From NCBI RefSeq assembly GCF_013387465.1, contig NZ_VYGV01000005.1, forward strand, positions 1 to 64,000: DNA of 64,000 nt, written 5' to 3'. The notes below the pieces were generated by a model that searched no databases, was not told where the DNA came from, and saw only the letters and a program-made list of their open reading frames with translations. Below, one piece after another: positions 1-64,000 of the stretch. Both the position numbers and the translations under genes were made by a program. Positions within the stretch are counted from its first letter, which is position 1. Each line of letters opens with the position of its first letter. This DNA is from Hydrogenophaga aromaticivorans. Lineage in GTDB: Bacteria > Pseudomonadota > Gammaproteobacteria > Burkholderiales > Burkholderiaceae_C.

Positions 1-1
1 C

Positions 2-496
2 GCCACGCCCGAAGCCCCCGCCACCACCACCGGCCTGGAATGGGTCCCCAGCCTGCAGACCGGCGACGACCGCATGGACGAGACGCACGAAGAGTTCGTC
101 ACCATGCTGAACCAGCTGCTCGCCACCCCGCAAGCCCAGCAGCTGCCGCTTTACCGAGAATTCGTCGAACACACCGCCGCCCACTTCGCGCAAGAAGAAC
201 GCTGGATGCTCGCCACCGGCTTCACCGCCGACAACTGCCACGCTTCGCACCACGCGACCATCATGGAAACGCTGCACGCGGTGATTCCCCACTATCAAAA
301 CGACGACCCGGAAATCATCACCCGCCTGGCCGAAGCGCTGGTCGAATGGTTCCCGCAACACGCCGCCAGCATGGACGCCGGCCTGGCCCTGCACCTGAAA
401 GACGTCGGCTTCGATTCCCGCACCGAAACCCTGGCCGACCCCGACCGGGTGCGTCCGGCGACGATGAGCGGCTGCGGCAGCGTCAGCTGCAGCTGA
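2..496 (+). CDS. bacteriohemerythrin-like protein (5' end outside window)
   Basis: The reading frame is open from the left edge, so the start codon is missing. The visible part has the hemerythrin fold signature: a W followed by the TGDDRMDETHEEF block, then H...HFAQEERWM and HASHH. These supply the His, Glu and Asp ligands of a non-heme di-iron centre. Bacterial single-domain hemerythrins bind O2 reversibly and serve in oxygen supply or sensing in the cytoplasm. The C-terminus is extended by about 30 residues and ends in the Cys-containing stretch SGCGSVSCS, which is unusual. A Crp/Fnr regulator follows on the same strand after 146 bp. The family call is firm; the role is inferred. Confidence 0.85.
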   Translation, partial: ATPEAPATTTGLEWVPSLQTGDDRMDETHEEFVTMLNQLLATPQAQQLPLYREFVEHTAAHFAQEERWMLATGFTADNCHASHHATIMETLHAVIPHYQNDDPEIITRLAEALVEWFPQHAASMDAGLALHLKDVGFDSRTETLADPDRVRPATMSGCGSVSCS

Positions 497-642
497 ACGC
501 GCCCGTGCCGCCACCAGCGGCACGGTGGCGCACACCTTGTTTCAAGGTCGGTGCGCCAACCGAAAACCCTGCGCTGCCCGTGCTGTAAGCTCGATGCACT
601 TTGAGCGGGTGTCACCCAAGCTCCAGCCACCGCAGCACCCGC

Positions 643-1437
643 ATGTCCCCCAAGCCCCCGCCTCATCCCCGGCAGAACCACCTGCTGGCCGCCCTTTCAC
701 CTGAAGTACAAGACCGGCTGTTCCCCTACCTGGAACTGGTGGCTTTGCCGCTGCGCGCACTCATGTACGAATCGGGGCGCCCCATGCGCCACGTCTACTT
801 CCCCACCGACGCCATCGTGTCGCTGCAGTACGTGATGGAAAACGGTGCGTCCACCGCGATCCTCGTGGTGGGCAACGAGGGTCTGCTGGGCATCACCCTG
901 TTCATGGGCGGCGAAAGCTCGCCCAGCCGGTCGGTGGTGCAGAGCGCCGGCCACGCCTACCGCCTGCCCCGATCGCGGGTGAAGGAAGAATTCAAGCGCC
1001 ACGGCGAGCTGCTGTTGCTGATGCTGCGCTACACGCAGGCACTGATCACGCAAGTCGCTCAGACCGCCGTGTGCAACCGGCACCACGCCATCGACCAGCA
1101 ACTCTGCCGCTGGCTGCTGCTGTCCCTGGACCGCCTGTCAAACAACCACCTGACGATGACGCAGGAATTCATCGCCAACATGCTCGGCGTTCGCCGCGAG
1201 GGTGTGACGCAAGCGGCGCTGAAGCTGCAGCAGCTCGGGGTGATTTCGTACTCCCGCGGCCTGATCAAGGTCCTCGACCGGCCCCAGCTCGAAGCCCTGA
1301 GCTGCGAGTGTTACGGCGTGGTCAAGAAGGAAACCGACGTGCTGCTGCACTACATGCCGCAGCGGCAGGTGATCAAGGACGCCAGCGCCATCCCGACGGT
1401 GACGCTCCCCACGGGCAACGCCGTGCTGGCTGCCTGA
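643..1437 (+). CDS. Crp/Fnr family transcriptional regulator
   Basis: A 264-aa protein with an N-terminal cyclic-nucleotide-binding-like beta-roll (about residues 20-115), a dimerisation helix and a C-terminal winged helix-turn-helix (about 170-205, TQEFIANMLGVRREGVT). It lacks the N-terminal Cys cluster of FNR, so oxygen sensing through a 4Fe-4S cluster is unlikely. The RLDR-type cAMP pocket is not evident either, so the effector is unknown. An upstream in-frame TTG at 601 is possible, but the ATG at 643 fits the usual family length. It lies just upstream of the ammonium transporter, which has its own promoter. Confidence 0.85.
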   Translation: MSPKPPPHPRQNHLLAALSPEVQDRLFPYLELVALPLRALMYESGRPMRHVYFPTDAIVSLQYVMENGASTAILVVGNEGLLGITLFMGGESSPSRSVVQSAGHAYRLPRSRVKEEFKRHGELLLLMLRYTQALITQVAQTAVCNRHHAIDQQLCRWLLLSLDRLSNNHLTMTQEFIANMLGVRREGVTQAALKLQQLGVISYSRGLIKVLDRPQLEALSCECYGVVKKETDVLLHYMPQRQVIKDASAIPTVTLPTGNAVLAA

Positions 1438-1540
1438 GGCTTTCCCCCGGCCCCGGCGGCAGCCAGGCGGCCGCGCGACAGCGCTCGCGCCGCACCGATT
1501 TCGCGCTATCGCACCAGCTAAACGCATCAATACCTCCATA

Positions 1541-1557
1541 CTGGTGCGTTTCTTGCT
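1541..1557 (+). promoter_or_regulatory. sigma-54 (RpoN) promoter of the ammonium transporter
   Basis: The 17-mer CTGGTGCGTTTCTTGCT matches the -24/-12 consensus YTGGCACGN4TTGCW except at two positions. The invariant GG (1543-1544) and GC (1555-1556) are correctly spaced. The start site would be near 1568, about 73 nt before the ATG. GCACC/GGTGC half-sites recur around it (about 1492, 1511, 1564 and 1606), as expected for NtrC-type enhancer sites, though no perfect NtrC palindrome is present. Nitrogen control of amt genes by RpoN/NtrC is established in proteobacteria. Confidence 0.75.
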
Positions 1558-1640
1558 ATGGATTGGTGCGATTCGCCATGCAGACCCTGTTTTGGCGCTT
1601 TCAACGCACCAAAATAAGTTTTTCTGCACGGAGATTTTTC

Positions 1641-2843
1641 ATGGACGCACTCAAACAGGGCGCTGACGCCCTGTTCATCCTGCTCGGCGGCATCATGGTC
1701 CTGGCCATGCACGCCGGTTTCGCCTTTCTGGAACTCGGCACGGTTCGCAAGAAAAACCAGGTCAACGCCCTGGTCAAGATCCTGGTGGACTTTTCGGTCT
1801 CGACCATCGCCTATTTCGTCGTGGGCTACGGCGTCGCCTACGGCGCCTCGTTCTTCGTCGGTGCCGAAACCCTGGCACAGAAGAACGGCTACGAGCTGGT
1901 CAAGTTCTTCTTTTTGCTCACCTTCGCCGCCGCCATCCCGGCCATCATTTCCGGTGGCATCGCCGAACGCGCCAGGTTCTGGCCCCAACTGATCGCAACG
2001 GCTGTCATCGTCGGTTTCGTCTACCCTTTCTTTGAAGGCATCGCCTGGAACGGCCACTTCGGCGTGCAGGCCTGGATCACCGAAACCACCGGTGCCGCCT
2101 TCCACGACTTCGCGGGCTCGGTCGTCGTACACGCCGTCGGCGGCTGGATCGCGCTGCCCGCGGTCATCTTCCTGGGCGCCCGCGCCAACCGCTACCGCAA
2201 GGACGGCGGCATCTCGGCCCACCCACCGTCCAGCATTCCCTTCCTCGCGCTGGGCGCCTGGATCCTCTGCGTGGGCTGGTTCGGTTTCAATGTGATGAGT
2301 GCGCAGACGCTGGAGAAAATCTCGGGTCTCGTCGCTGTGAACTCGCTCATGGCCATGGTCGGCGGCACGCTGGCCGCGCTGCTGGCCGGCAAGAACGACC
2401 CCGGCTTCGTGCACAACGGCCCGCTGGCCGGCCTGGTGGCTGTTTGCGCCGGTTCCGATCTCATGCACCCGCTGGGCGCGCTGGTGGTCGGCGCGGTGGC
2501 GGGCGCGTTGTTCGTGGGCATGTTCACGCTGACACAGAACCGCTGGAAGATCGACGACGTGCTCGGCGTCTGGCCGCTGCACGGCCTGTGCGGCACCTGG
2601 GGCGGCCTCGCTGCCGGCATCTTCGGCCAACAGGCGCTGGGCGGCCTGGGTGGCGTCAGCTTCAGCGCGCAACTCATCGGCACCGCCCTGGGCGTGAGCT
2701 GGGCGTTGCTCGGCGGCGCGGTGGTCTACGGCGCGCTCAAGGCCACCATGGGCCTGCGCCTGAGCCAGGAAGAGGAATACGACGGCGCCGACCTGACCAT
2801 CCACCGCATCAGCGCCACACCGGACCGGGAAGTGAGCTGGTAA
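1641..2843 (+). CDS. amt: ammonium transporter (Amt family)
   Basis: A 400-aa polytopic membrane protein with eleven predicted hydrophobic segments, the Amt/MEP/Rh fold that conducts NH4+/NH3 across the inner membrane as a trimer. The twin pore histidines are visible in VVVHAVGG (about residue 164) and LHGLCGTWGG (about 314). The ATG at 1641 follows a GGAG-like ribosome site; the long open frame upstream is only GC-rich readthrough. It lacks the cleavable signal and long C-terminal tail of classical AmtB and has no adjacent glnK, so PII regulation would have to act in trans. Its 3' tip (2779-2799) is partly repeated at 4139-4159 (see findings). Confidence 0.93.
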   Translation: MDALKQGADALFILLGGIMVLAMHAGFAFLELGTVRKKNQVNALVKILVDFSVSTIAYFVVGYGVAYGASFFVGAETLAQKNGYELVKFFFLLTFAAAIPAIISGGIAERARFWPQLIATAVIVGFVYPFFEGIAWNGHFGVQAWITETTGAAFHDFAGSVVVHAVGGWIALPAVIFLGARANRYRKDGGISAHPPSSIPFLALGAWILCVGWFGFNVMSAQTLEKISGLVAVNSLMAMVGGTLAALLAGKNDPGFVHNGPLAGLVAVCAGSDLMHPLGALVVGAVAGALFVGMFTLTQNRWKIDDVLGVWPLHGLCGTWGGLAAGIFGQQALGGLGGVSFSAQLIGTALGVSWALLGGAVVYGALKATMGLRLSQEEEYDGADLTIHRISATPDREVSW

Positions 2844-2860
2844 AGCGGATCGCCCGCCGC

Positions 2861-4057
2861 CTAAGAACCGTCCCGCCCCTCTTCGTGGCCGTGAAGCACA
2901 TAGTGTCCAAAGGGATACAGGCCCGCCTGCCGGACATCGGGATACCGCTCCAGATACCGGTCTGCAGAAAACTTCCGGTAATCGAGCTGCAGTTCACTGT
3001 TGCTGCGAATGCATTCAAGGTACAGCTGGAACAGCAGCTCGACAAGGCTGGCGTTTTCGGGCACCTCGGCGCCACGGCTCGTCAACTCCCTGCGAATCGT
3101 CGTCAGCATCCCGGGCGTCGTCCGCCCCAGCCAGTCCTTCAGCCCCGTGCACTCCATATCTTGCTCGGAATAGGGCGGCAGCTGCAGGCTCTGCCCCAGC
3201 CGGGCCTCCATCCAGGCCATGTCCCAGACATCGATCTCCCTTGCCACCAATCTGGCAGGCATTTCAAACCGGCCCGGAAACAACTGCCCCAAAACACCCA
3301 CCAATTCACGCCAAGAACTTTGCAACAGGCCACTCCCGGACGAGAACATCGGGTAATTGTTCAGGGCGTAGATGCAACGGACCGCATCGGTCGACAGGGT
3401 CGCATTCGCCTCCAGGCGGTGGGCAGGATCCTTCTTCAACCCGATCCAGGATGCGAAATCAGCGATCACATCGCCATTCAGCAGCTTCTCACGTCGGTAC
3501 AGCCGATAGGAAACGTTCTCAGCGCCAAAGACGTCTTCGATATGGTCAAAGTTGTTCCGGTATGAAAGAGGGTGCAGGTGGTCGCCGGCATGGCCCCATT
3601 TGATCGCTTCCTGAGTGATGGCCTTGACATAGTCAAACGGATCCCTGACATAGGCGTAGACCTGAATGTCGCTGGCGTACTGGCGAAGCATCACACCCAG
3701 TTCCTGCGTGGACTCCAGATCGAAATTCGTGATGGTTTCCGCCGACAGAATCAATACCTCGGCTTCACTCGCCCTCAGGCAGGCTTCCAGTGCATCCCGG
3801 CATTGCACCCGGACCCGGTCAAAGTCGTTGGCCACCACGCCAACCCGCAGCAACATGCCCACTCTTTTGCTGTCCTTGTCAAACGCGGTGTTGATCAGGA
3901 ATGAGTGGTTGTATGCATGCTCGCGCTCCGCCTTCACCACAGGCGGCAGCGTCGCGTATTCGAAAACACCATCCCGGTAGCCGGCCAGTGAGGCCTGGAT
4001 GGATGTTGATCCCGTCTTGTGCATCCCAACGTGGAGGACGATCTTTTTCATCAGCAT
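2861..4057 (-). CDS. sulfotransferase-like P-loop protein, copy 1
   Basis: A 398-aa protein starting MLMKK (or MKK two codons later), preceded by GGGAG. Residues near the start form the 5'-PSB loop of PAPS-dependent sulfotransferases (HVGMHKTGST). YVRDPFDYVK further in resembles the conserved R-D-P element that contacts the 3'-phosphate. The C-terminus ends in a YLERYPDVRQAG...HYVLHG..EGR motif that recurs in surface-polysaccharide and glycan-associated proteins. Likely acceptors are extracellular glycans, but none can be named. It is a tandem paralogue of the next gene, with equal length and very high identity. It converges on amt with only 17 bp between stops. Confidence 0.7.
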   Translation of the reverse strand: MLMKKIVLHVGMHKTGSTSIQASLAGYRDGVFEYATLPPVVKAEREHAYNHSFLINTAFDKDSKRVGMLLRVGVVANDFDRVRVQCRDALEACLRASEAEVLILSAETITNFDLESTQELGVMLRQYASDIQVYAYVRDPFDYVKAITQEAIKWGHAGDHLHPLSYRNNFDHIEDVFGAENVSYRLYRREKLLNGDVIADFASWIGLKKDPAHRLEANATLSTDAVRCIYALNNYPMFSSGSGLLQSSWRELVGVLGQLFPGRFEMPARLVAREIDVWDMAWMEARLGQSLQLPPYSEQDMECTGLKDWLGRTTPGMLTTIRRELTSRGAEVPENASLVELLFQLYLECIRSNSELQLDYRKFSADRYLERYPDVRQAGLYPFGHYVLHGHEEGRDGS

Positions 4058-4138
4058 GTTCTCCCAGGTGATCACAAAGTCTAAACAGCTGTCATCGTCG
4101 GCTTCGCATAGGCCTACATCTGGAACAGGTATAGACAC

Positions 4139-4159
4139 ACGACGGCGCGGACCTGACCA
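4139..4159. repeat. 21-bp remnant of the amt 3' end (duplication footprint)
   Basis: The stretch matches 2779-2799 inside the 3' end of amt at 20 of 21 positions. It lies at the same side of sulfotransferase copy 2 as the amt end lies beside copy 1. It marks the border of the tandem duplication; about 50 bp between this block and the gene end were lost in copy 2. Confidence 0.75.
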
Positions 4160-4167
4160 ACCGCCGC

Positions 4168-5358
4168 CTACGAACCGTCGCGCCCCTCGCCGTGGCCGTG
4201 GAGCACATAGTGTCCAAAGGGATACAGGCCCGCCTGCCGGACATCGGGATACCGCTCCAGATACCGGTCCGCTGAAAACTTCCGGTAATCGAGCTGCCGA
4301 TCACTGAAGCTGCGAATACATTCAAGGTACAGCTGGAACAGCAGCTCGACAAGGCTGGCGTTTTCAGGCACCTCGGCGCCACGGCTCGTCAACTCCCTGC
4401 GAATCGTCGTCAGCATCCCGGGCGTCGTGCGCCCCAGCCAATCCTTCAGCCCCGTGCAGTCCATATCTTGCCCGGAATGGGGCGGCAGCTGCAGGCTCTG
4501 CCCCAGCCGGGCCTCCATCCAGGCCATGTCCCAGACATCGATCTCCCGCGAAACCATTCTGGCGGGTATTTCAAACCGGCCCGGAAACAGGCGTCTGAGA
4601 ACATCCAGCAGTTCGCGCCACGAGTAGTGCAACAGCCCGTTCCAGGACGAGAACATGGGATAACTGTTCAAGGCGTAGAGGCACCGGACCGCGTCGGTCG
4701 ACAAGGTCACATTCGCCTCCAGGCGGTGGGCAGGATCCTTCTTCAACCCGATCCACGAGCCAAAATCAGCGATCACATCGCCGTTCAGCAGCTTCTCACG
4801 ACGGTACAGCCGATAGGAAACGCACTCCGCCCCGAAGACGTCTTCGATATGGTCAAAGTTGTTCCGGTATGAAAGGGGGTGCAGGTGATCCCCGGTGTAT
4901 CCCCACTTGATCCATTCCTGCGTGGCGGACTTGACATAGCCAAACGGGTCCCTGACATAGGCGTAGACCTGAATGTCGCTGGCGTGCTGGCGAAGCAGCG
5001 CCCCCAGTTCCCGCACAGCCTCCAGATCAAAACCCGTGATGGCTTCCGCCGACAGAATCAGGGCCTCGGTTTCACACGCCCTCAGGCAGGCTTCCAGTGC
5101 ATCCCGGCATTGCACCCGGAACCGATCAAAGTCGCAGGCCGCTACGCCAAACTTCCGCAACTTGCCCATTCTCTGGTGGCCTCGGTCAAATGCGGTGTTG
5201 ATCAGGAACGAGTGGTTGTATGCACGCTGGCGATCCGCCTCCACCGCGGGCGGCAACGGCGCGTATTCGAAAACACCATCCCGGTAACCGGCCAGCGAGG
5301 CTTGAATGGCGGTTGATCCCGTCTTGTGCATCCCGACGTGGAGGACGATTCTTTTCAT
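4168..5358 (-). CDS. sulfotransferase-like P-loop protein, copy 2
   Basis: A 396-aa near-copy of the neighbouring gene with the same P-loop (HVGMHKTGST), the same YVRDPFGYVK element and the same YPDVRQAG...EGR tail. Differences are scattered substitutions rather than indels, so both copies look functional and diverging. The longer open frame upstream of the ATG at 5358 is rejected because homology to copy 1 begins at MKRIVLHVG. The ribosome site is weak (CTGGAAACC). About 110 bp separates it from copy 1. Substrate unknown; sulfation of a cell-surface glycan is inferred from the P-loop and tail motif. Confidence 0.7.
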   Translation of the reverse strand: MKRIVLHVGMHKTGSTAIQASLAGYRDGVFEYAPLPPAVEADRQRAYNHSFLINTAFDRGHQRMGKLRKFGVAACDFDRFRVQCRDALEACLRACETEALILSAEAITGFDLEAVRELGALLRQHASDIQVYAYVRDPFGYVKSATQEWIKWGYTGDHLHPLSYRNNFDHIEDVFGAECVSYRLYRREKLLNGDVIADFGSWIGLKKDPAHRLEANVTLSTDAVRCLYALNSYPMFSSWNGLLHYSWRELLDVLRRLFPGRFEIPARMVSREIDVWDMAWMEARLGQSLQLPPHSGQDMDCTGLKDWLGRTTPGMLTTIRRELTSRGAEVPENASLVELLFQLYLECIRSFSDRQLDYRKFSADRYLERYPDVRQAGLYPFGHYVLHGHGEGRDGS

Positions 5359-5447
5359 GAGCAGGGTTTCCAGAGAATCCGAGGTTCGGTCAGCCCTCAT
5401 TTGAAGACACCCACTGCGGCTGAACCGCACCGGGCATCGCGAAGGCG

Positions 5448-5467
5448 CGGCCAGTCTAAACTGGCCG
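5448..5467. promoter_or_regulatory. 8-bp perfect inverted repeat in divergent promoter region
   Basis: CGGCCAGT and ACTGGCCG are separated by CTAA, between the divergently transcribed sulfotransferase copy 2 and the GFA-family gene. It could be an operator or the base of an RNA hairpin. No T-run follows on either strand, so an intrinsic terminator is unlikely. Confidence 0.3.
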
Positions 5468-5573
5468 TCAGCGTCGGCCTTGAATGGAACTGCTTCCCCC
5501 CGATGTCGAAAACAGGCTCCGGTGATCGTCGTGTTGTTTGGGGGCCGTCCCCGAACCAGCCACATCCGACACC

Positions 5574-5936
5574 ATGACCACCACCGCATCCACCCACGCC
5601 GGCAGCTGCCACTGCGGCCGCATCGCATTTGAAGTCCAGGGCGAGATCGACAGTGCGCTCGCCTGCAACTGCTCCATCTGCTCGCGCAAAGGCTCGCTGC
5701 TCTGGTTCGTGCCGCGCGCCAGCCTGGTCCTGAAGACGCCCGAGGACGCCGCCTCGACCTACCTGTTCAACAAACACGTGATCCGCCACCGCTTCTGCCC
5801 GGTCTGCGGCATCCACCCCTATGGCGAAGGCACCGACCCCAAGGGCAACGCCATGGCGGCGATCAACCTGCGCTGCATCGACGGCATCGACCTCGCGGCC
5901 ATCCCTGTGCACCATTTCGACGGCAAAAGCCTCTGA
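5574..5936 (+). CDS. GFA family (Mss4-fold) zinc-binding protein
   Basis: A 120-aa protein with the three cysteine groups of the GFA domain: CHCG (about residue 15), CNCSIC (about 37) and CPVCG (about 75). In this family these bind two zinc ions. The founding member is glutathione-dependent formaldehyde-activating enzyme, but short stand-alone members are mostly of unknown activity and GSH dependence cannot be assumed. The ATG at 5574 is preferred to the upstream TTG at 5538. The next gene, an MFS exporter, follows after 97 bp on the same strand. Confidence 0.85.
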   Translation: MTTTASTHAGSCHCGRIAFEVQGEIDSALACNCSICSRKGSLLWFVPRASLVLKTPEDAASTYLFNKHVIRHRFCPVCGIHPYGEGTDPKGNAMAAINLRCIDGIDLAAIPVHHFDGKSL

Positions 5937-6033
5937 GCGCCGGGGCGCCAGCCGCCCGCCGTCCCTATCATCCGCACAGGCCACCGGCCGCCGCCCTGGC
6001 CAGACCAGGCCAGTGCCAGAGGCCGCCGATCCC

Positions 6034-7563
6034 ATGAGCCATTCCCCGCCCACCCTGCCTGACGCTTCGACCACCCCGCCCGCGAAAGCCACCCGCCGCG
6101 AATGGTTCGGGCTGGCCGTGATCGCCCTGCCCTGTCTGGTCTACGCCATGGACCTCACGGTGCTCAACCTGGCCGTGCCCGCGCTCAGCCGGGCGCTGGT
6201 GCCCAGCGCCTCGCAGCTGCTCTGGATCATCGACATCTACGGCTTCTTCGTCGCCGGCTTCCTGATCACCATGGGCACGCTGGGCGACCGCATCGGGCGC
6301 CGCCGCCTGCTGCTGATCGGCGCGGCCTTCTTCACCGTGGCCTCGGTGCTGGCCGCGTTCGCGCGCACCCCGAACGAGCTGATCGTGCTGCGCGCGCTGC
6401 TGGGCATCGCCGGCGCCACGCTCGCACCGTCCACGCTCTCGCTGATCCGCAACATGTTTCATGACGAGACGCAGCGCCAGGTCGCCATCGGCGTGTGGAT
6501 CACCGCGTTCTCGGTCGGCAGCGCCATCGGCCCGCTGGTCGGCGGCTGGCTGCTGGAGCACTTCTGGTGGGGCTCGGTCTTCCTGCCCGCCGTGCCGGTG
6601 ATGGCCCTGCTGCTGGTGCTCGGGCCGCGCCTGCTGCCCGAGTACCGCGATGAAAACGCCGGCCGCATCGACGCGCCGAGCGTGCTGCTCTCGCTGTCCG
6701 CCGTGCTCAGCCTGATCTACGCCGTCAAGGCCATGGCCGAATACGGACCGAGTCCAGGGCGGCTGGCCTTGCTGCTCGCCGGGCTTGCCCTCGGCGTGGC
6801 GTTCGTGCGGCGCCAGAAGCGCATCGATTACCCGCTGCTCGAACTGCGGCTGTTCTCCATTCCCACCTTCCGCACGGCCATCATGGCCTACGGGCTGTCG
6901 TGCCTGGCCATGTTCGGCATCTACATCTTCATCGCCCAGCACCTGCAGATGGTGCTGGCGCTCTCGCCGCTGCAGGCCGGCTGGGCCACGGTGCCGTGGG
7001 CGGGCGGCTTCGTGTTCGGCTCCCTGGTGCTGGCGCCCTGGCTGGCGCGGCGCTTCGGGCCCGGGCCGGTGATGGTGTGGTGCCTCGCGGCGGCCGCGGC
7101 CGGCATGCTGATCATGGTGTGGGCCGACGGCCCCTGGGCGCTGTGGGTGCTGGTGGCCGGCATGGTCGTGGTCAGCCTGGGCATGGCGCCGGTGTTCGCC
7201 ATCGGCACCGAACAGATCATCACCTCCGCGCCGCCCGAACGCGCGGGCGCCGCCTCGGCCATCGCCGAAACCAGCTCGGAATTCTGCGGCGCGCTGGGCA
7301 TTGCGCTGTTCGGCAGCGCGGGCACCCTCATCTACCGCCAGCAGCTCGCGCAGGCCGGCGGCGAAGGCCTGCCCCCGGAAGCGCTGGCCACCCTAGGCGG
7401 CGCACTCTCGGTGGCCGAACGACTGCCCGCCGAAGCGGCGCAAGCGTTGATCTTTATCGCCCGCGCCGCCTTCACCGACGCGCTGCAGTTCACCGCCCTC
7501 ACCGGCAGCGCGCTCATGCTGCTGGCCAGCGTGCTGGCGGCGCGCATGCTGAGGCGACCGTAG
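6034..7563 (+). CDS. MFS drug exporter, DHA2 (14-TMS) family
   Basis: A 509-aa membrane protein with about 14 hydrophobic segments. It has MFS motif A (GTLGDRIGRRR, about residues 83-93) between TM2 and TM3, and the DHA2-type start YAMDLTVLNLAVPALS with its membrane-embedded Asp. This resembles the SmvA/EmrB/QacA group of proton-driven exporters of quaternary amines, dyes and biocides. The start at 6034 (MSHSPPTL) is the first ATG ahead of the homologous region; the long upstream frame is the shadow of the GFA gene. No local regulator is visible. Confidence 0.88.
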   Translation: MSHSPPTLPDASTTPPAKATRREWFGLAVIALPCLVYAMDLTVLNLAVPALSRALVPSASQLLWIIDIYGFFVAGFLITMGTLGDRIGRRRLLLIGAAFFTVASVLAAFARTPNELIVLRALLGIAGATLAPSTLSLIRNMFHDETQRQVAIGVWITAFSVGSAIGPLVGGWLLEHFWWGSVFLPAVPVMALLLVLGPRLLPEYRDENAGRIDAPSVLLSLSAVLSLIYAVKAMAEYGPSPGRLALLLAGLALGVAFVRRQKRIDYPLLELRLFSIPTFRTAIMAYGLSCLAMFGIYIFIAQHLQMVLALSPLQAGWATVPWAGGFVFGSLVLAPWLARRFGPGPVMVWCLAAAAAGMLIMVWADGPWALWVLVAGMVVVSLGMAPVFAIGTEQIITSAPPERAGAASAIAETSSEFCGALGIALFGSAGTLIYRQQLAQAGGEGLPPEALATLGGALSVAERLPAEAAQALIFIARAAFTDALQFTALTGSALMLLASVLAARMLRRP

Positions 7564-7577
7564 CGGCGACGCTGGCC

Positions 7578-7787
7578 TCAAACCAGCGTATTGACCTGCG
7601 TCCCCACCGATCCGCCATTCGCCAGCGGCAAATCGCCCGCCACCGCGTTCAGCAGCGCCGCCGACGCCGACTCGTGCATGTCCATGGCTTTTTTCATGAC
7701 GAAGATTTGCGCTTCCTGCGCGGTCTGGCCCTGGCGCGTCTGAAGCACGCGGTCCATGAGCAATGCGGGAGAAACGTCCATGTCCAT
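7578..7787 (-). CDS. YjfB-like putative motility protein
   Basis: A 69-aa protein (MDMDVSPALLMDRVLQ...) with the pattern of the YjfB putative-motility family: a short N-terminal helix, a Q-rich turn, then VMKKAMDMHESAS and a Gly/Asn-rich tail. Members are small soluble proteins that often belong to sigma-D/FliA regulons; the function is unknown. The ATG at 7787 follows a weak purine stretch. The 3' end converges on the MFS gene with 14 bp between stops. Confidence 0.65.
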   Translation of the reverse strand: MDMDVSPALLMDRVLQTRQGQTAQEAQIFVMKKAMDMHESASAALLNAVAGDLPLANGGSVGTQVNTLV

Positions 7788-7952
7788 GCTGAATCCTTGA
7801 TAGATGTTCAGTGTTATCGGCCCCCTGCACAGACAACTTGATCCGCCCCGGCGCCCCACCCCGTTCGTGTTGCTTGCCTCTCTGGTAACAAACCGTACAC
7901 AATGGCCGCCGAGGCATCAGCCCACAACAACGCCGCCCAGGGAGGGGAGCCC

Positions 7953-8511
7953 ATGAGGGACGCCCAGCCGCGCCCGTTCCACATCCGCATCGACCGCGAA
8001 CTCGTGCACCCGCAGGTGATCGCCCTGCTGGAAGAACACCTTGTCGGCATGCGCGCCGAGTCACCGCCCGAGTGCGTGTTCGCGCTCGACCTCGACGGTC
8101 TGCGCCGGCCGGAGATCACGTTCCTGACCGCCTGGCGCCCCGCGCCTTCTGATTCAGTCGGCGACGCTAAAGGCGAACTGCTCGCCATGGGCGCCATCAA
8201 GGAACTGGCGCCCACCACCGCGTTCGGCGGCGGGCACGGCGAACTCAAGTCCATGCGCACCAGCGCGCGCCACCTGCGCCAGGGCGCCGCCCAAGCCATC
8301 CTCACCGAACTGCTCGCCCTCGCGCGGCAGCGCGGCTACGCGCGGGTCAGTCTGGAAACCGGCAGGCAGCACGCCGGCGTTTGAACCGGCGATGGCGATG
8401 TACCGGCGGTTCGGGTTTGTGGACTGCGGGCCGTTTGCGGATTACCGGGAGGATCCGTTCAGTCGGTTTTTCGCTATAGCGTTGCAAAACGCTTTAGCCA
8501 AAAAAGAATAG
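7953..8511 (+). pseudogene. GNAT N-acetyltransferase, frameshifted near the C-terminus
   Basis: A strong ribosome site (AGGGAGGGGAG) precedes the ATG at 7953. The first frame encodes a GNAT domain (LLAMGAIKEL, then HLRQGAAQAIL for the acetyl-CoA pyrophosphate loop) and stops at 8384. The expected last strand and helix (TPAFEPAMAMYRRFGF...DYREDPFSRFF) continue in another frame from about 8370 to the TAG at 8509. Removing a single C near 8369 would restore one frame reading ETGRQTPAFEPA. It is either a recent inactivating insertion or a sequencing error. The last residues differ from the family and run into AT-rich DNA, suggesting the gene end was altered when the next gene arrived. Confidence 0.75.
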
Positions 8512-8549
8512 CTCAGATTCATTAATTCGCTCTGACTCAAGGGAATACA

Positions 8550-9506
8550 ATGGTAAAAGAAAAATACCTTGGCTACATTAAATACGAAGGAAGACTGGTC
8601 GCAGATGGGCTAATGGATGCACGAAGACAAGCAAAAGCATTAATCTCGTTCGACTCAGCCCTACGGTACTTCATAGCGAAGCAAGCCCCAGACTTTCGAA
8701 ATCTAGACTTCGAGATCCCCGTCAGAATCCGAAAGGGATCGTGGGAAGCACTAATTCCGGAAACTGTGGCAGGCTGGGTTCAAGCCGGATTGGGCGCAGT
8801 CGCAACGGCCTACTTCACAAAAGCCGCTCAGAAGATGGCCGAAAGGGATTTCGCAGACTTCGGAATAACTGATCTATTTAGAATTTCTCTAAACTGCATC
8901 AAGTGGTTTGTCAGAATTGGAAAGCACGTTGGGGATGTTACGATTCGCGAATTCAAGAATGTAAGATTTTCCGATGATCAAACACAGATCGGAATAGTAA
9001 ATTCCGCAGGAGAGACCCTCTTCATACCAAAGAAGATATTTGATTTATATATCAACACAAATCCAAAACTGCTTGAGGAACTCGCGATCAACGTTCAATC
9101 CGGGAGAAGCTTAGTAATAGGCACATTAGAGAACGGCACGACCGATGAAGAAATCATCGACTCGTCAAACAAATGGATCTTTTGCGACGAAGATGAGATT
9201 GATGAGGACATACTATTTCCGGAATTAGTACATGGTGACTATGTTGTACTTGAAGGAGAAGTGACCCGTGAAAACAAAACCTCAAATTCAATGGGATTCA
9301 AATATAAGGATCATATTCTTACCGCCCATCCAGATGCAGGCAGCATTGTGCGCTACAAGCCCATTCTATTTTTGAAATGCAGACTATTTGGAACAGTCAA
9401 CCGAATTGACGAAAAAGGCCGAATTGGCGCACGCCGCCCAAAGCTTTACTTTTCAAATCTAGAACCATTAGAGACATCAAGCGACGACGACGATTTATTT
9501 GAGTGA
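8550..9506 (+). CDS. AT-rich orphan protein of unknown function
   Basis: A 318-aa protein I do not recognise, with a clear ribosome site (AAGGGAATACA before the ATG). Base composition drops sharply compared with both flanks, and AT-ending codons are frequent (AAA, ATA, GAA, TTA), so it was acquired horizontally. The N-terminal half is basic and holds a hydrophobic helix near residues 75-90 (AGLGAVATAYF). The C-terminal half is acidic and beta-rich, ending in SSDDDDLFE. No catalytic motif, signal peptide or clear DNA-binding motif is visible. It stands alone between a broken acetyltransferase and a direct-repeat pair. A cargo or defence role is possible but unproven. Confidence 0.8.
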   Translation: MVKEKYLGYIKYEGRLVADGLMDARRQAKALISFDSALRYFIAKQAPDFRNLDFEIPVRIRKGSWEALIPETVAGWVQAGLGAVATAYFTKAAQKMAERDFADFGITDLFRISLNCIKWFVRIGKHVGDVTIREFKNVRFSDDQTQIGIVNSAGETLFIPKKIFDLYINTNPKLLEELAINVQSGRSLVIGTLENGTTDEEIIDSSNKWIFCDEDEIDEDILFPELVHGDYVVLEGEVTRENKTSNSMGFKYKDHILTAHPDAGSIVRYKPILFLKCRLFGTVNRIDEKGRIGARRPKLYFSNLEPLETSSDDDDLFE

Positions 9507-9534
9507 AATCATTCGCAGGCAACAGGCAATGAGA

Positions 9535-9626
9535 TCAGGTCTTGCCTTTTGCCTCCCGTGCTGGTTTGGTTTGCCGATTCACGGATTTGCTCTTCCCGAG
9601 AACGGGGTCAGGTCTTGCTTTTTGCC
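9535..9626. repeat. 19-bp direct repeats behind the AT-rich gene
   Basis: TCAGGTCTTGCCTTTTGCC (9535-9553) recurs as TCAGGTCTTGCTTTTTGCC (9608-9626), 18 of 19 identical, 73 bp apart. No gene lies between them. I recall similar GGGGTCAGGTCTTG blocks near REP-associated transposases in other bacteria. No transposase is present here, so a mobile-element scar is inference. Confidence 0.6.
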
Positions 9627-9648
9627 CCAAACCCCATCAGCCCGCTAG

Positions 9649-10155
9649 TCAAACCTCGGCCACACCCACCACGTAGTTCTTCCCGTAGGCCTTCGCGCAT
9701 TTGGGGCAGGTGGTGTAGAAAAACCAGATCGACTTCGGCTCGACACCGCGGGCGCGAACCAGTTCTGCCATGTCCTCGTGCCAGTGGCGGGCCTCTTGGT
9801 AGGGGCCTTCAAAGACTTTGGTGACGAAGTCGCCCGAGAGCGTGGTCATTTCTTCTTCTGGCACCGCCTTCGGCACCGCGAACAAATGCTCTCCGGCGAA
9901 CGCGGATGTGTCGCGCGAGAGCACGATGGTGTTCGACGCGTCCACAGCGCCCGCTTCCTCCATGTGCTTCTGCACGCGCGAATACACCCTGCCCATGTCA
10001 ACGGGCACGTGCATGACGCTGTGTGTCTTGGCGCGCACGAACGGTTTGTCGCGGAAGTGGAGTTCCTGCGCGTCCCAACCCTCGGGGTTGAACTTGGGGC
10101 AGCAGCCGGTGGTGTTGACCGACATGTCGTAGTGAGGGATTGCGTTGGTCTGCAC
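9649..10155 (-). CDS. conserved hypothetical protein with CC and CPKC motifs
   Basis: A 168-aa soluble protein. The GTG at 10155 is chosen because a perfect AGGAGG lies 7 nt upstream; the frame stays open further but without a ribosome site. It begins QTNAIPHYDMSVNTTGCC and ends with FFYTTCPKCAKAYGKNYVVGV. The CC pair and CPKC could bind a metal, as could the histidines in HVPVDMG and ARHWHED. I do not recognise an enzyme family. The gene is transcribed alone, between the AT-rich insertion and an acyl-CoA synthetase gene. Confidence 0.75.
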   Translation of the reverse strand: MQTNAIPHYDMSVNTTGCCPKFNPEGWDAQELHFRDKPFVRAKTHSVMHVPVDMGRVYSRVQKHMEEAGAVDASNTIVLSRDTSAFAGEHLFAVPKAVPEEEMTTLSGDFVTKVFEGPYQEARHWHEDMAELVRARGVEPKSIWFFYTTCPKCAKAYGKNYVVGVAEV

Positions 10156-10312
10156 AGTGGATCCTCCTGTTTGAAAAGCCGGATGTCTTTCAATCAAGGC
10201 CAGCGTTTCGGTGGCACCGGCGCGGCACGTGGCGCACGCACCGCCCTCCTTATAGGCCGCAAAAAGCCAGCACGATTGAGCTTCATCAACAGCCACGCGC
10301 TCGCTTGCCGAT

Positions 10313-11836
10313 CTACAGCCGCTCGCGCAGCACCGTCTTCAACACCTTGCCGTAGTTGTTCTTCGGCAGCGCGTCCACGATCTCATAGCGCTTGGGCCGT
10401 TTGAAGCGGGCGATGTGGTCGAGGCAGAAGGCGTCGAGCACTTTTGAATCCAGCGCCGCGCCCGGCAACGGCACCACGAAGGCGACCACGATTTCGCCCC
10501 ACTCGGGGTCGGGGGCGCCGACCACGGCCGCCTCGGCCACGCCAGGCGCGGTGAGCAGCACTTCCTCCACCTCGCGCGGGTAGATGTTCGATCCCCCGCT
10601 GATGATCAGGTCCTTGCTGCGGTCCTTCAGGGTCAAAAAGCCATCGGCATCCAGCGCACCCATGTCGCCGGTCCAGAGCCAGCCGTCGCGGAGGGCGGCG
10701 GCGGTGGCTTCGGGGTTGCGCCAGTAGCCGGCCATGACGCTGTCGCCCTGGATCAGCACCTCGCCCACCTCGCCCGCGGGCAGCGGCTCGCCGTCCGGCC
10801 CCGCGACGCGGATGCGCACGGGGGTCTGCGCCACGCCCACGGAGGCGAGGCGCTCGGCGTGGCGCGGGTGGCTGGCGTCCGCCAGGTGCGCGCGGCCGAG
10901 CGCGGTGCCGACCATGGGGCTTTCGCCCTGGCCGTAGATCTGCACGAAGCGCGGGCCCATCACGCGCAGGGCGCGCTGGATGTCGGCCGCGTACATGGGC
11001 GCGCCGCCGTAGACGATGGTCTTGAAGCTCTGGCCGCACTGCGCTGGCGACAGTCCCGCCGCCTCGGCTTCGTCCACGATGCGTTTGACGATGGTGGGCG
11101 CGGCGAACAGCGAGAGCGGCCCGAGCTGCCGGCCGAGCGCGAACAGTTCGGCCGCGTCGAAGCCTCCCGAGGCGGGCACCACGTGGCGCGCGCCGGCCAT
11201 GAGGTGCGGGATGGCGTAGATGCCGGCGCCGTGCGACATGGGCGCGGCGTAGGCGATGGCGTCGCCGGCCGCGATGGGGTCCACGTCGTTGAAGTAGGTC
11301 AGCCCCATGGTTATCAGATTGCGGTGCGTGATCATCACGCCCTTGGGGCGGCCGGTGGTGCCGCTGGTGTAGAACAGCCAGGCGGTGTCGGTGGGGGCGC
11401 GTTCTTCGATGGCGGGCAGGCCGGCGCCGTCTTCCAGCCAGGCGGTGCAGGCGGCGGATTCCGCGTCCATCACGCCGTCCAGGCCGGTGAGCGCGGCGGG
11501 GTCGGGCGCCACGTCGCTGGTGACGAAGGCCCAGCGCGCGGCCGAGTTGTCCACGATCCACTGCACTTCCTTGATGTGCAGCTTGGCGTTGACCGGCACG
11601 ACCACCAGCCCGGCCCACCAGGCGCCGAACATCAGCTCCAGGTAGCGAGGGTGGTTGCGCATGAAGAGCACGACGCGGTCGCCGGGCGCCAGGCCGGCAG
11701 CATGCAGGTGAGCACCCACTCGCGCAGCGCGCGAGGCCCATTCGCCATGGCTGGCCACGCACTGGGTACCGCTGAAGATGGCGTGGCGTTGCGGGTGTTG
11801 CAGGGCCCTGCGCTGAAGCAGGTGGGCGAGGTTCAT
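10313..11836 (-). CDS. AMP-dependent acyl-CoA synthetase/ligase
   Basis: A 507-aa ANL-superfamily enzyme that activates a carboxylic acid as acyl-AMP and then forms the CoA thioester. The ATP loop YTSGTTGRPKG (about residue 165), IYGQGESP, the hinge WLWTGDMG and the lysine-bearing C-terminal loop LPKNNYGKVLK are all present. The start MNLAHLLQRRA follows GGAGAC. The substrate is not readable; the sequence resembles medium- or long-chain fatty acid and aromatic acid ligases. It is divergent from the gene at 11922 across 85 bp, so promoters for both lie there. Confidence 0.9.
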   Translation of the reverse strand: MNLAHLLQRRALQHPQRHAIFSGTQCVASHGEWASRAARVGAHLHAAGLAPGDRVVLFMRNHPRYLELMFGAWWAGLVVVPVNAKLHIKEVQWIVDNSAARWAFVTSDVAPDPAALTGLDGVMDAESAACTAWLEDGAGLPAIEERAPTDTAWLFYTSGTTGRPKGVMITHRNLITMGLTYFNDVDPIAAGDAIAYAAPMSHGAGIYAIPHLMAGARHVVPASGGFDAAELFALGRQLGPLSLFAAPTIVKRIVDEAEAAGLSPAQCGQSFKTIVYGGAPMYAADIQRALRVMGPRFVQIYGQGESPMVGTALGRAHLADASHPRHAERLASVGVAQTPVRIRVAGPDGEPLPAGEVGEVLIQGDSVMAGYWRNPEATAAALRDGWLWTGDMGALDADGFLTLKDRSKDLIISGGSNIYPREVEEVLLTAPGVAEAAVVGAPDPEWGEIVVAFVVPLPGAALDSKVLDAFCLDHIARFKRPKRYEIVDALPKNNYGKVLKTVLRERL

Positions 11837-11921
11837 GGCTTGTCTCCGGTGGTGGTTTATTGCCGCCACGATAACGCGGAGCGGGCTATCTAGAATGCAG
11901 GCCAGCAGGGGGCTGTGACCG

Positions 11922-14189
11922 ATGTTCTGGGAGGCTCCTGTGGCCCATCTGCGTTCGCGCTTGCTCCAAGTCCTGTTGCCCGCCCTGCTCTCTGCGGGCC
12001 TCATCCTCACCACCGCGCTGAACTACCCGCTGCTCACGCTCGGTCTGGTGGCCGTATCGGTGGCCATGTTCTGGGCCGCGCTGTGGTCCGCCGCCGTGCT
12101 GCTGGGGCACCGCAGCGCCCGGGTGCTGGCCGTGCTGGCGCTGGGACTGGGCTGGTTCGCCGAGCAGATGGGTTCGTCCCGTGGCTGGTTCTTCGGCCGC
12201 TACACCTACACCGACGTGCTGGGCCCCCGGCTGGGCGATGTGCCGCTGGCGATTCCGCTGATGTGGCTGGCGCTGTGCCTGGTGGGTTATGTGCTGGCCA
12301 GCCTCATGCTGTGGCGCACGCCGGTGCACGCGGCGCCCACGCTCAAGAGCGGCGCGCTCACCGCCTGGCTGGCCGCGATGATCGTGACCACCTTCGATCT
12401 GGGAGCCGACCCGTACTTCGTGTACGTGCTCAAGGCCTGGATCATGGAGAAGCCCGACGGTGGCTGGTTCGGTGAAACGCTGCAGGGCTTCGCGGGCTGG
12501 ATGCTGGTGTCTTGTGTGATCGTCGCCGTGTTCCAGGCGCTCGCCGCACCCCGCCGTGTGCCGGGCATCGGGCGCAAGACCCGGCTCGCGGCCTGGGTGC
12601 CGATCGGGCTGTACGCCAGCGGCCTGGTGTTTCAGGTGCTGTTTGGCCACCCGATCGAAATCCGCGCCATCGCCTTTTTTGCCATGGGCATGCCGACGCT
12701 GATCGCGTGGGTGGCCTGGCGGCACTGGACCCCGGCCCGCGCCGAGGTGCCCCAGGCACAGCCCGTCCACAGCGTGCCGCTGGAGCCGATGGGGCTGCGG
12801 GCCGACCCGCTGGCCGACCAGACCGTGGCGGCGCTCATCGGGCCGTGGTCCGGTGCCGACGGGGCCACCGGCCCGGCCACGGACCGGCTCGCCGCCGCCA
12901 CCCGGCTCATGGCGGGCTGGACCAGCAACGGTGCCCTGGCCGACTGGGGGCAGGACGATGCCGCAGCCGCGGCGGCCGATCCGGCGGTGGTGGCGGCGTT
13001 GCGCGCCTACGTGAGCGAGGGGCGCGCGCTGCCCGCCTGGGCCGACGCGGCCAAGGTCGAGCGCGCCGAGGCCATCTTCATGGAGCAAGGCCCGCTGTCG
13101 TGCACGCTGCTGTTCTGCTCGAGCCTGCCCGAGTGTTACGTGCTGCCCAACCTGGCCGAGGTGCTGCACATCGCGGGCCAGCTGGAGCAGCACACCGAGC
13201 ACCGCATCCGCCAGACCGCGGCCATGGTGTTCCCGGTGATGATGAAGGGCGGGCTGATGGACGCCAGCGGCGCCGGCGTGGCCCAGGTGCTCAAGGTGCG
13301 GCTCATCCACGCCACCATCCGCCACCTGATCCTGCGCGGTGAGCCGCAGACGGTGCGCGGCCAGGTGGCACCGCGGCTGCAGGCCGGCGCGCCCACCGGC
13401 ATGCACGCGGCCCTGATGTCGCACGGCTGGGACGTGGACCGCCAGGGACTGCCCTGCAACCAGATCGAGCTGGCCTACACGCTGCTGACCTTCAGCTACA
13501 GCTTTCTCAAGGGCATGCGCACGCTGGGCCTGGGCCTGCCGCGCGCCGACGAAGAGGCCTACCTGCACGCCTGGAACGTGATGGGTCATGTGCTGGGTGT
13601 TCGGCGCGAGCTCATGGCCGACACCATGGAGGAAGCCGCAGCGCTGTTCGAGCGCATCCAGGCACAGGCGCGCGGGCAGACGGTGAGCCCGGACGCGCGG
13701 CCGGCCCTGGGCCGTGCGCTCATGCAGACCATGGAGCGCACGATCCGCCTGCCGGTGGTCCGGGGCATCCCGGTGCCGCTGACGCGCTGGCTGATCGGGC
13801 CGGACACCGCACGCGCCATCGGTGTGGACGAGCGCGTGTCCTGGCCCACCCGGCTGCTGTTCGGGGCGGGGCGGTTGCTGGTGCGCCTGATCGACACGGT
13901 GGTGCGGCTGTTCTCGCCGGGCTTCTCGCTGTCCCGGATGTTCACCCGGATCGTGGGCTACCACCTGCTGACGCACTTTCTGCTGGACCAGACGCGCCCG
14001 CTGAACCTGCCAGACCAGTTGCTCAACCCGCTGACCGACACGGTGGCGGCCTGGAGCGACGACCCCGGTGCCCCGGGCTGGCTCAACCGCCTGGAAGACC
14101 GCTGGACGACCACCGGGCACTGGCGGCCTGCGCAGGGTGTCGGTACGACGAAGCGGCCCGTTCCAGACGCAGAAGCTGTCGCTTCCTGA
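11922..14189 (+). CDS. fusion: carotenoid-biosynthesis (CruF/DUF422-like) membrane domain + MpaB/Lcp-like DUF2236 oxygenase domain
   Basis: A 755-aa protein. Residues about 10-265 form seven or eight membrane segments with the CruF/DUF422 pattern (GWFAEQMGSSRGWFFGRYTY, then PLAIPLMWL). Residues about 360-690 match the DUF2236 helical domain of MpaB-type and latex-clearing oxygenases, including IHATIRHLI and the WNVMGHVLGVRREL helix that carries a heme-ligand histidine in Lcp. CruF-like proteins hydrate carotenoid ends; DUF2236 proteins are heme or putative heme oxygenases. A joint role in oxidising a polyisoprenoid at the membrane is inference. AGGGGG precedes the ATG. The next gene starts 3 bp after the stop. 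Confidence 0.7.
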   Translation: MFWEAPVAHLRSRLLQVLLPALLSAGLILTTALNYPLLTLGLVAVSVAMFWAALWSAAVLLGHRSARVLAVLALGLGWFAEQMGSSRGWFFGRYTYTDVLGPRLGDVPLAIPLMWLALCLVGYVLASLMLWRTPVHAAPTLKSGALTAWLAAMIVTTFDLGADPYFVYVLKAWIMEKPDGGWFGETLQGFAGWMLVSCVIVAVFQALAAPRRVPGIGRKTRLAAWVPIGLYASGLVFQVLFGHPIEIRAIAFFAMGMPTLIAWVAWRHWTPARAEVPQAQPVHSVPLEPMGLRADPLADQTVAALIGPWSGADGATGPATDRLAAATRLMAGWTSNGALADWGQDDAAAAAADPAVVAALRAYVSEGRALPAWADAAKVERAEAIFMEQGPLSCTLLFCSSLPECYVLPNLAEVLHIAGQLEQHTEHRIRQTAAMVFPVMMKGGLMDASGAGVAQVLKVRLIHATIRHLILRGEPQTVRGQVAPRLQAGAPTGMHAALMSHGWDVDRQGLPCNQIELAYTLLTFSYSFLKGMRTLGLGLPRADEEAYLHAWNVMGHVLGVRRELMADTMEEAAALFERIQAQARGQTVSPDARPALGRALMQTMERTIRLPVVRGIPVPLTRWLIGPDTARAIGVDERVSWPTRLLFGAGRLLVRLIDTVVRLFSPGFSLSRMFTRIVGYHLLTHFLLDQTRPLNLPDQLLNPLTDTVAAWSDDPGAPGWLNRLEDRWTTTGHWRPAQGVGTTKRPVPDAEAVAS

Positions 14190-14192
14190 TCA

Positions 14193-15998
14193 ATGCCTTT
14201 CATGAGCGATACAAACATTCACGACGCCGTCATGCATCGGACCACCGCCCACCCCAACCCGACCCATCGCTGCGCTGTTTTCATGACCCGGGTGGTGGCG
14301 GTGGTGGTTCTGCTGCTGGGCCTGGGGCTGGCCCTGTGGTCCGGCCATGCACGGGCCACCGAGGGCGAAGGCGACGTCACCCTGCAGACCCATTTCTGGG
14401 TGGACGAGTCGGGCACCAAGGGCATCGCCGATGTGGTGGCGCTGCCGCCCAACAGCTTTCAGCCCATGGCGACATTCCGCGCCTTCCAGCTCGATGGCAC
14501 CGCCCTGTGGATGCGCCTGGAGCCGCCTCGGCTGGACGCCCGCCAGCGCTGGCACCTGATGCTGAGCGCGGCGGCGTTCACCGACGAGGCATCCCTGTAC
14601 AGCCGTGACCCCAACGGCGCCTGGCGCGAACAGCGCTCCGGCGACCACCTGCCGGTGTCGCAGTGGGACCACCCGGGTCAGACCCCCGTGTTCGCCCTCG
14701 ATCCCCAGGGCGCCGGCCCGGTCTGGCTGCGGGTGGTGAACGCACCCGCGCCCACCAGCCCGCGCCTGCTGCTGCTGACCGACAACAGCCTGCAGGACAT
14801 GCGGTACTGGACCTTCCTCATGATCGGTGGCTACCTCGGCTTTGGCCTGCTGGTGTTCTTCCTGGGCTGGGTGCACGCGCGGCTCTACGCCGACCGCGTG
14901 TTCATTGCCTACTGCTGCTACGTGGCCTGCATGCTGGGTTTCCAGGCCGCGTTCACCGGTGTCGGTGGCCTGTTTTTCTGGCGCCACTCGGCGTGGTGGA
15001 ACGACGCGGCGCCGGCGGTTTTCATGCTCTGGTTGACGGCGTCGGGCATCTGGTTCGTGCGCGAGGTCTGCGCGGTTTCGCGTTACCACCGCGGTGTGGA
15101 CCGCTTCGTGCTGGGCTGGTCGGTGTTTGGCCTGCTGTACGCCGTTGTCTACGTGGCGTGGAGGAGCCCCACGGCCTTCCTGGTGCTCAATGTCTACGGC
15201 CTGCTGTCGGTCCTGCTGAGTTTTTCCCTGTGCATCTGGACCTGGCGCCTGGGCGAGACCTACGCCGGCTGGATGGCGCTGGGCTTCCTGCCGGTGCACC
15301 TGGGCTACCCCTTTCCCGCGCTGCGCAGCGCGGGCATCCTGCCCGACAGCTGGGCCACGCAGTACGCGGTGCTGATCGGCTCGGCCATCGAGATCCCGTT
15401 GCTGCTGTACATCCTGCACCGCCGCGCCAAGGATTTCAACGAAAACCGGGCCCGCCTGCGCGCCATCGACAGCACCGAACCCCTGACCGGCCTGACCATC
15501 GTGCCCGTGCTCCACCTGCGCCTGCGCGACGCCCTGCGCCGCGCCAGGCGCTATGGCCACCCGTGTGGCCTGGTGCTGGTGGAGCTGACCAACCACGGCG
15601 AGATCGTGGCCCGCGAGGGCCGCGAGGCCGGCGACCGCGCGCTGGTGGTGGCTGCCTCGCGCCTGTCGGCGGTGGTGCGCGAGGTGGACACCGTGTCCCG
15701 CATCGCCGACACGCGCTTTGCGGTGCTGGTCGAAGGGCCGTTGCGGCCCGAAGAGCTCAAGCTGCTGGCCCAGCACATCGTGGCCAAGGGGCTGGAGCGG
15801 GTGCCCGCGCTGGCGGCCGGGCTGCCGCTGCGCTTTCGCCTGGTGTCGGCCACCCTGTCCGACACCGCCGACACGACCGACGAGCCGGTTGACGAGATCC
15901 TGCTGCTGGAGCGCCTGAACACGTCACTGGACCGGATGGCGGCGGACCCGCGCCGGGTCGTGCGGCATCTGTCGCCGAGCGTGCCGGCCCGGACATAG
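14193..15998 (+). CDS. 7TM-DISM sensor protein with degenerate GGDEF domain
   Basis: A 601-aa protein. After a signal or TM segment (about residues 31-50) comes a periplasmic 7TMR-DISMED2-like beta domain (about 60-200), then seven TM helices (about 205-405) and a C-terminal GGDEF-fold domain (about 425-590). The GGDEF entry motif DxLTGL is EPLTGL, and the active-site loop GG(D/E)EF is replaced by ADTRF, so diguanylate cyclase activity is not expected. A c-di-GMP-binding or scaffold role is possible. It follows the fusion gene by 3 bp, so the two are probably co-transcribed. Confidence 0.8.
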   Translation: MPFMSDTNIHDAVMHRTTAHPNPTHRCAVFMTRVVAVVVLLLGLGLALWSGHARATEGEGDVTLQTHFWVDESGTKGIADVVALPPNSFQPMATFRAFQLDGTALWMRLEPPRLDARQRWHLMLSAAAFTDEASLYSRDPNGAWREQRSGDHLPVSQWDHPGQTPVFALDPQGAGPVWLRVVNAPAPTSPRLLLLTDNSLQDMRYWTFLMIGGYLGFGLLVFFLGWVHARLYADRVFIAYCCYVACMLGFQAAFTGVGGLFFWRHSAWWNDAAPAVFMLWLTASGIWFVREVCAVSRYHRGVDRFVLGWSVFGLLYAVVYVAWRSPTAFLVLNVYGLLSVLLSFSLCIWTWRLGETYAGWMALGFLPVHLGYPFPALRSAGILPDSWATQYAVLIGSAIEIPLLLYILHRRAKDFNENRARLRAIDSTEPLTGLTIVPVLHLRLRDALRRARRYGHPCGLVLVELTNHGEIVAREGREAGDRALVVAASRLSAVVREVDTVSRIADTRFAVLVEGPLRPEELKLLAQHIVAKGLERVPALAAGLPLRFRLVSATLSDTADTTDEPVDEILLLERLNTSLDRMAADPRRVVRHLSPSVPART

Positions 15999-16079
15999 GC
16001 GCGCCTGGTCGGCGATGGCGCTCCACAGTGCGGGTCATCTGACGCGCATCGGCCACCCGGCGCTGCGGCCTGCCGTACA

Positions 16080-17651
16080 GTGGCGGACATGCCCCCCTTG
16101 CCCACGTTCATTCAAGCCCTGCTGGACCCGGCCCTCTATCCGCAGCCGGTGGAGCGCGTGGAGCTGATGGAAACGCACGGCGCCTGGGTGTTGCTGGCAG
16201 GGGATTTCGCCTACAAGATCAAGAAGCCGGTGCGTTTTCCCTTCATGGATTTCAGCACCCTGGCCCTGCGCCGCCAGGCCAGCGAGACCGAGATCCGGGT
16301 GAACCGGCGCTTCCAGAACCTGGACCAGCCCGCAACGCAGCTCTACCTGGGCGTGTTGCCCATCGTGGGTACGCCCGAGGCGCCGCGCTGGGGCGAGCCC
16401 GGCAAGGCCGGCGCGGGGCAGGCGATCGAGTTCGCGGTGCAGATGCGCCGCTTCGACGAGGCGGCCCGGCTGGACCACCTGTGCGAGCGCGGCGCGCTGA
16501 CGCCCGAACACATGAGCGGGCTGGCGCGGCGCATGGCGGCGTTTCAGGCCCGTGCCGCGGTGGCCGGCAACGGCGACCCCTGGGGCCACCCGACCGCGGC
16601 CATGCGCTGGCCGCGCGACAACTTCAGCACCCTGCGCACGGCCCTGACCGACCCCGCCGACGCCGCCCTGGTGCGCGAGCTGAGCGACTGGACCGAGCAG
16701 CGCTTCAACGCCATCGAACCGCTGCTGTCCCGGCGCCGGCAGAAGGGCCGCGTGCGCGAGGGGCATGGCGATCTGCACCTGGCCAACCTGGTGCTGATCG
16801 ACGACGAGGTCCTGCCCTTTGACGCCATCGAGTTCAACGACGGCTTGCGCTGGATCGACGTGGCCAACGACATGGCCTTTGTCTGGATGGACCTGCTGGC
16901 CCACGGCCGCCCCGGCCTGGCCAACGTGCTGCTGAGCGCCTGGCTCGATGCGAGCGGCGATGTGTCTTCGCACACCGTGTGGACCTTCTTCGCCAGCTAC
17001 CGCGCCGGGGTGCGCGCCAAGGTGGCGGCGATACGCCTGGGGCAGCTGGGTGGCGCGGGCGCCTCGCCCGAAGCCGACGCGTGTCTGGCCGAAGCCCGGC
17101 GCTACCTGGCGCTGGCGCGCGACATCGCCCACCCACCCGCACCGCAACTGCTCATCACCCACGGCCTCTCGGGCAGCGGCAAGACCTGGGCCTCCAGCCG
17201 CTGGCTCGCCGCCGAGACCAGCGGACGCGCGATCCGCCTGCGCTCCGACGTGGAGCGCAAGCGCCTGCACGGCATGAGCGCGCTGGCGGCCAGCGGCTCG
17301 GGTCTGAACGCCGGGCTCTACAGCCCGCAGGCGCACGGCGACACCTACGCCTCGCTGCTGTCGCGAGCGCGCATGCTGCTCGCCGACGGCTGGACGGTGC
17401 TGGTGGATGCGGCTTTTCTGCGCGCGGCCGAGCGCGCCGATTTCGCGGCGCTGGCACAGGGCGCGGGCGTGCCGTTTCACATCCTCGCCTGCGAGGCGCC
17501 GGTGGACGTGCTGCGCGCGCGCATCACCGAGCGGCAGGCGCGCGGCGCCGATGCGTCGGAGGCCACCGTGGCGGTGCTGGAACAGCAGCTGGGCTGGCTG
17601 GAACCGCTGTCGGAAGCCGAGCGGGCGCTGGCCCTGCCCGCCGCCGGCTGA
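16080..17651 (+). CDS. aminoglycoside phosphotransferase-like kinase / P-loop ATPase fusion
   Basis: A 523-aa two-domain protein. The N-terminal half is a protein-kinase-like APH domain with the catalytic loop EGHGDLHLANL (about residue 227) and metal-binding Asp in PFDAIEFND. The C-terminal half is a zeta-toxin/AAA-type P-loop kinase with Walker A GLSGSGKTW (about 361) and a later arginine-rich lid (RARITERQARGAD). This fused arrangement is common in proteobacteria; the substrate is not known, and drug resistance should not be assumed. The start may be GTG 16080 or ATG 16089. It converges with the next gene, with 15 bp between stops. Confidence 0.82.
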   Translation: MADMPPLPTFIQALLDPALYPQPVERVELMETHGAWVLLAGDFAYKIKKPVRFPFMDFSTLALRRQASETEIRVNRRFQNLDQPATQLYLGVLPIVGTPEAPRWGEPGKAGAGQAIEFAVQMRRFDEAARLDHLCERGALTPEHMSGLARRMAAFQARAAVAGNGDPWGHPTAAMRWPRDNFSTLRTALTDPADAALVRELSDWTEQRFNAIEPLLSRRRQKGRVREGHGDLHLANLVLIDDEVLPFDAIEFNDGLRWIDVANDMAFVWMDLLAHGRPGLANVLLSAWLDASGDVSSHTVWTFFASYRAGVRAKVAAIRLGQLGGAGASPEADACLAEARRYLALARDIAHPPAPQLLITHGLSGSGKTWASSRWLAAETSGRAIRLRSDVERKRLHGMSALAASGSGLNAGLYSPQAHGDTYASLLSRARMLLADGWTVLVDAAFLRAAERADFAALAQGAGVPFHILACEAPVDVLRARITERQARGADASEATVAVLEQQLGWLEPLSEAERALALPAAG

Positions 17652-17666
17652 AGCGCAGCCGCCGGG

Positions 17667-18971
17667 TCAGCGGCCGAAGATGCCGCGCAGGATGCTGCCG
17701 GCCGCGCCGGGCAGACCCGAGGGCTTCTCTTCCGGCGCCTCGGCGGGAGCGCTGTTGCTCTCGCTGCCGCCGGCCATGCCCCCCATGTCCACGCCCAGCA
17801 TGGCCATGGTCTGGCTCTTGGTGCGCACGCGCACCGTCCACTCCGGCTGCCAGGACTTGGGTGCATTGGCCGGGCGCGCCGGGTGGCTCAGGTGGCTCTC
17901 GGGGCCGTAGGCGATCATGCGCAACATGGCGCCGCCCGCCTCACCCCCCGGGCTGGCAAAGATGCCCTGCGGCACGGCGCACTCGGTGGTGCCCGGCGAC
18001 AGCAGCACCTTGTCTTTCACCCACTTGGCGCTGGTGCTTTCGGTGAGGTAGTCGAACAGGCCGAGCCCGGCGTCACCGTTGTCGGCGCTGGACCAGAGCA
18101 CCATGTCCTGCCCCACCGCGCCCATGGCGTGCAGGTGGTAGGCGTGGGCGCGCGGCACGGTCAGCCAGCTCAGCTGGATGCTCTCCGTGAGCTGCCCCTG
18201 GCTCTGCAGGCGGATGGCGGACATGAGGTCCTGCCGCTCGGCCAGCTGGAAGCGCATGGACCCGGGCACGCCTTCGCCGCGCACCTGGTGTTCACCCACG
18301 AGCGAGGTGTCGGCCTTCGGGTTCACGGTGTTCTTCTCGTTGGGGTAGAGCGCGTGCTGCGCACCCACCTTGGCGGCGCGCTCGGGCGCGTGCCGCCCGG
18401 CCAGCACCGGCGCCCACTGCGCCGGGTTGCTGGCGAGGTTGATCACCTTGGGCTGGCCGGGGCGCACCTTGTCGCCGCAACCCCAGTACACCAGCAGGCG
18501 GCCCTTGACCTCGGGCACCTCGCCGGGAGCGCTGTCACCCGGCTCCTTGAAACTCGGGCTGGGCGGCACCAGCGGCAGCTGCTCGCCCATGCCCATGGTC
18601 GGCGGGATCGCGAGCACCGCCTCGGTGCCGGGTTTGCGAGGGTTGTAAAGCGCGAGGTCGATCACGCGGTTGGGCGGGAAGGCGCCGGTCAGGCTGGGTC
18701 CGCTGCCCTGCTGGATGAAACGGCCGCTGGCGTGGCCGTAGGTCTGCGAACCGCCACCGCCACGACCGCCGCCGAAGAGTCCGCCGATCATGCCGCCAAC
18801 ACCGCCCTGCAACATCTCGGGCATGCCGGTCATGGTGGAGGTGGACAGGTCAACCCACAACTGCGTGGGCGCCGTCTGCGCCTGCGCCACCACAGGCGCC
18901 AGCGCCAGTGTGGCGGCTGCCGCCAGGGGTTGAAGGACTTGAACGGCGTGCTTCGAAAAACGGTGCTTCAT
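17667..18971 (-). CDS. exported hypothetical protein
   Basis: A 434-aa protein with a Sec signal peptide (basic MKHRFSKHA, hydrophobic stretch, cleavage near AQAQT) and a good ribosome site (GGAGGAACACC). Behind the signal lies a glycine-rich segment (GGVGGMIGGLFGGGRGGGG), then a large domain with VYWGCGDKVRPGQP and SWLTVPRAHAYHLHAMGA. Another Gly/Ser/Ala-rich tail ends in GAAGSILRGIFGR. I do not recognise the family. It is probably periplasmic or outer-membrane associated, and is transcribed alone. Confidence 0.75.
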   Translation of the reverse strand: MKHRFSKHAVQVLQPLAAAATLALAPVVAQAQTAPTQLWVDLSTSTMTGMPEMLQGGVGGMIGGLFGGGRGGGGSQTYGHASGRFIQQGSGPSLTGAFPPNRVIDLALYNPRKPGTEAVLAIPPTMGMGEQLPLVPPSPSFKEPGDSAPGEVPEVKGRLLVYWGCGDKVRPGQPKVINLASNPAQWAPVLAGRHAPERAAKVGAQHALYPNEKNTVNPKADTSLVGEHQVRGEGVPGSMRFQLAERQDLMSAIRLQSQGQLTESIQLSWLTVPRAHAYHLHAMGAVGQDMVLWSSADNGDAGLGLFDYLTESTSAKWVKDKVLLSPGTTECAVPQGIFASPGGEAGGAMLRMIAYGPESHLSHPARPANAPKSWQPEWTVRVRTKSQTMAMLGVDMGGMAGGSESNSAPAEAPEEKPSGLPGAAGSILRGIFGR

Positions 18972-19174
18972 GGTGTTCCTCCGGTGCGTGGGCTCCCAGC
19001 CAAATCATGATACGCCGGGCACCTGACGCCTCCAAGGCGGTTCAGCACGGCGACATCCACCGGTTGGGGCATCAGAAATTTCAAACCCCTCTGTCCCGCT
19101 TTCACAAGCCTTTTCCGGTCGGCCTCGCTAACATCGCGGGCAGTTCACCCATCGCCACCCCGGAGACAAACCCC

Positions 19175-20332
19175 ATGACCGTGATCACCACCATCGAAGA
19201 CCTGCGCGTGCTGGCCCAAAAGCGCGTGCCGCGCATGTTCTACGACTACGCCGATTCCGGCTCCTGGACCGAGAGCACCTACCGCGCCAACAGCGACGAT
19301 TTCCAGAAAATCAAGCTGCGTCAGCGCGTGGCGGTGAACATGGAGAACCGCACGACGGCCACCACGATGGTGGGCCAGGCCGTGAAGATGCCGGTGTGCA
19401 TCGCGCCCGTGGGGCTGACGGGCATGCAGAGCGCCGACGGCGAGATCAAGGCGGCCAAGGCGGCCGAACGCTTCGGCATCCCGTTCACGCTCTCGACCAT
19501 GAGCATCTGCTCGATCGAGGACATCGCCCAGCACACCACGGCGCCGTTCTGGTTCCAGCTCTACATGATGCGCGACCGCGAGTCCATGGCCCGCATGATC
19601 GAGCGCGCGCGCAAGGCCAAGTGCAGCGCGCTGGTGCTGACGCTGGACCTGCAGGTGATCGGCCAGCGCCACAAGGACCTGAAGAACGGCCTGACCGCGC
19701 CGCCCAAGCCGACCATTGCCAACATCATCAACCTGATGACCAAGCCGCGCTGGTGCCTCGGCATGGCGGGCACGCGCCGCCACAGCTTCGGCAACCTGGT
19801 GGGCCACGTGAAGGCAGTGACCAACATGAAGTCGCTGGCCTCGTGGACCAACGAGCAGTTCGACCCGACGCTGTCGTGGGAAGACGTGGCCTGGGTCAAG
19901 GCGCAGTGGGGCGGCAAGCTGATCCTGAAGGGCATCATGGACGTGGAAGACGCCAAGCTGGCCGTCGCCAGCGGGGCCGATGCCATCGTGGTCAGCAACC
20001 ACGGCGGCCGCCAGCTAGACGGTGCGCCCAGCAGCATCGAAGCACTGCCCGCCATCGTGGCCGCGGTGGGTGACCAGATCGAGGTGTGGATGGACGGCGG
20101 CATCCGCAGCGGGCAAGACGTCCTGAAGGCCTGGGCCTTGGGCGCACGCGGCACCATGATCGGCCGCGCCATGGTCTACGGCCTGGGTGCCATGGGAGAA
20201 GAAGGCGTGTTGAAAGCGCTGGAGATCATCCACAAGGAACTCGACATCACCATGGCCTTCTGCGGCCATACCAACATCCAGAACGTGGACCAGAGCATCC
20301 TGCTGCCAGGAACGTTTCCCAAGGCCGCCTGA
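19175..20332 (+). CDS. FMN-dependent alpha-hydroxy acid dehydrogenase (L-lactate dehydrogenase type)
   Basis: A 385-aa TIM-barrel flavoprotein that oxidises an L-2-hydroxy acid, such as L-lactate, to the keto acid. It has the N-terminal FYDYADSGSWTE, the FMN-binding APVGLTGM, QLYM...R, and the catalytic VSNHGGRQLDG with the base His (about residue 274), plus the substrate Arg in the same motif. DGGIRSGQDVLKA and RGTMIGRAMVYG bind the FMN phosphate. Electrons usually go to the respiratory chain in this subgroup. The start at 19175 follows CCGGAGAC. It has no partner genes. Confidence 0.9.
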   Translation: MTVITTIEDLRVLAQKRVPRMFYDYADSGSWTESTYRANSDDFQKIKLRQRVAVNMENRTTATTMVGQAVKMPVCIAPVGLTGMQSADGEIKAAKAAERFGIPFTLSTMSICSIEDIAQHTTAPFWFQLYMMRDRESMARMIERARKAKCSALVLTLDLQVIGQRHKDLKNGLTAPPKPTIANIINLMTKPRWCLGMAGTRRHSFGNLVGHVKAVTNMKSLASWTNEQFDPTLSWEDVAWVKAQWGGKLILKGIMDVEDAKLAVASGADAIVVSNHGGRQLDGAPSSIEALPAIVAAVGDQIEVWMDGGIRSGQDVLKAWALGARGTMIGRAMVYGLGAMGEEGVLKALEIIHKELDITMAFCGHTNIQNVDQSILLPGTFPKAA

Positions 20333-20371
20333 GGGTCTAGCCGGAGCGACGTGCCAAACCCAGAGCGCGGT

Positions 20372-20453
20372 GGAACCGGCTCCGCCGGGCCACTCGCGCT
20401 GCCCCTTGAGGGGCGGAGCGGTTACGCGCAGCGAACAAGCGACGGGGGGGTGT
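20372..20453 (-). repeat. GC-rich 3'-end hairpin repeat, copy 1
   Basis: On the plus strand: GGAACCGGCTCCGCCGGGCC, a CCCCTTGAGGGG palindrome, a CGCGCAGCG block and a run of G. It ends 4 bp from the stop codon of the BLUF-like gene. The same architecture recurs at 22470, 29177 and 38979. As transcribed from the minus strand it is the start of the 3' untranslated region. Confidence 0.75.
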
Positions 20454-20457
20454 CCAT

Positions 20458-21462
20458 TCACTCCAGCGCGTTCAGCGCTGGCAGCAAGGCCGCCCAGTAG
20501 TCCTCCAGATCGGGCCTGCCCGTGCGCGTGCGGGCCACGCACCAGGCCAGCCCTTGGCGCTCGACCTGTTCCATCAGGTCGGTGGTCAGCTCCGCTTGCG
20601 TTCCCAGTCCCACGATGGTGGGCAAATGGTGCACCTGGCGGCAGGCCGCCAGCACCCGATCAACGATGCGCTGGTTGGCGGTCGCATCCTGGTCGAGCAG
20701 CACCACCACCGCCGTGTAGTCGGGCAGGAATGCGTGTGTCATGCCCATGGCCAGCCCCTTGCGGGCGTTCGCGATCAGCCGCAGCCCCTGCCGACCATGG
20801 GCAGGCAGGTCAAGGTAGTCGCTCTCCACGTCGGGGGCATCGTCGGCGGCGCCAGCGAAGCGGCGACGCACCAGGGGCTGCCGCTGCACGCGCGCCAGCC
20901 AGGTGATCAGGTCGAACGCTCGGGCGCCTCGCGCCGACAGCAGCATGATCCGGGGGTACTGGCCCAAGGGTGTCGGCATGGCGGCCACGGCCGGCGAGCA
21001 GAGCGCCAGCCACACGCTGGCCGGGTCCACCACCTGGCCCGACTCGAAGCGGTCCAGCTGCTCGAACACACGCAGGCCAAAGGCGTCGGGCCGTTCGGGC
21101 GTCTGCACGATGGCGCCGATCCAGGGGCGGAACAGCCGGGGCCGCCCCACGCTGCGGTGAACCACCTTGATCCCCTGATGCCGTGGATCCTGCGCCACGC
21201 GTTGCAACAGCGCCTGGATCGCGCCCTCCGGTCCTTCCATCCATTCGACGAACCAGCCGCTCATGTACAGCAGCGCCACACGAATACCCTCCGGCCCGTT
21301 GTGTGCCAAAGCGTGGTCGCGGATGCGGCGCATCTCGTCCAGCACCGCCTCCTGCACCAGACACACACTGGCATACACCAGGCGGCCAACGGGCAGCGTG
21401 GGCACCTCTGACCCGCTGTCGGGCCAGTCGGTGATGGTTTGGTCGGATTCGTTGATGGACAT
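20458..21462 (-). CDS. BLUF-like domain protein with altered flavin site
   Basis: A 334-aa protein. Residues about 23-120 follow the BLUF blue-light-sensor pattern: RLVYAS with the key Tyr, AHN with the key Asn, LLYMSGWFVEWMEG and QDPRH. The essential Gln of the F-x-Q-x-L-E-G motif is Glu here, so the canonical photocycle is doubtful. The C-terminal 200 residues (RIMLLSARGARAF..., DYTAVVVLLDQD) look like a degenerate small-GTPase-type fold without an intact P-loop. The start MSINESDQ at 21462 is the first ATG before the BLUF start. It is divergent from the orphan RskA-like gene. Confidence 0.65.
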   Translation of the reverse strand: MSINESDQTITDWPDSGSEVPTLPVGRLVYASVCLVQEAVLDEMRRIRDHALAHNGPEGIRVALLYMSGWFVEWMEGPEGAIQALLQRVAQDPRHQGIKVVHRSVGRPRLFRPWIGAIVQTPERPDAFGLRVFEQLDRFESGQVVDPASVWLALCSPAVAAMPTPLGQYPRIMLLSARGARAFDLITWLARVQRQPLVRRRFAGAADDAPDVESDYLDLPAHGRQGLRLIANARKGLAMGMTHAFLPDYTAVVVLLDQDATANQRIVDRVLAACRQVHHLPTIVGLGTQAELTTDLMEQVERQGLAWCVARTRTGRPDLEDYWAALLPALNALE

Positions 21463-21579
21463 CGCAGCGAAGTCGTCTAGCGTGGGGTGCGTGGGAGAAT
21501 GCGCGTGCCTGAAGCTCCCGAAAAGGGGCCGATGGTAATCCCACTTCACCTGGATGGGAAAAAGAAAACCGCCACAGCC

Positions 21580-22098
21580 ATGACATCCATCAACTCCTCC
21601 GAAATTTCCGATCGCCGCGTCAGCCCCTGGTGGCGCGCACTGGCCATTTTTTTGCTGCTGGTGCTGCTGATCGGCTGGGCGGCCCACAGCAGCATGATGA
21701 CGCAGCTGCAGGCGCAGATCCAGCACGCACAGGCCCGGCTGGTCGAGGTGCCGCAGATCCGCCAGGTGAGCTTGTTGCTGGACAACCAGCAAAAACCCGC
21801 CATGCTCGCCACCTACAACCCCAAGGACGGAGCGCTGCTGCTGCAGCGGCTCAACGACGTGAAAGAAGGCCGTGAAGACAGCATGCAGGTCTGGGCCATC
21901 GTGGGCGACGCCGCACCGCGTTCGCTGGGCGTGATCGAGAGCAAATACAAGACGCTGCAGATGCCGGTGAAGGAGGCCGATCTGCAAGGTGTGACCGAGC
22001 TGGCCGTCAGCGCCGAGAACAAAGGCGGCGTGCCCGCCGGCACCGGCCCCAGCCTGCCGTGGCTGTTCAAGGGCTGGCTGGTGGTGAAGTCGATCTGA
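21580..22098 (+). CDS. RskA-like (anti-sigma C-terminal domain) membrane protein without sigma partner
   Basis: A 172-aa protein with one TM helix (about residues 18-38, ALAIFLLLVLLIGWAA) followed by a periplasmic RskA-C-type domain. The conserved elements are PAMLATYNPKDGALLLQRL, MQVWAIVGDAAPRSLGVI and NKGGVPAGTGPSLPWLFKG. The same domain, with closely similar motifs, forms the C-terminus of the anti-sigma factor at 33518. Here the N-terminal sigma-binding part is missing and no sigma gene is adjacent. It may be a decoy or a periplasmic sensor. The start could instead be ATG 21532, which follows AAAAGGGG. Confidence 0.7.
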   Translation: MTSINSSEISDRRVSPWWRALAIFLLLVLLIGWAAHSSMMTQLQAQIQHAQARLVEVPQIRQVSLLLDNQQKPAMLATYNPKDGALLLQRLNDVKEGREDSMQVWAIVGDAAPRSLGVIESKYKTLQMPVKEADLQGVTELAVSAENKGGVPAGTGPSLPWLFKGWLVVKSI

Positions 22099-22106
22099 TC
22101 CGCCCC

Positions 22107-22337
22107 TTGGCCAAACGCTTCCCCGTCAACCCGCCCCACCCGGAGCGCAACTGCTGGGGTTGCGACCGCTTCTGCGCCGCCGATGCCCTGCTGTGCGGCA
22201 ACGGATCGGAACGCACGCAACACCCGATCGAAACCTTCGGCCCGGGCTGGGAAAACTGGTCCGGCATTCCCGGAGACATGGACGGCGACGCGGTGAAGGC
22301 AGAGATGCCTGCCACCGATGCAGGCCCCACCGGCTGA
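22107..22337 (+). CDS. DUF3079 family small cysteine-rich protein
   Basis: A 76-aa protein. The family core AKRFPVNPPHPERNCWGCDR followed by FCAADALLCGNGSERTQHP is clear; its CxxC...C...C pattern suggests zinc binding. Homology begins at the TTG 22107, which would initiate translation 8 bp after the upstream stop, so coupling to the RskA-like gene is likely. A longer GTG start at 22059 would overlap it. The function of the family is unknown. Confidence 0.7.
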   Translation: MAKRFPVNPPHPERNCWGCDRFCAADALLCGNGSERTQHPIETFGPGWENWSGIPGDMDGDAVKAEMPATDAGPTG

Positions 22338-22469
22338 GCCCGTTCAGCCCGGCGTGGCCTGCCTGCGACCGATCACCTCAGATTTCCAGGCTCCGGAGCA
22401 CCACCCCGACACATGAAGCGGTGCAGCCCAGGGCATCTCCGGCGCGACATGCCCGAACCGAGAACCCGG

Positions 22470-22540
22470 CGGAACCGGCTTTGCCGGGCCGCATCGGGTT
22501 GCCCCCTTTGAGGGGGTCGCGCGAAGCGCGGCGGGGGTGA
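22470..22540 (-). repeat. GC-rich 3'-end hairpin repeat, copy 2
   Basis: On the plus strand it reads GGAACCGGCTTTGCCGGGCC, then a CCCCCTTTGAGGGGG hairpin, GCGCGAAGCGCGGC and GGGGGTG. It ends at the stop codon of the SIMPL gene (stop at 22542-22544). Confidence 0.8.
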
Positions 22541-22541
22541 C

Positions 22542-23264
22542 TCACTCCAGCTCGTATTCGAACGTGCTCACCACGCGCAGGCGCTTGCTGCGCGAGCTGC
22601 CGTCATCAAAGTCGTTGCCGTCGGTGCCGGTGATGCGGATCGCGCCCTGGTTGGCGTTCTTCAGCGGGCCGAGGCTGGCGCCGGCTTCGGCGGCGAACTT
22701 GTCGGCCTGCTCGCGGGCGTTGCGCGTGGCTTCGGCGAGCAGCGGGGCCTTGATGTCGTTGAAGCCGCGCAGCTGGTAGCGCGGGCCGCTGGCGCCTTCG
22801 CCGTCGCCCCCGAGCTGGATGCCGCCCTGGATCAGCGGGTCCACCGCCAGCGCGGCGCTGGCCACGTCGGCCACCCGGTTCGTTTTCACCAGCACCTGGC
22901 CGCTGCCGTTGAAGCGGAACGGCACATTGCCCTGCGCGTAGTCGCGCGCCATCAGGTCTTGCACCTGCAGCGGCCGGGCTTCGAGTTCGGCGTCGGTGAA
23001 TCCGCGCTCCTTCAAAAAGGCCAGCACCTTTTCGCGGTCGGCGGCCAGCGCCTGCTGCACGGTACCGAACTCGTTGCCGGCGCGGCGAAAGCTCAGTGTC
23101 CAGATGGCGAAATCGCTCTCCACATCCTTCTCGGCCAGGCCTTTGACCGTGACCGAGCGGTCCGACATGCGGAAGCGCTCCAGGCCCTGGCTCACCGAAA
23201 ACCCGGCGACGGCGATGCCCGCGCCCACGAGCAGGGCGGCGATCAGGCGGGACAGTGTGTTCAT
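22542..23264 (-). CDS. SIMPL domain (DUF541) exported protein
   Basis: A 240-aa protein with an N-terminal signal anchor (MNTLSRLIAALLVGAGIAVAGF) followed by the SIMPL/DUF541 fold. Recognisable elements are SVTVKGLAEKDVESDFAIW, YQLRGFNDIKAPLLAEATRNAREQADKFA and a final VVSTFEYELE strand. E. coli YggE is the best known relative and is linked to oxidative-stress tolerance; the biochemistry is unknown. The start at 23264 follows GGGAGC. It is divergent from dinB. Confidence 0.85.
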   Translation of the reverse strand: MNTLSRLIAALLVGAGIAVAGFSVSQGLERFRMSDRSVTVKGLAEKDVESDFAIWTLSFRRAGNEFGTVQQALAADREKVLAFLKERGFTDAELEARPLQVQDLMARDYAQGNVPFRFNGSGQVLVKTNRVADVASAALAVDPLIQGGIQLGGDGEGASGPRYQLRGFNDIKAPLLAEATRNAREQADKFAAEAGASLGPLKNANQGAIRITGTDGNDFDDGSSRSKRLRVVSTFEYELE

Positions 23265-23347
23265 GTTGGTGCTCCCGGAAAACGGCGGCGCGACGGCGCT
23301 GCTCTGATCGGCCATCTTAGCCCGCAGCGCTGCACCGCCACAGCGCT

Positions 23348-24658
23348 ATGCTTGGCGCCGTGACCGCTCCCGCCCACCCGACCGACCCGCTGCCCCGGCG
23401 CATCGCGCACCTGGACATGGACGCGTTTTTTGCGTCGGTGGAGCTGCTGCGCTACCCGCAGCTCAAGGGCCTGCCGGTGGTGATCGGTGGCGGGCGGCGG
23501 CGCGAGGACGATGTGCTGGCCCGCCTGCGCGAGGCCTACCCGGAACGCGACTGGTCGGACGGCGACCTGAGCCGCATCCCGCTCGAATTTTTCCCCCGCC
23601 TCTCCGGCTACACCGGGCGCGGCGTGATCACCACCGCCACCTACCCGGCGCGCCAGTTCGGCGTGGGCTCGGCCATGGGGCTCATGAAGGCGGCCAAGCT
23701 CTGCCCGCAAGCCATCCTGCTGCCGGTGGACTTTGACGAAGTGCGCCGCATCTCGCGCCTGTTCAAAAGCACCATCCTGGAGATCGCGCCGGTGATGGAA
23801 GACCGCGGTGTGGACGAGGTCTACATCGACTTCACCCACGTGCCCGGCGGCCAGCGCGAGGGCGGGCGCGTGCTGGCGCGGCTCATTCAAAAGAGCATCT
23901 TCCAGGCGACCGGCATCACCTGCTCCATCGGCGTGGCGCCCAACAAACTCATCGCCAAGATGGCGAGCGAATTCAACAAGCCCAACGGCATCAGCATCGT
24001 CTGGCCCGATGACCTGCAGGAAAAGATCTGGCCCCTGCCCTGCCGCAAGGTCAACGGCGTGGGACCGAAGGCCGATGAGAAGCTGCAGGGGTATGGCATC
24101 CACACCATCGGCGAGCTGGCGGCGCGCGACCCCGGCTGGCTGATCGAGACCTTTGGCAAGAGCTACGGCGCCTGGCTGCACGCCGTGAGCTGGGGCCGCG
24201 ACGACCGCCCGGTGGTGACCGAGAGCGAGCCGGTGAGCATGAGCCGCGAAACAACCTTCGAGCGCGACCTGCACGCGGTGCGCGACCGCGCCGAGCTGGG
24301 CGCGGTGTTCACGCGGCTGTGCGAACAGGTGGCCGACGACCTGCAGCGCAAGGGTTATGCGGGCAAAACCATCGGCATCAAGCTGCGGTATGACAATTTC
24401 CAGAGCGTGACGCGCGACGTGACGATCGATCACTTCACCGCCGACGCCGCCACCATCCGCCGCCAGGCGGGCCTGTGCCTCAAGCGTGTGGATCTGACCC
24501 GCCGCATCCGTCTGCTGGGCGTGCGCGTGGGCAAGCTGGTCAAGCCCGGGACAGAAGGCGAACAAGCCTCGGGCTACAGTGAAAGCCATTCCACCCGAAC
24601 CGCCAGAGACAAGGCCTCCGATGAACACACCGACCTGCTTTTTCCTGAGCTCGACTGA
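23348..24658 (+). CDS. dinB: DNA polymerase IV (Y-family)
   Basis: A 436-aa error-prone translesion polymerase. Catalytic acidic residues lie in HLDMDAFFASVE and in the DEVYID motif (about residue 154). Helix-hairpin-helix and little-finger domains follow, and a C-terminal clamp-binding-like motif (DLLFPELD) ends the protein. About 38 extra residues (REDDVLARLREAYP... to LSGYTG) sit between VIGG and GRGVITTATYPARQFGV compared with E. coli DinB; I recall similar inserts in beta-proteobacterial DinB. GTG 23360 is an alternative start. The last 38 bp overlap the next gene. No LexA box was recognised upstream. Confidence 0.92.
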   Translation: MLGAVTAPAHPTDPLPRRIAHLDMDAFFASVELLRYPQLKGLPVVIGGGRRREDDVLARLREAYPERDWSDGDLSRIPLEFFPRLSGYTGRGVITTATYPARQFGVGSAMGLMKAAKLCPQAILLPVDFDEVRRISRLFKSTILEIAPVMEDRGVDEVYIDFTHVPGGQREGGRVLARLIQKSIFQATGITCSIGVAPNKLIAKMASEFNKPNGISIVWPDDLQEKIWPLPCRKVNGVGPKADEKLQGYGIHTIGELAARDPGWLIETFGKSYGAWLHAVSWGRDDRPVVTESEPVSMSRETTFERDLHAVRDRAELGAVFTRLCEQVADDLQRKGYAGKTIGIKLRYDNFQSVTRDVTIDHFTADAATIRRQAGLCLKRVDLTRRIRLLGVRVGKLVKPGTEGEQASGYSESHSTRTARDKASDEHTDLLFPELD

Positions 24659-25466
24659 AGACCACGTCGCCCACCTGGTGCTCAACCGCCCCGAGGCGAT
24701 GAACACCATGCACCCCACCTTCTGGCGCGAGCTGGACGAGGTGCTGACGAAGCTCCACACCGAAGGCACGGCGCGCGCGCTGGTCATCAGCAGCACGGGC
24801 AAACACTTCAGCGCCGGCATGGCGCTGGAGACGTTCAGCGGCGCCATCGCCATGGACGACCAGAGCCCCGAAGGCCGCGCCGCCATCTTCGACCTGCTGA
24901 CCGACATGCAGGCCACGTTCACGAAGATCGAGGCCCTGCGTTTCCCGGTGATCTGCGCCATCCAGGGTGGCTGCATCGGCGGCGCGGTGGACATGGTCAC
25001 GGCCGCCTGCATCCGCTACGCCACGGCCGACGCCTTCTTCTGCATCCAGGAAATCAACATCGGCATGGTGGCCGACGTGGGCACGCTGCAGCGCCTGCCC
25101 AAGCTGATCCCGTTCGCCGTGGTGAAGGAAATGGCCTACACCGGCCGCCGCCTGCCGGCGCAGCGCGCATTGGCTTACGGATTGGTGAACGAGGTGTTCG
25201 ACACGGCGGAGGCGATGCTGGCCGCCGCGCTGCAATGCGCGAAAGAGATCGCCAGCAAGCCGCCGATCGCGATCTGGGGCACCAAACAGGCCGTGAACTA
25301 CGCGCGCGACCACTCGGTGGAAGACAGCCTGCGCCAGATGGGCTGGTTGCAGGGCGCAATCTGGAGCAACGCGCACGTGCGCGAGTCCATCACCGCCATG
25401 AAGGAAAAGCGCGCCGGCAGCTTCACGCCGCTCTCGGCGTTGCAGTCGTTCAAGGCACTGGGCTGA
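24621..25466 (+). CDS. enoyl-CoA hydratase/isomerase family, dienoyl-CoA isomerase-like
   Basis: A 281-aa crotonase-fold enzyme. The oxyanion-hole segments are HFSAGMALE and IQGGCIGGAVD. The segment EINIGMVADVGTLQRLP matches the ECH1-type delta(3,5)-delta(2,4)-dienoyl-CoA isomerase motif, with catalytic Glu and Asp spaced eight residues apart. It would move double bonds during beta-oxidation of unsaturated fatty acids. The ATG at 24621 lies inside the dinB 3' end (38-bp overlap in another frame), suggesting translational coupling. Confidence 0.85.
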   Translation: MNTPTCFFLSSTEDHVAHLVLNRPEAMNTMHPTFWRELDEVLTKLHTEGTARALVISSTGKHFSAGMALETFSGAIAMDDQSPEGRAAIFDLLTDMQATFTKIEALRFPVICAIQGGCIGGAVDMVTAACIRYATADAFFCIQEINIGMVADVGTLQRLPKLIPFAVVKEMAYTGRRLPAQRALAYGLVNEVFDTAEAMLAAALQCAKEIASKPPIAIWGTKQAVNYARDHSVEDSLRQMGWLQGAIWSNAHVRESITAMKEKRAGSFTPLSALQSFKALG

Positions 25467-25493
25467 AGCCTGCGGCGGCCGGTCCGCGCGCTT

Positions 25494-26084
25494 TCAGGCT
25501 GCCAGCGACACCCGGATTTCGGCGAAGTTGCTCGCCGTTTCAATCACGTCGATGGGCTTGCCCAGTTGGCGCTCGATCTGCGTTTGCGAGAACACACCGC
25601 GCACCCGCGGACCCTGGCCGTTCTCGCCCTTCTGCACCACCAGCATGTGGCGACGGCCCACATGCTTGAGCGTGGCCACCACCTTGCCGACGGTGGCGTG
25701 CGCGAGGTCGTCGAGGTCGATCGCATCCAGTTGGCCCAGGGGCGACATCACGTCGGCCACGGTCAGGTCTTCGTAGCGGACGCCGCGCTGGTTGATCACC
25801 TGCATCGGGCGTTCACCCTCCAGATCCGTCGAGGTGATGAGCCCGTCCATCCAGGGGATCTCGCTGACCACGAACAGCAGGCGCACCCCCTGGTGGATCA
25901 TGGTCTGGCGCGCCTCGTTCAGGCCCATGTCGGGCGCGATGGTGGCCGCGCGCACATGGGTGAGATCGGTCATGACCGCTCGCCCGGGGGAACTCAGCGT
26001 CACGGGCACGCCCATGTGGGGCTGCGCCTGGGCGATGCAGGTGCCCTGGGGGAAACGGAAGGTGGGGAGGATGGCAGATTTCAC
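25494..26084 (-). CDS. CBS-domain protein
   Basis: A 196-aa protein with two CBS motifs (about residues 40-100 and 110-185). The first contains ATIAPDMGLNEARQTMIHQGVRLLFVV; the second contains TVADVMSPLGQLDAIDLDDL and GRRHMLVV. Such pairs bind adenosine nucleotides and regulate partners, but no partner is adjacent. The probable start is GTG 26084 (VKSAILPTFRFPQ), preceded by an AGCGAG-type site; a GTG further upstream at 26135 is less likely. It converges with the isomerase gene, with 27 bp between stops. Confidence 0.8.
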   Translation of the reverse strand: MKSAILPTFRFPQGTCIAQAQPHMGVPVTLSSPGRAVMTDLTHVRAATIAPDMGLNEARQTMIHQGVRLLFVVSEIPWMDGLITSTDLEGERPMQVINQRGVRYEDLTVADVMSPLGQLDAIDLDDLAHATVGKVVATLKHVGRRHMLVVQKGENGQGPRVRGVFSQTQIERQLGKPIDVIETASNFAEIRVSLAA

Positions 26085-26238
26085 GGTTCGCTCGCTTTCT
26101 GACAACAGGGTCACAGAGGGCAGGACGTGCGCCACGCACCAGCCGCGCTGGCGGTGCTTCGGCTGGACAACAGACTATCAGCCCCCGCCACCGTTCACAA
26201 GAGACCAAGCCCCAATCAGCGCGATATGAATCCGACCA

Positions 26239-27456
26239 TCAGCCCTGGTTCAGCACCTTGGCCACCGGGTTGTAGCGCAGGCGGTAGGCGTCGGGCATGT
26301 CCGAGCCGAGCAGCGGGCGCAGGTAGAGGCGGAAGGCATCGGTCACATCCGTGCCGCTGGCGGTGATGAACTCGTCTTCCATGGTGCGCGTCTTGCCGGC
26401 CACCGCTTCCAGCGGCAGCAGCTCGTAGTCGGCCGAGTAGAAGCCGGTGCGCTTGATCGCCACCGAGCCGTCGACCTTGCCCCACATGGCGAACTGCACC
26501 GCCTTCTCGCCCACCTCGCGCGCCTCGCGCTGGTCCACGTCGGAAACGCAGCCGATGAAGCTGCGCTGCAGGTAGCCGAAGGTGTCGCCGCGCACGCGCT
26601 TGATGCCCAGCTTGTTCTTGATCTCTTCGCACAGCAGATCGGCCAGCGCGCCGGTGCCACTGAGCTGCACGTTGCCGTGCGCGTCCTTCTCCACGTCTTT
26701 CGCCAGCTGCGTGATGATGGGCTGGCCGGATGCGTCGTGGATGCCTTCGCTCACCGCGATCACGCAGCGGCCGTGGCGCTGGTACATGGCCTTCACGTCG
26801 GCGAGGAACTTCGGGATCTCGAACACGCGCTCGGGCACGTAGATCAGGTGCGGGCCGTCGTCCGGAAACTTCTTGCCCAGCGCCGACGCGGCGGTGAGGA
26901 AACCCGCGTGCCGGCCCATCACCACGCCCACGTAGACGCCGGGCAACGAAGCGTTGTCGAGGTTGGCGCCGGCAAAAGCCTGGGCCACGAAACGCGCCGC
27001 CGAGGGGAAGCCCGGCGTGTGGTCGTTGCCCACCAGGTCGTTGTCGATCGTCTTGGGGATGTGGATCGAACGCAGCGGGTAGTTCGCCTTGCGCGCCTCT
27101 TCGCTCACGATGCGCACGGTGTCCGACGAGTCGTTGCCGCCGATGTAGAAGAAGTGCTCGATCTCATGCGCCTTGAGCACCTTGAAGATTTCCTGGCAGT
27201 ACTTCAGGTCGGGTTTGTCGCGCGTGGAGCCCAGCGCCGAGGCCGGCGTGCGCGCCACGGCTTCGAGGTTGTGGCTGGTCTCCTGGGTGAGGTCCACGAA
27301 GTTTTCATCGACGATGCCGCGCACGCCGTGGCGCGCACCGTAGACCAGCTTCACGTTCTGGAAGCGCCGCGCCTCCAGCGCCACGCCCACGAGCGACTGG
27401 TTGATGACGGCGGTCGGGCCGCCGCCCTGGGCGACGAGGATTTTTCCGGATGACAT
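26239..27456 (-). CDS. pfp: diphosphate-dependent phosphofructokinase-type enzyme
   Basis: A 405-aa phosphofructokinase-family enzyme converting fructose 6-phosphate to the 1,6-bisphosphate. The nucleotide-site loop is GGNDSSDT (about residue 107) instead of the ATP-type GGDGS, and PKTIDNDL (about 135) carries the Lys-containing motif of PPi users. VVMGRHAGFL and the FGYLQRSF segment complete the active site. PPi use is inferred from these motifs. AAGGAGCACCC precedes the ATG. A reversible PPi enzyme would fit an organism lacking classical ATP-PFK glycolysis. Confidence 0.88.
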   Translation of the reverse strand: MSSGKILVAQGGGPTAVINQSLVGVALEARRFQNVKLVYGARHGVRGIVDENFVDLTQETSHNLEAVARTPASALGSTRDKPDLKYCQEIFKVLKAHEIEHFFYIGGNDSSDTVRIVSEEARKANYPLRSIHIPKTIDNDLVGNDHTPGFPSAARFVAQAFAGANLDNASLPGVYVGVVMGRHAGFLTAASALGKKFPDDGPHLIYVPERVFEIPKFLADVKAMYQRHGRCVIAVSEGIHDASGQPIITQLAKDVEKDAHGNVQLSGTGALADLLCEEIKNKLGIKRVRGDTFGYLQRSFIGCVSDVDQREAREVGEKAVQFAMWGKVDGSVAIKRTGFYSADYELLPLEAVAGKTRTMEDEFITASGTDVTDAFRLYLRPLLGSDMPDAYRLRYNPVAKVLNQG

Positions 27457-27520
27457 GGGTGCTCCTTCGGAGGGTGAAAGGAAATCGGGACGACTTGAGA
27501 GTCGTGCGTTGGATCGGGGA

Positions 27521-27889
27521 TCACCCCAGCAACGCGGGATTGGTCTGCCAAAGTGTCCAGTTTAGACAGGACGCAAATGCCACCCAGGCCAGGTAAGGCA
27601 AGAGCAGCGCGCCCGCCAGAGGCCGGATGCTCCAGAAAGCAGCGCAGGTGAGTGCGATCAGCCCCCAGAGCACCAGCCAGGCGGCGACCGCCATCATGGC
27701 GAACAACCGCGTCCACACCGGACCGAACAGCCAGTCCGGGGGTGCCCAGGAAGGTTGCGCGAGTCCGCTGTAGAACGCCTTGGCGTTCACAGAGGCAACC
27801 GCGCCCACGCCTGCGGTGGAGAAACACAGCGTCAGCCAACCGGCAAGACCGATCAGTTGCCGGGAGCGGGGAAGGCTCAGGGTCGTCAT
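27521..27889 (-). CDS. TspO/MBR family protein, internally shortened
   Basis: A 122-aa membrane protein. The N-terminal half has typical TspO features (GLAGWLTLCFSTAGVGAV, then the AQPSWAPPDWLFGPVWT tryptophan-rich loop) and the C-terminus has the last helix (LPYLAWVAFASCLNWTLWQTNP). Usual TspO proteins are about 150-160 aa with five helices. Here the third helix region (the ALW..FFG segment) is missing, leaving about four. TspO proteins bind porphyrins and modulate photosynthesis or stress genes. The frame is intact, so it may be a functional short variant or a decaying gene. Confidence 0.75.
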   Translation of the reverse strand: MTTLSLPRSRQLIGLAGWLTLCFSTAGVGAVASVNAKAFYSGLAQPSWAPPDWLFGPVWTRLFAMMAVAAWLVLWGLIALTCAAFWSIRPLAGALLLPYLAWVAFASCLNWTLWQTNPALLG

Positions 27890-28046
27890 GTGGGGTGCTC
27901 TGGTCAAGAAGCATGAGCGCGTGCAGGCCACGTCTGGTGCCTGGAGGGCATCGTAGTTGGCTTTGTGGCGCCCGACCGTTCGGTACCGATCATCCCCTGG
28001 GAAAGTGGTGCTGACCGCTGATGTGCCCCATGCGAAACTGCCGGAG

Positions 28047-29108
28047 ATGAAAACCTTCCACAACCCCCACCACGCCCTGCACCAGGGGCGCGAAGAGATG
28101 TTCCGCGGCCGGATGGTGCCGTGCCACGAGGTGCCGGCGCGGCTGGACTTTGTCTTGACCGAGCTGCAGCGCCGGCCGCTGGGCGAATTGCTCACACCCG
28201 GGATCAGCGATGCCGAACTGGACACGGCGATCGCCGGCGTGCACAGCGCGCGCTACACCGCTTTCCTGGCCGGCGCCTGGGACGAGTGGGTCGCCATGGA
28301 TCCGGCGAACGCGCAGCGCGATGCCCTGCCCTCGGTTTGGCCGCTGGGCAACCGCCACGCCTTCCGCACCGACGTGCTGCCACAGAATTTTACGGCGCGC
28401 CTGGGCCTGTTTTCTTTCGACTCGGGTTCGCCGCTGATGGCGGGCACCTGGGCGGCGGCGCGTGGCGGCGCGGCCTGTGCGCTGGCCGCAGCGCGCGAGG
28501 TGTTGGGCGGTGCGCGCAGCGCGTTCGCGCTCACACGTCCGCCCGGCCACCACGCGGGGCCGGACTTCTTTGGTGGGTACTGCTTCCTGAACAACGCCGC
28601 GATCGCGGCGCAAACGCTGCGCGACGGCGGCCAGCAGCGCGTGGCGGTGCTGGACGTGGACTACCACCACGGCAACGGCACGCAGACCATCTTCTACGAA
28701 CGCGCCGACGTGCTCACGGTGTCGATCCACGGCGACCCGGCCACCGAATACCCCTTCTTCCTCGGCCATGCGGACGAGCGCGGCGCCGGCGCAGGACTGG
28801 GCTTCAACCTCAACCTGCCGCTGCCGCGCGGCACCGGTTTCGAAGCCTGGTGTGCGGCGCTGGACACCGCCATCGACGCGATCGACGACTTCAACGCCGA
28901 CGCGCTGGTGGTGCCCATGGGGCTGGACACCTTCGAGGGCGACCCGATCTCGGGTTTCACCCTCAAGAGCGAGGACTACGACACCGTGGGCCGGATGATC
29001 GCGGCGGCCGGCGTGCCCACGGTCTTCGTCTTCGAGGGCGGCTACGCGGTGGCCGAGGTCGGCGTCAACGCGGTCAACCTGCTCGAAGGTTTCTGCCGCT
29101 CAATCTGA
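28047..29108 (+). CDS. histone deacetylase / acetylpolyamine amidohydrolase family protein
   Basis: A 353-aa arginase-fold zinc hydrolase of the class II HDAC-like type. The charge-relay histidines lie in RPPGHHAG (about residue 164). Zinc ligands are in LDVDYHHGNGTQ (about 203) and in the later GLDTFEGDP aspartate, and the C-terminal GGY motif is present. Bacterial members deacetylate acetylpolyamines or acetylated proteins; the substrate here is unknown. The start at 28047 sits directly after CCGGAG, an unusually short spacing. It is divergent from the short tspO gene. Confidence 0.88.
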   Translation: MKTFHNPHHALHQGREEMFRGRMVPCHEVPARLDFVLTELQRRPLGELLTPGISDAELDTAIAGVHSARYTAFLAGAWDEWVAMDPANAQRDALPSVWPLGNRHAFRTDVLPQNFTARLGLFSFDSGSPLMAGTWAAARGGAACALAAAREVLGGARSAFALTRPPGHHAGPDFFGGYCFLNNAAIAAQTLRDGGQQRVAVLDVDYHHGNGTQTIFYERADVLTVSIHGDPATEYPFFLGHADERGAGAGLGFNLNLPLPRGTGFEAWCAALDTAIDAIDDFNADALVVPMGLDTFEGDPISGFTLKSEDYDTVGRMIAAAGVPTVFVFEGGYAVAEVGVNAVNLLEGFCRSI

Positions 29109-29176
29109 TGTCATACAGCCCTGGCTTGCGTGGGATCCACACCCCTTCGCACGAAGCACCGCCTACCCAAGGGCAC

Positions 29177-29249
29177 CGCCGGGCTGGCTCCGCCAGACGG
29201 CCAGTGCCGCCCCCCTGGAGGGGGGTGCCGCGAAGCGGCGCGGGGGGTG
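29177..29249 (-). repeat. GC-rich 3'-end hairpin repeat, copy 3
   Basis: A diverged copy: CCGGGCTGGCTCCGCC, then a CCCCCCTGGAGGGGGG hairpin, GCCGCGAAGCGGCGC and GGGGGGTG. It abuts the stop codon of the DUF3455 gene (29250-29252). Confidence 0.7.
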
Positions 29250-29798
29250 TCACACGGGCCTCCAGAAGATGTAGTCGGCCTGGTAGTTGACGATCTGTTT
29301 GCTGCCCATCTTGGCCGCATCGCAGGCCATGGCCGGCGCCACGCCGCCCTGCGTCTTCACGCGCTGGATGTAGCTCACGCCCTGCATGGCGCCCATGCCC
29401 ATGGCCGGGTTGGCCTTCACCAGTTGCAGGGGGATGCTGCCGGCCATGGCGGGCGCCACGGCGAGCTGGGTGGCGGTGAGTTTGGAGCCGTCCATGCTCT
29501 CCCAGGTGGCGGGCGGGCCGTAGTACTTGCCGACCTGTTGGCCGTTGCGGCCCATCAGTTTGGCGTCGGGGCCGACGAAGACCCACTCGAACTGGCCGGC
29601 CATGTCTTTCTTGGTGCGGCACTCGTACGTGATCTGGCCCACACCCACGGTTTCCATGGCGACCTTGTGACCGGCGGGCACCTGCACGGTGGCGGGCAGG
29701 CCGGCCTGCGAATACGCCATGGCCGGTGCGCTCATGTTGGAGGCGCAGGCAGACAGGGCAAGAACTGCGGCGGCAGCCAGGGTTGTTTTGATGAACAT
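29250..29798 (-). CDS. DUF3455 family lipoprotein
   Basis: A 182-aa protein with a lipobox-type signal peptide (MFIKTTLAAAAVLALSAC), so it is probably a membrane-anchored lipoprotein. The mature part begins with the DUF3455 pattern LPATVQVPAGHKVAMETVGVGQITYECR and contains FEWVFVGPDAKLMGRNG. Function is unknown; the domain is often found with secreted redox or stress proteins. A GAGGAG ribosome site precedes the ATG. It is the second gene of an operon, 93 bp behind the ferritin-like gene. Confidence 0.85.
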   Translation of the reverse strand: MFIKTTLAAAAVLALSACASNMSAPAMAYSQAGLPATVQVPAGHKVAMETVGVGQITYECRTKKDMAGQFEWVFVGPDAKLMGRNGQQVGKYYGPPATWESMDGSKLTATQLAVAPAMAGSIPLQLVKANPAMGMGAMQGVSYIQRVKTQGGVAPAMACDAAKMGSKQIVNYQADYIFWRPV

Positions 29799-29891
29799 GG
29801 AAAAACTCCTCGTGGCGGTTGAAAAGAAAAACAGGTGTGACAACGAAAAAGCCGGGCCGGCCAGGCGGCCCCGGCCCGGAAGACGCGCGAA

Positions 29892-30491
29892 TCAGGCGCC
29901 GAACGAGAACGCGCCCGGTGGCAGCGAGCGGCCCAGGGCGTTGTTCAACACCGTGAAGTGCATGGTCTCGTCGGCGGCCAGGCGGGCGGCCACCTTGGCG
30001 AGTTCGCGGTCGCCCAGCGCGGGGATCACGCTCAGGTAGGCGTTGGTCGCGCCCAGCTCCAGGCGGGCCGCAAGGTCGAGCACGTCGCCCTGGCTCTTCA
30101 GCGAAGCAGCGTTGAGCGCCCTGGCGTATTCCTCCAGCTTCATCTCGGCCACCGGCTTGCCGCCGAGCTTCTGGATGGTGGCGATGAGCGCGTCGCGGTG
30201 GGTCTTGTGGTGGCCCTGGAACTGCACGGCCACGTCGAGCACCGGCTTCTGCAGCAGGCCGCTGCCGGCGCCGAGCTGGTAGGCGTTGATGGCTTCGTGT
30301 TCCAGGCCCAGCGCGACGTTGAGGATGGACACATCCTTGGTCATGTCGCCCTTCATGCCGGCGGCCATGACGTCTTTGCCGGCGAGCAGGGCCACAGCGA
30401 CGGCAGAGAGAGCGCCGCCGGTGCCCATGAAGGAGCGGCGTGACGGGGTGGCGGCGATCAGCGAGGTGGATGCGGTGGTGATGCGTGACAT
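29892..30491 (-). CDS. Tat-exported ferritin-like domain protein
   Basis: A 199-aa protein with a twin-arginine signal (SRRSFMG, about residues 17-23, followed by a hydrophobic stretch), so it is folded before export to the periplasm. The mature part is a four-helix ferritin-like bundle with candidate di-iron ligands in LEHEAINAY, HHKTHRD, ARLELGATNAY and ADETMHF. Iron or peroxide handling is inferred. AAGGA lies upstream of the ATG. It shares a 250-bp divergent promoter region with the DUF3034 operon. Confidence 0.85.
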   Translation of the reverse strand: MSRITTASTSLIAATPSRRSFMGTGGALSAVAVALLAGKDVMAAGMKGDMTKDVSILNVALGLEHEAINAYQLGAGSGLLQKPVLDVAVQFQGHHKTHRDALIATIQKLGGKPVAEMKLEEYARALNAASLKSQGDVLDLAARLELGATNAYLSVIPALGDRELAKVAARLAADETMHFTVLNNALGRSLPPGAFSFGA

Positions 30492-30598
30492 GGTGGTGTT
30501 TCCTTGAGGAGGGGTGGGTTCGGTTGTCGTGGGGCCGGTGGTGCTGATCGGATGGAACCAGCGCTGCCGACACCCCGGGTACGCAGACGCCCCAACGG

Positions 30599-30650
30599 GT
30601 GGATTCAGAAACCCACAAATTTTTGAGGTGATTCAAGTCGCTGAATCCAC
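30599..30650. promoter_or_regulatory. 10-bp perfect inverted repeat between divergent redox operons
   Basis: GTGGATTCAG (30599-30608) and CTGAATCCAC (30641-30650) are separated by 32 bp, with a third GATTCA element between them (30631-30636). The site is centred between the ferritin-like operon (minus) and the DUF3034 operon (plus), so it may be an operator or paired promoter elements for both. The regulator is not identified; the ECF sigma factor encoded downstream is one candidate. Confidence 0.5.
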
Positions 30651-30741
30651 GAGGCGCCGGGTTGCGTAGTGGGTGGGCCAGCTGTGCAGACGCTGCACAG
30701 GCAACGGCGCCCCACAGCAACCACCTCACCCCAACCAAGCG

Positions 30742-31707
30742 ATGAACCACCCCATGAATCACCTCACCGAGACCCGTCGCCGCCAGGCCCCATCGACCAC
30801 CCTGCTGGCCCTGGCCGCTACGGCAGCCCTGCTCGCCGCCGTGCCGGCCCAGGCCGACACCGGCAAGCTGCTGCTCACCGGCGGCGTGAGCACGGTGGAA
30901 GGCGCGGCCGGCGGCGGCATCAGCCCCTGGGCCGTGATCGGCAGCCAGGCCACCGAGGGCGAAAAAGGCGTGTCGGCCTACCTGAGCCGAGTCGAAACCC
31001 GGGACCACGGCCTGACCGCGGCGGGCGTGGCCGTGGGCTTCAACGACCGGTTGGAGCTCTCCTTCGGCCATCAGGATTTCGACACCGGCATCACCGGCAC
31101 GTTGCTCGGTCTGCCGGGCCTGCACCTGAAGCAGGACATCCTGGGCGCCAAGCTGCGCGTGGCCGGCGACGCTGTGCTCGACAGCGACTCGCTGATGCCG
31201 CAGATCGCCGTGGGTGTCCAGGCCAAACGCCTGCGCTCCAGCGGGCTCGATGGCACGCTCGACGCACTGGGCGCCCAACGCGACGGCGTGGACCTGTACG
31301 TGAGTGCGACCAAGCTCTTCCTCGCCCAGGGCGTGCTGGTCAACGGCACGCTGCGCGCCACCCAGGCCAACCAGAACGGCCTGCTCGGTTTCGGCGCCCG
31401 GCTGGGCGGCGCGGACAACGGCTATCAGCTCATGCCCGAACTGTCGGTGGCTTACCTGCTGAGCAAGAACGTGGCCGTGGGTTTTGAGTACCGCGCCATG
31501 CCCAACAAGCTGCAGCGCGCGGGCGCCGCCGCGGGCCTGGGCGACGGCCTGCGTGCCGACGACTGGAAAGACATTTTCATCGCCTGGGCGCCCAGCAAAA
31601 ACGTCTCGCTCACCGCCGCCTACGTGGACCTGGGCCGCATCGTGCCCGCCACCACCGGCAACAAGAAGCAGACCGGCGTGTACCTCTCGGCACAGATCGC
31701 CTTCTGA
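30742..31707 (+). CDS. DUF3034 family outer-membrane-type protein
   Basis: A 321-aa protein with a signal peptide ending near VPAQADT. The family signature TGKLLLTGGVSTVEGAAGGG follows, then alternating beta-strand segments and a final aromatic residue (AQIAF), as in outer-membrane beta-barrels. Function is unknown. The start at 30742 is set by the signal peptide; an ATG four codons later (30754) is also possible. It opens a plus-strand operon with globin, cupredoxin, ECF sigma and anti-sigma genes. Confidence 0.82.
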   Translation: MNHPMNHLTETRRRQAPSTTLLALAATAALLAAVPAQADTGKLLLTGGVSTVEGAAGGGISPWAVIGSQATEGEKGVSAYLSRVETRDHGLTAAGVAVGFNDRLELSFGHQDFDTGITGTLLGLPGLHLKQDILGAKLRVAGDAVLDSDSLMPQIAVGVQAKRLRSSGLDGTLDALGAQRDGVDLYVSATKLFLAQGVLVNGTLRATQANQNGLLGFGARLGGADNGYQLMPELSVAYLLSKNVAVGFEYRAMPNKLQRAGAAAGLGDGLRADDWKDIFIAWAPSKNVSLTAAYVDLGRIVPATTGNKKQTGVYLSAQIAF

Positions 31708-31741
31708 GCATCCCCCATCCCATCACCCCCTGAAGACCCCC

Positions 31742-32224
31742 ATGAAACACCTCATCACCGCCACCGCCCTCACGCTGCTCGCCTTGGGCAGCGGCCACAC
31801 CCTGGCCCAGAGCATGGTCGCTCTCCAGAAAGCCACGCCCGCCTCTGCCTACCCGGTGGCGCCCGCGCCCGGCCTGTACCAGGCTTTTGGCGAACAGGCC
31901 GGCATCCGCGCCCTGATGGACGACTTCGTGATCCGCCTGAAGGCCGATGCCCGCATCGGCGAGCAGTTCAAGGATACGAAGCTCGACAACCTGTCCAAGC
32001 AGCTGACCGACCAGGTCTGCCAGCTCGCGGGCGGCCCCTGCGTCTACAAAGGCCCCGACATGAAAGAGGCCCACGCCGAGATGGACGTGACGCGCAGCCA
32101 CTTCAATGCGCTGGTGGAAGTACTGCAAGTGAGCATGGACGCGCGCGGCATCCCGTTCACGCGCCAGAACCAGTTGCTCGCGCTGCTCGCGCCGATGCAC
32201 CGCGACGTGGTGAACACGCGATGA
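31742..32224 (+). CDS. exported group-1 truncated hemoglobin
   Basis: A 160-aa protein with a Sec signal (cleavage near TLAQS), then a truncated-globin fold (GLYQAFGEQAGIRALMDDF...). The proximal heme His lies in TRSHFNALVEVLQ (about residue 119), and the CVYKGPDMKEAH loop is typical of this group. Most truncated globins are cytoplasmic, so export is notable and suggests NO or O2 handling in the periplasm. Its stop overlaps the start of the cupredoxin gene by 4 bp (ATGA). Confidence 0.88.
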   Translation: MKHLITATALTLLALGSGHTLAQSMVALQKATPASAYPVAPAPGLYQAFGEQAGIRALMDDFVIRLKADARIGEQFKDTKLDNLSKQLTDQVCQLAGGPCVYKGPDMKEAHAEMDVTRSHFNALVEVLQVSMDARGIPFTRQNQLLALLAPMHRDVVNTR

Positions 32225-32880
32225 AAGCCCGGGTCCTGTCAGGCGTTGCGGCTGCCGCGCTCGCGCTGCTCGCGGGTGCGGCCCAGGCTGCCACGGTGCA
32301 GATCACCCTGCTCGCGCGCGATGGCCAGCCGCTGGCCGACGCCGTGGTGCTGGTCGAGCCGGTCAACGGCACCAAGCCGCCGGCACCCGCGCCAGTGCAG
32401 GCGACGATCACCCAGCAGAAGATGCGGTTCGATCCGGCGCTGACCCTGGTGCCGGTGGGTTCGCGCGTGCGCTTCACCAACCTCGACGACTGGGAACACC
32501 ATGTGCGCGGCCTGCCCGCAGGCCTCGCCGGGCTCAGCGCCGGACCGGGCGCGGGCTTTGAACTGCGGCTGGGCGGCAAGGCTGACGGCCAGCCGCCCGA
32601 AAGTGCCGAGGTGACGCTCGGCCAGGCGGGCCCGCTGCAGCTGGGTTGCCACATCCACGGCTCCATGCGCGGCTTCCTTTTTGTCACCGACTCGCCTTGG
32701 GCCGTCAGGACCGACGCCGCGGGTGTGGCCACTTTGCAGGGCGTGCCCGAAGGCGCGGCGCGCCTGCGCGTGTGGCACACCGACCAGCTGGTCGAGGCCG
32801 CACCCACCGCGCTCAACGTGACGCCGCTCACCGCCCTGAGCGTGCCCACCCAGGTGCAGCCCCGCCGGCGGCGGCCATGA
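32221..32880 (+). CDS. exported cupredoxin-like (methylamine-utilization-annotated type) protein
   Basis: A 219-aa periplasmic protein with a signal peptide (cleavage near AQAAT). A cupredoxin fold follows, with candidate type-1 copper ligands His in WEHHVRGL (about residue 91) and Cys/His/Met in GCHIHGSMRG (about 142-148). The C-terminal part (LQGVPEGAARLRVWH) resembles a carboxypeptidase-regulatory-like beta sandwich. Relatives are often labelled methylamine utilisation protein, but no mau genes are here. Electron transfer with the exported globin is an inference from the 4-bp overlap. Confidence 0.82.
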   Translation: MKARVLSGVAAAALALLAGAAQAATVQITLLARDGQPLADAVVLVEPVNGTKPPAPAPVQATITQQKMRFDPALTLVPVGSRVRFTNLDDWEHHVRGLPAGLAGLSAGPGAGFELRLGGKADGQPPESAEVTLGQAGPLQLGCHIHGSMRGFLFVTDSPWAVRTDAAGVATLQGVPEGAARLRVWHTDQLVEAAPTALNVTPLTALSVPTQVQPRRRRP

Positions 32881-33521
32881 TGATCGGCTTGGCCCCGTTC
32901 AAGACCCTGTGGTCCACGGCGGGTCGGGCGCTCCCGCACAATGCGCGCATGCGAGACCAACCCGACGACGAACTCATGGCCCTGATCGACCGCGTGGCCC
33001 GGCGCGACGAGCCCGCCCTGAAAGCGCTGTACGACCAGACCTCGGGCAAGCTCTACGGTCTCGCGCTGCGGGTGGTGCGCAACAACGAGTGGGCCGAAGA
33101 CGCGCTGCAAGAGACCTTTCTGCAGATCTGGCGCACCGCACCCGACTACCGCGCGTCGTTGAGCCCGCCCATGGCCTGGCTGGGCCTGATCGTGCGCAGC
33201 CGATCGCTGGACCTGCTGCGCCGCCGCAAGGCCGAGCGTGAACACCTGACCGATGAAATCGACGAGGCCATGGCCGACACGCTCGAAGGCAACTCCCCCA
33301 ATCCCATGGACACCAGTCTCGCCAGCCAGCAGGCCTGGGCGCTGCACCAATGCCTTGGGCGGCTGGAGAACAGGCAGCGCGAGGTGGTGAGCCTGGCCTA
33401 CCTGCGCGACCTGAGCCACGGGGAGCTGGCGCAACAGCTCAAGCTGCCGCTGGGCACGGTGAAAACCTGGATACGCCGCGGGCTGGACCAGCTGCGCCAA
33501 TGCATGGCAGGATTTGCATGA
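32877..33521 (+). CDS. ECF sigma-70 family RNA polymerase sigma factor
   Basis: A 214-aa ECF sigma factor with region 2 (LYDQTSGKLYGLALRVVRNNEWAEDALQETF) and region 4 (ENRQREVVSLAYLRDLSHGELAQQLKLPLGTVKTWIRRGL). It resembles the SigK group that pairs with RskA-type anti-sigma factors, which is what follows. The ATG at 32877 overlaps the cupredoxin stop (ATGA). The family usually starts near ATG 32949 (190 aa), so that start is also plausible. It probably controls its own operon and perhaps the divergent ferritin-like operon. Confidence 0.88.
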   Translation: MMIGLAPFKTLWSTAGRALPHNARMRDQPDDELMALIDRVARRDEPALKALYDQTSGKLYGLALRVVRNNEWAEDALQETFLQIWRTAPDYRASLSPPMAWLGLIVRSRSLDLLRRRKAEREHLTDEIDEAMADTLEGNSPNPMDTSLASQQAWALHQCLGRLENRQREVVSLAYLRDLSHGELAQQLKLPLGTVKTWIRRGLDQLRQCMAGFA

Positions 33522-34297
33522 ACTTGCCCCAACACCCTGAACTGCTGGACCGTCTGGCCAGCGCCTACGCGCTGGGCAGCTTGCGCGGTGGTGCGCGCCG
33601 CCGTTTTGAAGCGCTGGCGCGCGAACAGGCACCGGTACGCGCGGCCGCGCTCATCTGGCAAAGCCGCGTGGCCAGCATGAACGAGCTGCAGGCCCCCGTC
33701 GAACCGTCGCCGGTGGTGTGGACCCGCATCCACAACCTGGTGCAGGCAGAGCGTGAGCAGGTGGCCATGGCCGCCGCGCACGAAGCGAAAGCGCCACCCA
33801 CTCCGGGCGGCTGGCTGCGCAGCCTGGCGCTGTGGCGCGGCACCACCGCGGCCGGCGCACTGGCCACCGTGCTGGCGGTCGTCACGGCTGTGGGCTTGCG
33901 CGATGAGATGGGCGCGCAGATCGGTGAGCTGCAGGCCCAGCTGTCTGCGCAACCGCAGATCGAATACGTGGCCGTGCTCAACGACGAGCAGGCCAGCGCA
34001 TCCATGCTGGTGACCTTCGACCCGAAGAACGGCCGTCTCACGCTGCAGCGCGTGGGGGGCTACCAGGAGGCGGCCGACAAGTCCCTGCAACTCTGGGCGC
34101 TGCCGCCCGGCGCGGCACCGCGTTCACTGGGCGTGCTGAGTCAGGAGAAACTGCTGCAGCTGGCGGCCGACCAGCGCGACGTGCGCGAAGTGCCGGCGCT
34201 GGCGATCAGCCTGGAGCCGAAAGGCGGCGTGCCGAGCGAAACCGGCCCGACCGGACCGGTGTTGTTCAAGGGTGCGCTCATTCAGAAGATGCTCTGA
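33518..34297 (+). CDS. RskA-type anti-sigma factor
   Basis: A 259-aa single-pass membrane protein. The cytoplasmic N-terminus (about residues 1-100) begins with a short helical LLDRLASAYALGSLRGGARRRFEAL anti-sigma segment. A TM helix (about 108-128) follows, then a periplasmic RskA-C domain (PKNGRLTLQRV, LQLWALPPGAAPRSLGVL, KGGVPSETGPTGPVLFKG). It would hold the ECF sigma factor inactive until a periplasmic signal arrives. The start overlaps the sigma stop by 4 bp. A paralogue lacking the N-terminal part lies at 21580. Confidence 0.87.
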   Translation: MNLPQHPELLDRLASAYALGSLRGGARRRFEALAREQAPVRAAALIWQSRVASMNELQAPVEPSPVVWTRIHNLVQAEREQVAMAAAHEAKAPPTPGGWLRSLALWRGTTAAGALATVLAVVTAVGLRDEMGAQIGELQAQLSAQPQIEYVAVLNDEQASASMLVTFDPKNGRLTLQRVGGYQEAADKSLQLWALPPGAAPRSLGVLSQEKLLQLAADQRDVREVPALAISLEPKGGVPSETGPTGPVLFKGALIQKML

Positions 34298-34310
34298 GAG
34301 AGCGACCCAC

Positions 34311-35156
34311 TCACTGCCGCGCGGTGCGCACGTTCGCTGGCGGCAGCTGCGGGTGGCTGCTGCGCCAGGGGTTGATGTCGAGTCCGCCGCGGCGCGTGTA
34401 GCGCGCGTAGACCATGAGCTTGGTGGGCTTGCAGCGCGCCATGATGTCCATGTAGATGCGCTCGACGCACTGCTCGTGGAACTCGTTGTGGTTGCGGAAA
34501 CTCACGATGTAGCGCAGCAGGCCGGCCTGGTCGATCTGCGGGCCGCTGTAGCTGATCTGCACGCTGCCCCAGTCGGGCTGACCGGTCACCAGACAGTTGC
34601 TCTTGAGCAGGTCGCTGGTGAGGGTCTCGGTCACCGGCTGTTCGTTGAAAGCGGCGCCCAGCAGCTCCGGCGCAGGCTGGTACAGGCTGCACTCGACGTC
34701 GAGGCGGTCGATCGACAGGCCTGTGAGTTCACGCACCGGTTCGCAATCAAACAGCTCGGGCATCAGCAGGCGCACACCTGCGGTCGTCTGCACCGGTCCG
34801 CCGTGCCAGATGGCCGCACTGATGTCGTGGCGCATGCGTTCGCGCACGGCGTCGGCGCTTTCGAAGCGCGTGTTGTTGTAGCTGTTGAGGTAGAGCTTGA
34901 ACGACTTGCTCTCGACGATGTGCGTGCTCTCGCAAGGCACGGTGATGTGCGCCAGCGCCACCTGCGGCTTGCCGCGCGCATTCAGCCAGCTCAGCTCGAA
35001 CGCGGTCCACATGTCAGCGCCGAGAAACGGGATGCTGCCGGTGATACCGATCTCGCGGCGTTTCGCTTCGCGCGGCAAGGGGAACAGCAACGACGCGTCG
35101 TACTGGTCGATGTAGGCCGAGGCCTTGCCGAGCTGGGAATGTTCGGGGAGGTTCAT
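34311..35156 (-). CDS. queF: NADPH-dependent 7-cyano-7-deazaguanine reductase (QueF, long type)
   Basis: A 281-aa enzyme reducing preQ0 to preQ1 in queuosine biosynthesis. It is the two-domain (E. coli-like) form. The QueF motif [14 protein letters not shown], the catalytic Cys in [15 protein letters not shown] (about residue 187) and the substrate Glu/His in [13 protein letters not shown] are present. The start [10 protein letters not shown] matches the family. It is followed downstream on the minus strand by nothing close, and it converges with the anti-sigma gene 13 bp away. It is 11 bp behind the 2OG oxygenase gene, so they are probably co-transcribed. Confidence 0.95.
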
Positions 35157-35167
35157 GAAAGATCGGT

Positions 35168-36052
35168 TCAGATGAATTCGCGTTCGCGCAGCCACTTGGT
35201 CGCGACCCATTTTTCACCCTGCACCACGGGCGCACCGCCATGCAGCGTGCGGGTGATCGGGCTGGGTTTGTCGTAGCTGAAGAACACGGCGTTGCCGCGT
35301 TGCGGCGCCACCTCGAGCCCCACGTCCGGGAAGATGGTGCCGCCGCCCTCGGCCGGCTCGTTGAGGTACATCACCAGCGTGGCGAGGCGCTGCCCGCCGC
35401 GCTGCAGGATCGTGGGCGTGCCCGGCTCGGCCGGGTCGAAGTAGTCGTAATGCGGTTTGTATTCGGCACCCACCGGGTAGTTGAGCACCTGCATGCCCTC
35501 ACCGTTTTCCAGCGGCCAGTTCACCAGGCGGGCGATGCGCGCCTCGATGCGGCGCAGCAGCTCACTTTCACCGCGGGTGAAAAACATGCCGTTGCTGGTG
35601 CGGTCGGGGTTGAGTTCTTCACCCCCGGTCTGGGTCTGCACCGTGAGGGAGCGCGCCAGGCGCGGACGGGCCGCATCGATGAGCGCTTCGCACTCCTCGT
35701 CGCTCAACAGCCCGCCCAGCACCACCACCCGCGGCAGCGACAGCGTCGCGAGCACACGGACCTGGCGGTCGCCAGCGTCCAGGCACAACAGGGAGGGCGA
35801 CAGGCTGATCTTGGGCAGGCGCGCGGCGACCGCCTGGGACCGCGCGGGCACGACCACCGGCGCCACACCGGCACCTCGGCCATCCCCGCGTTGCCGCCGG
35901 TGTTCGCGCAAGCTGTCTTCCAGCGCAGCGGCCGCCAGCTCCTGCCGCCAGCCCACCTTCACCATGGCATCCAGCACCGATTCGGGCGAAAAGCCGGCGA
36001 CGGTCTGCTCCACGATCCAGCGGCGCAGCTCGGGGGTGATGGTTTGCACCAT
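35168..36052 (-). CDS. 2-oxoglutarate/Fe(II) oxygenase, prolyl 4-hydroxylase-like
   Basis: A 294-aa protein. The C-terminal two thirds form the P4Hc domain: iron ligands His and Asp in YKPHYDYFD (about residue 200), the distal His in [11 protein letters not shown], and a 2OG-binding Lys in GEKWVATKW. The N-terminal 60 residues are a helical region of a kind often found ahead of this domain. The start is set at ATG 36052 (AGGCGGAACC upstream), five codons inside the longest frame. It probably hydroxylates prolyl residues of a protein or a small molecule. The yaaA stop lies 18 bp upstream. Confidence 0.87.
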
Positions 36053-36070
36053 GGTTCCGCCTGCCATGGG

Positions 36071-36847
36071 TCAAGGCTTCTGTTCGCGGCGGAACACCAG
36101 GCGGTCGGTGTCGGACGCGGCGGCCACAAAACGGTAACCGTCCAGATCAAACCCCTTGAGCTGCTCGGGCGTGGTGACGCGGTGTTTCACCGCGTAGCGC
36201 ACCATCAGGCCGCGCGCGCGCTTGGCGAAGAAACTGATGATCTGGTAGCCGTCGCCCTTGCGCTCTTCGAACACGCAGCTGACCACGCGCGGCTGCAACA
36301 CACGGCGGTCCACCGCCTTGAAATACTCTTCGCTGGCGAGGTTGATCACGACCGGGCTCTTGTCGGCGCGCGCCCTCTGGTTGAGGTAGTCGGCGATCTG
36401 GCTGCCCCAGAACTGGTAGAGGTTCTTGCCCTTGGGCGTGACGAGGCGCGTGCCCATCTCCAGCCGGTAGGGCTGCATCCAGTCAAGCGGGCGCAGCACG
36501 CCGTAGAGGCCGCTCAAGATGCACAGGTGCTGCTGCAACCAGTCGAGTTCGGCCTCGCCCAGGCTCTTTGCGTCGAGCCCACCATAGACATCACCATCAA
36601 AGGCCAGCACCGCCTGCTTGGAATTTTTCGCGGTGAATTTCGGCACCCAGGCCTGGTAGCGCGCGAAGTTCAGGCCCGAGAGCTGGTCCGACAGGCCCAT
36701 GAGATCGGCGATCTGCTGCGGCGACTTGTCGCGCATCACGTCGATGAGTTCGGCCGCCTGTTTCACGAACAGCGGCTGGGTGTGGGTCTTGACGTGCGGC
36801 GGCGTCTCGTGATCGAGCGCCTTGGCGGGGGAGATGAGGAACAGCAT
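36071..36847 (-). CDS. yaaA: peroxide stress protein YaaA (DUF328/UPF0246)
   Basis: A 258-aa DNA-binding protein of the YaaA family, which in E. coli lowers free iron and limits DNA damage during H2O2 stress. The start [12 protein letters not shown] and the blocks [21 protein letters not shown] and [11 protein letters not shown] are diagnostic. Upstream open sequence is ignored because the hairpin terminator of the preceding gene lies there. It heads a minus-strand group with the 2OG oxygenase and queF. Confidence 0.94.
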
Positions 36848-36876
36848 GTTGTCGTGGACGCAGCGGGAGGAAACAC

Positions 36877-36901
36877 AAAAAGGGCTTCCCGCAGGAAGCC
36901 C
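36877..36901 (-). terminator. intrinsic terminator after the DUF3501 gene
   Basis: On the minus strand GGGCTTCC and GGAAGCCC flank a 4-nt loop and are followed by TTTTT. The 8-bp perfect stem ends the rubrerythrin/Fe-S oxidoreductase/DUF3501 operon 22 bp past its last stop codon. Confidence 0.88.
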
Positions 36902-36922
36902 GATTATGACCAACGGGACCGG

Positions 36923-37513
36923 TTATTTCAGGTCGCCAGCCAGGCTGGCCAGCGTTTCCATGGGGATCTGGGTGTGGGCCGGGTAGTGGGTGTGGTCGCA
37001 GCCGAGCTTGACCGCCGCGCCGGCCTGGATGGCGGCGCACATGGCGGGCGTGAACTCGAAGCGCACGAAGTGAACAGCGCTGGTCTTTTCGTCGTTTTCG
37101 CGGTCCAGGTCTTCGTCGGCAATGGCGTAGACGCGGGTGTGGCCCTCGACCTCGACAAACAGCCGGTCTTCAACACCGATGAGACGGGCCAGTTCGCGCT
37201 TGCGCTCGTTGGCGTCGGTGTACTCGATCATCATGGTCGCCTTCCAGTTGCGCCCGTCCGGCACCAGCGGCGCGTAAGCCTCGATCTCCTGCTGGATGCC
37301 CTCTTCCTCGAAGATCTTCTCGATGCGCAGCATCTCCTGGATCTGGTAGCGGATGGTCATCTCGCTCTCGAACTGCAGGTTGACGTGTTCGCCCAGCTGC
37401 ACGCTGCGCAGCTTGCGGTGCGCGATGACCTCGGGCTTGTGCGCCTTGCGCCACTTGCTGTAGGCCTCCAGGCTCATGAGGCTGTCGGGGGTGATGTGTC
37501 CGGTGAGTTGCAT
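36923..37513 (-). CDS. DUF3501 family protein
   Basis: A 196-aa soluble protein with the DUF3501 pattern (LTGHITPDSLMSLEAYSKWR near the start, RYQIQEMLRIEKIFEEEGI, FVRFEFTPAMCAAIQAGA). It is the last gene of a three-gene set with a rubrerythrin and a CCG-domain Fe-S oxidoreductase, a combination that recurs across bacteria and points to peroxide defence. The biochemical role is unknown. Translation starts 10 bp after the Fe-S gene stop, and a clear terminator follows. Confidence 0.88.
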   Translation of the reverse strand: MQLTGHITPDSLMSLEAYSKWRKAHKPEVIAHRKLRSVQLGEHVNLQFESEMTIRYQIQEMLRIEKIFEEEGIQQEIEAYAPLVPDGRNWKATMMIEYTDANERKRELARLIGVEDRLFVEVEGHTRVYAIADEDLDRENDEKTSAVHFVRFEFTPAMCAAIQAGAAVKLGCDHTHYPAHTQIPMETLASLAGDLK

Positions 37514-37523
37514 GGTGTGTTCC

Positions 37524-38873
37524 TTACTTGAGCCCATAAGCGCGAGCCACAAGACTCAGCGGGTGCTGCAGCTCGGGTGCGCCCAGGCCATTGACCTCAA
37601 AGCCCTGCGCGATGTGGTGGCCGCCGAGCGGGCAGTCGGAACTGATGAAGTCGGGCTTCGCGCCGTCCTGCATGGTGGCCATGGCCTTGAACACCGGCTT
37701 GCCGATTTTCATGGCCTGCTGGTGGTAGGCCTTCTTCACGCCGAAGGTGCCGGCGTGGCCCGAACAGCGTTCGATGGTGTTGAGCGTGGTGCCGGGAATC
37801 ATCTTGAGCATTTCTTCGGTCTTGCGGCCGATGTTCTGCACCCGGCCGTGGCAGGGGATCTGGTAGCTCACGTTGCCCAGCGGCTGCGGGAATTCGGTCT
37901 TCAAGAGGCCGTCGCGCTTGCGCGCCATGAGGTACTCGAACGGGTCCCACAGGTGTTCCTTCACGAGCTGCACGTCGGCGTCGTCGGGGAACATGAGCGG
38001 GATTTCCTGCTTGAACATCAGCGCGCAGCTCGGCACCGCGGCCAGGATGGCAAAGCCATCTTTGGCGTACTTCGCCAGCACCGGGATGTTGGCTTCCTTG
38101 CTGGCCTGCACCGAATCGAGGTCGCCCAACTCCAGCTTGGGCATGCCGCAGCACTTTTCCTTCTCCACGATCATGTACGGGATGGCGTTGTGGTTCAGGA
38201 TCTTCAGCAGATCGAGGCCGATACCGGGCTCGTTGTAGTTGATGTAGCAGGTCGAGAAGATGACCACCTTGCCCGGCGTCTTCGCGCCATCGACCACGTT
38301 GGACGATGTGGCCTGCGGCGTACCGGAGCGGAATTTTTTCGTCGCCAGCTCGGGCAGCCAGGCGTCTTTGTCCACCCCGGCCACGCTTTCCATGACGCTG
38401 CGCATGGCCTTGGTCTTGTTGACCGCATTGGCCACCTGCACCACGACGGGAATGCCAGCGAACTGGCCGTGCACATCGGTGGAGGCGAGGAAGCGCTCGG
38501 CCAGCTTGACCTCGCCCTTCTTGAACTTGATGGCCTTGGCGCGCAGCATGGTGTGCGGGAAGTCCAGATTCCATTCGTGCGGCGGCGTGTACGGGCACTT
38601 GGTCATGTAGCAGAGGTCGCACATGTAGCACTGGTCGACCACCTTCCAGTAGTCCGTCTTGGCGACCCCATCCACCTCCATGGTCGAGCTCTCGTCGACC
38701 AGATCGAACAGGGTGGGGAACGCCCCGCACAGACTCACGCAGCGGCGGCAGCCATGGCAGATGTCGAAGATGCGTTCCAGCTCGACAAAGCACTTTTCCT
38801 CGTCGTGGAAGTCGGGCCCCTTCCAGTCGAGTGCGTGCCGCGTCGGAGCCTGCAGGTTGCCTTCGGTCGCCAT
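37524..38873 (-). CDS. GlpC/HdrD-like (Fe-S)-binding oxidoreductase
   Basis: A 449-aa protein with two N-terminal 4Fe-4S motifs (CHGCRRCVSLCGAFP at about residue 37 and CYMCDLCYMTKCP at about 77). Two C-terminal cysteine-rich CCG domains follow (CCGMPKLELGD, and CSGHAGTFG), as in anaerobic glycerol-3-phosphate dehydrogenase subunit C and heterodisulfide reductase subunit D. In this operon it probably passes electrons to the rubrerythrin for H2O2 reduction. It lies downstream of rubrerythrin, with a hairpin repeat between, and 10 bp ahead of the DUF3501 gene. Confidence 0.9.
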   Translation of the reverse strand: MATEGNLQAPTRHALDWKGPDFHDEEKCFVELERIFDICHGCRRCVSLCGAFPTLFDLVDESSTMEVDGVAKTDYWKVVDQCYMCDLCYMTKCPYTPPHEWNLDFPHTMLRAKAIKFKKGEVKLAERFLASTDVHGQFAGIPVVVQVANAVNKTKAMRSVMESVAGVDKDAWLPELATKKFRSGTPQATSSNVVDGAKTPGKVVIFSTCYINYNEPGIGLDLLKILNHNAIPYMIVEKEKCCGMPKLELGDLDSVQASKEANIPVLAKYAKDGFAILAAVPSCALMFKQEIPLMFPDDADVQLVKEHLWDPFEYLMARKRDGLLKTEFPQPLGNVSYQIPCHGRVQNIGRKTEEMLKMIPGTTLNTIERCSGHAGTFGVKKAYHQQAMKIGKPVFKAMATMQDGAKPDFISSDCPLGGHHIAQGFEVNGLGAPELQHPLSLVARAYGLK

Positions 38874-38978
38874 GTCTCTTCTCCTCGTCTGTGCGGGTTG
38901 TTATCGTGGGCTTTTGAAAGGGCTACAGCGATGTAGCCTTTTCAAAAGCGGCGTCCGGAGCAAGCGCCCAGAACGCCG

Positions 38979-39047
38979 CGGAACCGGCTCCGCCGGGCCG
39001 CCAGCGTTGCCCCCTTGAGGGGGTCGCGCGCAGCGCGGCGGGGGTGG
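38979..39047 (-). repeat. GC-rich 3'-end hairpin repeat, copy 4
   Basis: GGAACCGGCTCCGCCGGGCC, a perfect CCCCCTTGAGGGGG palindrome, GCGCGCAGCGCGGC and GGGGGTG. It lies 10 bp from the rubrerythrin stop and inside the rubrerythrin/Fe-S oxidoreductase spacer, where it could reduce readthrough or protect the upstream mRNA. Confidence 0.8.
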
Positions 39048-39057
39048 GCCCATTCAG

Positions 39058-39480
39058 TCAGTCCACAAGCTCGTTCAGCGCCTTGGTATAGCGGTTCGCG
39101 TGCGAGCGCTCGGCCTTGGCCAGGGTCTCGAACCAGTCGGCGATTTCGTCGAAGCCTTCTTCGCGCGCGGTCTTGGCCATGCCCGGGTACATGTCGGTGT
39201 ACTCGTGGGTTTCGCCGGCGACGGCCGATTCCAGGTTCTTGCGCGTGGGACCGATGGGCAGTCCGGTGGCAGGGTCGCCCGACTGCTCCAGGAACTCCAG
39301 ATGGCCGTGGGCGTGACCGGTCTCGCCTTCGGCGGTCGAACGGAACAGCGCTGCCACGTCGTTCTGGCCTTCCACGTCGGCCTTGTTCGCGAAGTACAGG
39401 TAACGGCGGTTGGCCTGCGATTCGCCAGCGAAGGCGTCTTTCAGGCATTGCTCGGTTTTCGAGCCTTTCAATGCGGCCAT
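39058..39480 (-). CDS. rubrerythrin, single-domain
   Basis: A 140-aa di-iron four-helix protein reducing H2O2 to water. Iron ligands are in [33 protein letters not shown] and [11 protein letters not shown]. The C-terminal rubredoxin domain of classical rubrerythrin is absent, so an external electron donor is needed, probably the Fe-S oxidoreductase downstream. An AAGGAG site precedes the ATG. It is the first gene of the operon; a CTAT-N7-ATAG element lies about 140 bp upstream. Confidence 0.93.
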
Positions 39481-39618
39481 GGGGTATCTCCTTGTCGTGG
39501 TTGAAGAAACGCCCAACAAGGTGCCCACGCCGGATCACCCCGTTGAGACAGATGGCACCTTACGCCCGTTGGCAGACCCCGTCTAATTGTTCTGGCCTAT
39601 GTGTCACATTGTTTATCG

Positions 39619-39633
39619 CTATCTACTTGATAG
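39619..39633. promoter_or_regulatory. possible OxyR-type element upstream of rubrerythrin
   Basis: CTATCTACTTGATAG reads as CTAT-N7-ATAG, the central pair of the four ATAG/CTAT half-sites in OxyR operators. ATTG, one mismatch from ATAG, lies 7 nt upstream, but the fourth half-site is absent. It sits in an AT-rich part of the 317-bp spacer between rubrerythrin (minus) and the FAD monooxygenase gene (plus). Nothing else was recognised in that spacer. Confidence 0.4.
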
Positions 39634-39797
39634 ATCGAATAATGGTTCTCAACCTCATCGACAGCGCGGCCAGAAACCCGCAAACTGGCGCGGTTACGCT
39701 TGGTACCAAATTGTCATGGGATGAATCACTTTCGCGGTCCTGAACAACGACCGCCCGGGCATGATGGCCCGTGTACAGAACCGAAGAGGACCCATTC

Positions 39798-41534
39798 ATG
39801 AATGGCAGCGCGAGCACATACCGGGAAACAGCTCCCTCCAACGGATACGAATTCAGCAGTGGCGCAGGCTACGACCTGCCCGAATACCCGTTTGAGGCCC
39901 CCCCGGAATTGCAGGGCGGCCCCTTGGTGCGACATCCAGTGGTGATCGTCGGCGGCGGCATCGCCGGGCTGACGCTGGCCTGCTCGCTGGCGCGCTACGG
40001 CGTGGCGGCGGTGCTGATCGACGAAGACAACACCGTGGGCGTCAAAGGCGCCTCTTCGCGCGGCATCTGTTACACCCAGAAATCGCTGGAGATCTTTGAG
40101 CGCCTGGGCATCTACGAGCGGGTGGTGGCCAAAGGCGTGCAGTGGAGTGTGGGGCGAACCTTCGCGGGCGAGGACGAAGTCTTCAGCTTCGATCTCAAGC
40201 AGCAAGGCAATTTCCACCTCTCGCGCCAGCCTCCCTTCCTGAACATCCAGCAGTTCTACATCGAAGGCTATCTGGTCGAGCGCATCCGCACCCTCGGCCA
40301 TGTGGAACTGCGCTGGCAAAACCGCCTGGTGGCCTTCGAGCAAAACGACGCCTGCGCCACGCTCACCGTGGAGACCCCCGTGGGCCGCTACCGCATCGAG
40401 GCCGAACATGTGATCGATGCCACGGGTGCGCACAGCCCGCTGCGGCAATGGCTGCAGGTGCCGTTCGACACCCGTCGGGGCGATGACCGATGGTGCATCG
40501 CCGACGTGCGCTTTTCCAAGCATCCGCCGGTGGAGCGCCACACCTGGATCGAGGCGCCCTTCAACGAGAACCGCGCGGTCTGGCAGCACCTGATGGCCGA
40601 CGAGGTCTGGCGCATCGACTACCAGATGGCGCCCGACAGCGACCCCGAAGCCGTGAGCCGCGAATCGGCCGTGCGCGAGCGGCTGGCGCGCCATTTCGGT
40701 GCCGACGTGGAAATCGAAATTGTCTGGGTCGGCCCCTACACCTACCGCAGCGAGTGCGTGCACGCCATGCGCCATGGACGCGTGTTCCTGATCGGCGACG
40801 CGGCCAAGGTCATGAGCCCGTTTGGCGCGCGCGGGGGCAACTCCGCCATTGCGGACGCCGACAACCTGGCCTGGAAACTCGCCGCCGTGCTAAAGGGCCA
40901 GGCCGACGCTTCCCTGCTGGCGAGCTACAACGAAGAACGCATCGAGGCCGCGCAGCAAAACGTGTGCGTGACCAACCGCACCGCGCGGTTTCTGCGGCCA
41001 GCCGACGGCGTCGAGCGGTTGTTCCGCCAGGCCACCATCGGGCTGGCCAGGCAATACCCGTTTGCACGCAGCCTGATCAACACCGGCCGCATGGCGGTGG
41101 CCAACCCCTACAGCCGCTCCAGCGCCTGCACCTACCGGGCTGGCAGCGGCGCGGGGTTGTCGGTGCAGAACGTGCGTTTCGCCTGGGCCGACGGTACACG
41201 TGGCTGTGTCAACGATCTGCTCGACTGGGCCGCAGGCAGCCTGCTGGTGCTGGTGTTTGGTGATCTGTCGGCCGCGGCGCTGCAACGTTTGCGGCGCCTG
41301 TGCCTGGATGCGCCGGTGCGCAGCGTGCAGGTGCTCGGCCTGGACGCCACGGCGCAGGCGCTGGAGCATGTGCGCGACCCCCAGGGCCACCTGCAGGGTT
41401 CCTGCCATGTGTTTGGCCACGCCTGGGCGCTGCTGCGCCCGGATGGTTATCTGGCCGCCACCGGCGAGTCGGTCGACGCACAGCTGGTATCGGCCATCGA
41501 GCGTTGCCTCGGACTGCGTGGAGAAACCCCATGA
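39798..41534 (+). CDS. FAD-dependent aromatic monooxygenase (MhpA/PheA-like)
   Basis: A 578-aa class A flavoprotein monooxygenase. The dinucleotide fold VIVGGGIAGLTLA (about residue 49), the second FAD motif RVFLIGDAAKVMSPFGARGGNS (about 328) and a C-terminal thioredoxin-like domain (about 480-570) match phenol and 3-hydroxyphenylpropionate hydroxylases. The substrate cannot be deduced. The start at 39798 follows AAGAGGA. The stop overlaps the start of a DUF2783 gene (ATGA), a pairing seen with such monooxygenases elsewhere. Confidence 0.88.
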   Translation: MNGSASTYRETAPSNGYEFSSGAGYDLPEYPFEAPPELQGGPLVRHPVVIVGGGIAGLTLACSLARYGVAAVLIDEDNTVGVKGASSRGICYTQKSLEIFERLGIYERVVAKGVQWSVGRTFAGEDEVFSFDLKQQGNFHLSRQPPFLNIQQFYIEGYLVERIRTLGHVELRWQNRLVAFEQNDACATLTVETPVGRYRIEAEHVIDATGAHSPLRQWLQVPFDTRRGDDRWCIADVRFSKHPPVERHTWIEAPFNENRAVWQHLMADEVWRIDYQMAPDSDPEAVSRESAVRERLARHFGADVEIEIVWVGPYTYRSECVHAMRHGRVFLIGDAAKVMSPFGARGGNSAIADADNLAWKLAAVLKGQADASLLASYNEERIEAAQQNVCVTNRTARFLRPADGVERLFRQATIGLARQYPFARSLINTGRMAVANPYSRSSACTYRAGSGAGLSVQNVRFAWADGTRGCVNDLLDWAAGSLLVLVFGDLSAAALQRLRRLCLDAPVRSVQVLGLDATAQALEHVRDPQGHLQGSCHVFGHAWALLRPDGYLAATGESVDAQLVSAIERCLGLRGETP

Positions 41535-41731
41535 AACTCGCGATCCACTTCCAGGATGCCGATGCGTTCTACGAGCAGCTGCTCGACGCCCATGAAGGCC
41601 TGAGCCGCGAAGACAGCGAGCTGCTCAATGCCCGGCTGATCCTGCTGCTGGCCAACCAGGTGGGCGACGCTCGGACGCTGCGCGAGTGCATCGAGGCGGC
41701 CCGCGAGATGCCCACCCCCGCGGCGGAATAA
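41531..41731 (+). CDS. DUF2783 family small protein
   Basis: A 66-aa protein (MKLAIHFQDADAFYEQLLDAHEGL...) matching the short DUF2783 family, with the pattern LLDAHEGLSREDSELLNARLILLLANQ. It is translationally coupled to the monooxygenase through a 4-bp overlap, so it probably supports that enzyme, but its function is not known. A terminator follows 28 bp after the stop. Confidence 0.82.
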   Translation: MKLAIHFQDADAFYEQLLDAHEGLSREDSELLNARLILLLANQVGDARTLRECIEAAREMPTPAAE

Positions 41732-41758
41732 AATCAGCCGCTTCCCCCGCTCTTCCTG

Positions 41759-41790
41759 ACGGCGCCCTGCGGGGCGCCGTTGCATTTTTT
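41759..41790 (+). terminator. intrinsic terminator before valS
   Basis: ACGGCGCCC and GGGCGCCGT form a 9-bp perfect stem with a TGCG loop, followed by TGCATTTTTT. It closes the monooxygenase/DUF2783 operon. It lies only 12 bp before the valS start, so it may also act in the valS leader. Confidence 0.8.
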
Positions 41791-41801
41791 GCGCCCACCC
41801 C

Positions 41802-44708
41802 ATGTCTGACACCCTGCAACAACCCGGCCTGCTCTCCCTGTCCAAATCGTTCGAGCCCGCCGCGCTCGAAGCCCATTGGGGCCCCGAGTGGGAACAGCGT
41901 GGTTACGGTGCGGCGGGTTTTCGCGGCACCGGTGCACCGAAAGAAGGCGCGCCGTCCTTCGCCATCCAGCTGCCGCCGCCCAACGTGACCGGCACGCTGC
42001 ACATGGGCCACGCATTCAACCAGACCATCATGGACAGCCTCACGCGTTACCACCGCATGAGCGGCGCCAACACGGTCTGGGTGCCCGGCACCGACCACGC
42101 CGGCATCGCCACGCAGATCGTGGTGGAACGCCAGTTGCAGGCCCAGGGCATCAGCCGCCACGACATGGGACCCACGCCCGCCGAGGCGCGCAAGAATTTC
42201 GTCGCCAAGGTCTGGGAATGGAAGGAAGAAAGCGGCAACACCATCACCACGCAGATGCGCCGCATGGGCGACTCGGTGGACTGGAGCCGCGAGTACTTCA
42301 CCATGGACGAGAAGCTGAGCAAGGTCGTCACCGACACCTTCGTGAAGCTGTACCAGCAGGGCCTGATCTACCGCGGCAAGCGCCTGGTCAACTGGGACCC
42401 GGTGCTGATGTCGGCGGTGTCCGACCTCGAAGTGGAAAGCGAAGAGGAAGACGGCTCACTCTGGCACATCGCCTACCCGCTGGTGAACGGCAGCGGCCAC
42501 CTGACCGTGGCCACCACCCGGCCCGAGACCCTGCTGGGTGACGTGGCGGTGATGGTGCATCCGGAAGACGAGCGCTACAGCGCGCTGATCGGCCAATACG
42601 TGAAGCTGCCGCTGTGCGACCGCGAGATCCCGGTGATCGCCGACGAGTACGTGGACCGCGCCTTCGGCACCGGTGTGGTGAAGGTCACGCCCGCGCACGA
42701 CGCCAACGACTACGCGGTGGGCCAGCGCCACCAGCTGCCCATCATCGGCGTGCTGCACCTCAACGCCACCATCAACGACAACGCGCCCGAGAAGTACCGC
42801 GGCCTGGACCGCTTCGTCGCGCGCAAGGCCGTGGTGGCCGACCTGGAAGCCGCCGGCCTGCTGGTCGAGACCAAGAAGCACAAGCTGATGGTGCCGCGCT
42901 GCGCGCGCACCGGCCAGGTGATCGAACCCATGCTGACCGACCAGTGGTTCGTCGCCATGACCAGCAAAGGCAATGAACACAACACCAGCGGCACCTCGAT
43001 CGCCGACAAGGCGATTGCCGCCGTGCAGTCGGGCGAGGTGAAGTTCGTGCCCGAGAACTGGGTCAACACCTACAACCAGTGGATGAACAACATCCAGGAC
43101 TGGTGCATCTCGCGTCAGCTCTGGTGGGGCCACCAGATCCCGGCCTGGTACGACGAACAGGGCCAGGTCTACGTGGCGCGCAATCTGGAAGAAGCGCAGG
43201 CCCAGGCCGGCGCGGGCAAAACGCTGACGCGCGATGAAGACGTGCTCGACACCTGGTACTCCAGCGCATTGGTGCCTTTCTCCACCATGGGCTGGCCCGA
43301 GCAGGGCACCAGCGCCACCGACGACTACAACCTGTACCTGCCCAGCACCGTGCTGGTCACGGGCTACGACATCATCTTCTTCTGGGTGGCCCGGATGATC
43401 ATGATGACGACCCACTTCACCGGCCGCGTGCCGTTCAAGCATGTCTACATCCACGGCCTGGTGCGCGACGCGCAAGGCCAGAAGATGAGCAAGTCCGAGG
43501 GCAACGTGCTGGACCCGGTGGACCTGTTCGACGGCATCTCGCTCGCGCCGCTGCTGGACAAGCGCACCACCGGCCTGCGCAAGCCCGAGACGGCTCCGAA
43601 AGTGCGCAAGCAGACCGAAAAGGAATTCCCCGAAGGCATCCCGGCCTACGGCGCCGACGCACTGCGCTTCACCTTCGCCGCGCTGGCCTCGCTGGGCCGC
43701 AGCATCAACTTCGACAGCAAGCGCTGCGAAGGCTACCGCAACTTCTGCAACAAGCTCTGGAACGCCACGCGCTTCACGCTGATGAACTGCGAAGGCCAGG
43801 ACTGCGGCCTGATGGAGCACACCCAAGCCGATTGCGACGTGGGCGGCAAGGCACACGGTTACATGAGCTTCAGCCCCGCCGACCGCTGGATCGTCTCCAG
43901 GCTGCAGCGGGTCGAAGCCGAAGTGGCGCAGGGCTTTGCCGAATACCGGCTGGACAACGTGGCCAACACGATCTACCAGTTCGTCTGGGACGAGTTCTGC
44001 GACTGGTACCTGGAAATCGCCAAGGTGCAGATCAACACCGGCAACGAAGCGCAGCAACGCGCCACCCGCCGCACCCTGATCCGCACGCTGGAGACCATCC
44101 TGCGTCTGGCCCACCCGGTCATCCCCTTCATCACCGAAGAACTCTGGCAGAAGGTCGCACCCGTGGCCGGCCGTGCCGGTGAATCGGTCAGTGTCGCGGC
44201 CTACCCGGTCAGCCAGCCCGAGCGCATCGATCAAACCGCCGAAGCGGCTGTGGCCAAGCTCAAGGGCCTGGTGGACGCCTGCCGCACGCTGCGTGGCGAG
44301 ATGAACGTCTCACCCGCCACCCGCTTGCCGCTGTACGTGCTGGGCGACACCGCCTTCATGCAGGCCAACGCCGCCGTGCTGCAGGGCCTGGCCAAGCTGA
44401 GTGAAGTGAAGGTGTTCACCGACGAGGCCGCCTGGGCCGCCGCCGCGCAGGCCGCTCCCGTGGCCGTGGCGGGTGAAGCCCGCCTGTGCCTGTTCATGGA
44501 GATCGACGTGGCCGCCGAAAAAGTGCGCCTGTCCAAGGAAGCCACACGCCTGGAAGGTGAAATCACCAAGGCGACGGCCAAGCTGGGCAACGAGGCCTTC
44601 GTGGCCAAGGCGCCGCCGGCGGTGATCGATCAGGAAAAGAAACGCGTGGCCGATTTCACCGCCACCCTGGACAAAGTGCGCGAGCAGCTGGCCCGACTGG
44701 GCCGCTGA
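41802..44708 (+). CDS. valS: valyl-tRNA synthetase
   Basis: A 968-aa class I aminoacyl-tRNA synthetase charging tRNA-Val. The HIGH motif appears as HMGH (about residue 67) after PPPNVTGTL, and the KMSKS motif is in [10 protein letters not shown] (about 559). The editing CP1 domain lies between them ([22 protein letters not shown]). The C-terminal coiled coil ending in [14 protein letters not shown] is typical. All elements are intact and the length is normal. Promoter location is unclear because a terminator sits directly upstream. Confidence 0.97.
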
Positions 44709-44744
44709 TCCCTTGACCCGCCGCCGCGCGGGTCCGGGCCGCGT

Positions 44745-45788
44745 TCAGCGGCGGTGGTGCACCGCCAGCGACTCCCACTGCGATGGCGAAACCGCCTGGG
44801 GGTCTTCCTGGTCGGGGAGGTGCAGGCTGTCGAGCTCCGAAAAATCGCTCGGTCTGGACTCGGCTTTCGCCGTGGCGGGCGACAGCGTCTCATGGATGCG
44901 GTGGGAAACGTACCAGCTGGCGCGCAGCTTGGCCTCGCGCGTGTGCGAACCCAGGCGCGGCGTCAGGTGCAGGTTGGGCACGTTGTGAAGCGGTGTGCCC
45001 TCGGCCGCAAAGGCCGGATTGGCACCGTCGAGCAGACAGGCGTCGATGCGGCCATCGGTGAGCGCCAGGGCCAGCGCCTCCGGATCGAACAACGAGCTGC
45101 GACTCACACCAACCCACAGCTGGCCGGGCTTGCAATGGTTGAGCAGGCGCTCGTTGATCCAGCCCCGGAAGCGCGAGGCATAGACCACCTGGAGCGACAC
45201 CGCGTCCGAGCGTTCCAGCAATTCGTTGAGCGGGACCGGCTCCACACCGAGCTTGGCCCAGATGGGTGCGGCGTGGTGCACCGCCGGGTCGTAGCCCAGC
45301 AGGCGCACGCCCAGCCCCTTGAGCATGGGTGCGAGCGTGTGGGCCACCGGGGCCAGCCCGAGCAGGCCCACGGTGCTGCCCGCCAGCTCACGCCCCATGC
45401 GCACCTGCGCGATCTGGCGGCCGAGCAAGGCGCTGATCATGCCCCGGCGGTACAGCATCAGCAGGCCATACAGCAGGTATTCGGCGTTGGAGCGCACCGT
45501 GGCACTGCGCGCCTGCACCACGCGCACCTGGCGCCGGGCGCAGGCGTCCAGATCGGTGTTGTCGCTGGAGATCTGCATCCGGGCGACCAGCTGCAGCTTG
45601 GGGGCAAAGTCCAGGAACTCCTGCGACACCACCACATGGGGCGGCAGGACGATGGCGCGCGTCTTGTAGGCGGTGTTGCGCAGCGCAATGGCATCGTCGG
45701 CCAGCTCCGGACGGAAAGCCACCTCGTAACGCTCGCGCAACCAGCCCAGGGCCTCGGGGACCAGCGGGTCGATCAGCAGGACTTCCAT
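44745..45788 (-). CDS. D-2-hydroxyacid dehydrogenase-like protein lacking the catalytic His
   Basis: A 347-aa protein of the phosphoglycerate-dehydrogenase fold. The nucleotide-binding loop is altered (VGLLGLAPVA instead of GxGxxG). The catalytic Arg is present (VGVSRSSLFD), but the acidic partner region reads LLDGANPAF and the TPH motif reads TPRLGSHT, with Arg in place of the catalytic His. Enzymatic dehydrogenase activity is therefore doubtful; a binding or regulatory role is possible. It converges with valS, with 36 bp between stops. Confidence 0.75.
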   Translation of the reverse strand: MEVLLIDPLVPEALGWLRERYEVAFRPELADDAIALRNTAYKTRAIVLPPHVVVSQEFLDFAPKLQLVARMQISSDNTDLDACARRQVRVVQARSATVRSNAEYLLYGLLMLYRRGMISALLGRQIAQVRMGRELAGSTVGLLGLAPVAHTLAPMLKGLGVRLLGYDPAVHHAAPIWAKLGVEPVPLNELLERSDAVSLQVVYASRFRGWINERLLNHCKPGQLWVGVSRSSLFDPEALALALTDGRIDACLLDGANPAFAAEGTPLHNVPNLHLTPRLGSHTREAKLRASWYVSHRIHETLSPATAKAESRPSDFSELDSLHLPDQEDPQAVSPSQWESLAVHHRR

Positions 45789-45839
45789 GGTTTCAACGCG
45801 TCCGGCTGCTGCGGTTCAGGGCAACAACCGTTCACGTCC

Positions 45840-46067
45840 TCAGCGGCGTTTGAGCAGGGTGAAATGCTCGGTGCCCACGGTCTGCTGTTCCACAAGCTCG
45901 TTGCCAGTCTGTTTGGCAAAGGCCTGGAAATCACGCACCGATCCGGCATCGGTTGAGACCACGCGAAGGATCTGTCCGCTGCTCATGTCGGCCAGGGCTT
46001 TCTTGGCTTTCAGGATGGGCAGGGGGCAGTTCAAGCCGCGGGCATCGAGTTCTTTGTCGGCGTTCAT
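45840..46067 (-). CDS. TusA-like sulfurtransferase
   Basis: A 75-aa SirA/TusA-fold protein. The active Cys lies in the diagnostic DARGLNCPLPILKAKKAL motif near the N-terminus. Such proteins carry persulfide sulfur for tRNA thiolation, molybdenum cofactor or sulfur oxidation; which of these applies here is not known. AGGAA precedes the ATG at 46067. It lies near cysM, a cysteine-synthesis gene, though not in an evident operon with it. Confidence 0.88.
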   Translation of the reverse strand: MNADKELDARGLNCPLPILKAKKALADMSSGQILRVVSTDAGSVRDFQAFAKQTGNELVEQQTVGTEHFTLLKRR

Positions 46068-46158
46068 GGGGGGATTCCTGTGGTTGAACGATTCTATGTC
46101 AAGCGGGTTTTCGGCAAATCGGCAGTCCACCTGCCGAGATACCGGCCGCCAACGGCTG

Positions 46159-46719
46159 TCAGTGCGACTCAGCCGGGTTGCTCTGGACCGGTTCTGAAGG
46201 CAGCGTTTCCATGAACACCGGCTCGATGCCCCTCCCGCGCAACCAGTCGGCCAGGGCCAGCCCGGTGCCCGCGCGCCAGCACTTCAGCTGCGATGGATCC
46301 AGCAGCTTGTATTCGACCAGCTCGGGCGAAAGCCGGACCTCGCCGCGGGCCAGCGCGTGGTAGGTGATGATGATCTGGTTCATGCGCTGGAAGTCGTGCA
46401 CACCCACCAGTTGCAGGGCGGTCACCTCGAGCGCGGTTTCTTCGGCAATCTCCCGCCGGATGCCGTCTTCGGGTGTCTCGCCCGCCTCCATGAAGCCGGT
46501 GATCAGCCCGAACATGCGGTTCGACCAGGCGGCGTTGCGCGCCAGCAGAACCTGTTCGCCGACCTGCACGATGGCGGCGAGCACGGGGGTGGGGTTGTTC
46601 CAGTGCGTGAAGTCGCAGGCCGGGCAACGCAGCCGCTCCTTGAAACCGCCGTCCTCTTCGCTGCCGATCAGCGCCAGCGGCGTGGCGCAGCAGGGGCAGA
46701 AACGGTAGTCGGCACTCAC
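46159..46719 (-). CDS. NUDIX hydrolase with N-terminal zinc ribbon
   Basis: A 186-aa protein starting at GTG 46719, 4 bp past the cysM stop, so it is co-transcribed with cysM. The N-terminus carries CPCC...CPACDF, a zinc ribbon as in NudC. The Nudix box GFMEAGETPEDGIRREIAEETALEV (about residues 73-96) has all catalytic Glu and Arg residues. It hydrolyses a nucleoside-diphosphate-linked compound; NADH/NAD-cap-like substrates are likely from the NudC resemblance but the SQPWPFPxS motif is not seen. Confidence 0.85.
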   Translation of the reverse strand: MSADYRFCPCCATPLALIGSEEDGGFKERLRCPACDFTHWNNPTPVLAAIVQVGEQVLLARNAAWSNRMFGLITGFMEAGETPEDGIRREIAEETALEVTALQLVGVHDFQRMNQIIITYHALARGEVRLSPELVEYKLLDPSQLKCWRAGTGLALADWLRGRGIEPVFMETLPSEPVQSNPAESH

Positions 46720-46723
46720 GGAA

Positions 46724-47626
46724 TCAGGCGGGGAAGACGCCGGTGGACAGGTAGCGGTCGCCCCGGTCACAGACGACAAAAACGATGGTGGCGTTTTCCA
46801 CCTGCTGGGCCACCTGCTGGGCCACCCAGCAGGCACCCGCTGCCGAGATGCCTCCGAAAATGCCCTCTTCGCTCGCCAGGCGACGGCACATGTCTTCGGC
46901 ATCGCCCTGGCTCACATAAACCAGCTCGTCCACCCGGCTGGGGTCGTAAATCTTCGGCAGGTATTCGGTGGGCCATTTGCGGATACCCGGGATGCGCGAG
47001 CCTTCGCTGGGCTGGGCGCCCACAATGCGCACCGCCGGGTTCTTTTCTTTCAGGAACTGCGACACGCCGGTGATGGTGCCGGTGGTGCCCATGGCGCTCA
47101 CGAAATGGGTGATGCGTCCGCCGGTCTGTTCCCAGAGTTCGGGTCCGGTGGTCTCGTAGTGGATGCGCGGGTTGTCGGCGTTGGCGAACTGATCCAGCAT
47201 GCGGCCCTTGCCCTCAGTCTGCATTTTTTCAGCCAGATCGCGGGCGTATTCCATGCCGCCGCTCTTGGGTGTGAGGATGAGTTCGGCGCCAAAGGCCTTC
47301 ATGGTCTGCGCGCGTTCGATCGACAGGTCCTCCGGCATGATCAGCACCATGCGGTAGCCCTTGATGGCGGCGGCCATGGCCAGCGCGATGCCGGTGTTGC
47401 CCGAGGTGGCTTCGATCAGCGTGTCCCCGGGCCGGATCTCACCACGCTCCTCGGCGCGCCGGATCATGGACACGGCGGGCCGGTCCTTGACGGAGCCCGC
47501 CGGATTGTTGCCTTCCAGCTTGCCCAGAATGACGTTGCCCCGTGCCCGGTTGTCCGCCGCCCCGATGCGCTGCAGCGCCACCAGCGGTGTTTTACCAATC
47601 GCATCTTCAATGGTTGGGTAGTTCAT
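46724..47626 (-). CDS. cysM: cysteine synthase B
   Basis: A 300-aa PLP enzyme forming cysteine from O-acetylserine and sulfide or thiosulfate. The PLP lysine lies in NPAGSVKDRP (about residue 46), with TSGNTGIA and GTTGTITGVS binding the cofactor phosphate. The RxxPxIRKWPTEYLP segment and length fit CysM better than CysK. The start is ATG 47626, nine bases inside the longest frame. It is divergent from tRNA-Leu across 39 bp and leads the NUDIX gene. Confidence 0.93.
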   Translation of the reverse strand: MNYPTIEDAIGKTPLVALQRIGAADNRARGNVILGKLEGNNPAGSVKDRPAVSMIRRAEERGEIRPGDTLIEATSGNTGIALAMAAAIKGYRMVLIMPEDLSIERAQTMKAFGAELILTPKSGGMEYARDLAEKMQTEGKGRMLDQFANADNPRIHYETTGPELWEQTGGRITHFVSAMGTTGTITGVSQFLKEKNPAVRIVGAQPSEGSRIPGIRKWPTEYLPKIYDPSRVDELVYVSQGDAEDMCRRLASEEGIFGGISAAGACWVAQQVAQQVENATIVFVVCDRGDRYLSTGVFPA

Positions 47627-47665
47627 GAGCCCCACTGTGCCATAATTTCCGTCTCCCAGATTCCA

Positions 47666-47750
47666 GCCCGGGTGGTGAAATTGGTAGACGCAGGGGACTC
47701 AAAATCCCCCGCCGCAAGGCGTGCCGGTTCGATTCCGGCCCCGGGCACCA
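47666..47750 (+). tRNA. tRNA-Leu (anticodon CAA)
   Basis: An 85-nt class II tRNA. Acceptor stem GCCCGGG/CCCGGGC, discriminator A and an encoded CCA are present. The anticodon stem GGGGA/TCCCC holds the loop CTCAAAA with anticodon CAA (reads UUG). The long variable arm GCCGCAAGGC and T-arm GCCGGTTCGATTCCGGC are present. It is the likely attachment site of the mobile element that starts immediately behind it. Confidence 0.96.
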
Positions 47751-47754
47751 GAAC

Positions 47755-47796
47755 AAAAGCCGGCACGGTCCCAGACCGTCCGGCTTTTCTTTTTTC
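47755..47796 (+). terminator. intrinsic terminator of tRNA-Leu
   Basis: AAAAGCCGG-(C)-ACGGTC and GACCGT-CCGGCTTTT form a 15-bp stem with one bulged base and a CCA loop, followed by CTTTTTT. It ends the tRNA transcript and insulates the element. Confidence 0.88.
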
Positions 47797-47863
47797 TCCT
47801 ATGAAGCGCGGCGCTTCATTGTCCCAGATTGTCCTCAGTCGTCCTACACAATCCGGCCGAACT

Positions 47864-47904
47864 TGGGGGCACATTTGGGGGCAACAAAAGCAAAAATGGG
47901 GGCA
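47864..47904. other. cluster of three TGGGGGCA motifs at the island's left end
   Basis: TGGGGGCA occurs three times (47865-47872, 47876-47883 and 47897-47904), twice followed by CA(T). I associate this motif with the tRNA-proximal ends of islands that use P4-type integrases, where it may be an arm-type integrase site. The spacer 47751-48321 holds no supported gene; it contains the tRNA terminator, this cluster, the ACCGGGGCA array and a minus-strand terminator. Confidence 0.5.
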
Positions 47905-47966
47905 CATGCCCATCCCCACAGTTCCATTTTTCTGCTCGTTTTCTTTCCCCTTCCTGCATTTTCTAT

Positions 47967-48082
47967 AGGGGCAACCGGGGCAACCGGGGCACAACTCGGT
48001 AAGTGGTTGTCAGCATTGAAAAAAAAGCGCCCCGGTCGAACCGGGGCGCTCATCACATCTACCGGGGCAACCGGGGCAACCC
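47967..48082. repeat. ACCGGGGCA repeat array, left end of element
   Basis: GGGGCAACC units repeat in tandem at 47968-47995 and again at 48060-48082, with a related hairpin between. The same motif in reverse complement (TGCCCCGGT / ACCCCGGT) occurs four times at 63021-63105 beside the integrase gene. The presence at both ends suggests integrase or excisionase binding sites. Confidence 0.6.
48019..48049 (-). terminator. strong intrinsic terminator for the minus-strand operon
   Basis: On the minus strand GCGCCCCGGT and ACCGGGGCGC flank a 3-nt loop and are followed by eight T. It would end transcription of the long satellite operon before it reaches tRNA-Leu and lies within the ACCGGGGCA array. 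Confidence 0.85.
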
Positions 48083-48321
48083 TTCACCTGGTCGGGCACT
48101 TCAGCCACACCTCGCCGGCGGCCACTGAATACCAAAATGCCCCCTATGCGTGATTATTGGAATAATCGCGTGCAGCTTCATGGTGACCAGTTTTGCGGCG
48201 CGCCGTGAGATTCAGTGGCGCGCCGCGAGGTAGATCTCCCCATGTCAATGCCCGGCCTCCGTTTGGCGTCGACCTCGTACAGGTAGGGGCCGGCCCACAG
48301 GTAAAGTCACGACACTGGAGA

Positions 48322-48618
48322 ATGCCATTGTTCGGACAGCTCAGAAGAAAAATCCTCCGCCGCGCAAAAGCACGCGGCGATCACGTCTACATTGCCTCAG
48401 TCGTTGGCCCGCGACTGGTGATCTTTGCCGTGGCGGTTGCGGCGCTTTTTTGGCTGCCACTTCAGGCGAATATTCCTCATTGGCTCGCTCTAGCCGTCCG
48501 TGTCCTTGGGATTCTCCTGATTGGGACAACAGTCCACAGCGCCTATTACTCAGCACGGCTGCAACTGCTGAAAACTGAGCTTGTGAAAAGGCGCAAAGCG
48601 CGCGGCCAACGTACTTAG
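48322..48618 (+). CDS. small membrane protein, unknown
   Basis: A 98-aa basic protein with two TM segments (about residues 29-47 and 53-75: RLVIFAVAVAALFWL and LAVRVLGILLIGTTVHSAYY). The ATG at 48322 is preceded closely by CTGGAG. It is the only plus-strand gene at the left end of the element and converges with the small HTH gene. I recognise no family. In phage-like elements such proteins can be holin-like or superinfection-exclusion proteins, but nothing here shows that. Confidence 0.55.
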   Translation: MPLFGQLRRKILRRAKARGDHVYIASVVGPRLVIFAVAVAALFWLPLQANIPHWLALAVRVLGILLIGTTVHSAYYSARLQLLKTELVKRRKARGQRT

Positions 48619-48645
48619 CCGCACGTCCTTGAGAGCGCCAACTGA

Positions 48646-49173
48646 TCACGTTTGCGCATGCTTCAGTCGGATCTCGCCGGCAGCCACGGCATACCAGAAT
48701 GCCCCCATGAAGCCATCGTCACCGGCCTCTTTGTCGCAGGGATAGCATTTCCCTTCAATGAGATCAAAGAAGTCGTCTCGGTCCTTAAACAGGCGTACCT
48801 CTGCGGTCAGAAGGTCCATCACCTCGAATGAGACCAACACCCGGTTGCGCTGCGAAGGTGGCACCGACGCCATGGCCTGTCTGATCGTGTAGAGCATCGG
48901 GAACACGTCGCCCCCCGCCTCCCACAATTCACCAGCCGCATGCAGTAGCGAACTTGCCTGCTTGGCAGCGCTCTCCCCATCGATCGCTCGAGTCACCGCC
49001 CCATAGTCCTTTTCTGGGGTGTACCGAACCCGCAAGTTCTCGTCCCGCCACCGCTGGGCGGCCTCGATGCTGTGAATCGGCATCCCCTTCCGCTTGTCCC
49101 GCGACACCATGGCCGGATCGATGCCCAATGCCGCAGCAAGGGCCTTTTGAGTAGGTTTTGCAATAGTTTTCAT
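48646..49173 (-). CDS. terminase small-subunit-like HTH protein
   Basis: A 175-aa protein. The N-terminal 45 residues (TQKALAAALGIDPAMVSRDK, then GMPIHSIEAAQRWRDENL) match the winged-helix DNA-binding part of Nu1-type small terminase subunits and related phage proteins. The rest (about 60-175) is helical and unrecognised. No large terminase gene is present in the window, so it may instead redirect a helper phage's packaging machinery or act as a regulator. It is the last gene of the minus-strand set and has an AT-rich upstream region with a TTGTCA/TAAATA promoter-like pair. Confidence 0.55.
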   Translation of the reverse strand: MKTIAKPTQKALAAALGIDPAMVSRDKRKGMPIHSIEAAQRWRDENLRVRYTPEKDYGAVTRAIDGESAAKQASSLLHAAGELWEAGGDVFPMLYTIRQAMASVPPSQRNRVLVSFEVMDLLTAEVRLFKDRDDFFDLIEGKCYPCDKEAGDDGFMGAFWYAVAAGEIRLKHAQT

Positions 49174-49545
49174 GTATCGACTTACCCTATTTATTGACTT
49201 GATCGAGCTAAATTGACAAATGCCGGAGACCTGCCACTGGCGCGTGCGCGGGGGCCGAATTACCCCCGTGACTTTGGGCTGGGGGAGTACCTATAGGGGG
49301 GTACCCCAAAACCCCTGCCCGGTGCCGGGTTGACCGCCGACCTTGACCGTGCCACGTGCGCGACGATGCGCCCGGGCCGTACTCGGTCGCAGCAGCTGGC
49401 GCACCCAGCACAGGACAGCAGCCACCAAGACCAGGCGCAGCCACTTGTGTTCCTTGGTGACTCATCCCAGGCAAAACACCGCGCAAAAGAAATCCTGTCC
49501 CCCCGCCCCATCGGCGGCCCGCGCGGCTTCGCTTCGCTGTGCTCA
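49174..49545. other. gene-poor spacer behind the DUF927 gene
   Basis: No gene is supported here. A 112-codon minus-strand frame starts by TGATG overlap with the DUF927 stop (49546 to 49208), but its Gly/Pro/Arg/Ser-rich composition looks like translated GC-rich DNA. The right part near 49190-49215 is AT-rich and is the likely promoter of the HTH gene. Confidence 0.5.
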
Positions 49546-51924
49546 TCAGTCGAGGGCGAAGATGCGGGCATTGACGTGGTAGCACCGCGCCTTCCCGATG
49601 CCACCCGGCAGGGACATGCTCACCGTGAAGCGCCCCGGCTCTTTCACCTGCAGGCACTCGCGATCGCGCAACACGCGGGCCACGGCCTCGGGGTCATAGC
49701 CTTTGCAGATCTCCGCCTTGAACACCTCGGGCAGGATGAAGAATTCCACGCTCTCACCCTCGGGGCTGCTGATCTCGTGAGCGAACTCGGGCGTCTTTCG
49801 TATCCCGATTGGCAGGCCGTTCGACCCAATCAATCGCCTGACGCCAGCACGCAGGCCCACACGCGGCGCGTGGTCGTCATGTGCACGGTGCCAGGTCACA
49901 AAGCGGCCGTCTCCGTTGGCTTCCAGGAATAGGCGCACCTGGCGCAACATCGATGATTCCTCGCTGTTGCCGATGCCGCCCCGTGCCACCAGCCAGGCGT
50001 TGAAGCATTCACGCGCGGCGCGCTCTGCCTCGCCCTCTGTCCAGCCCGTCAAGCCTGCGACTGTGGCCAGCTCGCCCGCTGCGCCTACTAGGGCAAAGCG
50101 GGCGCCCACGCGCTGCACCTGGCCGCTGCCCGCCTCGGGGACTATCTGTTGCTCTATGCGCTGTGCCATCGTGAGGATGCGCTCGCGTAGCCCTTCGGCG
50201 TTGTCTGTCAGCCAGTGCAGCCATGCGCGGCCCGCTGCACCGTGGCACGCGCCGGCCTGTGCCACCAGGTGCCGGGAGAAAGCGGCTCCGCCGTCGTGGC
50301 CGTGCAATTCCTCGAATACGCCCATGCCCTTGCCGGCGTCAGCGGGAATGTCAGCCATCCGGTTTTCTTGCCCGGCTCTGGTCCGCTTTCCAGCCTCCTG
50401 CATGTGGTCATACAGTGATTTTTCACCTGTGCTGAAGAACAGAACCCGCCACGTTTGGCGCGGGCGCGGCACGCCGGTTCTAGCCGCGCGAGCTTTTCCG
50501 AAACCTCCCGCGAGCATATAGGCGATATCACCGATCAGTTTGGGGTCAACCTCTCCGATCTCGTCCAAGATCAGCAGGCAATCATTGTGTTGCGCCGCCA
50601 CACCCTCCAAGGCGTTGTCAGTCGCTTTCCAGGACTGTTTGAACCGCTCAGGGTTGCCGTACACGCTGGCGGCCACCACCTGCGTGGTGGACTTGCCCGT
50701 ACTGCTGTCGCCGCGCATGTGGAAACCGCCCCCCTCCATGCCGGCAAGCCTGAGCGTCGGCCCAGCAAAAGCAGCAGACACAGCGAGCACCAAACGAGTG
50801 TTGCCCGCACACAGCAGGCTCACGCGCTCGCGCCATTTCTCTGTTGACCCCCTCACTCGGAAAGTGTTCTCTTGGGCGCTCTCGCTCTGAAACACTACCC
50901 GCTCGGAGCCGTCGCCGATGGTTTCATGGGGCAACACAAATGACCGTCCATGCCACCCTGTCTTATCTGTACAAACAGCGAACTCGCCCGGCTGGCGCGT
51001 CTGGATGTACTGCGTCAGCAGGTTGCGGGCGCGCGGGTTGGTGGCGATGCGCAGCCCCATCCCCATCAAGGCGCCCCGGTACTCCGCACCGTCGCCGGCC
51101 AGCATGCGCGAAGGCATCGCCCATTGCTTGTGGCGCCCCAGTGGATCGGCGAAGTTCAACAGGTAGCCCCAGCCGTTACCGTCCTGGTCGTTGGTTAGGG
51201 CAACCACGTCCAGCCGGCTGCACACCCATTCGGGCTTCGTCGGTTCGCCGTTGCGGTCAACACCTTGGTGGAACACGCCCGCATCGGTGACGCTGAAGCG
51301 GTCCCAGTCCGGCGCTGCCTTGCCGCCAGGTTCTTCAGGGTCGCCCGGTGGCGCACCTGGTTGCATCGATGGCGGGCCGCTGGCGCCGTTTATTTGGCGG
51401 AGCACCGCCTCAAGCCCTGCGCCTGTTCCCTGTTCGGTGGTGACGTGAGCGGCCAGGTCTTTGAAGTCGCTGCCACCATCGGGCACTGGTCTTTCGCCCG
51501 ATTCATCATTCTCTGTCTGCCCGACAGACGCTTTGCTGGCGTCGTTTTTCAAGCCCCGCTCTGCCTGTCCCTTTGTCCGGCGATTTTTCTTCACTGCACC
51601 GGATAGCGTGACGCCCGTCTGTGTCTCGGGAGGTTGCCAGTTGTCGGGTAGTTGGAATCCGTTGGCCATGGCCAGGTTCAGCAGAGTCGCAAGGCCGGGT
51701 CCATCAATCCGAAAGCCTTGCCAGTTCGCTTGAACACCGGCGCGGTCATAGAGATTCGCGTCACCGGTCGCCCAGGCATCGAACAGGGCGAGACCTCCAT
51801 CGTTGGGGAGATAGTGCTTGATCGCCTCGCCGATCAGTGCACGCTCCCCCCGGTGCTTTTCAGCGGGTATATGCGCCAGGATTTCGCGGATCAGCTCGGG
51901 GGTTATTGGGAGTGCGCCGGTCAT
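49546..51924 (-). CDS. DUF927 primase/helicase-like replication protein
   Basis: A 792-aa protein. Residues about 1-100 resemble the PriCT-type C-terminal primase accessory domain (IPAEKHRGERALIGEAIKHYL, WATGDANLYD). A low-complexity linker follows, then a DUF927 superfamily ATPase with Walker A GDSSTGKSTT (about 405) and Walker B CLLILDEIG (about 448). Such proteins replicate satellites and plasmid-like islands, the counterpart of P4 alpha. The start overlaps the 98-aa gene upstream by 4 bp (ATGA). A separate primase catalytic domain is not visible. Confidence 0.82.
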   Translation of the reverse strand: MTGALPITPELIREILAHIPAEKHRGERALIGEAIKHYLPNDGGLALFDAWATGDANLYDRAGVQANWQGFRIDGPGLATLLNLAMANGFQLPDNWQPPETQTGVTLSGAVKKNRRTKGQAERGLKNDASKASVGQTENDESGERPVPDGGSDFKDLAAHVTTEQGTGAGLEAVLRQINGASGPPSMQPGAPPGDPEEPGGKAAPDWDRFSVTDAGVFHQGVDRNGEPTKPEWVCSRLDVVALTNDQDGNGWGYLLNFADPLGRHKQWAMPSRMLAGDGAEYRGALMGMGLRIATNPRARNLLTQYIQTRQPGEFAVCTDKTGWHGRSFVLPHETIGDGSERVVFQSESAQENTFRVRGSTEKWRERVSLLCAGNTRLVLAVSAAFAGPTLRLAGMEGGGFHMRGDSSTGKSTTQVVAASVYGNPERFKQSWKATDNALEGVAAQHNDCLLILDEIGEVDPKLIGDIAYMLAGGFGKARAARTGVPRPRQTWRVLFFSTGEKSLYDHMQEAGKRTRAGQENRMADIPADAGKGMGVFEELHGHDGGAAFSRHLVAQAGACHGAAGRAWLHWLTDNAEGLRERILTMAQRIEQQIVPEAGSGQVQRVGARFALVGAAGELATVAGLTGWTEGEAERAARECFNAWLVARGGIGNSEESSMLRQVRLFLEANGDGRFVTWHRAHDDHAPRVGLRAGVRRLIGSNGLPIGIRKTPEFAHEISSPEGESVEFFILPEVFKAEICKGYDPEAVARVLRDRECLQVKEPGRFTVSMSLPGGIGKARCYHVNARIFALD

Positions 51925-52217
51925 CGAGCTGCGCCCCTTGGAGCGCCACCCATGCCGTCCAGCCGTTCCGCAAGCTCGATCAGTTCCACTGCCCGCTTTG
52001 AGGCCTGTTCAGGCGTCAATTCCATCAGCCTAGGGTCGTTCTCTGATCCGCGCTCACCTGTCAGGAAGGCGGCCATGGCATGCAGCAAGCGGGCGACGCT
52101 GGCCGCCTGTGTGCTCCCGGGGAGCACGTCCGCGAACAGCCCCATGAGCAAATCAGAGGGCATGAACAGGATGGGGGTTGCGTCGATAGGTTCGTCGTCT
52201 TGATTGAGGTCGCTCAA
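51921..52217 (-). CDS. 98-aa hypothetical protein between tape measure and replication genes
   Basis: A soluble, acidic, mostly helical protein (MSDLNQDDEPIDATPILFM...) with no recognised domain. It starts 3 bp after the tape-measure stop and its stop overlaps the DUF927 start by 4 bp, so all three are one translational unit. It may assist replication or couple the two functions; nothing in the sequence decides this. Confidence 0.65.
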   Translation of the reverse strand: MSDLNQDDEPIDATPILFMPSDLLMGLFADVLPGSTQAASVARLLHAMAAFLTGERGSENDPRLMELTPEQASKRAVELIELAERLDGMGGAPRGAAR

Positions 52218-52220
52218 GGC

Positions 52221-55200
52221 TTATCTCCCGGCTGCGAGCTGGGCAGCTTGCAGCGTTTCGATAAGGTCTTTCGCTCCGTTCTCCGTTGTCGGCACGGTGC
52301 GGGTTCGGCCGTTGGTGATCAGGTTCACATTGACCGTGCGCCCAACTGAAGCCGCGCCCGCGCCGCGCTGCGCCAGGCGTGCGAGCGTGGCGTCCATCGT
52401 GTCGCCTTCCTGCCAGGCACCGGAGCTGCGCGGCGCGTAGTTCCCTTTGGCGTCGAACATCGATGCAGCAACGCGCCGCGCCTGCTCGGGATCAACGCCC
52501 ATGCCTTCCAGGCGGCCGGCGACTGACTGCGGGTTTTCGATGGACTGAACAATGCGGTTGCCCTTTTCATCGACCGCGAAGCCTTCCCAGTCGCGCTCGA
52601 TCGAGCTTTTCACTTCGGCGTTGCGCTTCGCCATGCGCTCAAGCCAGCCGACGTGTTCCTGAACTGCCCCGGTGGCACCCTCCATGCCTTTGCGGTAGCT
52701 CTCTGCCGCTGCTTTGGCCTCTGCCATCGTGCGCACCACCGTGCGGCCTGCGCTGTCGGTGGCGATCTCAAAGCCCTGCACAGCGGCCTGAGACTTGGCG
52801 TAGGACAGCGCCGCTTCATCGCCCGATGCAATGGCCGCCTCTGCCATCTTGCGGAATGCCTCTGCCTGTTCGCGGGCGCTGCCACCGGCGTTGCGCACCT
52901 CTTCATACAGCTTGCGCGTGGAATCTGCGGCACGTTTCAGATCGGCGTCGCTGGTGATGCCCAGCTTCTTGAGCGCGTCAGTCAGGCCGCCCACCTCTTT
53001 GGCAGCATCGCGGGCCTTGGCTTCGATCTGCTGCAGGAAGCCATCGGCCACCTGGTCACCCAAGACCTTGCGCACGTCCTCCACCTGCAGGCGCAGCGCT
53101 TCGAAGGCCTTTTGGCTGTCGGCCGTGTTGATGCCCTTGCCCAGGCTGGCCGTCAGTGCCAGGGCAACGTCTGCCCCTTGCTCTTCCAGCCGGTCCATGC
53201 CGTCGATGATGGCCTGCGTATCGGACAGGGCGCTGCGGGCCGCGTCTGACATGCCCGTGGTCAACCGCCCGAAGCTCAAGCCGGTGCGCTCAACAGCCGC
53301 TGTCAGCTTGGCATCCATGGCGATAGCCAGCAGCTCGGCACCGTCGCCCACCCCGAAGAACGCGGCGCGGGCGCGGGCTTCGAAGCGTTCGAGGTCTTCA
53401 CCCTTCAGGGCTTCGGCCATGGCCGCCTTCACGTCGTCGCCAGTGGCCTGGCCCTGGCGCTGCAGGTCGCGCAGCGCGACGGCAAAATCGTTGATGCCCT
53501 TGGGTTCTGAGAGGTCGGCATTCTTTGCCAGATCGGCCAGACTTTCGGCCAGGCCCTTGCCGCTGGTGCGGGCCTTGTCGAACTCGGTCACGATGTCGCG
53601 AGCGGCCGGCGTCAGGCCCCGCGCCGCTTCGGCAACCTTTGCCATTTCCTGCGCCAGGGCGGCCTTCATGCGGGCCGACTCTTGCGCGGCTACTGCGGCC
53701 CGCTTGTCGGCTTCGCTCAGTTCTTCGGTGGCGTCGCGATACCCCATCATCTTGGCGGCCGTCACACCCAGCCATTCGCCAATGTCTTTGATGTTGACCA
53801 GCAAGCCCACCAGGGTGAACGTGCGCAGGGTTCGGACCACGGTCGCGATGCGGCCCGCTGTGGCGGCCACAGCGGCCCCGGTGGTTGCTGCGCTGGCGCC
53901 CGCTGCATTCATCGCCACCGTGGCCGCGCCGATGCCTGCGGCTGCGGTGTTGCCTGCCGCGCCGATGGCCAGGAAGCTCTGAGCCAGGCGCAGCGCCGTG
54001 AACGCTGCAGCGGCCTGGCCGGCATCGATCAACAGTCCAATGATGGTGTCCAGGTTGCGCGAGACTGCTGCGATGGCTTCGGCCACCGCCCGGCTTGAGC
54101 TGGTGGCCTTGTCGGTCTCACCCACGTAGGCGGTCCATGCGTTGCTCAGGCTCTGCATGGCCCGGCCGATGGTGGGGGGCAGCTTTTCGAACTCGGCGGC
54201 TATGGCATGAGCCTGGCCGCCCAGGGCGCCTTTCAGTACCTCGGTGGTGATCTGCCCTTGCTGGGCCATCTCGCGCAACCGGCCGATGGTCACCCCCAGG
54301 CCATCGGCCAGGGCTCGCGCCAGGCGTGGCGACTGTTCCACAACGCTGTTGAACTCTTCACCCCGCAGCACACCCGACTGCAGGCCTTGAATCAGCTGCG
54401 TGACGGCGGCTTGCGCCGCTTGCGAGCTGGCGCCAGACAGCTGGATTGATTGGTTGATGACCTCGGTCAGGCTGGCCGCCTCGATCTGTGCGTCTTTCGC
54501 GCTCAGGCCTGCATCCTTGCCCGTTTGCACCAAGCGCGTGTACAGCGTAGCCGTGGCGTCCAACTCGCTGTTGGTGCTCTGGGCAATGCGCTGCACATCG
54601 GCCATGCCCTGTGTGAAGGCTTCACCCTCGCCCGTGGCCAGCTTCACGCGGGCGGCCAGGTTGGCGTACTGGTCGGCTGTCTCTCCGAGGTCTTTGGCGA
54701 GCGAGCCCACCAGCGTGCCACCCAGGGCCACGCCGGCGACGTTGCGCAGCGTGGTCAGCTGCTTGTTCAGGCCAGCCAGCCGGCCCTCGGTTTTCTCGAC
54801 CGCTACAGCCTGGCGGTTCCCCGACTGTTCCGCCGCGGTGGCGGCCGCGGCATAGGCTGGGCTCAGGCGGCGCACGCGGGCTTCCACGCTCTCGATCGCC
54901 GCCGAAATTCGGCGCTGCCCATCGGACGCGCGATCAGCCGTCAGGCCATATTGCGCGAGCTGGGTCTGAGCGGCGGCCAGCGTGGCGCGTTTGCCCTTCA
55001 GCACCTGGTCGGCTCGCGACACTGCGGCGGCCAACTGCTGTTCTCGGGCGATGGTGGCCGCCGTGGGCACGCCAGCTGCCCGCATGGCCTCCCCGTACTC
55101 GACCAGCTCAGCACGGGCGCGGGCGAACTCTCTGGACGCATCACTGACGCCCTGTTCCAGGCGCTTCACACCCTGCAGCGCGGCGGCGGATTCGAGGGCC

Positions 55201-55358
55201 TGTGTCAGCTCTTGTCGGGCCTGCTGCGCCGATGCAGCAAGGTCGCCTTCCAGGGTGTTGGAAAGTCGGTCAAGCTCGCGCTCAAGCTTGGCGACGCCGT
55301 CGCTGCCCGAGACAGCGGCTTCAATGTCGTAGCGAATCTTCTGGTTACTGGTGGCCAT
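52221..55358 (-). CDS. tail tape-measure protein
   Basis: A 1045-aa protein with the organisation of siphophage/myophage tape measures. A coiled-coil N-terminus (about 1-200) is followed by the conserved tape-measure N-terminal domain (about 205-400; DQYANLAARVKLATGEGEAF, SGVLRGEEFNSVVEQSPRLA, GQITTEVLKGAL). A hydrophobic stretch (about 455-530) and long helical regions complete it, with VNVNLITNGRTRTVP near the end. In phages it sets tail length and is ejected with DNA. Here no other tail, head or terminase-large gene exists and it lies directly upstream of the replication genes, which is highly unusual. Confidence 0.88.
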   Translation of the reverse strand: MATSNQKIRYDIEAAVSGSDGVAKLERELDRLSNTLEGDLAASAQQARQELTQALESAAALQGVKRLEQGVSDASREFARARAELVEYGEAMRAAGVPTAATIAREQQLAAAVSRADQVLKGKRATLAAAQTQLAQYGLTADRASDGQRRISAAIESVEARVRRLSPAYAAAATAAEQSGNRQAVAVEKTEGRLAGLNKQLTTLRNVAGVALGGTLVGSLAKDLGETADQYANLAARVKLATGEGEAFTQGMADVQRIAQSTNSELDATATLYTRLVQTGKDAGLSAKDAQIEAASLTEVINQSIQLSGASSQAAQAAVTQLIQGLQSGVLRGEEFNSVVEQSPRLARALADGLGVTIGRLREMAQQGQITTEVLKGALGGQAHAIAAEFEKLPPTIGRAMQSLSNAWTAYVGETDKATSSSRAVAEAIAAVSRNLDTIIGLLIDAGQAAAAFTALRLAQSFLAIGAAGNTAAAGIGAATVAMNAAGASAATTGAAVAATAGRIATVVRTLRTFTLVGLLVNIKDIGEWLGVTAAKMMGYRDATEELSEADKRAAVAAQESARMKAALAQEMAKVAEAARGLTPAARDIVTEFDKARTSGKGLAESLADLAKNADLSEPKGINDFAVALRDLQRQGQATGDDVKAAMAEALKGEDLERFEARARAAFFGVGDGAELLAIAMDAKLTAAVERTGLSFGRLTTGMSDAARSALSDTQAIIDGMDRLEEQGADVALALTASLGKGINTADSQKAFEALRLQVEDVRKVLGDQVADGFLQQIEAKARDAAKEVGGLTDALKKLGITSDADLKRAADSTRKLYEEVRNAGGSAREQAEAFRKMAEAAIASGDEAALSYAKSQAAVQGFEIATDSAGRTVVRTMAEAKAAAESYRKGMEGATGAVQEHVGWLERMAKRNAEVKSSIERDWEGFAVDEKGNRIVQSIENPQSVAGRLEGMGVDPEQARRVAASMFDAKGNYAPRSSGAWQEGDTMDATLARLAQRGAGAASVGRTVNVNLITNGRTRTVPTTENGAKDLIETLQAAQLAAGR

Positions 55359-55442
55359 GGGTGCCTTTTGTCTGGTGGGGTGTGTCGCCTGCGCTCGCGC
55401 GGCGGATGCTGCCGGGCCGGCGTGTCGCCGGCCCTTGGGTCA

Positions 55443-56546
55443 TCAGGCGGGTGCACCAAGCCGCAGCGGGCTGTGCTGTTCGGCCCGCTGATTGGCCTCA
55501 TACCGGTCCGCCCCAACGCGGGCGCGTTCGACCTCCTGCAGCGCGTTGTGGAATTCCATCGATCCGGGCAAGAAGCTGAACGGGTCAGGCAGCACCGCCG
55601 CAGGCTCAGGGACCACTGGTGCCACCGAAGCGGCCAGCAGCTCAAGGTTTGCGGGGGCCATTGCCTTTGCCATCTCGACCAGCACGTAATCGCGCACGCG
55701 GCCGGATTCGCCGCACAGCTTGTCACCCCACGTCACGCGATCGATTGAAGCGATGGTCAGATCCATGGGGTGGATGGTGCTCAGGGCAAAGGCCTGGCCG
55801 CTGCTGTCTGCGTTGCGCAGAGCGCGCACCTTGATGGCCGCGTCAATCATCTGCTGCGCGGCCTCGTCATATTCCACCCGAGCCAGCTGCAGGCGGCACA
55901 AACTCACATCGTCTTGCGCCTGGCGGGCTGCGGCCGATGCTTCGGCGCTGGCCTGCTCCAGGCGTTGGCATTCGTTGTCGTGGCCCTTGATCCGGCTGGC
56001 GAGGGATTCGCCGCAGGTGGCCCGATGGTGCTCTGCTTCCTTCACGGTGTCGAAGGCTGCGGCCTCGTCGGCGTCGGTCGCATCGTCCGCGGCCAACGCG
56101 TCTTTGAAACCGCTGCGCGCGATCTCGACCGCTTTATCGGCTGCGGCATGGAGTTCGACCAGCTCCAGGTTCAAGCGGTTGACCAGCGCGACACGTTCAG
56201 CGAGTGCACCACTGGCCAGGCTGGCGGCTTCGCTCGCCGATTTCAGGCGGGCCTCTGCGGCCTTGATGGACTTGGATGCGCTGTCCATGTCGCGCTTGAG
56301 CACGGCGGCGGCGCGTGGCCGGTCGGTGGCGATGGCGTGACCCTTCATGACGCGGGACAGCTCGTCCAGCTTGCGGCGCAAGAGAGAGGCACCAGCCGAC
56401 GGAACGGGCAGGGCCTCGCGTTGCCGGTTCAGCTCGTCGGCCAGGGCCTGGCAGCCTTCGGCGGTGGATACACGGTCGGCGATCGCTTGGGCTTCGGTGG
56501 AGAGTGCGGGGGTGGTCTTCAGGCCGAGAATTGATTTCAGGTTCAT
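55443..56546 (-). CDS. coiled-coil protein, unknown
   Basis: A 367-aa protein dominated by Ala/Glu/Lys-rich heptads from about residue 80 to 250 (KSIKAAEARLKSASEAASLAS, EAEHHRATCGESLASRIKGHD). A less helical C-terminus holds PDPFSFLPGSMEFHNALQEVERA. It might be a scaffold, tail chaperone partner or capsid-size determinant acting with the tape measure located 84 bp downstream. This is an inference from position and structure only; the family is not recognised. Confidence 0.65.
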   Translation of the reverse strand: MNLKSILGLKTTPALSTEAQAIADRVSTAEGCQALADELNRQREALPVPSAGASLLRRKLDELSRVMKGHAIATDRPRAAAVLKRDMDSASKSIKAAEARLKSASEAASLASGALAERVALVNRLNLELVELHAAADKAVEIARSGFKDALAADDATDADEAAAFDTVKEAEHHRATCGESLASRIKGHDNECQRLEQASAEASAAARQAQDDVSLCRLQLARVEYDEAAQQMIDAAIKVRALRNADSSGQAFALSTIHPMDLTIASIDRVTWGDKLCGESGRVRDYVLVEMAKAMAPANLELLAASVAPVVPEPAAVLPDPFSFLPGSMEFHNALQEVERARVGADRYEANQRAEQHSPLRLGAPA

Positions 56547-56614
56547 GGTGTTTCCTTGGATGTGGTCTTGAGTGCGCAGGCCATCGCCCGCGCTGATGAA
56601 AAGAGGGGGTCAGG

Positions 56615-57154
56615 TCAGAACTGGAGGCCCAGGTACTTGAAGGCATCTATCACGCTGCAGCCCTTGAACTGGGACCATGCCGCCGCGCGCTCAGCCATCT
56701 GCGCCTTCGTCAGCTGAATCGACGGCTTCGCGCCAGGTGTTCCGCGCTTTCCGGGGTCAGTCTGCGACACGTAGGGATGCAAATAGCCTTCACGCTTAAT
56801 TCCCATGACCAGGGTGCAACCGTCTTTCGCGGCGCGCACAGCTCCCACGCGCTCCCACTCGTTCCAGCTCTTGACCAGGGGCATGCGCCCTGTCGTCAAA
56901 CGGTGCACGCGCACGATTTCGGCGGCCTCCGCGCGAAGGTCTTGTTCAGCCTGGCCGGGCTGTTCCAACATGGCGGCCGGGGATGCCACCGACTTGACCG
57001 GCTGCAGCTTGGGCGGCCATGGTGCTGGTTTGGTGGCGGTGGCTTGCTGCGTCGTAGGGGCGGGCGCTGTTCCTAATGGGTCCACGCCACAGCGCATGTT
57101 CAGCTTGTGGTTCTCGCTGCCTACGTAGGTTCTGCGGTTCGTTGTATTGCTCAT
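56615..57154 (-). CDS. 179-aa hypothetical protein of the satellite operon
   Basis: The N-terminal third is Pro/Gln/Ala-rich and probably disordered. The rest contains VRVHRLTTGRMPLVKSWNEWERVG and ends with SQFKGCSVIDAFKYLGLQF, a likely helical domain. No family is recognised. The start may be ATG 57154 or GTG 57190. It lies between the short genes and the coiled-coil gene in the same direction. Confidence 0.6.
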   Translation of the reverse strand: MSNTTNRRTYVGSENHKLNMRCGVDPLGTAPAPTTQQATATKPAPWPPKLQPVKSVASPAAMLEQPGQAEQDLRAEAAEIVRVHRLTTGRMPLVKSWNEWERVGAVRAAKDGCTLVMGIKREGYLHPYVSQTDPGKRGTPGAKPSIQLTKAQMAERAAAWSQFKGCSVIDAFKYLGLQF

Positions 57155-57222
57155 GATGATGTTGAATAGGTTGAAGTGATGGGTGGACACGACGACGGCC
57201 AGGCTCAGACCTTTGGCGTGAA

Positions 57223-57351
57223 CTACTCGACGTCAAGGCTCTGGAGTTCGCCCGTCGCCTCGTAGCGCTCTCTCGCTCGTTGGGCCTCTTGGATGGCGGC
57301 CAACTGCAGCAGTGCGGCAGCTTCGCCGGGCTTGAAGTCTTCAGCGGACAT
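57223..57351 (-). CDS. 42-aa small protein in the satellite operon
   Basis: MSAEDFKPGEAAALLQLAAI followed by QEAQRARERYEATGELQSLDVE: a single amphipathic helix of a kind seen in small phage proteins. The ATG lies inside the end of the preceding gene (11-bp overlap), which supports coupled translation. Confidence 0.5.
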   Translation of the reverse strand: MSAEDFKPGEAAALLQLAAIQEAQRARERYEATGELQSLDVE

Positions 57352-57628
57352 GGACCGGCTCCACATCCAACGGCAGCAGGCCGTCGCGATTGCCCACGAT
57401 CAACAGCCGGTTGCCAACCACCGTGCGCAGCCAAAAGCGCACCAGTCGCCCCCTGTTGTCATAGAGCGTGACCAGCTCGGCATGCATGTGCTTGACGTGC
57501 AGAGTGCCGGGCGTCTGCTTGTGCTTGTTCGCCACGTCGATGACCTTCATGCAGCGGCGCCAAAAGTCGCCGGCCTCTCTCTTGTTCAGCAGATCGGCGT
57601 CGAAGAACTGGGGTGCGCGCGGGCTCAT
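57341..57628 (-). CDS. 95-aa hypothetical protein of the satellite operon
   Basis: A soluble protein (MSPRAPQFFDADLLNKREAG...) with a beta-rich second half (AELVTLYDNRGRLVRFWLRT, NRLLIVGNRDGLLPLDVEPV). It overlaps the gene before it by 4 bp (ATGA) and the 42-aa gene after it by 11 bp. No family is recognised. Confidence 0.6.
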   Translation of the reverse strand: MSPRAPQFFDADLLNKREAGDFWRRCMKVIDVANKHKQTPGTLHVKHMHAELVTLYDNRGRLVRFWLRTVVGNRLLIVGNRDGLLPLDVEPVHVR

Positions 57629-57981
57629 TCGTCACCCCCTGGTTGCGTAGGTGTGACGACCACCGGACAGGTCTCTCGATTTGCCTGCCAGTTGAGGAAC
57701 ATCTTCTCAATTGCAGGCGCGCCGACGTCCAACGTGTCAAAGTCGCCGGGCATGGATTGCGCGAGGACTTCGCCCGTGACGCGATCACGCACGCGCAGGG
57801 CCAGCGACGGCAACAACTCAACATGAACATGCTTGCCCAGTTTGGGCATCACCAGAGCGCACTTGAACAGCGGTTCATCACGTTCAAAGGTGCGGATGAA
57901 ATAGCGCCGCTTTGCAAACTGCAGGATGACCCTGGCGATGTCTTCGGCGCTGGGCTGGGGGCAGGACCTGGAGAACGTCAT
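57625..57981 (-). CDS. 118-aa hypothetical protein of the satellite operon
   Basis: A soluble protein with an N-terminal helical part (SAEDIARVILQFAKRRYFIR) and a beta-rich centre (HVHVELLPSLALRVRDRVTGEV). The pattern of two alternating basic and hydrophobic strands is shared with its 95-aa neighbour, so the two may interact. It overlaps neighbours on both sides by 4 bp. No family is recognised. Confidence 0.6.
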   Translation of the reverse strand: MTFSRSCPQPSAEDIARVILQFAKRRYFIRTFERDEPLFKCALVMPKLGKHVHVELLPSLALRVRDRVTGEVLAQSMPGDFDTLDVGAPAIEKMFLNWQANRETCPVVVTPTQPGGDE

Positions 57982-58190
57982 TTCGCGGCCTCCAGGGCCT
58001 GGCGAGACTCCGCCCACTTCTGCAAATCGCTCGATCTCCAGGCGACGGAACGGGAGCTGACGTGAACGGGCTTGGGTGCCTCGTCTTTGGCCATCAACAC
58101 ATACCAGGCCGATCTAGAAACTCCAGTGACGGCACGGCGCGCGGGCTCTCGCAGCAAGGGGTCAAGGTTGTGGTGTACGTGGGGCGTCAT
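57978..58190 (-). CDS. AlpA-like regulator, short form
   Basis: A 70-aa winged-helix protein resembling AlpA regulators (LLREPARRAVTGVSRSAWYVL, then VSSRSVAWRSSDLQKWAESR). AlpA proteins activate prophage excision or satellite genes; P4 Vis/delta belongs here. It overlaps the second AlpA gene by 4 bp (ATGA), forming a tandem pair. Confidence 0.75.
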   Translation of the reverse strand: MTPHVHHNLDPLLREPARRAVTGVSRSAWYVLMAKDEAPKPVHVSSRSVAWRSSDLQKWAESRQALEAAK

Positions 58191-58504
58191 TGGGCGGCCC
58201 TCCCACGTGGGTTCGGGCTCTTGAGCCGGCCGGCTCCGCCCACTTGCATAGCGAGCCGCGCCCGCTGTTGAATCCAGGCGTTGACCTGTGATTCCAGCCA
58301 CGCAACACGGCTGCCGGTAGGCGTCAGCGGGATTGACCTCGGGAACAGTTCGGCGCGCTCCATGGCGCGGACTGAAGAGGCAGACAACCCGACGCGCGAA
58401 CAGGTTTCCTTGATCGGCAAAAGCCGATCGGACGCCACTGGTGGCGCAGGTAGATGAGATTGATTGACAAGCTGCACGGTGTTACTCCTTGAGTTGCTAC
58501 GCAT
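58187..58504 (-). CDS. AlpA family transcriptional regulator
   Basis: A 105-aa protein with the AlpA/MerR-type winged helix (RLLPIKETCSRVGLSASSVRA, FPRSIPLTPTGSRVAWLESQVNAWI). It is a likely excisionase or operon regulator of the element. The start may be ATG 58504 or an ATG further upstream at 58573. A TGCAAGCTG repeat cluster lies 70-150 bp upstream and is a plausible operator. Confidence 0.8.
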   Translation of the reverse strand: MRSNSRSNTVQLVNQSHLPAPPVASDRLLPIKETCSRVGLSASSVRAMERAELFPRSIPLTPTGSRVAWLESQVNAWIQQRARLAMQVGGAGRLKSPNPRGRAAQ

Positions 58505-58560
58505 GGCCCTGATTGGCTGTGTGCGTTGGCAACCGGACCATAGGTGCGGCAAGTCAAAGG

Positions 58561-58657
58561 CTGCAACTTGCAATCAGCTTGCAAAACGCGGATGCCGCGC
58601 CTCTGCTGAAAACAAAGTCTGTCGCATGGCAGCTGTTTGCAAGCTGTCTGCAAGCTG
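58561..58657. promoter_or_regulatory. TGCAAGCTG repeat cluster upstream of the AlpA pair
   Basis: TGCAAGCTG occurs at 58638-58646 and 58649-58657 (11-bp period, one helical turn), and inverted as CAGCTTGCA at 58575-58583. A looser CTGCAACTTGCAA lies at 58561-58573. The 189-bp spacer holds no gene. The arrangement suggests an operator or iteron bound by a dimeric regulator. Confidence 0.55.
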
Positions 58658-58693
58658 CCGCCAATGACTTGGGCGGCAGGCTGTGTGTCGTCG

Positions 58694-59524
58694 TTACGTC
58701 TTACGCTTTACGGGCTGTCGCGCTATCTTCAGCTGATCCCGGACAGCCTGTGGACTGATGCCCAACTCCTTGGCAATCACGCCGTCTGCGTCCTTGACGC
58801 CTCCTAGCTGCGCTTTGCGCTCCAGCAGCAAGGCCCGGTACTTCGGGCGCTTCGCCCACGGAATGCGTTGGCCTTCTGGCAGATTTCTCGCAAAGGCGCA
58901 CAAGTCATTGAACGTCTGCACCGAATCAAAGTGCTCCGATGCACCCCACAAGGCGTGTGCATCTTCCCCGCGAATCGCCATTACCACCCACTGACTGTGT
59001 GGCAGATCAAGCAGCGAGGCCATGCCATCGCCGTTGTTCATTGACAGTGTGCTGTCGAGGTCCGAGACTGTGAATTCATCCTGAAGCGCACGCCTGAAGC
59101 GAAACAGCGCAGCTGACCGCCCCGGAGACACCCCATCAGGGAGGGGCCTCCTGACCGGCCTGCTGGTGAATACCGATACGACCGACGGGGAAAACCTGTA
59201 CCGATATACCCCGTTGATGAAGGCCTCTGCCTCGTCTGTCGCATCTGGCCGGTCAAGGCCGAACACCTGATGCTCGATCAACTCTATCGGCTGAAACTCC
59301 CAGGCAAGGTACATCCGAATCTGGCAGTTCGCATCAAGGCGGAGCAACATGTCATTCAAGGCCTCTTGGACCCCAAGACGCTCAGTCAACGCAACCCATC
59401 GAAGCAGGTCCACCAGGAACACCATCGCGGCTCGCCCACCGCCAGGAAGATCGCGCTTTGTAGCGGTCTCCCACGGCGGTTGCGGGCGTTCTTGCTCGGG
59501 TGCTCTAGGATACTTGGGGAACAT
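58694..59524 (-). CDS. 276-aa protein with C-terminal HTH, unknown
   Basis: The long N-terminal part (about 1-225) has no recognised domain and includes LLRWVALTERLGVQEALNDML and FINGVYRYRFSPSVVSVF. The C-terminal 50 residues contain a helix-turn-helix (ADGVIAKELGISPQAVRDQL). The position in a satellite operon suggests a regulator or replication-initiation protein. The start is ATG 59524; no partner overlap exists at either end. The family is not recognised. Confidence 0.65.
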   Translation of the reverse strand: MFPKYPRAPEQERPQPPWETATKRDLPGGGRAAMVFLVDLLRWVALTERLGVQEALNDMLLRLDANCQIRMYLAWEFQPIELIEHQVFGLDRPDATDEAEAFINGVYRYRFSPSVVSVFTSRPVRRPLPDGVSPGRSAALFRFRRALQDEFTVSDLDSTLSMNNGDGMASLLDLPHSQWVVMAIRGEDAHALWGASEHFDSVQTFNDLCAFARNLPEGQRIPWAKRPKYRALLLERKAQLGGVKDADGVIAKELGISPQAVRDQLKIARQPVKRKT

Positions 59525-59555
59525 GATCAGCAACGCGTAACGACGACGCAACAGC

Positions 59556-59882
59556 CTACCGCACGGTTCCGACCGGCGGACGCGCATCGTCTGCCGCTTC
59601 GCGGAACCCATGTGGCATCAACCATTCATCAGTGCCACCCCTGACCAAGGGGTACGGTGCCCCACAGCGGTCCCCGTAAAGCTCGGCCAGCAATCCCATA
59701 CGCTTGGTTAACATTTCGGCGGCAGAAACCACGGCCGCACTCTCGCGCGGATCGTCCAGCGACTCCACGATGATGATTCCCAAGAGGTCTTTGACTACAT
59801 CGGCCGTGTTGGCGATCTCTTGGAAAACCATGCCCATCTGCTTCCGGCTCAGGGTGTCGGTCTGGGGTGCCTTCCTGGTCAT
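59556..59882 (-). CDS. 108-aa hypothetical protein of the satellite operon
   Basis: A mostly helical soluble protein (SRKQMGMVFQEIANTADVVK, SAAEMLTKRMGLLAELYGD). The gene overlaps the one before it by 4 bp. It belongs to a string of three short, similar-sized helical proteins (59556-60450) whose roles are unknown. Confidence 0.6.
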   Translation of the reverse strand: MTRKAPQTDTLSRKQMGMVFQEIANTADVVKDLLGIIIVESLDDPRESAAVVSAAEMLTKRMGLLAELYGDRCGAPYPLVRGGTDEWLMPHGFREAADDARPPVGTVR

Positions 59883-60157
59883 GCTGCACCCCATTCACTG
59901 CGTGCGCTGCGACTCTCCAGCAGATCGATGGCGACATTCAACACGCCGGCCACAAGCTCGCCAGCGTTGCGAACTTCGGGATAGTTCAGCTCGGGTGTCA
60001 GAGGGTCCAACACCTGGCGCAGGCTCGGCACTTCGTTTCGCAGGAAGTACAGCTGCGAAATGACCGGCGAGGCCTCAGACGCCCACTTGGCCAGGCGCAA
60101 CAGGGGCAAGATGCGGTCTTCATCTTCGGCCAGCAGGCTGGTGATATCGGCGCTCAT
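59879..60157 (-). CDS. 92-aa hypothetical protein of the satellite operon
   Basis: A helical soluble protein (MSADITSLLAEDEDRILPLL..., GELVAGVLNVAIDLLESRSA). It has 4-bp overlaps (ATGA) with the neighbours on both sides, so translation is coupled through the cluster. Short helical proteins of this type are common in ICEs and prophages. No family is recognised. Confidence 0.6.
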   Translation of the reverse strand: MSADITSLLAEDEDRILPLLRLAKWASEASPVISQLYFLRNEVPSLRQVLDPLTPELNYPEVRNAGELVAGVLNVAIDLLESRSARSEWGAA

Positions 60158-60450
60158 GCTGCACCCCTCTCCAGCGCTCTCGTGCGCTCGTGAACGTCTG
60201 CCAGGAGGGTGGTGAGCTGGTGCATGCGCTCTATCGCCACGCACAGCATCGCCTTGTCGTTGCCCGGGTCGTCGCCATGTGCAGACTGGCTGGCCTCCAG
60301 GATGTTGAGGTTTTCATAGGCCATGGTCCACGCGAGCGAGGCGCGTTGGCTCAACGTGGCATCCGGGTTGACGATCAGCACCGCCGATTCGGTGTCAACG
60401 AGGGCTGGCGTCAGGTTCAAGAACTTGGCTTGTTGGTTGGGCGTGTTCAT
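60154..60450 (-). CDS. 98-aa hypothetical protein of the satellite operon
   Basis: A helical soluble protein (ATLSQRASLAWTMAYENLNI, MHQLTTLLADVHERTRALER). A strong AGGAGG ribosome site precedes the ATG, so this cluster is well translated. Its middle loosely resembles short DUF3077/DUF6124-type proteins, but I cannot assign it. Confidence 0.6.
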   Translation of the reverse strand: MNTPNQQAKFLNLTPALVDTESAVLIVNPDATLSQRASLAWTMAYENLNILEASQSAHGDDPGNDKAMLCVAIERMHQLTTLLADVHERTRALERGAA

Positions 60451-60453
60451 GAC

Positions 60454-60693
60454 TCAGACCTCCTTGCGCTCAATGGTAGCGGCGGCGCTGGCTCGCTTCA
60501 AAAGCGTGGCTGCGCGCACAGCGCGGGCCGTGGCGGTCTGCAGCTGCTGTGCTGTGCATTCGGGTTGACCAAGGAAGTGCAACGCGGTGGACAGCGCGTT
60601 GTGAGCTTGGGCGTGTAGCTGGATGGTTTCCAGCGAGGCGGGGGGCGAGGTGGGCGCAGCGCGGCGGCTGGCAATGGAAGTGACCGTGGTCAT
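60454..60693 (-). CDS. 79-aa hypothetical protein, first reading frame after the RNA leader
   Basis: A helical, Ala/Thr-rich protein (LETIQLHAQAHNALSTALHF, CTAQQLQTATARAVRAATLL). A GGAGCCGAAGCC site precedes the ATG. It starts 12 bp after the leader-encoded frame and directly follows the second target decamer of the antisense RNA, so its expression should be subject to the RNA switch. Confidence 0.6.
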   Translation of the reverse strand: MTTVTSIASRRAAPTSPPASLETIQLHAQAHNALSTALHFLGQPECTAQQLQTATARAVRAATLLKRASAAATIERKEV

Positions 60694-60705
60694 GGCTTCG
60701 GCTCC

Positions 60706-60927
60706 TTATCGAGACTTGAAACCACCGTCTGCGTTCTTACGCGCAAATGGTGGACGGGATGTTAAGAACACGGGATAAGCCGTGCGCCAGGTGTTGCCAC
60801 TTTGGCCATCCCGTCCAAAACCTTGAATGCGCCGGGTGGCCCATTCGGCGGGCGCTGCAGTGGCAGCGGCCCAAGTGTTCAGACGTGACAAAACCTCGCT
60901 ATCGGGGAGGTTACACCGCTTATCCAA
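60706..60927 (-). CDS. Icd/Ash-like reading frame overlapping the antisense RNA
   Basis: A 73-codon frame ending in SRPPFARKNADGGFKSR. Annotated proteins with a similar tail (RKNADGG...) occur in phage C4 RNA regions under names such as Icd-like or Ash family, as I recall. It fully overlaps the RNA structure, so part or all of the coding signal may reflect RNA constraint rather than a protein. No convincing ribosome site is visible. Confidence 0.35.
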   Translation of the reverse strand: MDKRCNLPDSEVLSRLNTWAAATAAPAEWATRRIQGFGRDGQSGNTWRTAYPVFLTSRPPFARKNADGGFKSR

Positions 60928-60938
60928 TGATGTTCTTA
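60733..60938 (-). promoter_or_regulatory. P4-like leader: target segments A and C
   Basis: Read on the minus strand, segment A holds UAAGAACA and GGAUAAGC (60938-60918), and segment C repeats the decamer GCGUAAGAAC (60742-60733). Both are complementary to the antisense segment of the stem-loop between them. A weaker AACCTC...GAGGTT hairpin followed by four T (60912-60890) lies after A and could be an early terminator. Confidence 0.7.
60752..60816 (-). ncRNA. P4 CI / P1 C4-type antisense RNA
   Basis: GGACGGGATG and CATCCCGTCC pair perfectly over 10 bp and enclose a loop of 45 nt carrying GCUUAUCC-CG-UGUUCUUA, complementary to leader segment A and partly to segment C. The 65-nt length is close to P4 CI (about 69 nt) and P1 C4 (about 77 nt). 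In those systems the processed RNA pairs with the leader, stops translation or transcription of the operon and confers immunity. The assignment rests on layout and complementarity that I read directly; covariance was not tested. Confidence 0.7.
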
Positions 60939-60964
60939 CGCATCGGCCCTTTCGGGTTGGGCGG

Positions 60965-60995
60965 ACTATAGCACGGGACTTCCACCGTGCCTCAA
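60965..60995 (-). promoter_or_regulatory. promoter of the satellite operon
   Basis: On the minus strand a -10 of TATAGT (60970-60965) lies 17 bp after GAGGCA (or 19 bp after TTGAGG). The predicted start site at about 60958 is 20 nt before leader segment A, the position expected for a P4 PLE-type promoter. Confidence 0.6.
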
Positions 60996-61093
60996 CCGTT
61001 CACATCTCGGTATTCCAGCGCGGCCGCGATACGGCTACCATGAATCATGAGCATTGCCAATTTCGGCGCATGCTCCAACAGCAGGAGAGAACA

Positions 61094-61183
61094 ATGGCCA
61101 CAAGACCAGGCGATCAACCGTCACCAGGCGAGCGCCGCGACAAGCTTCCAAGCGATCGGCCACGCCCGAAGAAACTGGGTTAA
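61094..61183 (+). CDS. 29-aa possible small basic protein
   Basis: MATRPGDQPSPGERRDKLPS and nine more residues, very basic and Pro-rich. A good AGGAGAGAACA site precedes the ATG, but the frame is short and its stop overlaps the end of the 3-TM gene on the other strand. It may be random. Confidence 0.25.
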   Translation: MATRPGDQPSPGERRDKLPSDRPRPKKLG

Positions 61184-61707
61184 ACCAAGATCACGGCCGC
61201 AAACGAAACAAGCGGAGTCAGTGACATCAACAGGTAGCTGTTGTCGATCGCGGACATGGCGGCAGTGCTTGCTTTCCGATACTCGTCTGCTGCCGTTTCC
61301 ATGTTCCTGACTGTGCTCATGCGAAGCTCGTTGAGGCCGTTGGTTGGAGTACCTTCGTCGGTCAGTTCTCTAGCGTAGACGTCCCACTTCGGCAACATTT
61401 CCACCAACCCTTGGGTGTGCCAGGAACGCACAGTGGCCGAACGCAACGCCTCCCATGCCAGGTATGCCGCAATACAGAACCAATAGACCGCGGAAAGCAA
61501 CGCAGCCAAGGCCACAGGCTTGCTGATCGCCCATTGGGTCAACCCGAGGCCACCCAAACCCGCGCCACCGCCCAAAAGAACCACCAGGAGCGCGGCGGCG
61601 CGCTGGCGGGCATCTTTCACCCCCTCATAGCTGAAGGCCGCCACGCCGGCGCTGTGCACCTCTGCGAGATCAATCACATCTTTAGGTCGCTCTGGCGAGT
61701 TTGACAC
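61180..61707 (-). CDS. 3-TM membrane protein of the ImmA/IrrE operon
   Basis: A 175-aa protein starting at GTG 61707 (GGAGGG four bases upstream). A soluble N-terminus (about 1-32, DVIDLAEVHSAGVAAFSYEG) precedes two TM helices (about 34-58 and 64-86), a helical cytoplasmic or periplasmic domain (about 90-150) and a final TM helix at the very C-terminus (SYLLMSLTPLVSFAAVILV). The layout resembles membrane effectors of abortive-infection systems. No family is recognised. It is the last gene of the operon, 41 bp after the 2-TM gene. Confidence 0.7.
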   Translation of the reverse strand: MSNSPERPKDVIDLAEVHSAGVAAFSYEGVKDARQRAAALLVVLLGGGAGLGGLGLTQWAISKPVALAALLSAVYWFCIAAYLAWEALRSATVRSWHTQGLVEMLPKWDVYARELTDEGTPTNGLNELRMSTVRNMETAADEYRKASTAAMSAIDNSYLLMSLTPLVSFAAVILV

Positions 61708-61748
61708 TGGACCCTCCAAGCGAAGGAAACTCGAACCGATGCAATTTA

Positions 61749-62168
61749 CTACTTGCCGACGGTTTCTCTGAGCGCTCCGACTGCATCGCTAAGAGCCTTG
61801 AGCGCTTCAGACAAAACTGAAACCTGCGGCATGGACTCGGTGGTCTTTTCTTCGTACCCGCCAGGCGACGCAAAGGTCGCACGCAGCAAGGCCAAAGTGA
61901 TGACCGACATAGCAACGACTACAGTTGCAAACATGCCAACAATCCAAGGGGAAAAGGTTGTCGCATGACTGGCCACCGCGCGAATCAGCTTGAAAAGTAC
62001 CAAGCCAAAAAACACGACCACGACAACCGACAGAACAAAGGAGAAACGCCGATATCTGCGTCGCGATGCAGCATCATCCAGCAGTGCATTTGCCTTGGTG
62101 TAGTCAGGCTCATACGGAGTGTCCCCCGCACTAAGATCAAGTTGACTGCTTGTCGGTTCGTCTGGCAT
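61749..62168 (-). CDS. 2-TM membrane protein of the ImmA/IrrE operon
   Basis: A 139-aa protein: an acidic N-terminus (about 1-40), two TM helices (about 43-65, VVVVVFFGLVLFKLI, and about 74-96, WIVGMFATVVVAMSVITLALL), and a C-terminal heptad-like tail (VSVLSEALKALSDAVGALRE) suited to oligomerisation. It starts by a 4-bp overlap with the metallopeptidase stop (ATGA), so the two are co-translated. No family is recognised. Confidence 0.72.
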   Translation of the reverse strand: MPDEPTSSQLDLSAGDTPYEPDYTKANALLDDAASRRRYRRFSFVLSVVVVVFFGLVLFKLIRAVASHATTFSPWIVGMFATVVVAMSVITLALLRATFASPGGYEEKTTESMPQVSVLSEALKALSDAVGALRETVGK

Positions 62169-62683
62169 CAAACAAAAAGACCGAGGTTGTTGATCCGATA
62201 CGTCATGGCAACCTTGGACACATTGAAAGCCTTGGCCAGGTCATCGACTGTCTTGAAAATGCCCGTCTGAACCAACTTTGCAACGGCAGATGCAGGCATC
62301 AACAGCTCCGCGGCAAACTGGTTGGCCGCGCGCTCTATGGGAGCAGATGCCTTCGATGAAAAAGCTTCCGCGAAGTCTCGCGGTGCATCATCGTGACCCA
62401 GAGCATAGTGTCCCAACTCGTGGGCCAACGTAAAGCGCTGTCGTACCTGAGCCTCCCACTCATTCACGCGAATAACACCCTGCTCACGCAGAAACTCTCC
62501 GCTGTATGGGAAGTCTTCAAATACACCCAGCCGCTCAACCTTTATTCCTTCGGCGATGGCGATCGCTGCAGGATCAACCGGCAGACGGCCATTCCAATGC
62601 TTCTCCAACAGCGCGCGCGCGGCGGCGGCTGGCGTAGCGGCTGCACGTGTAGGCAGCGGGCGGGTCTGAACCTCCGTTGTCAT
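62168..62683 (-). CDS. ImmA/IrrE family metallo-endopeptidase
   Basis: A 171-aa zinc protease with HELGHYALGH (about residue 88), and the third ligand probably in the ERAANQFAAELLMP segment. A C-terminal HTH-like region (TVDDLAKAFNVSKVAMTYRINNLG) is typical of the family. ImmA cleaves a phage-type repressor in ICEBs1; IrrE/PprI cleaves DdrO after DNA damage. Here no Xre repressor gene is adjacent, and the partners are two membrane proteins. AGGAGG precedes the ATG. It is probably the sensor or trigger of the module. Confidence 0.88.
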   Translation of the reverse strand: MTTEVQTRPLPTRAAATPAAAARALLEKHWNGRLPVDPAAIAIAEGIKVERLGVFEDFPYSGEFLREQGVIRVNEWEAQVRQRFTLAHELGHYALGHDDAPRDFAEAFSSKASAPIERAANQFAAELLMPASAVAKLVQTGIFKTVDDLAKAFNVSKVAMTYRINNLGLFV

Positions 62684-62718
62684 GGTGTGCCTCCTGAGAA
62701 TTGCGTTGCAAACTACTC

Positions 62719-62749
62719 TGGCAGATGGATATAAAACCGCCATCTGCCA
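62719..62749. promoter_or_regulatory. perfect 10-bp inverted repeat at the ImmA/IrrE promoter
   Basis: TGGCAGATGG (62719-62728) and CCATCTGCCA (62740-62749) flank an AT-rich 11-bp centre containing, on the minus strand, a TTTTATAT -10-like element. It lies 36 bp before the metallopeptidase start and is probably the operator of the operon. On the plus strand it is followed by TTTTTAT, so a terminator role is a weaker alternative. Confidence 0.6.
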
Positions 62750-63149
62750 TTTTTATCAGGATACCACCACATGAAAACGCCGGTGTGAAAAGACTGAATG
62801 AGGCACCTACGCTGTACAGGACACATATCCAACTCATGACGAGGTCGAATACCTCCGAGCTGTGTGCAAGCGCGTGGGCGCCGGCGGGTTATCTTTTTCG
62901 CGCCATATTCCCAAGGCTTCCATAGCTGTGCGGGGCCGTGCTGCAGCGGGGCGGGATGGCGGAAAAGGAAGGGGATGAAGACTACTTCAATGAATGAGTG
63001 CCCCTGTTCAACTCCTATACTGCCCCGGTTTTACCCCGGTACCAAAACAGGCCGCAAACCCGCATGAATCCTCACTTCTGGGTTGTTGTGCCCCGGTGCC
63101 CCGGTGGTTCTTCGGAAACGCCACCGCCGAAAGGATTCCGAGGGCTTGA
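62750..63149. other. spacer between the ImmA/IrrE operon and integrase
   Basis: No supported gene. An open plus-strand stretch 62802-62978 reads like protein (DTYPTHDEVEYLRAVCKRVG, then SFSRHIP) but has no ATG and begins right after a stop, so it may be a gene remnant. TGCCCCGGT-type repeats (63021-63105) lie near the integrase end. Confidence 0.45.
63021..63105. repeat. TGCCCCGGT repeats beside the integrase
   Basis: TGCCCCGGT occurs at 63021-63029, 63089-63097 and 63097-63105, with ACCCCGGT at 63033-63040. These are the reverse complement of the ACCGGGGCA units at the left end of the element. Confidence 0.6.
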
Positions 63150-64000
63150 TCACGCAGCCCGCTTGGGCATCTTGACGACGTTTCCAGCCTTGCGGCCGTC
63201 CAGATAGTCCGCCCACCACTGCATGAGGCTGGTGCGGTCGGGCATGTAGCTCGACCGGTGGTAGGCGGCGCGCACCTTGTTGCGTTCCTTGTGTGCCAGC
63301 TGGCGCTCGATCACGTCAGCATTCCAGCCGCACTCGTTGGCCGTGGTGCTGAACAGCGCCCGGAAGCCGTGGGCGGTCGCGCTGCCCTTGAAGCCCATGC
63401 GCGTCATGGCGCTGTTGAAGGTGTTCTCGCTCAGTGGTTTGCTGCGGTAGTTCGGGCTGGGGAACACCAGCTCGCTGTCACCGCTCAGGGGTTCCATGGT
63501 GCGCAGCACCTCAAGGGCTTGCCGGGACAGGGGCACGCGGTGTTCGGCGCGCATCTTCATGCGCTCGGCTGGAATGACCCACAGCGCCCCGTCAAGGTCA
63601 ATCTCTGCCCAGCGTGCGCCGCGCACTTCGCCGGGGCGGGCCGCGGTCAGCATCAACAGGCGCAGGGCTTGCACAGTGCTGGGCTCGCCCACGTAGGTGG
63701 ACAGCTTGCCCAAGAACTCAGGTATGTCCTTGTCTGCCAGCGCGGCCCGGTGGGTCACTTCGCGGGGTTTCAGGATCTCCGAGGGCACCAGGTCAAGCAT
63801 GGGATTCGATTCGATGCGCTCATGCGTCACGGCCCATCGGTAGATCGCCTTCACCCGCTGCAGCACGCGGTTTGCCAGCTCACCAGCGCCCCGGGCTTCG
63901 ATAGCCTTCACGGCGGCCATGAGTTCGCCTGGCTTGATGCTGGCCAGCGGCCGGCCCCCGAGCGTGGGAAAAATGTCCGCCTCCAACGATGCCCGGATGC
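63150..64000 (-). CDS. P4-type tyrosine integrase (N-terminus outside window)
   Basis: 283 residues are visible and the frame continues past the right edge. The catalytic Arg is in TAARPGEVRGARW, the HxxR box in TAHGFRALFST, a further His in QLAHKERNKVRAAY, and the Tyr nucleophile lies in AAYHRSSY or just beyond. The entry IRASLEADIFPTLGGRPL fits the SAM-like core-binding domain of P4-type integrases. It probably integrates the element at the 3' end of tRNA-Leu. Its promoter and the right attachment site lie beyond 64000. Confidence 0.92.
   Translation of the reverse strand, partial: IRASLEADIFPTLGGRPLASIKPGELMAAVKAIEARGAGELANRVLQRVKAIYRWAVTHERIESNPMLDLVPSEILKPREVTHRAALADKDIPEFLGKLSTYVGEPSTVQALRLLMLTAARPGEVRGARWAEIDLDGALWVIPAERMKMRAEHRVPLSRQALEVLRTMEPLSGDSELVFPSPNYRSKPLSENTFNSAMTRMGFKGSATAHGFRALFSTTANECGWNADVIERQLAHKERNKVRAAYHRSSYMPDRTSLMQWWADYLDGRKAGNVVKMPKRAA

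Follow-up and report, generated by a model that had tools for sequence, protein, structure and literature searches.

The described systems with which the leader analysed here is best compared are the P4 immunity leader, with its CI RNA, seqA and seqC, the IsrK RNA of Gifsy-1, and the c4 RNA of P1 and P7, the last of which goes with icd-ant. In P4, CI is described as pairing with seqA and seqC, with termination as part of the mechanism (PMC4825925). CI-seqA pairing and termination are likewise described in PMC10111431, where the C4 and isrK profiles are used to find such RNAs in satellites. Gifsy-1 IsrK is presented as a structural homologue of P4 SeqA (PMC4825925). The P1/P7 c4 RNA is described as a two-loop antisense RNA, in which one loop partly covers the ribosome site and the other gives specificity (PMC5320573).

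A further RNA, sRNA-Xcc1 (RF02221), is filed in Rfam without a clan and is treated in the published passages as an sRNA linked to virulence that acts in trans and has many predicted targets. On northern blots it is reported at ~100 nt, with ends mapped to 88 nt (PMC2996969). One Xylella strain is reported to hold seven copies, five of them clustered in an island (PMC12189769). The symE gene with sRNA-Xcc1 upstream is reported as the most widespread integron cassette in a Xanthomonas set, and its regulation seems unlike that of SymE-SymR (PMC12444791). The passages of PMC12444791, PMC2996969 and PMC12189769 do not describe the A and C flanks of sRNA-Xcc1, and in the literature covered, which did not extend to a 2011 integron paper, no link of sRNA-Xcc1 to C4, P4 or immunity was found.

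The results presented here concern one leader within a 64,000-nucleotide stretch of Hydrogenophaga aromaticivorans DNA (the window). They support the reading of this leader as a real, functional-looking RNA control leader, one that belongs to a new sequence family of the P4-type kind.

Anatomy of the leader

The leader lies on the minus strand (60995-60690) and is present as a single copy in the host genome. An earlier note on this DNA had claimed a TATAGT promoter, a segment A, a stem-loop whose loop is complementary to A, a decamer shared with A, and a first gene behind them. Direct reading of the sequence finds each of these parts, and the coordinates agree (Table 1). That note did not list the terminator-like hairpin that separates A from B, nor did it notice that each element is bipartite, that c2 lies on the Shine-Dalgarno sequence, that an ACC is conserved 3' of the stem, or the connection with sRNA-Xcc1.

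Table 1. Coordinates of the leader's parts and of neighbouring genes (positions in the window unless given otherwise)
Feature	Position	Strand	Detail
Promoter (predicted from sequence)	60965..60995	-	TTGAGG 60995-60990, 19-nt spacer, extended -10 TGC-TATAGT 60973-60965
Element A	60919..60944	-	hairpin GATG/CATC 60944-60929 with a1 in loop; then a2 GATAAG 60924-60919
A decamer	60941-60932	-	GCGTAAGAAC (direct reading)
A segment	60925-60918	-	GGATAAGC (direct reading)
Intrinsic-terminator-like hairpin, between A and B	60890..60912	-	AACCTC-loop-GAGGTT, then TTTT
Element B, predicted antisense RNA	60752..60816	-	outer stem, hairpin 1, hairpin 2, unpaired b1
B outer stem	60816-60807 / 60761-60752	-	perfect 10 bp, GGACGGGATG / CATCCCGTCC
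b2	60779-60774	-	CTTATC, in loop of B hairpin 2
b1	60768-60762	-	TTCTTAA, unpaired, just before closing strand of B
ACC	60749..60751	-	immediately 3' of B stem
Element C hairpin	60724..60751	-	c1 GTAAGAA 60740-60734 in loop
C decamer	60742-60733	-	GCGTAAGAAC, same as that of A (direct reading)
c2 and Shine-Dalgarno	60702..60710	-	c2 GATAAG 60710-60705 overlaps AAGGAG 60707-60702
First gene, 79 aa	60454..60693	-	ATG at 60693
Integrase	63153-64367 (63153..64000 in window)	-	PF00589, upstream of leader
Two AlpA-type regulators	58190-58573 and 57981-58301	-	PF05930, downstream, same strand
Tape measure protein	52224-55358	-	PF20155, inside the integrase/AlpA/DUF927 island

Among the 31 aligned leaders, a -10-like hexamer stands within the 32 nt 5' of the A hairpin in 30, against 12.9% of shuffles; L007 is the exception, and for the window itself, where the anchor of the scan was misplaced, TATAGT is an eye reading. 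A stricter sigma-70 scan gave no promoters in the leader. An intrinsic terminator after A is part of the P4-type kind, and the likely counterpart here is the hairpin AACCTC-CCCGATAGC-GAGGTT-TTG, which has a 4-5 bp stem in 31 of 31 leaders and, in the window, a short T run (4). Its stem pairs vary among leaders (CCTC/GAGG, CCCC/GGGG, CCGC/GCGG and GCTC/GAGC). A terminator scan did not list the hairpin at 60912-60890.

Element B has the topology of the kind and of the Rfam C4 model, a stem enclosing two hairpins and a two-part antisense sequence, and its loop carries two complements of A, GCTTATCC and TGTTCTTA. Folding of the 81-nt B region gives -37.3 kcal/mol (z -4.6), a value matched by 1 of 200 shuffles. 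Across 53 aligned rows the A and the last C of the ACC are invariant and the middle C is kept in more than 90%; this trinucleotide after the B stem seems to resemble the 3' end of an RNase P substrate. When relatives are compared side by side, A, B and C are each bipartite, and the order A-B-C before the first gene, with A and C both complementary to the B loop, is present. The seqA-seqB-seqC layout of P4 immunity, as the earlier note had recognized it, is thus borne out: it co-varies in relatives, and P4 has the same elements in the same order.

The note's impression of a distinct primary sequence also holds. The Rfam models C4 (RF01695), isrK (RF01394) and c4-a1b1 (RF03163) had no match in 60400-61200 (801 bases) even at E up to 10, and sRNA-Xcc1 (RF02221) was likewise unmatched there at the same limit. 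At gathering cut-offs, Rfam found only a tRNA in the window. The C4 model had no match in the whole genome of the host, and none in the control genomes. The C4 model finds P4: the P4 record scored 74.9 bits with C4 (cut-off 45), 60.8 with isrK (cut-off 50) and 44.1 with c4-a1b1, just under its cut-off of 46.7. Because the Rfam C4 and isrK models find P4 and miss the leader, it is a new sequence family; the window's member of this family is missed by the C4 and the isrK profile.

Co-variation among relatives

Leader DNA was found at E 0.001 in 40 of 299 genomes of the family, in some over a short piece only. R1, a covariance model built from B and C, gave 89 matches, spread over 54 of 399 family genomes. 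An exact pattern scan returned 34 stretches, with carriers that include Acidovorax, Comamonas, Limnohabitans, Rhodoferax, Xylophilus, Oryzisolibacter, Aquabacterium and Extensimonas. The leader is also on three viral contigs; a DNA similarity search of plasmid and phage records gave no leader matches.

Comparison of these relatives establishes, beyond the anatomy, a three-way co-variation of A, B and C. Full six-position pairing of c2 with b2 occurs in 31 of 31 cognate combinations and in 70 of 930 non-cognate ones, a test in which four of the six positions carry most of the information because AGGA served as the anchor for c2, and a leading CT or CC for b2. Pairing of a2 with b2 is full in 27 of the 31 leaders and fails in L014, L016, L033 and L036. 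The mean for a1/b1 is 6.45 of 7 in cognate and 5.33 in non-cognate combinations, and for c1/b1 it is 6.35 and 5.37, respectively. None of 10000 permutations reached the c2/b2, a2/b2, a1/b1 or c1/b1 value. The b2 of L027 and the c1 of L036 were placed by hand, and the 31-row alignment omits L034, the lone B of L035, and L028-L031 (short matches).

A larger set of 70 leaders was formed from the best 71 of the 89 R1 matches, minus one without GGA. Here c2 is fully partnered in its own B loop in 69 leaders, the exception being G726:C1:131519, and 377 of 4830 non-cognate combinations (7.8%) are full partners; the latter rate is the right yardstick, since b2 was left unanchored and taken as the best 6-mer of a short loop window. 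Five of the 70 have CGGA rather than AGGA as the Shine-Dalgarno core, and all five have a full partner in their own B. The 70 leaders hold 61 distinct (b1, c2) codes.

The stems were examined in 53 aligned B-C stretches, namely the window and 52 of 54 references; L081 and L094 were dropped, and L025, L034, L037, L083 (long insert) and L096 are also absent. Stem cells are paired in 95.9%, compared to 84.6% after column shuffling and 32-52% when slid, with a covariation score of 0.343 (0.134 shuffled). For the B-C pairings the corresponding values are 96.8% paired, 77.0% shuffled and 34-50% slid, with a covariation score of 0.562 (0.163 shuffled) and 149 doubly changed cells (42.6 shuffled); two of the five measures for these pairings, doubly changed pairs and pair types, do not differ from shuffles. 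In 500 shuffles each, none matched the percent paired and covariation score of the stems or of the B-C pairings. Both-sided changes occur at 7 of 7 pairs of B hairpin 1 and at 4 of 4 pairs of the C inner helix, where 98.1% of cells are paired; the outer three pairs of C are paired in 86.8%. Conservation of the stem and of the A/B/C pairings, which the earlier note had left to be judged on homologous islands, stands above shuffles for the stems and above non-cognate combinations for the pairings.

Some relatives depart from the common form. The genome of L035 (G219) has nine leader matches in total, and at L035 a lone B copy (197-267, plus strand) lies ~600 nt 5' of a complete leader; it has a different b2 and no GGA-anchored c2, and could be a solo antisense RNA or a remnant. 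In L025 and L037, B carries a doubled hairpin-1 unit (TCCGCAAGGACGCCC twice).

Island company and a predicted control circuit

The leader lies ~2 kb downstream of the integrase gene and ~2 kb upstream of two AlpA genes, and further down the island is a DUF927/PriCT_2 protein. No head gene was found among the ORFs scanned, which are part of the island's ORFs. A 20-bp direct repeat, TGGGGGCACATTTGGGGGCA, occurs at 47864-47883 of the window and 64376-64395 of the contig, ~16.5 kb apart; near tRNA-Leu and the integrase start, the copies may be attachment sites marking the island ends. The interval between integrase and leader (61183-62743, minus strand) holds the gene of an M78/IrrE-type peptidase (62171-62743) along with two small ORFs that match no family above cut-off, all possible cargo. 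The first gene has its stop three bases 5' of the next ATG (TGAGTCATG), and its 79-aa product matches nothing in Pfam or PHROGs at E 0.001. By eye, the first ORF is related in many relatives. The second small gene (98 aa), used as a marker, was found in the host's own genome alone (1 of 299 genomes).

The company of the leader is satellite- or phage-like elsewhere as well. In a set of 32 leaders from 26 genomes, the matches listed place AlpA within 6 kb on the same strand downstream of 15 and upstream of 4, and include no such AlpA for 13. An integrase gene is upstream of at least 11, and AlpA or integrase is nearby on the same strand at no fewer than 21, both counts being lower bounds. On viral contig L112 the order is integrase, leader, AlpA, Toprim, DUF3987, capsid. 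In L005, an int-alpA RNA (RF02996; 1673-1752, plus strand) is found between a leader of the present family and AlpA.

Very probably the leader controls an integrated satellite-like island and acts like CI/seqA/seqC of P4. Transcription would start near 60958, and most transcripts would stop at the hairpin 60912-60890 to give a ~70-nt A RNA. Read-through RNA would be trimmed, probably by RNase P, to a ~65-nt B RNA at the stem with its 3' ACC. B could then engage each partner at two sites at once, A through b1/a1 and b2/a2, and C through b1/c1 and b2/c2. Bound to C, it would cover the ribosome site of the first gene; bound to A, it would favour early termination. The operon, comprising the 79-aa gene, close-packed small genes, AlpA and replication genes, would remain silent, as would any incoming element of the same b1/b2 type. 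In this circuit we infer promoter use, the start site, the release and processing of B, repression, and the block of first-gene translation at c2; termination and immunity by B are drawn by analogy with P4.

An antiterminator flip by B is not supported by folding: when a1 and a2 were blocked, the overall terminator probability moved from 0.58 to 0.56. Among the 31 leaders, the same blocking raised the probability in 10 and lowered it in 6. No co-resident leaders shared full specificity (0 of 59 pairs), a count that does not test immunity because only 0.26 shared pairs are expected, leaving it without power.

The pairing of c2 with b2 is the best kept of all and covers the Shine-Dalgarno sequence, which would also suit translational antisense control of a toxin-like first gene, on the logic of a type I toxin-antitoxin system, with immunity a side effect or absent. 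The position of some sRNA-Xcc1 leaders before SymE points the same way. Such a function is nonetheless unlikely for the window: its first gene has no family match, A and the terminator are kept although a plain type I system needs neither, and AlpA or integrase stands near at least 21 of the 32 own-type leaders.

Less likely still is an attenuator that works in cis only, with A, B and C refolding in one transcript and B never a free antisense RNA. In cis, the leader as a whole does adopt a fold in which A pairs with B (z -4.0, matched by 1 of 200 shuffles), but B forms a conserved, self-closed unit followed by ACC, its single loop serves two targets, and the effect in a simple switch model is inconsistent. 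Moreover, C4-like sRNAs are reported as short RNAs by RNA-seq (PMC5320573), and sRNA-Xcc1 is reported as a short RNA by northern blot (PMC2996969).

An open frame of 73 codons (from TTG 60927) does exist, but the reading of the region as protein-coding, with incidental repeats, is already contradicted: its stop is the TAA within c2 (GATAAGG) and is not kept, because relatives differ at this site (GACAAGG, AACCAGG and others), the A-B spacer varies in length, and base changes track RNA pairing.

sRNA-Xcc1 and the described leaders

The control leader proposed for the window also bears on sRNA-Xcc1. When RF02221 was run on 30 loci of own-type relatives, one exceeded the cut-off of 53 (L027, 68.2 bits), 15 scored 28-36 bits on B, below the cut-off, and 14 were unmatched at the E limits used. 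L027 had no part in the building of R1, and R1 recovers it too. In the class, RF02221 is found in 25 of 369 genomes, over cut-off in 11. From the 40 matches listed, 30 were taken as loci, of which L063 is own-type, so 29 were kept, 16 of them over cut-off.

On average, B at these loci pairs better with its own flanks than with those of strangers. The mean A-B pairing energy is -20.2 for own partners and -15.1 for strangers (the 27 of 29 loci with sufficient upstream sequence), and for B-C it is -18.6 and -14.1 (29 loci); none of 10000 permutations reached either value. At 22 of the 29, five or more consecutive T's occur in the 150 nt upstream. At least half of the strangers' B equal the own B in pairing with A at L046, L051, L052, L057 and L059, and in pairing with C at L046, L051, L055, L057, L059 and L060; among the loci that fail in either, only L046 is over the RF02221 cut-off. 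Judged by these flanks, sRNA-Xcc1 seems to correspond to B in a leader built in the same way, and at many loci A, terminator and C accompany it. Of the 29 sRNA-Xcc1 loci R1 picks up 6, and of 7 C4 loci it picks up 1 (L070), at E 1.6e-5 to 0.057; P4, the other 23 sRNA-Xcc1 loci and the other 6 C4 loci are missed. These matches are an independent, if thin, tie between the window family, sRNA-Xcc1 and C4.

The genes behind such leaders differ. By Pfam, SymE is directly behind leaders of the form A-terminator-B-C in L039 (411-608), L041 (627-824) and L065 (1053-1247). KilA-N is directly behind leaders of the sRNA-Xcc1 type in L027 (942-1505, minus strand) and L056 (1622-2026, plus strand), the RF02221 match of L056 being below cut-off. 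Pfam had no match for five other first genes behind sRNA-Xcc1-type leaders. In L064 a gene at 1255-1452, directly behind an A-terminator-B-C leader, was called SymE by eye.

It seems likely that C4, the window family and sRNA-Xcc1 belong together in a single RNA superfamily, whose members are portable A-terminator-B-C cassettes with a freely diversifying b1/b2 code, serving in satellite immunity and re-used before KilA-N and SymE. On this view sRNA-Xcc1 would serve chiefly as a cis-encoded repressor, acting on the adjoining gene and on newcomers with the same code. This offers a testable answer to the question of its role, since at many loci it is flanked by two sequences that match it, one of which lies at the adjoining gene's ribosome site. 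The link to sRNA-Xcc1 is the more valuable result. The window's leader family adds a further, co-variation-supported sequence family of P4-type immunity leaders in the satellite-like islands of Comamonas, Acidovorax and their relatives, and its specificity code is readable, predicting which islands should exclude each other.

Finally, the leader can be set against the described systems. The P1/P7 c4 RNA is, as described, a two-loop antisense RNA like the window's B. Gifsy-1 IsrK has an A element and terminator like those of the window's leader; unlike it, IsrK is reported to activate translation of the downstream gene (PMC4825925), and the window has no isrK match. sRNA-Xcc1 shares the topology of B, and many of its loci have A, a terminator and C; its hairpin 1 is longer than the window's, as is its T run in most cases, and it is present in many other families of the class. 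The P4 leader differs from the window's in sequence, as the leader has no Rfam match even at E 10 and R1 misses P4; the window's T run is shorter, and its island has other genes (tape measure, DUF927). In build the two correspond closely. By eye, P4 has TATAGT, then a hairpin with GCGTGAGAAC, an a2 TTCACAGG and a terminator with seven T's, then a B with CCTGTGAA in the loop of hairpin 2 and TTCTCAC unpaired, and then a second hairpin with GCGTGAGAAC, followed by TTCACAGGAGG before the ATG. The order of elements is identical to that of the window. The c2 of P4, TTCACAGGAGG, is on the Shine-Dalgarno sequence as is the window's c2, and the isrK terminator is at the same place as the window's A-B hairpin. 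A plus the terminator of P4 is the Rfam isrK match, and its B is the Rfam C4 match.
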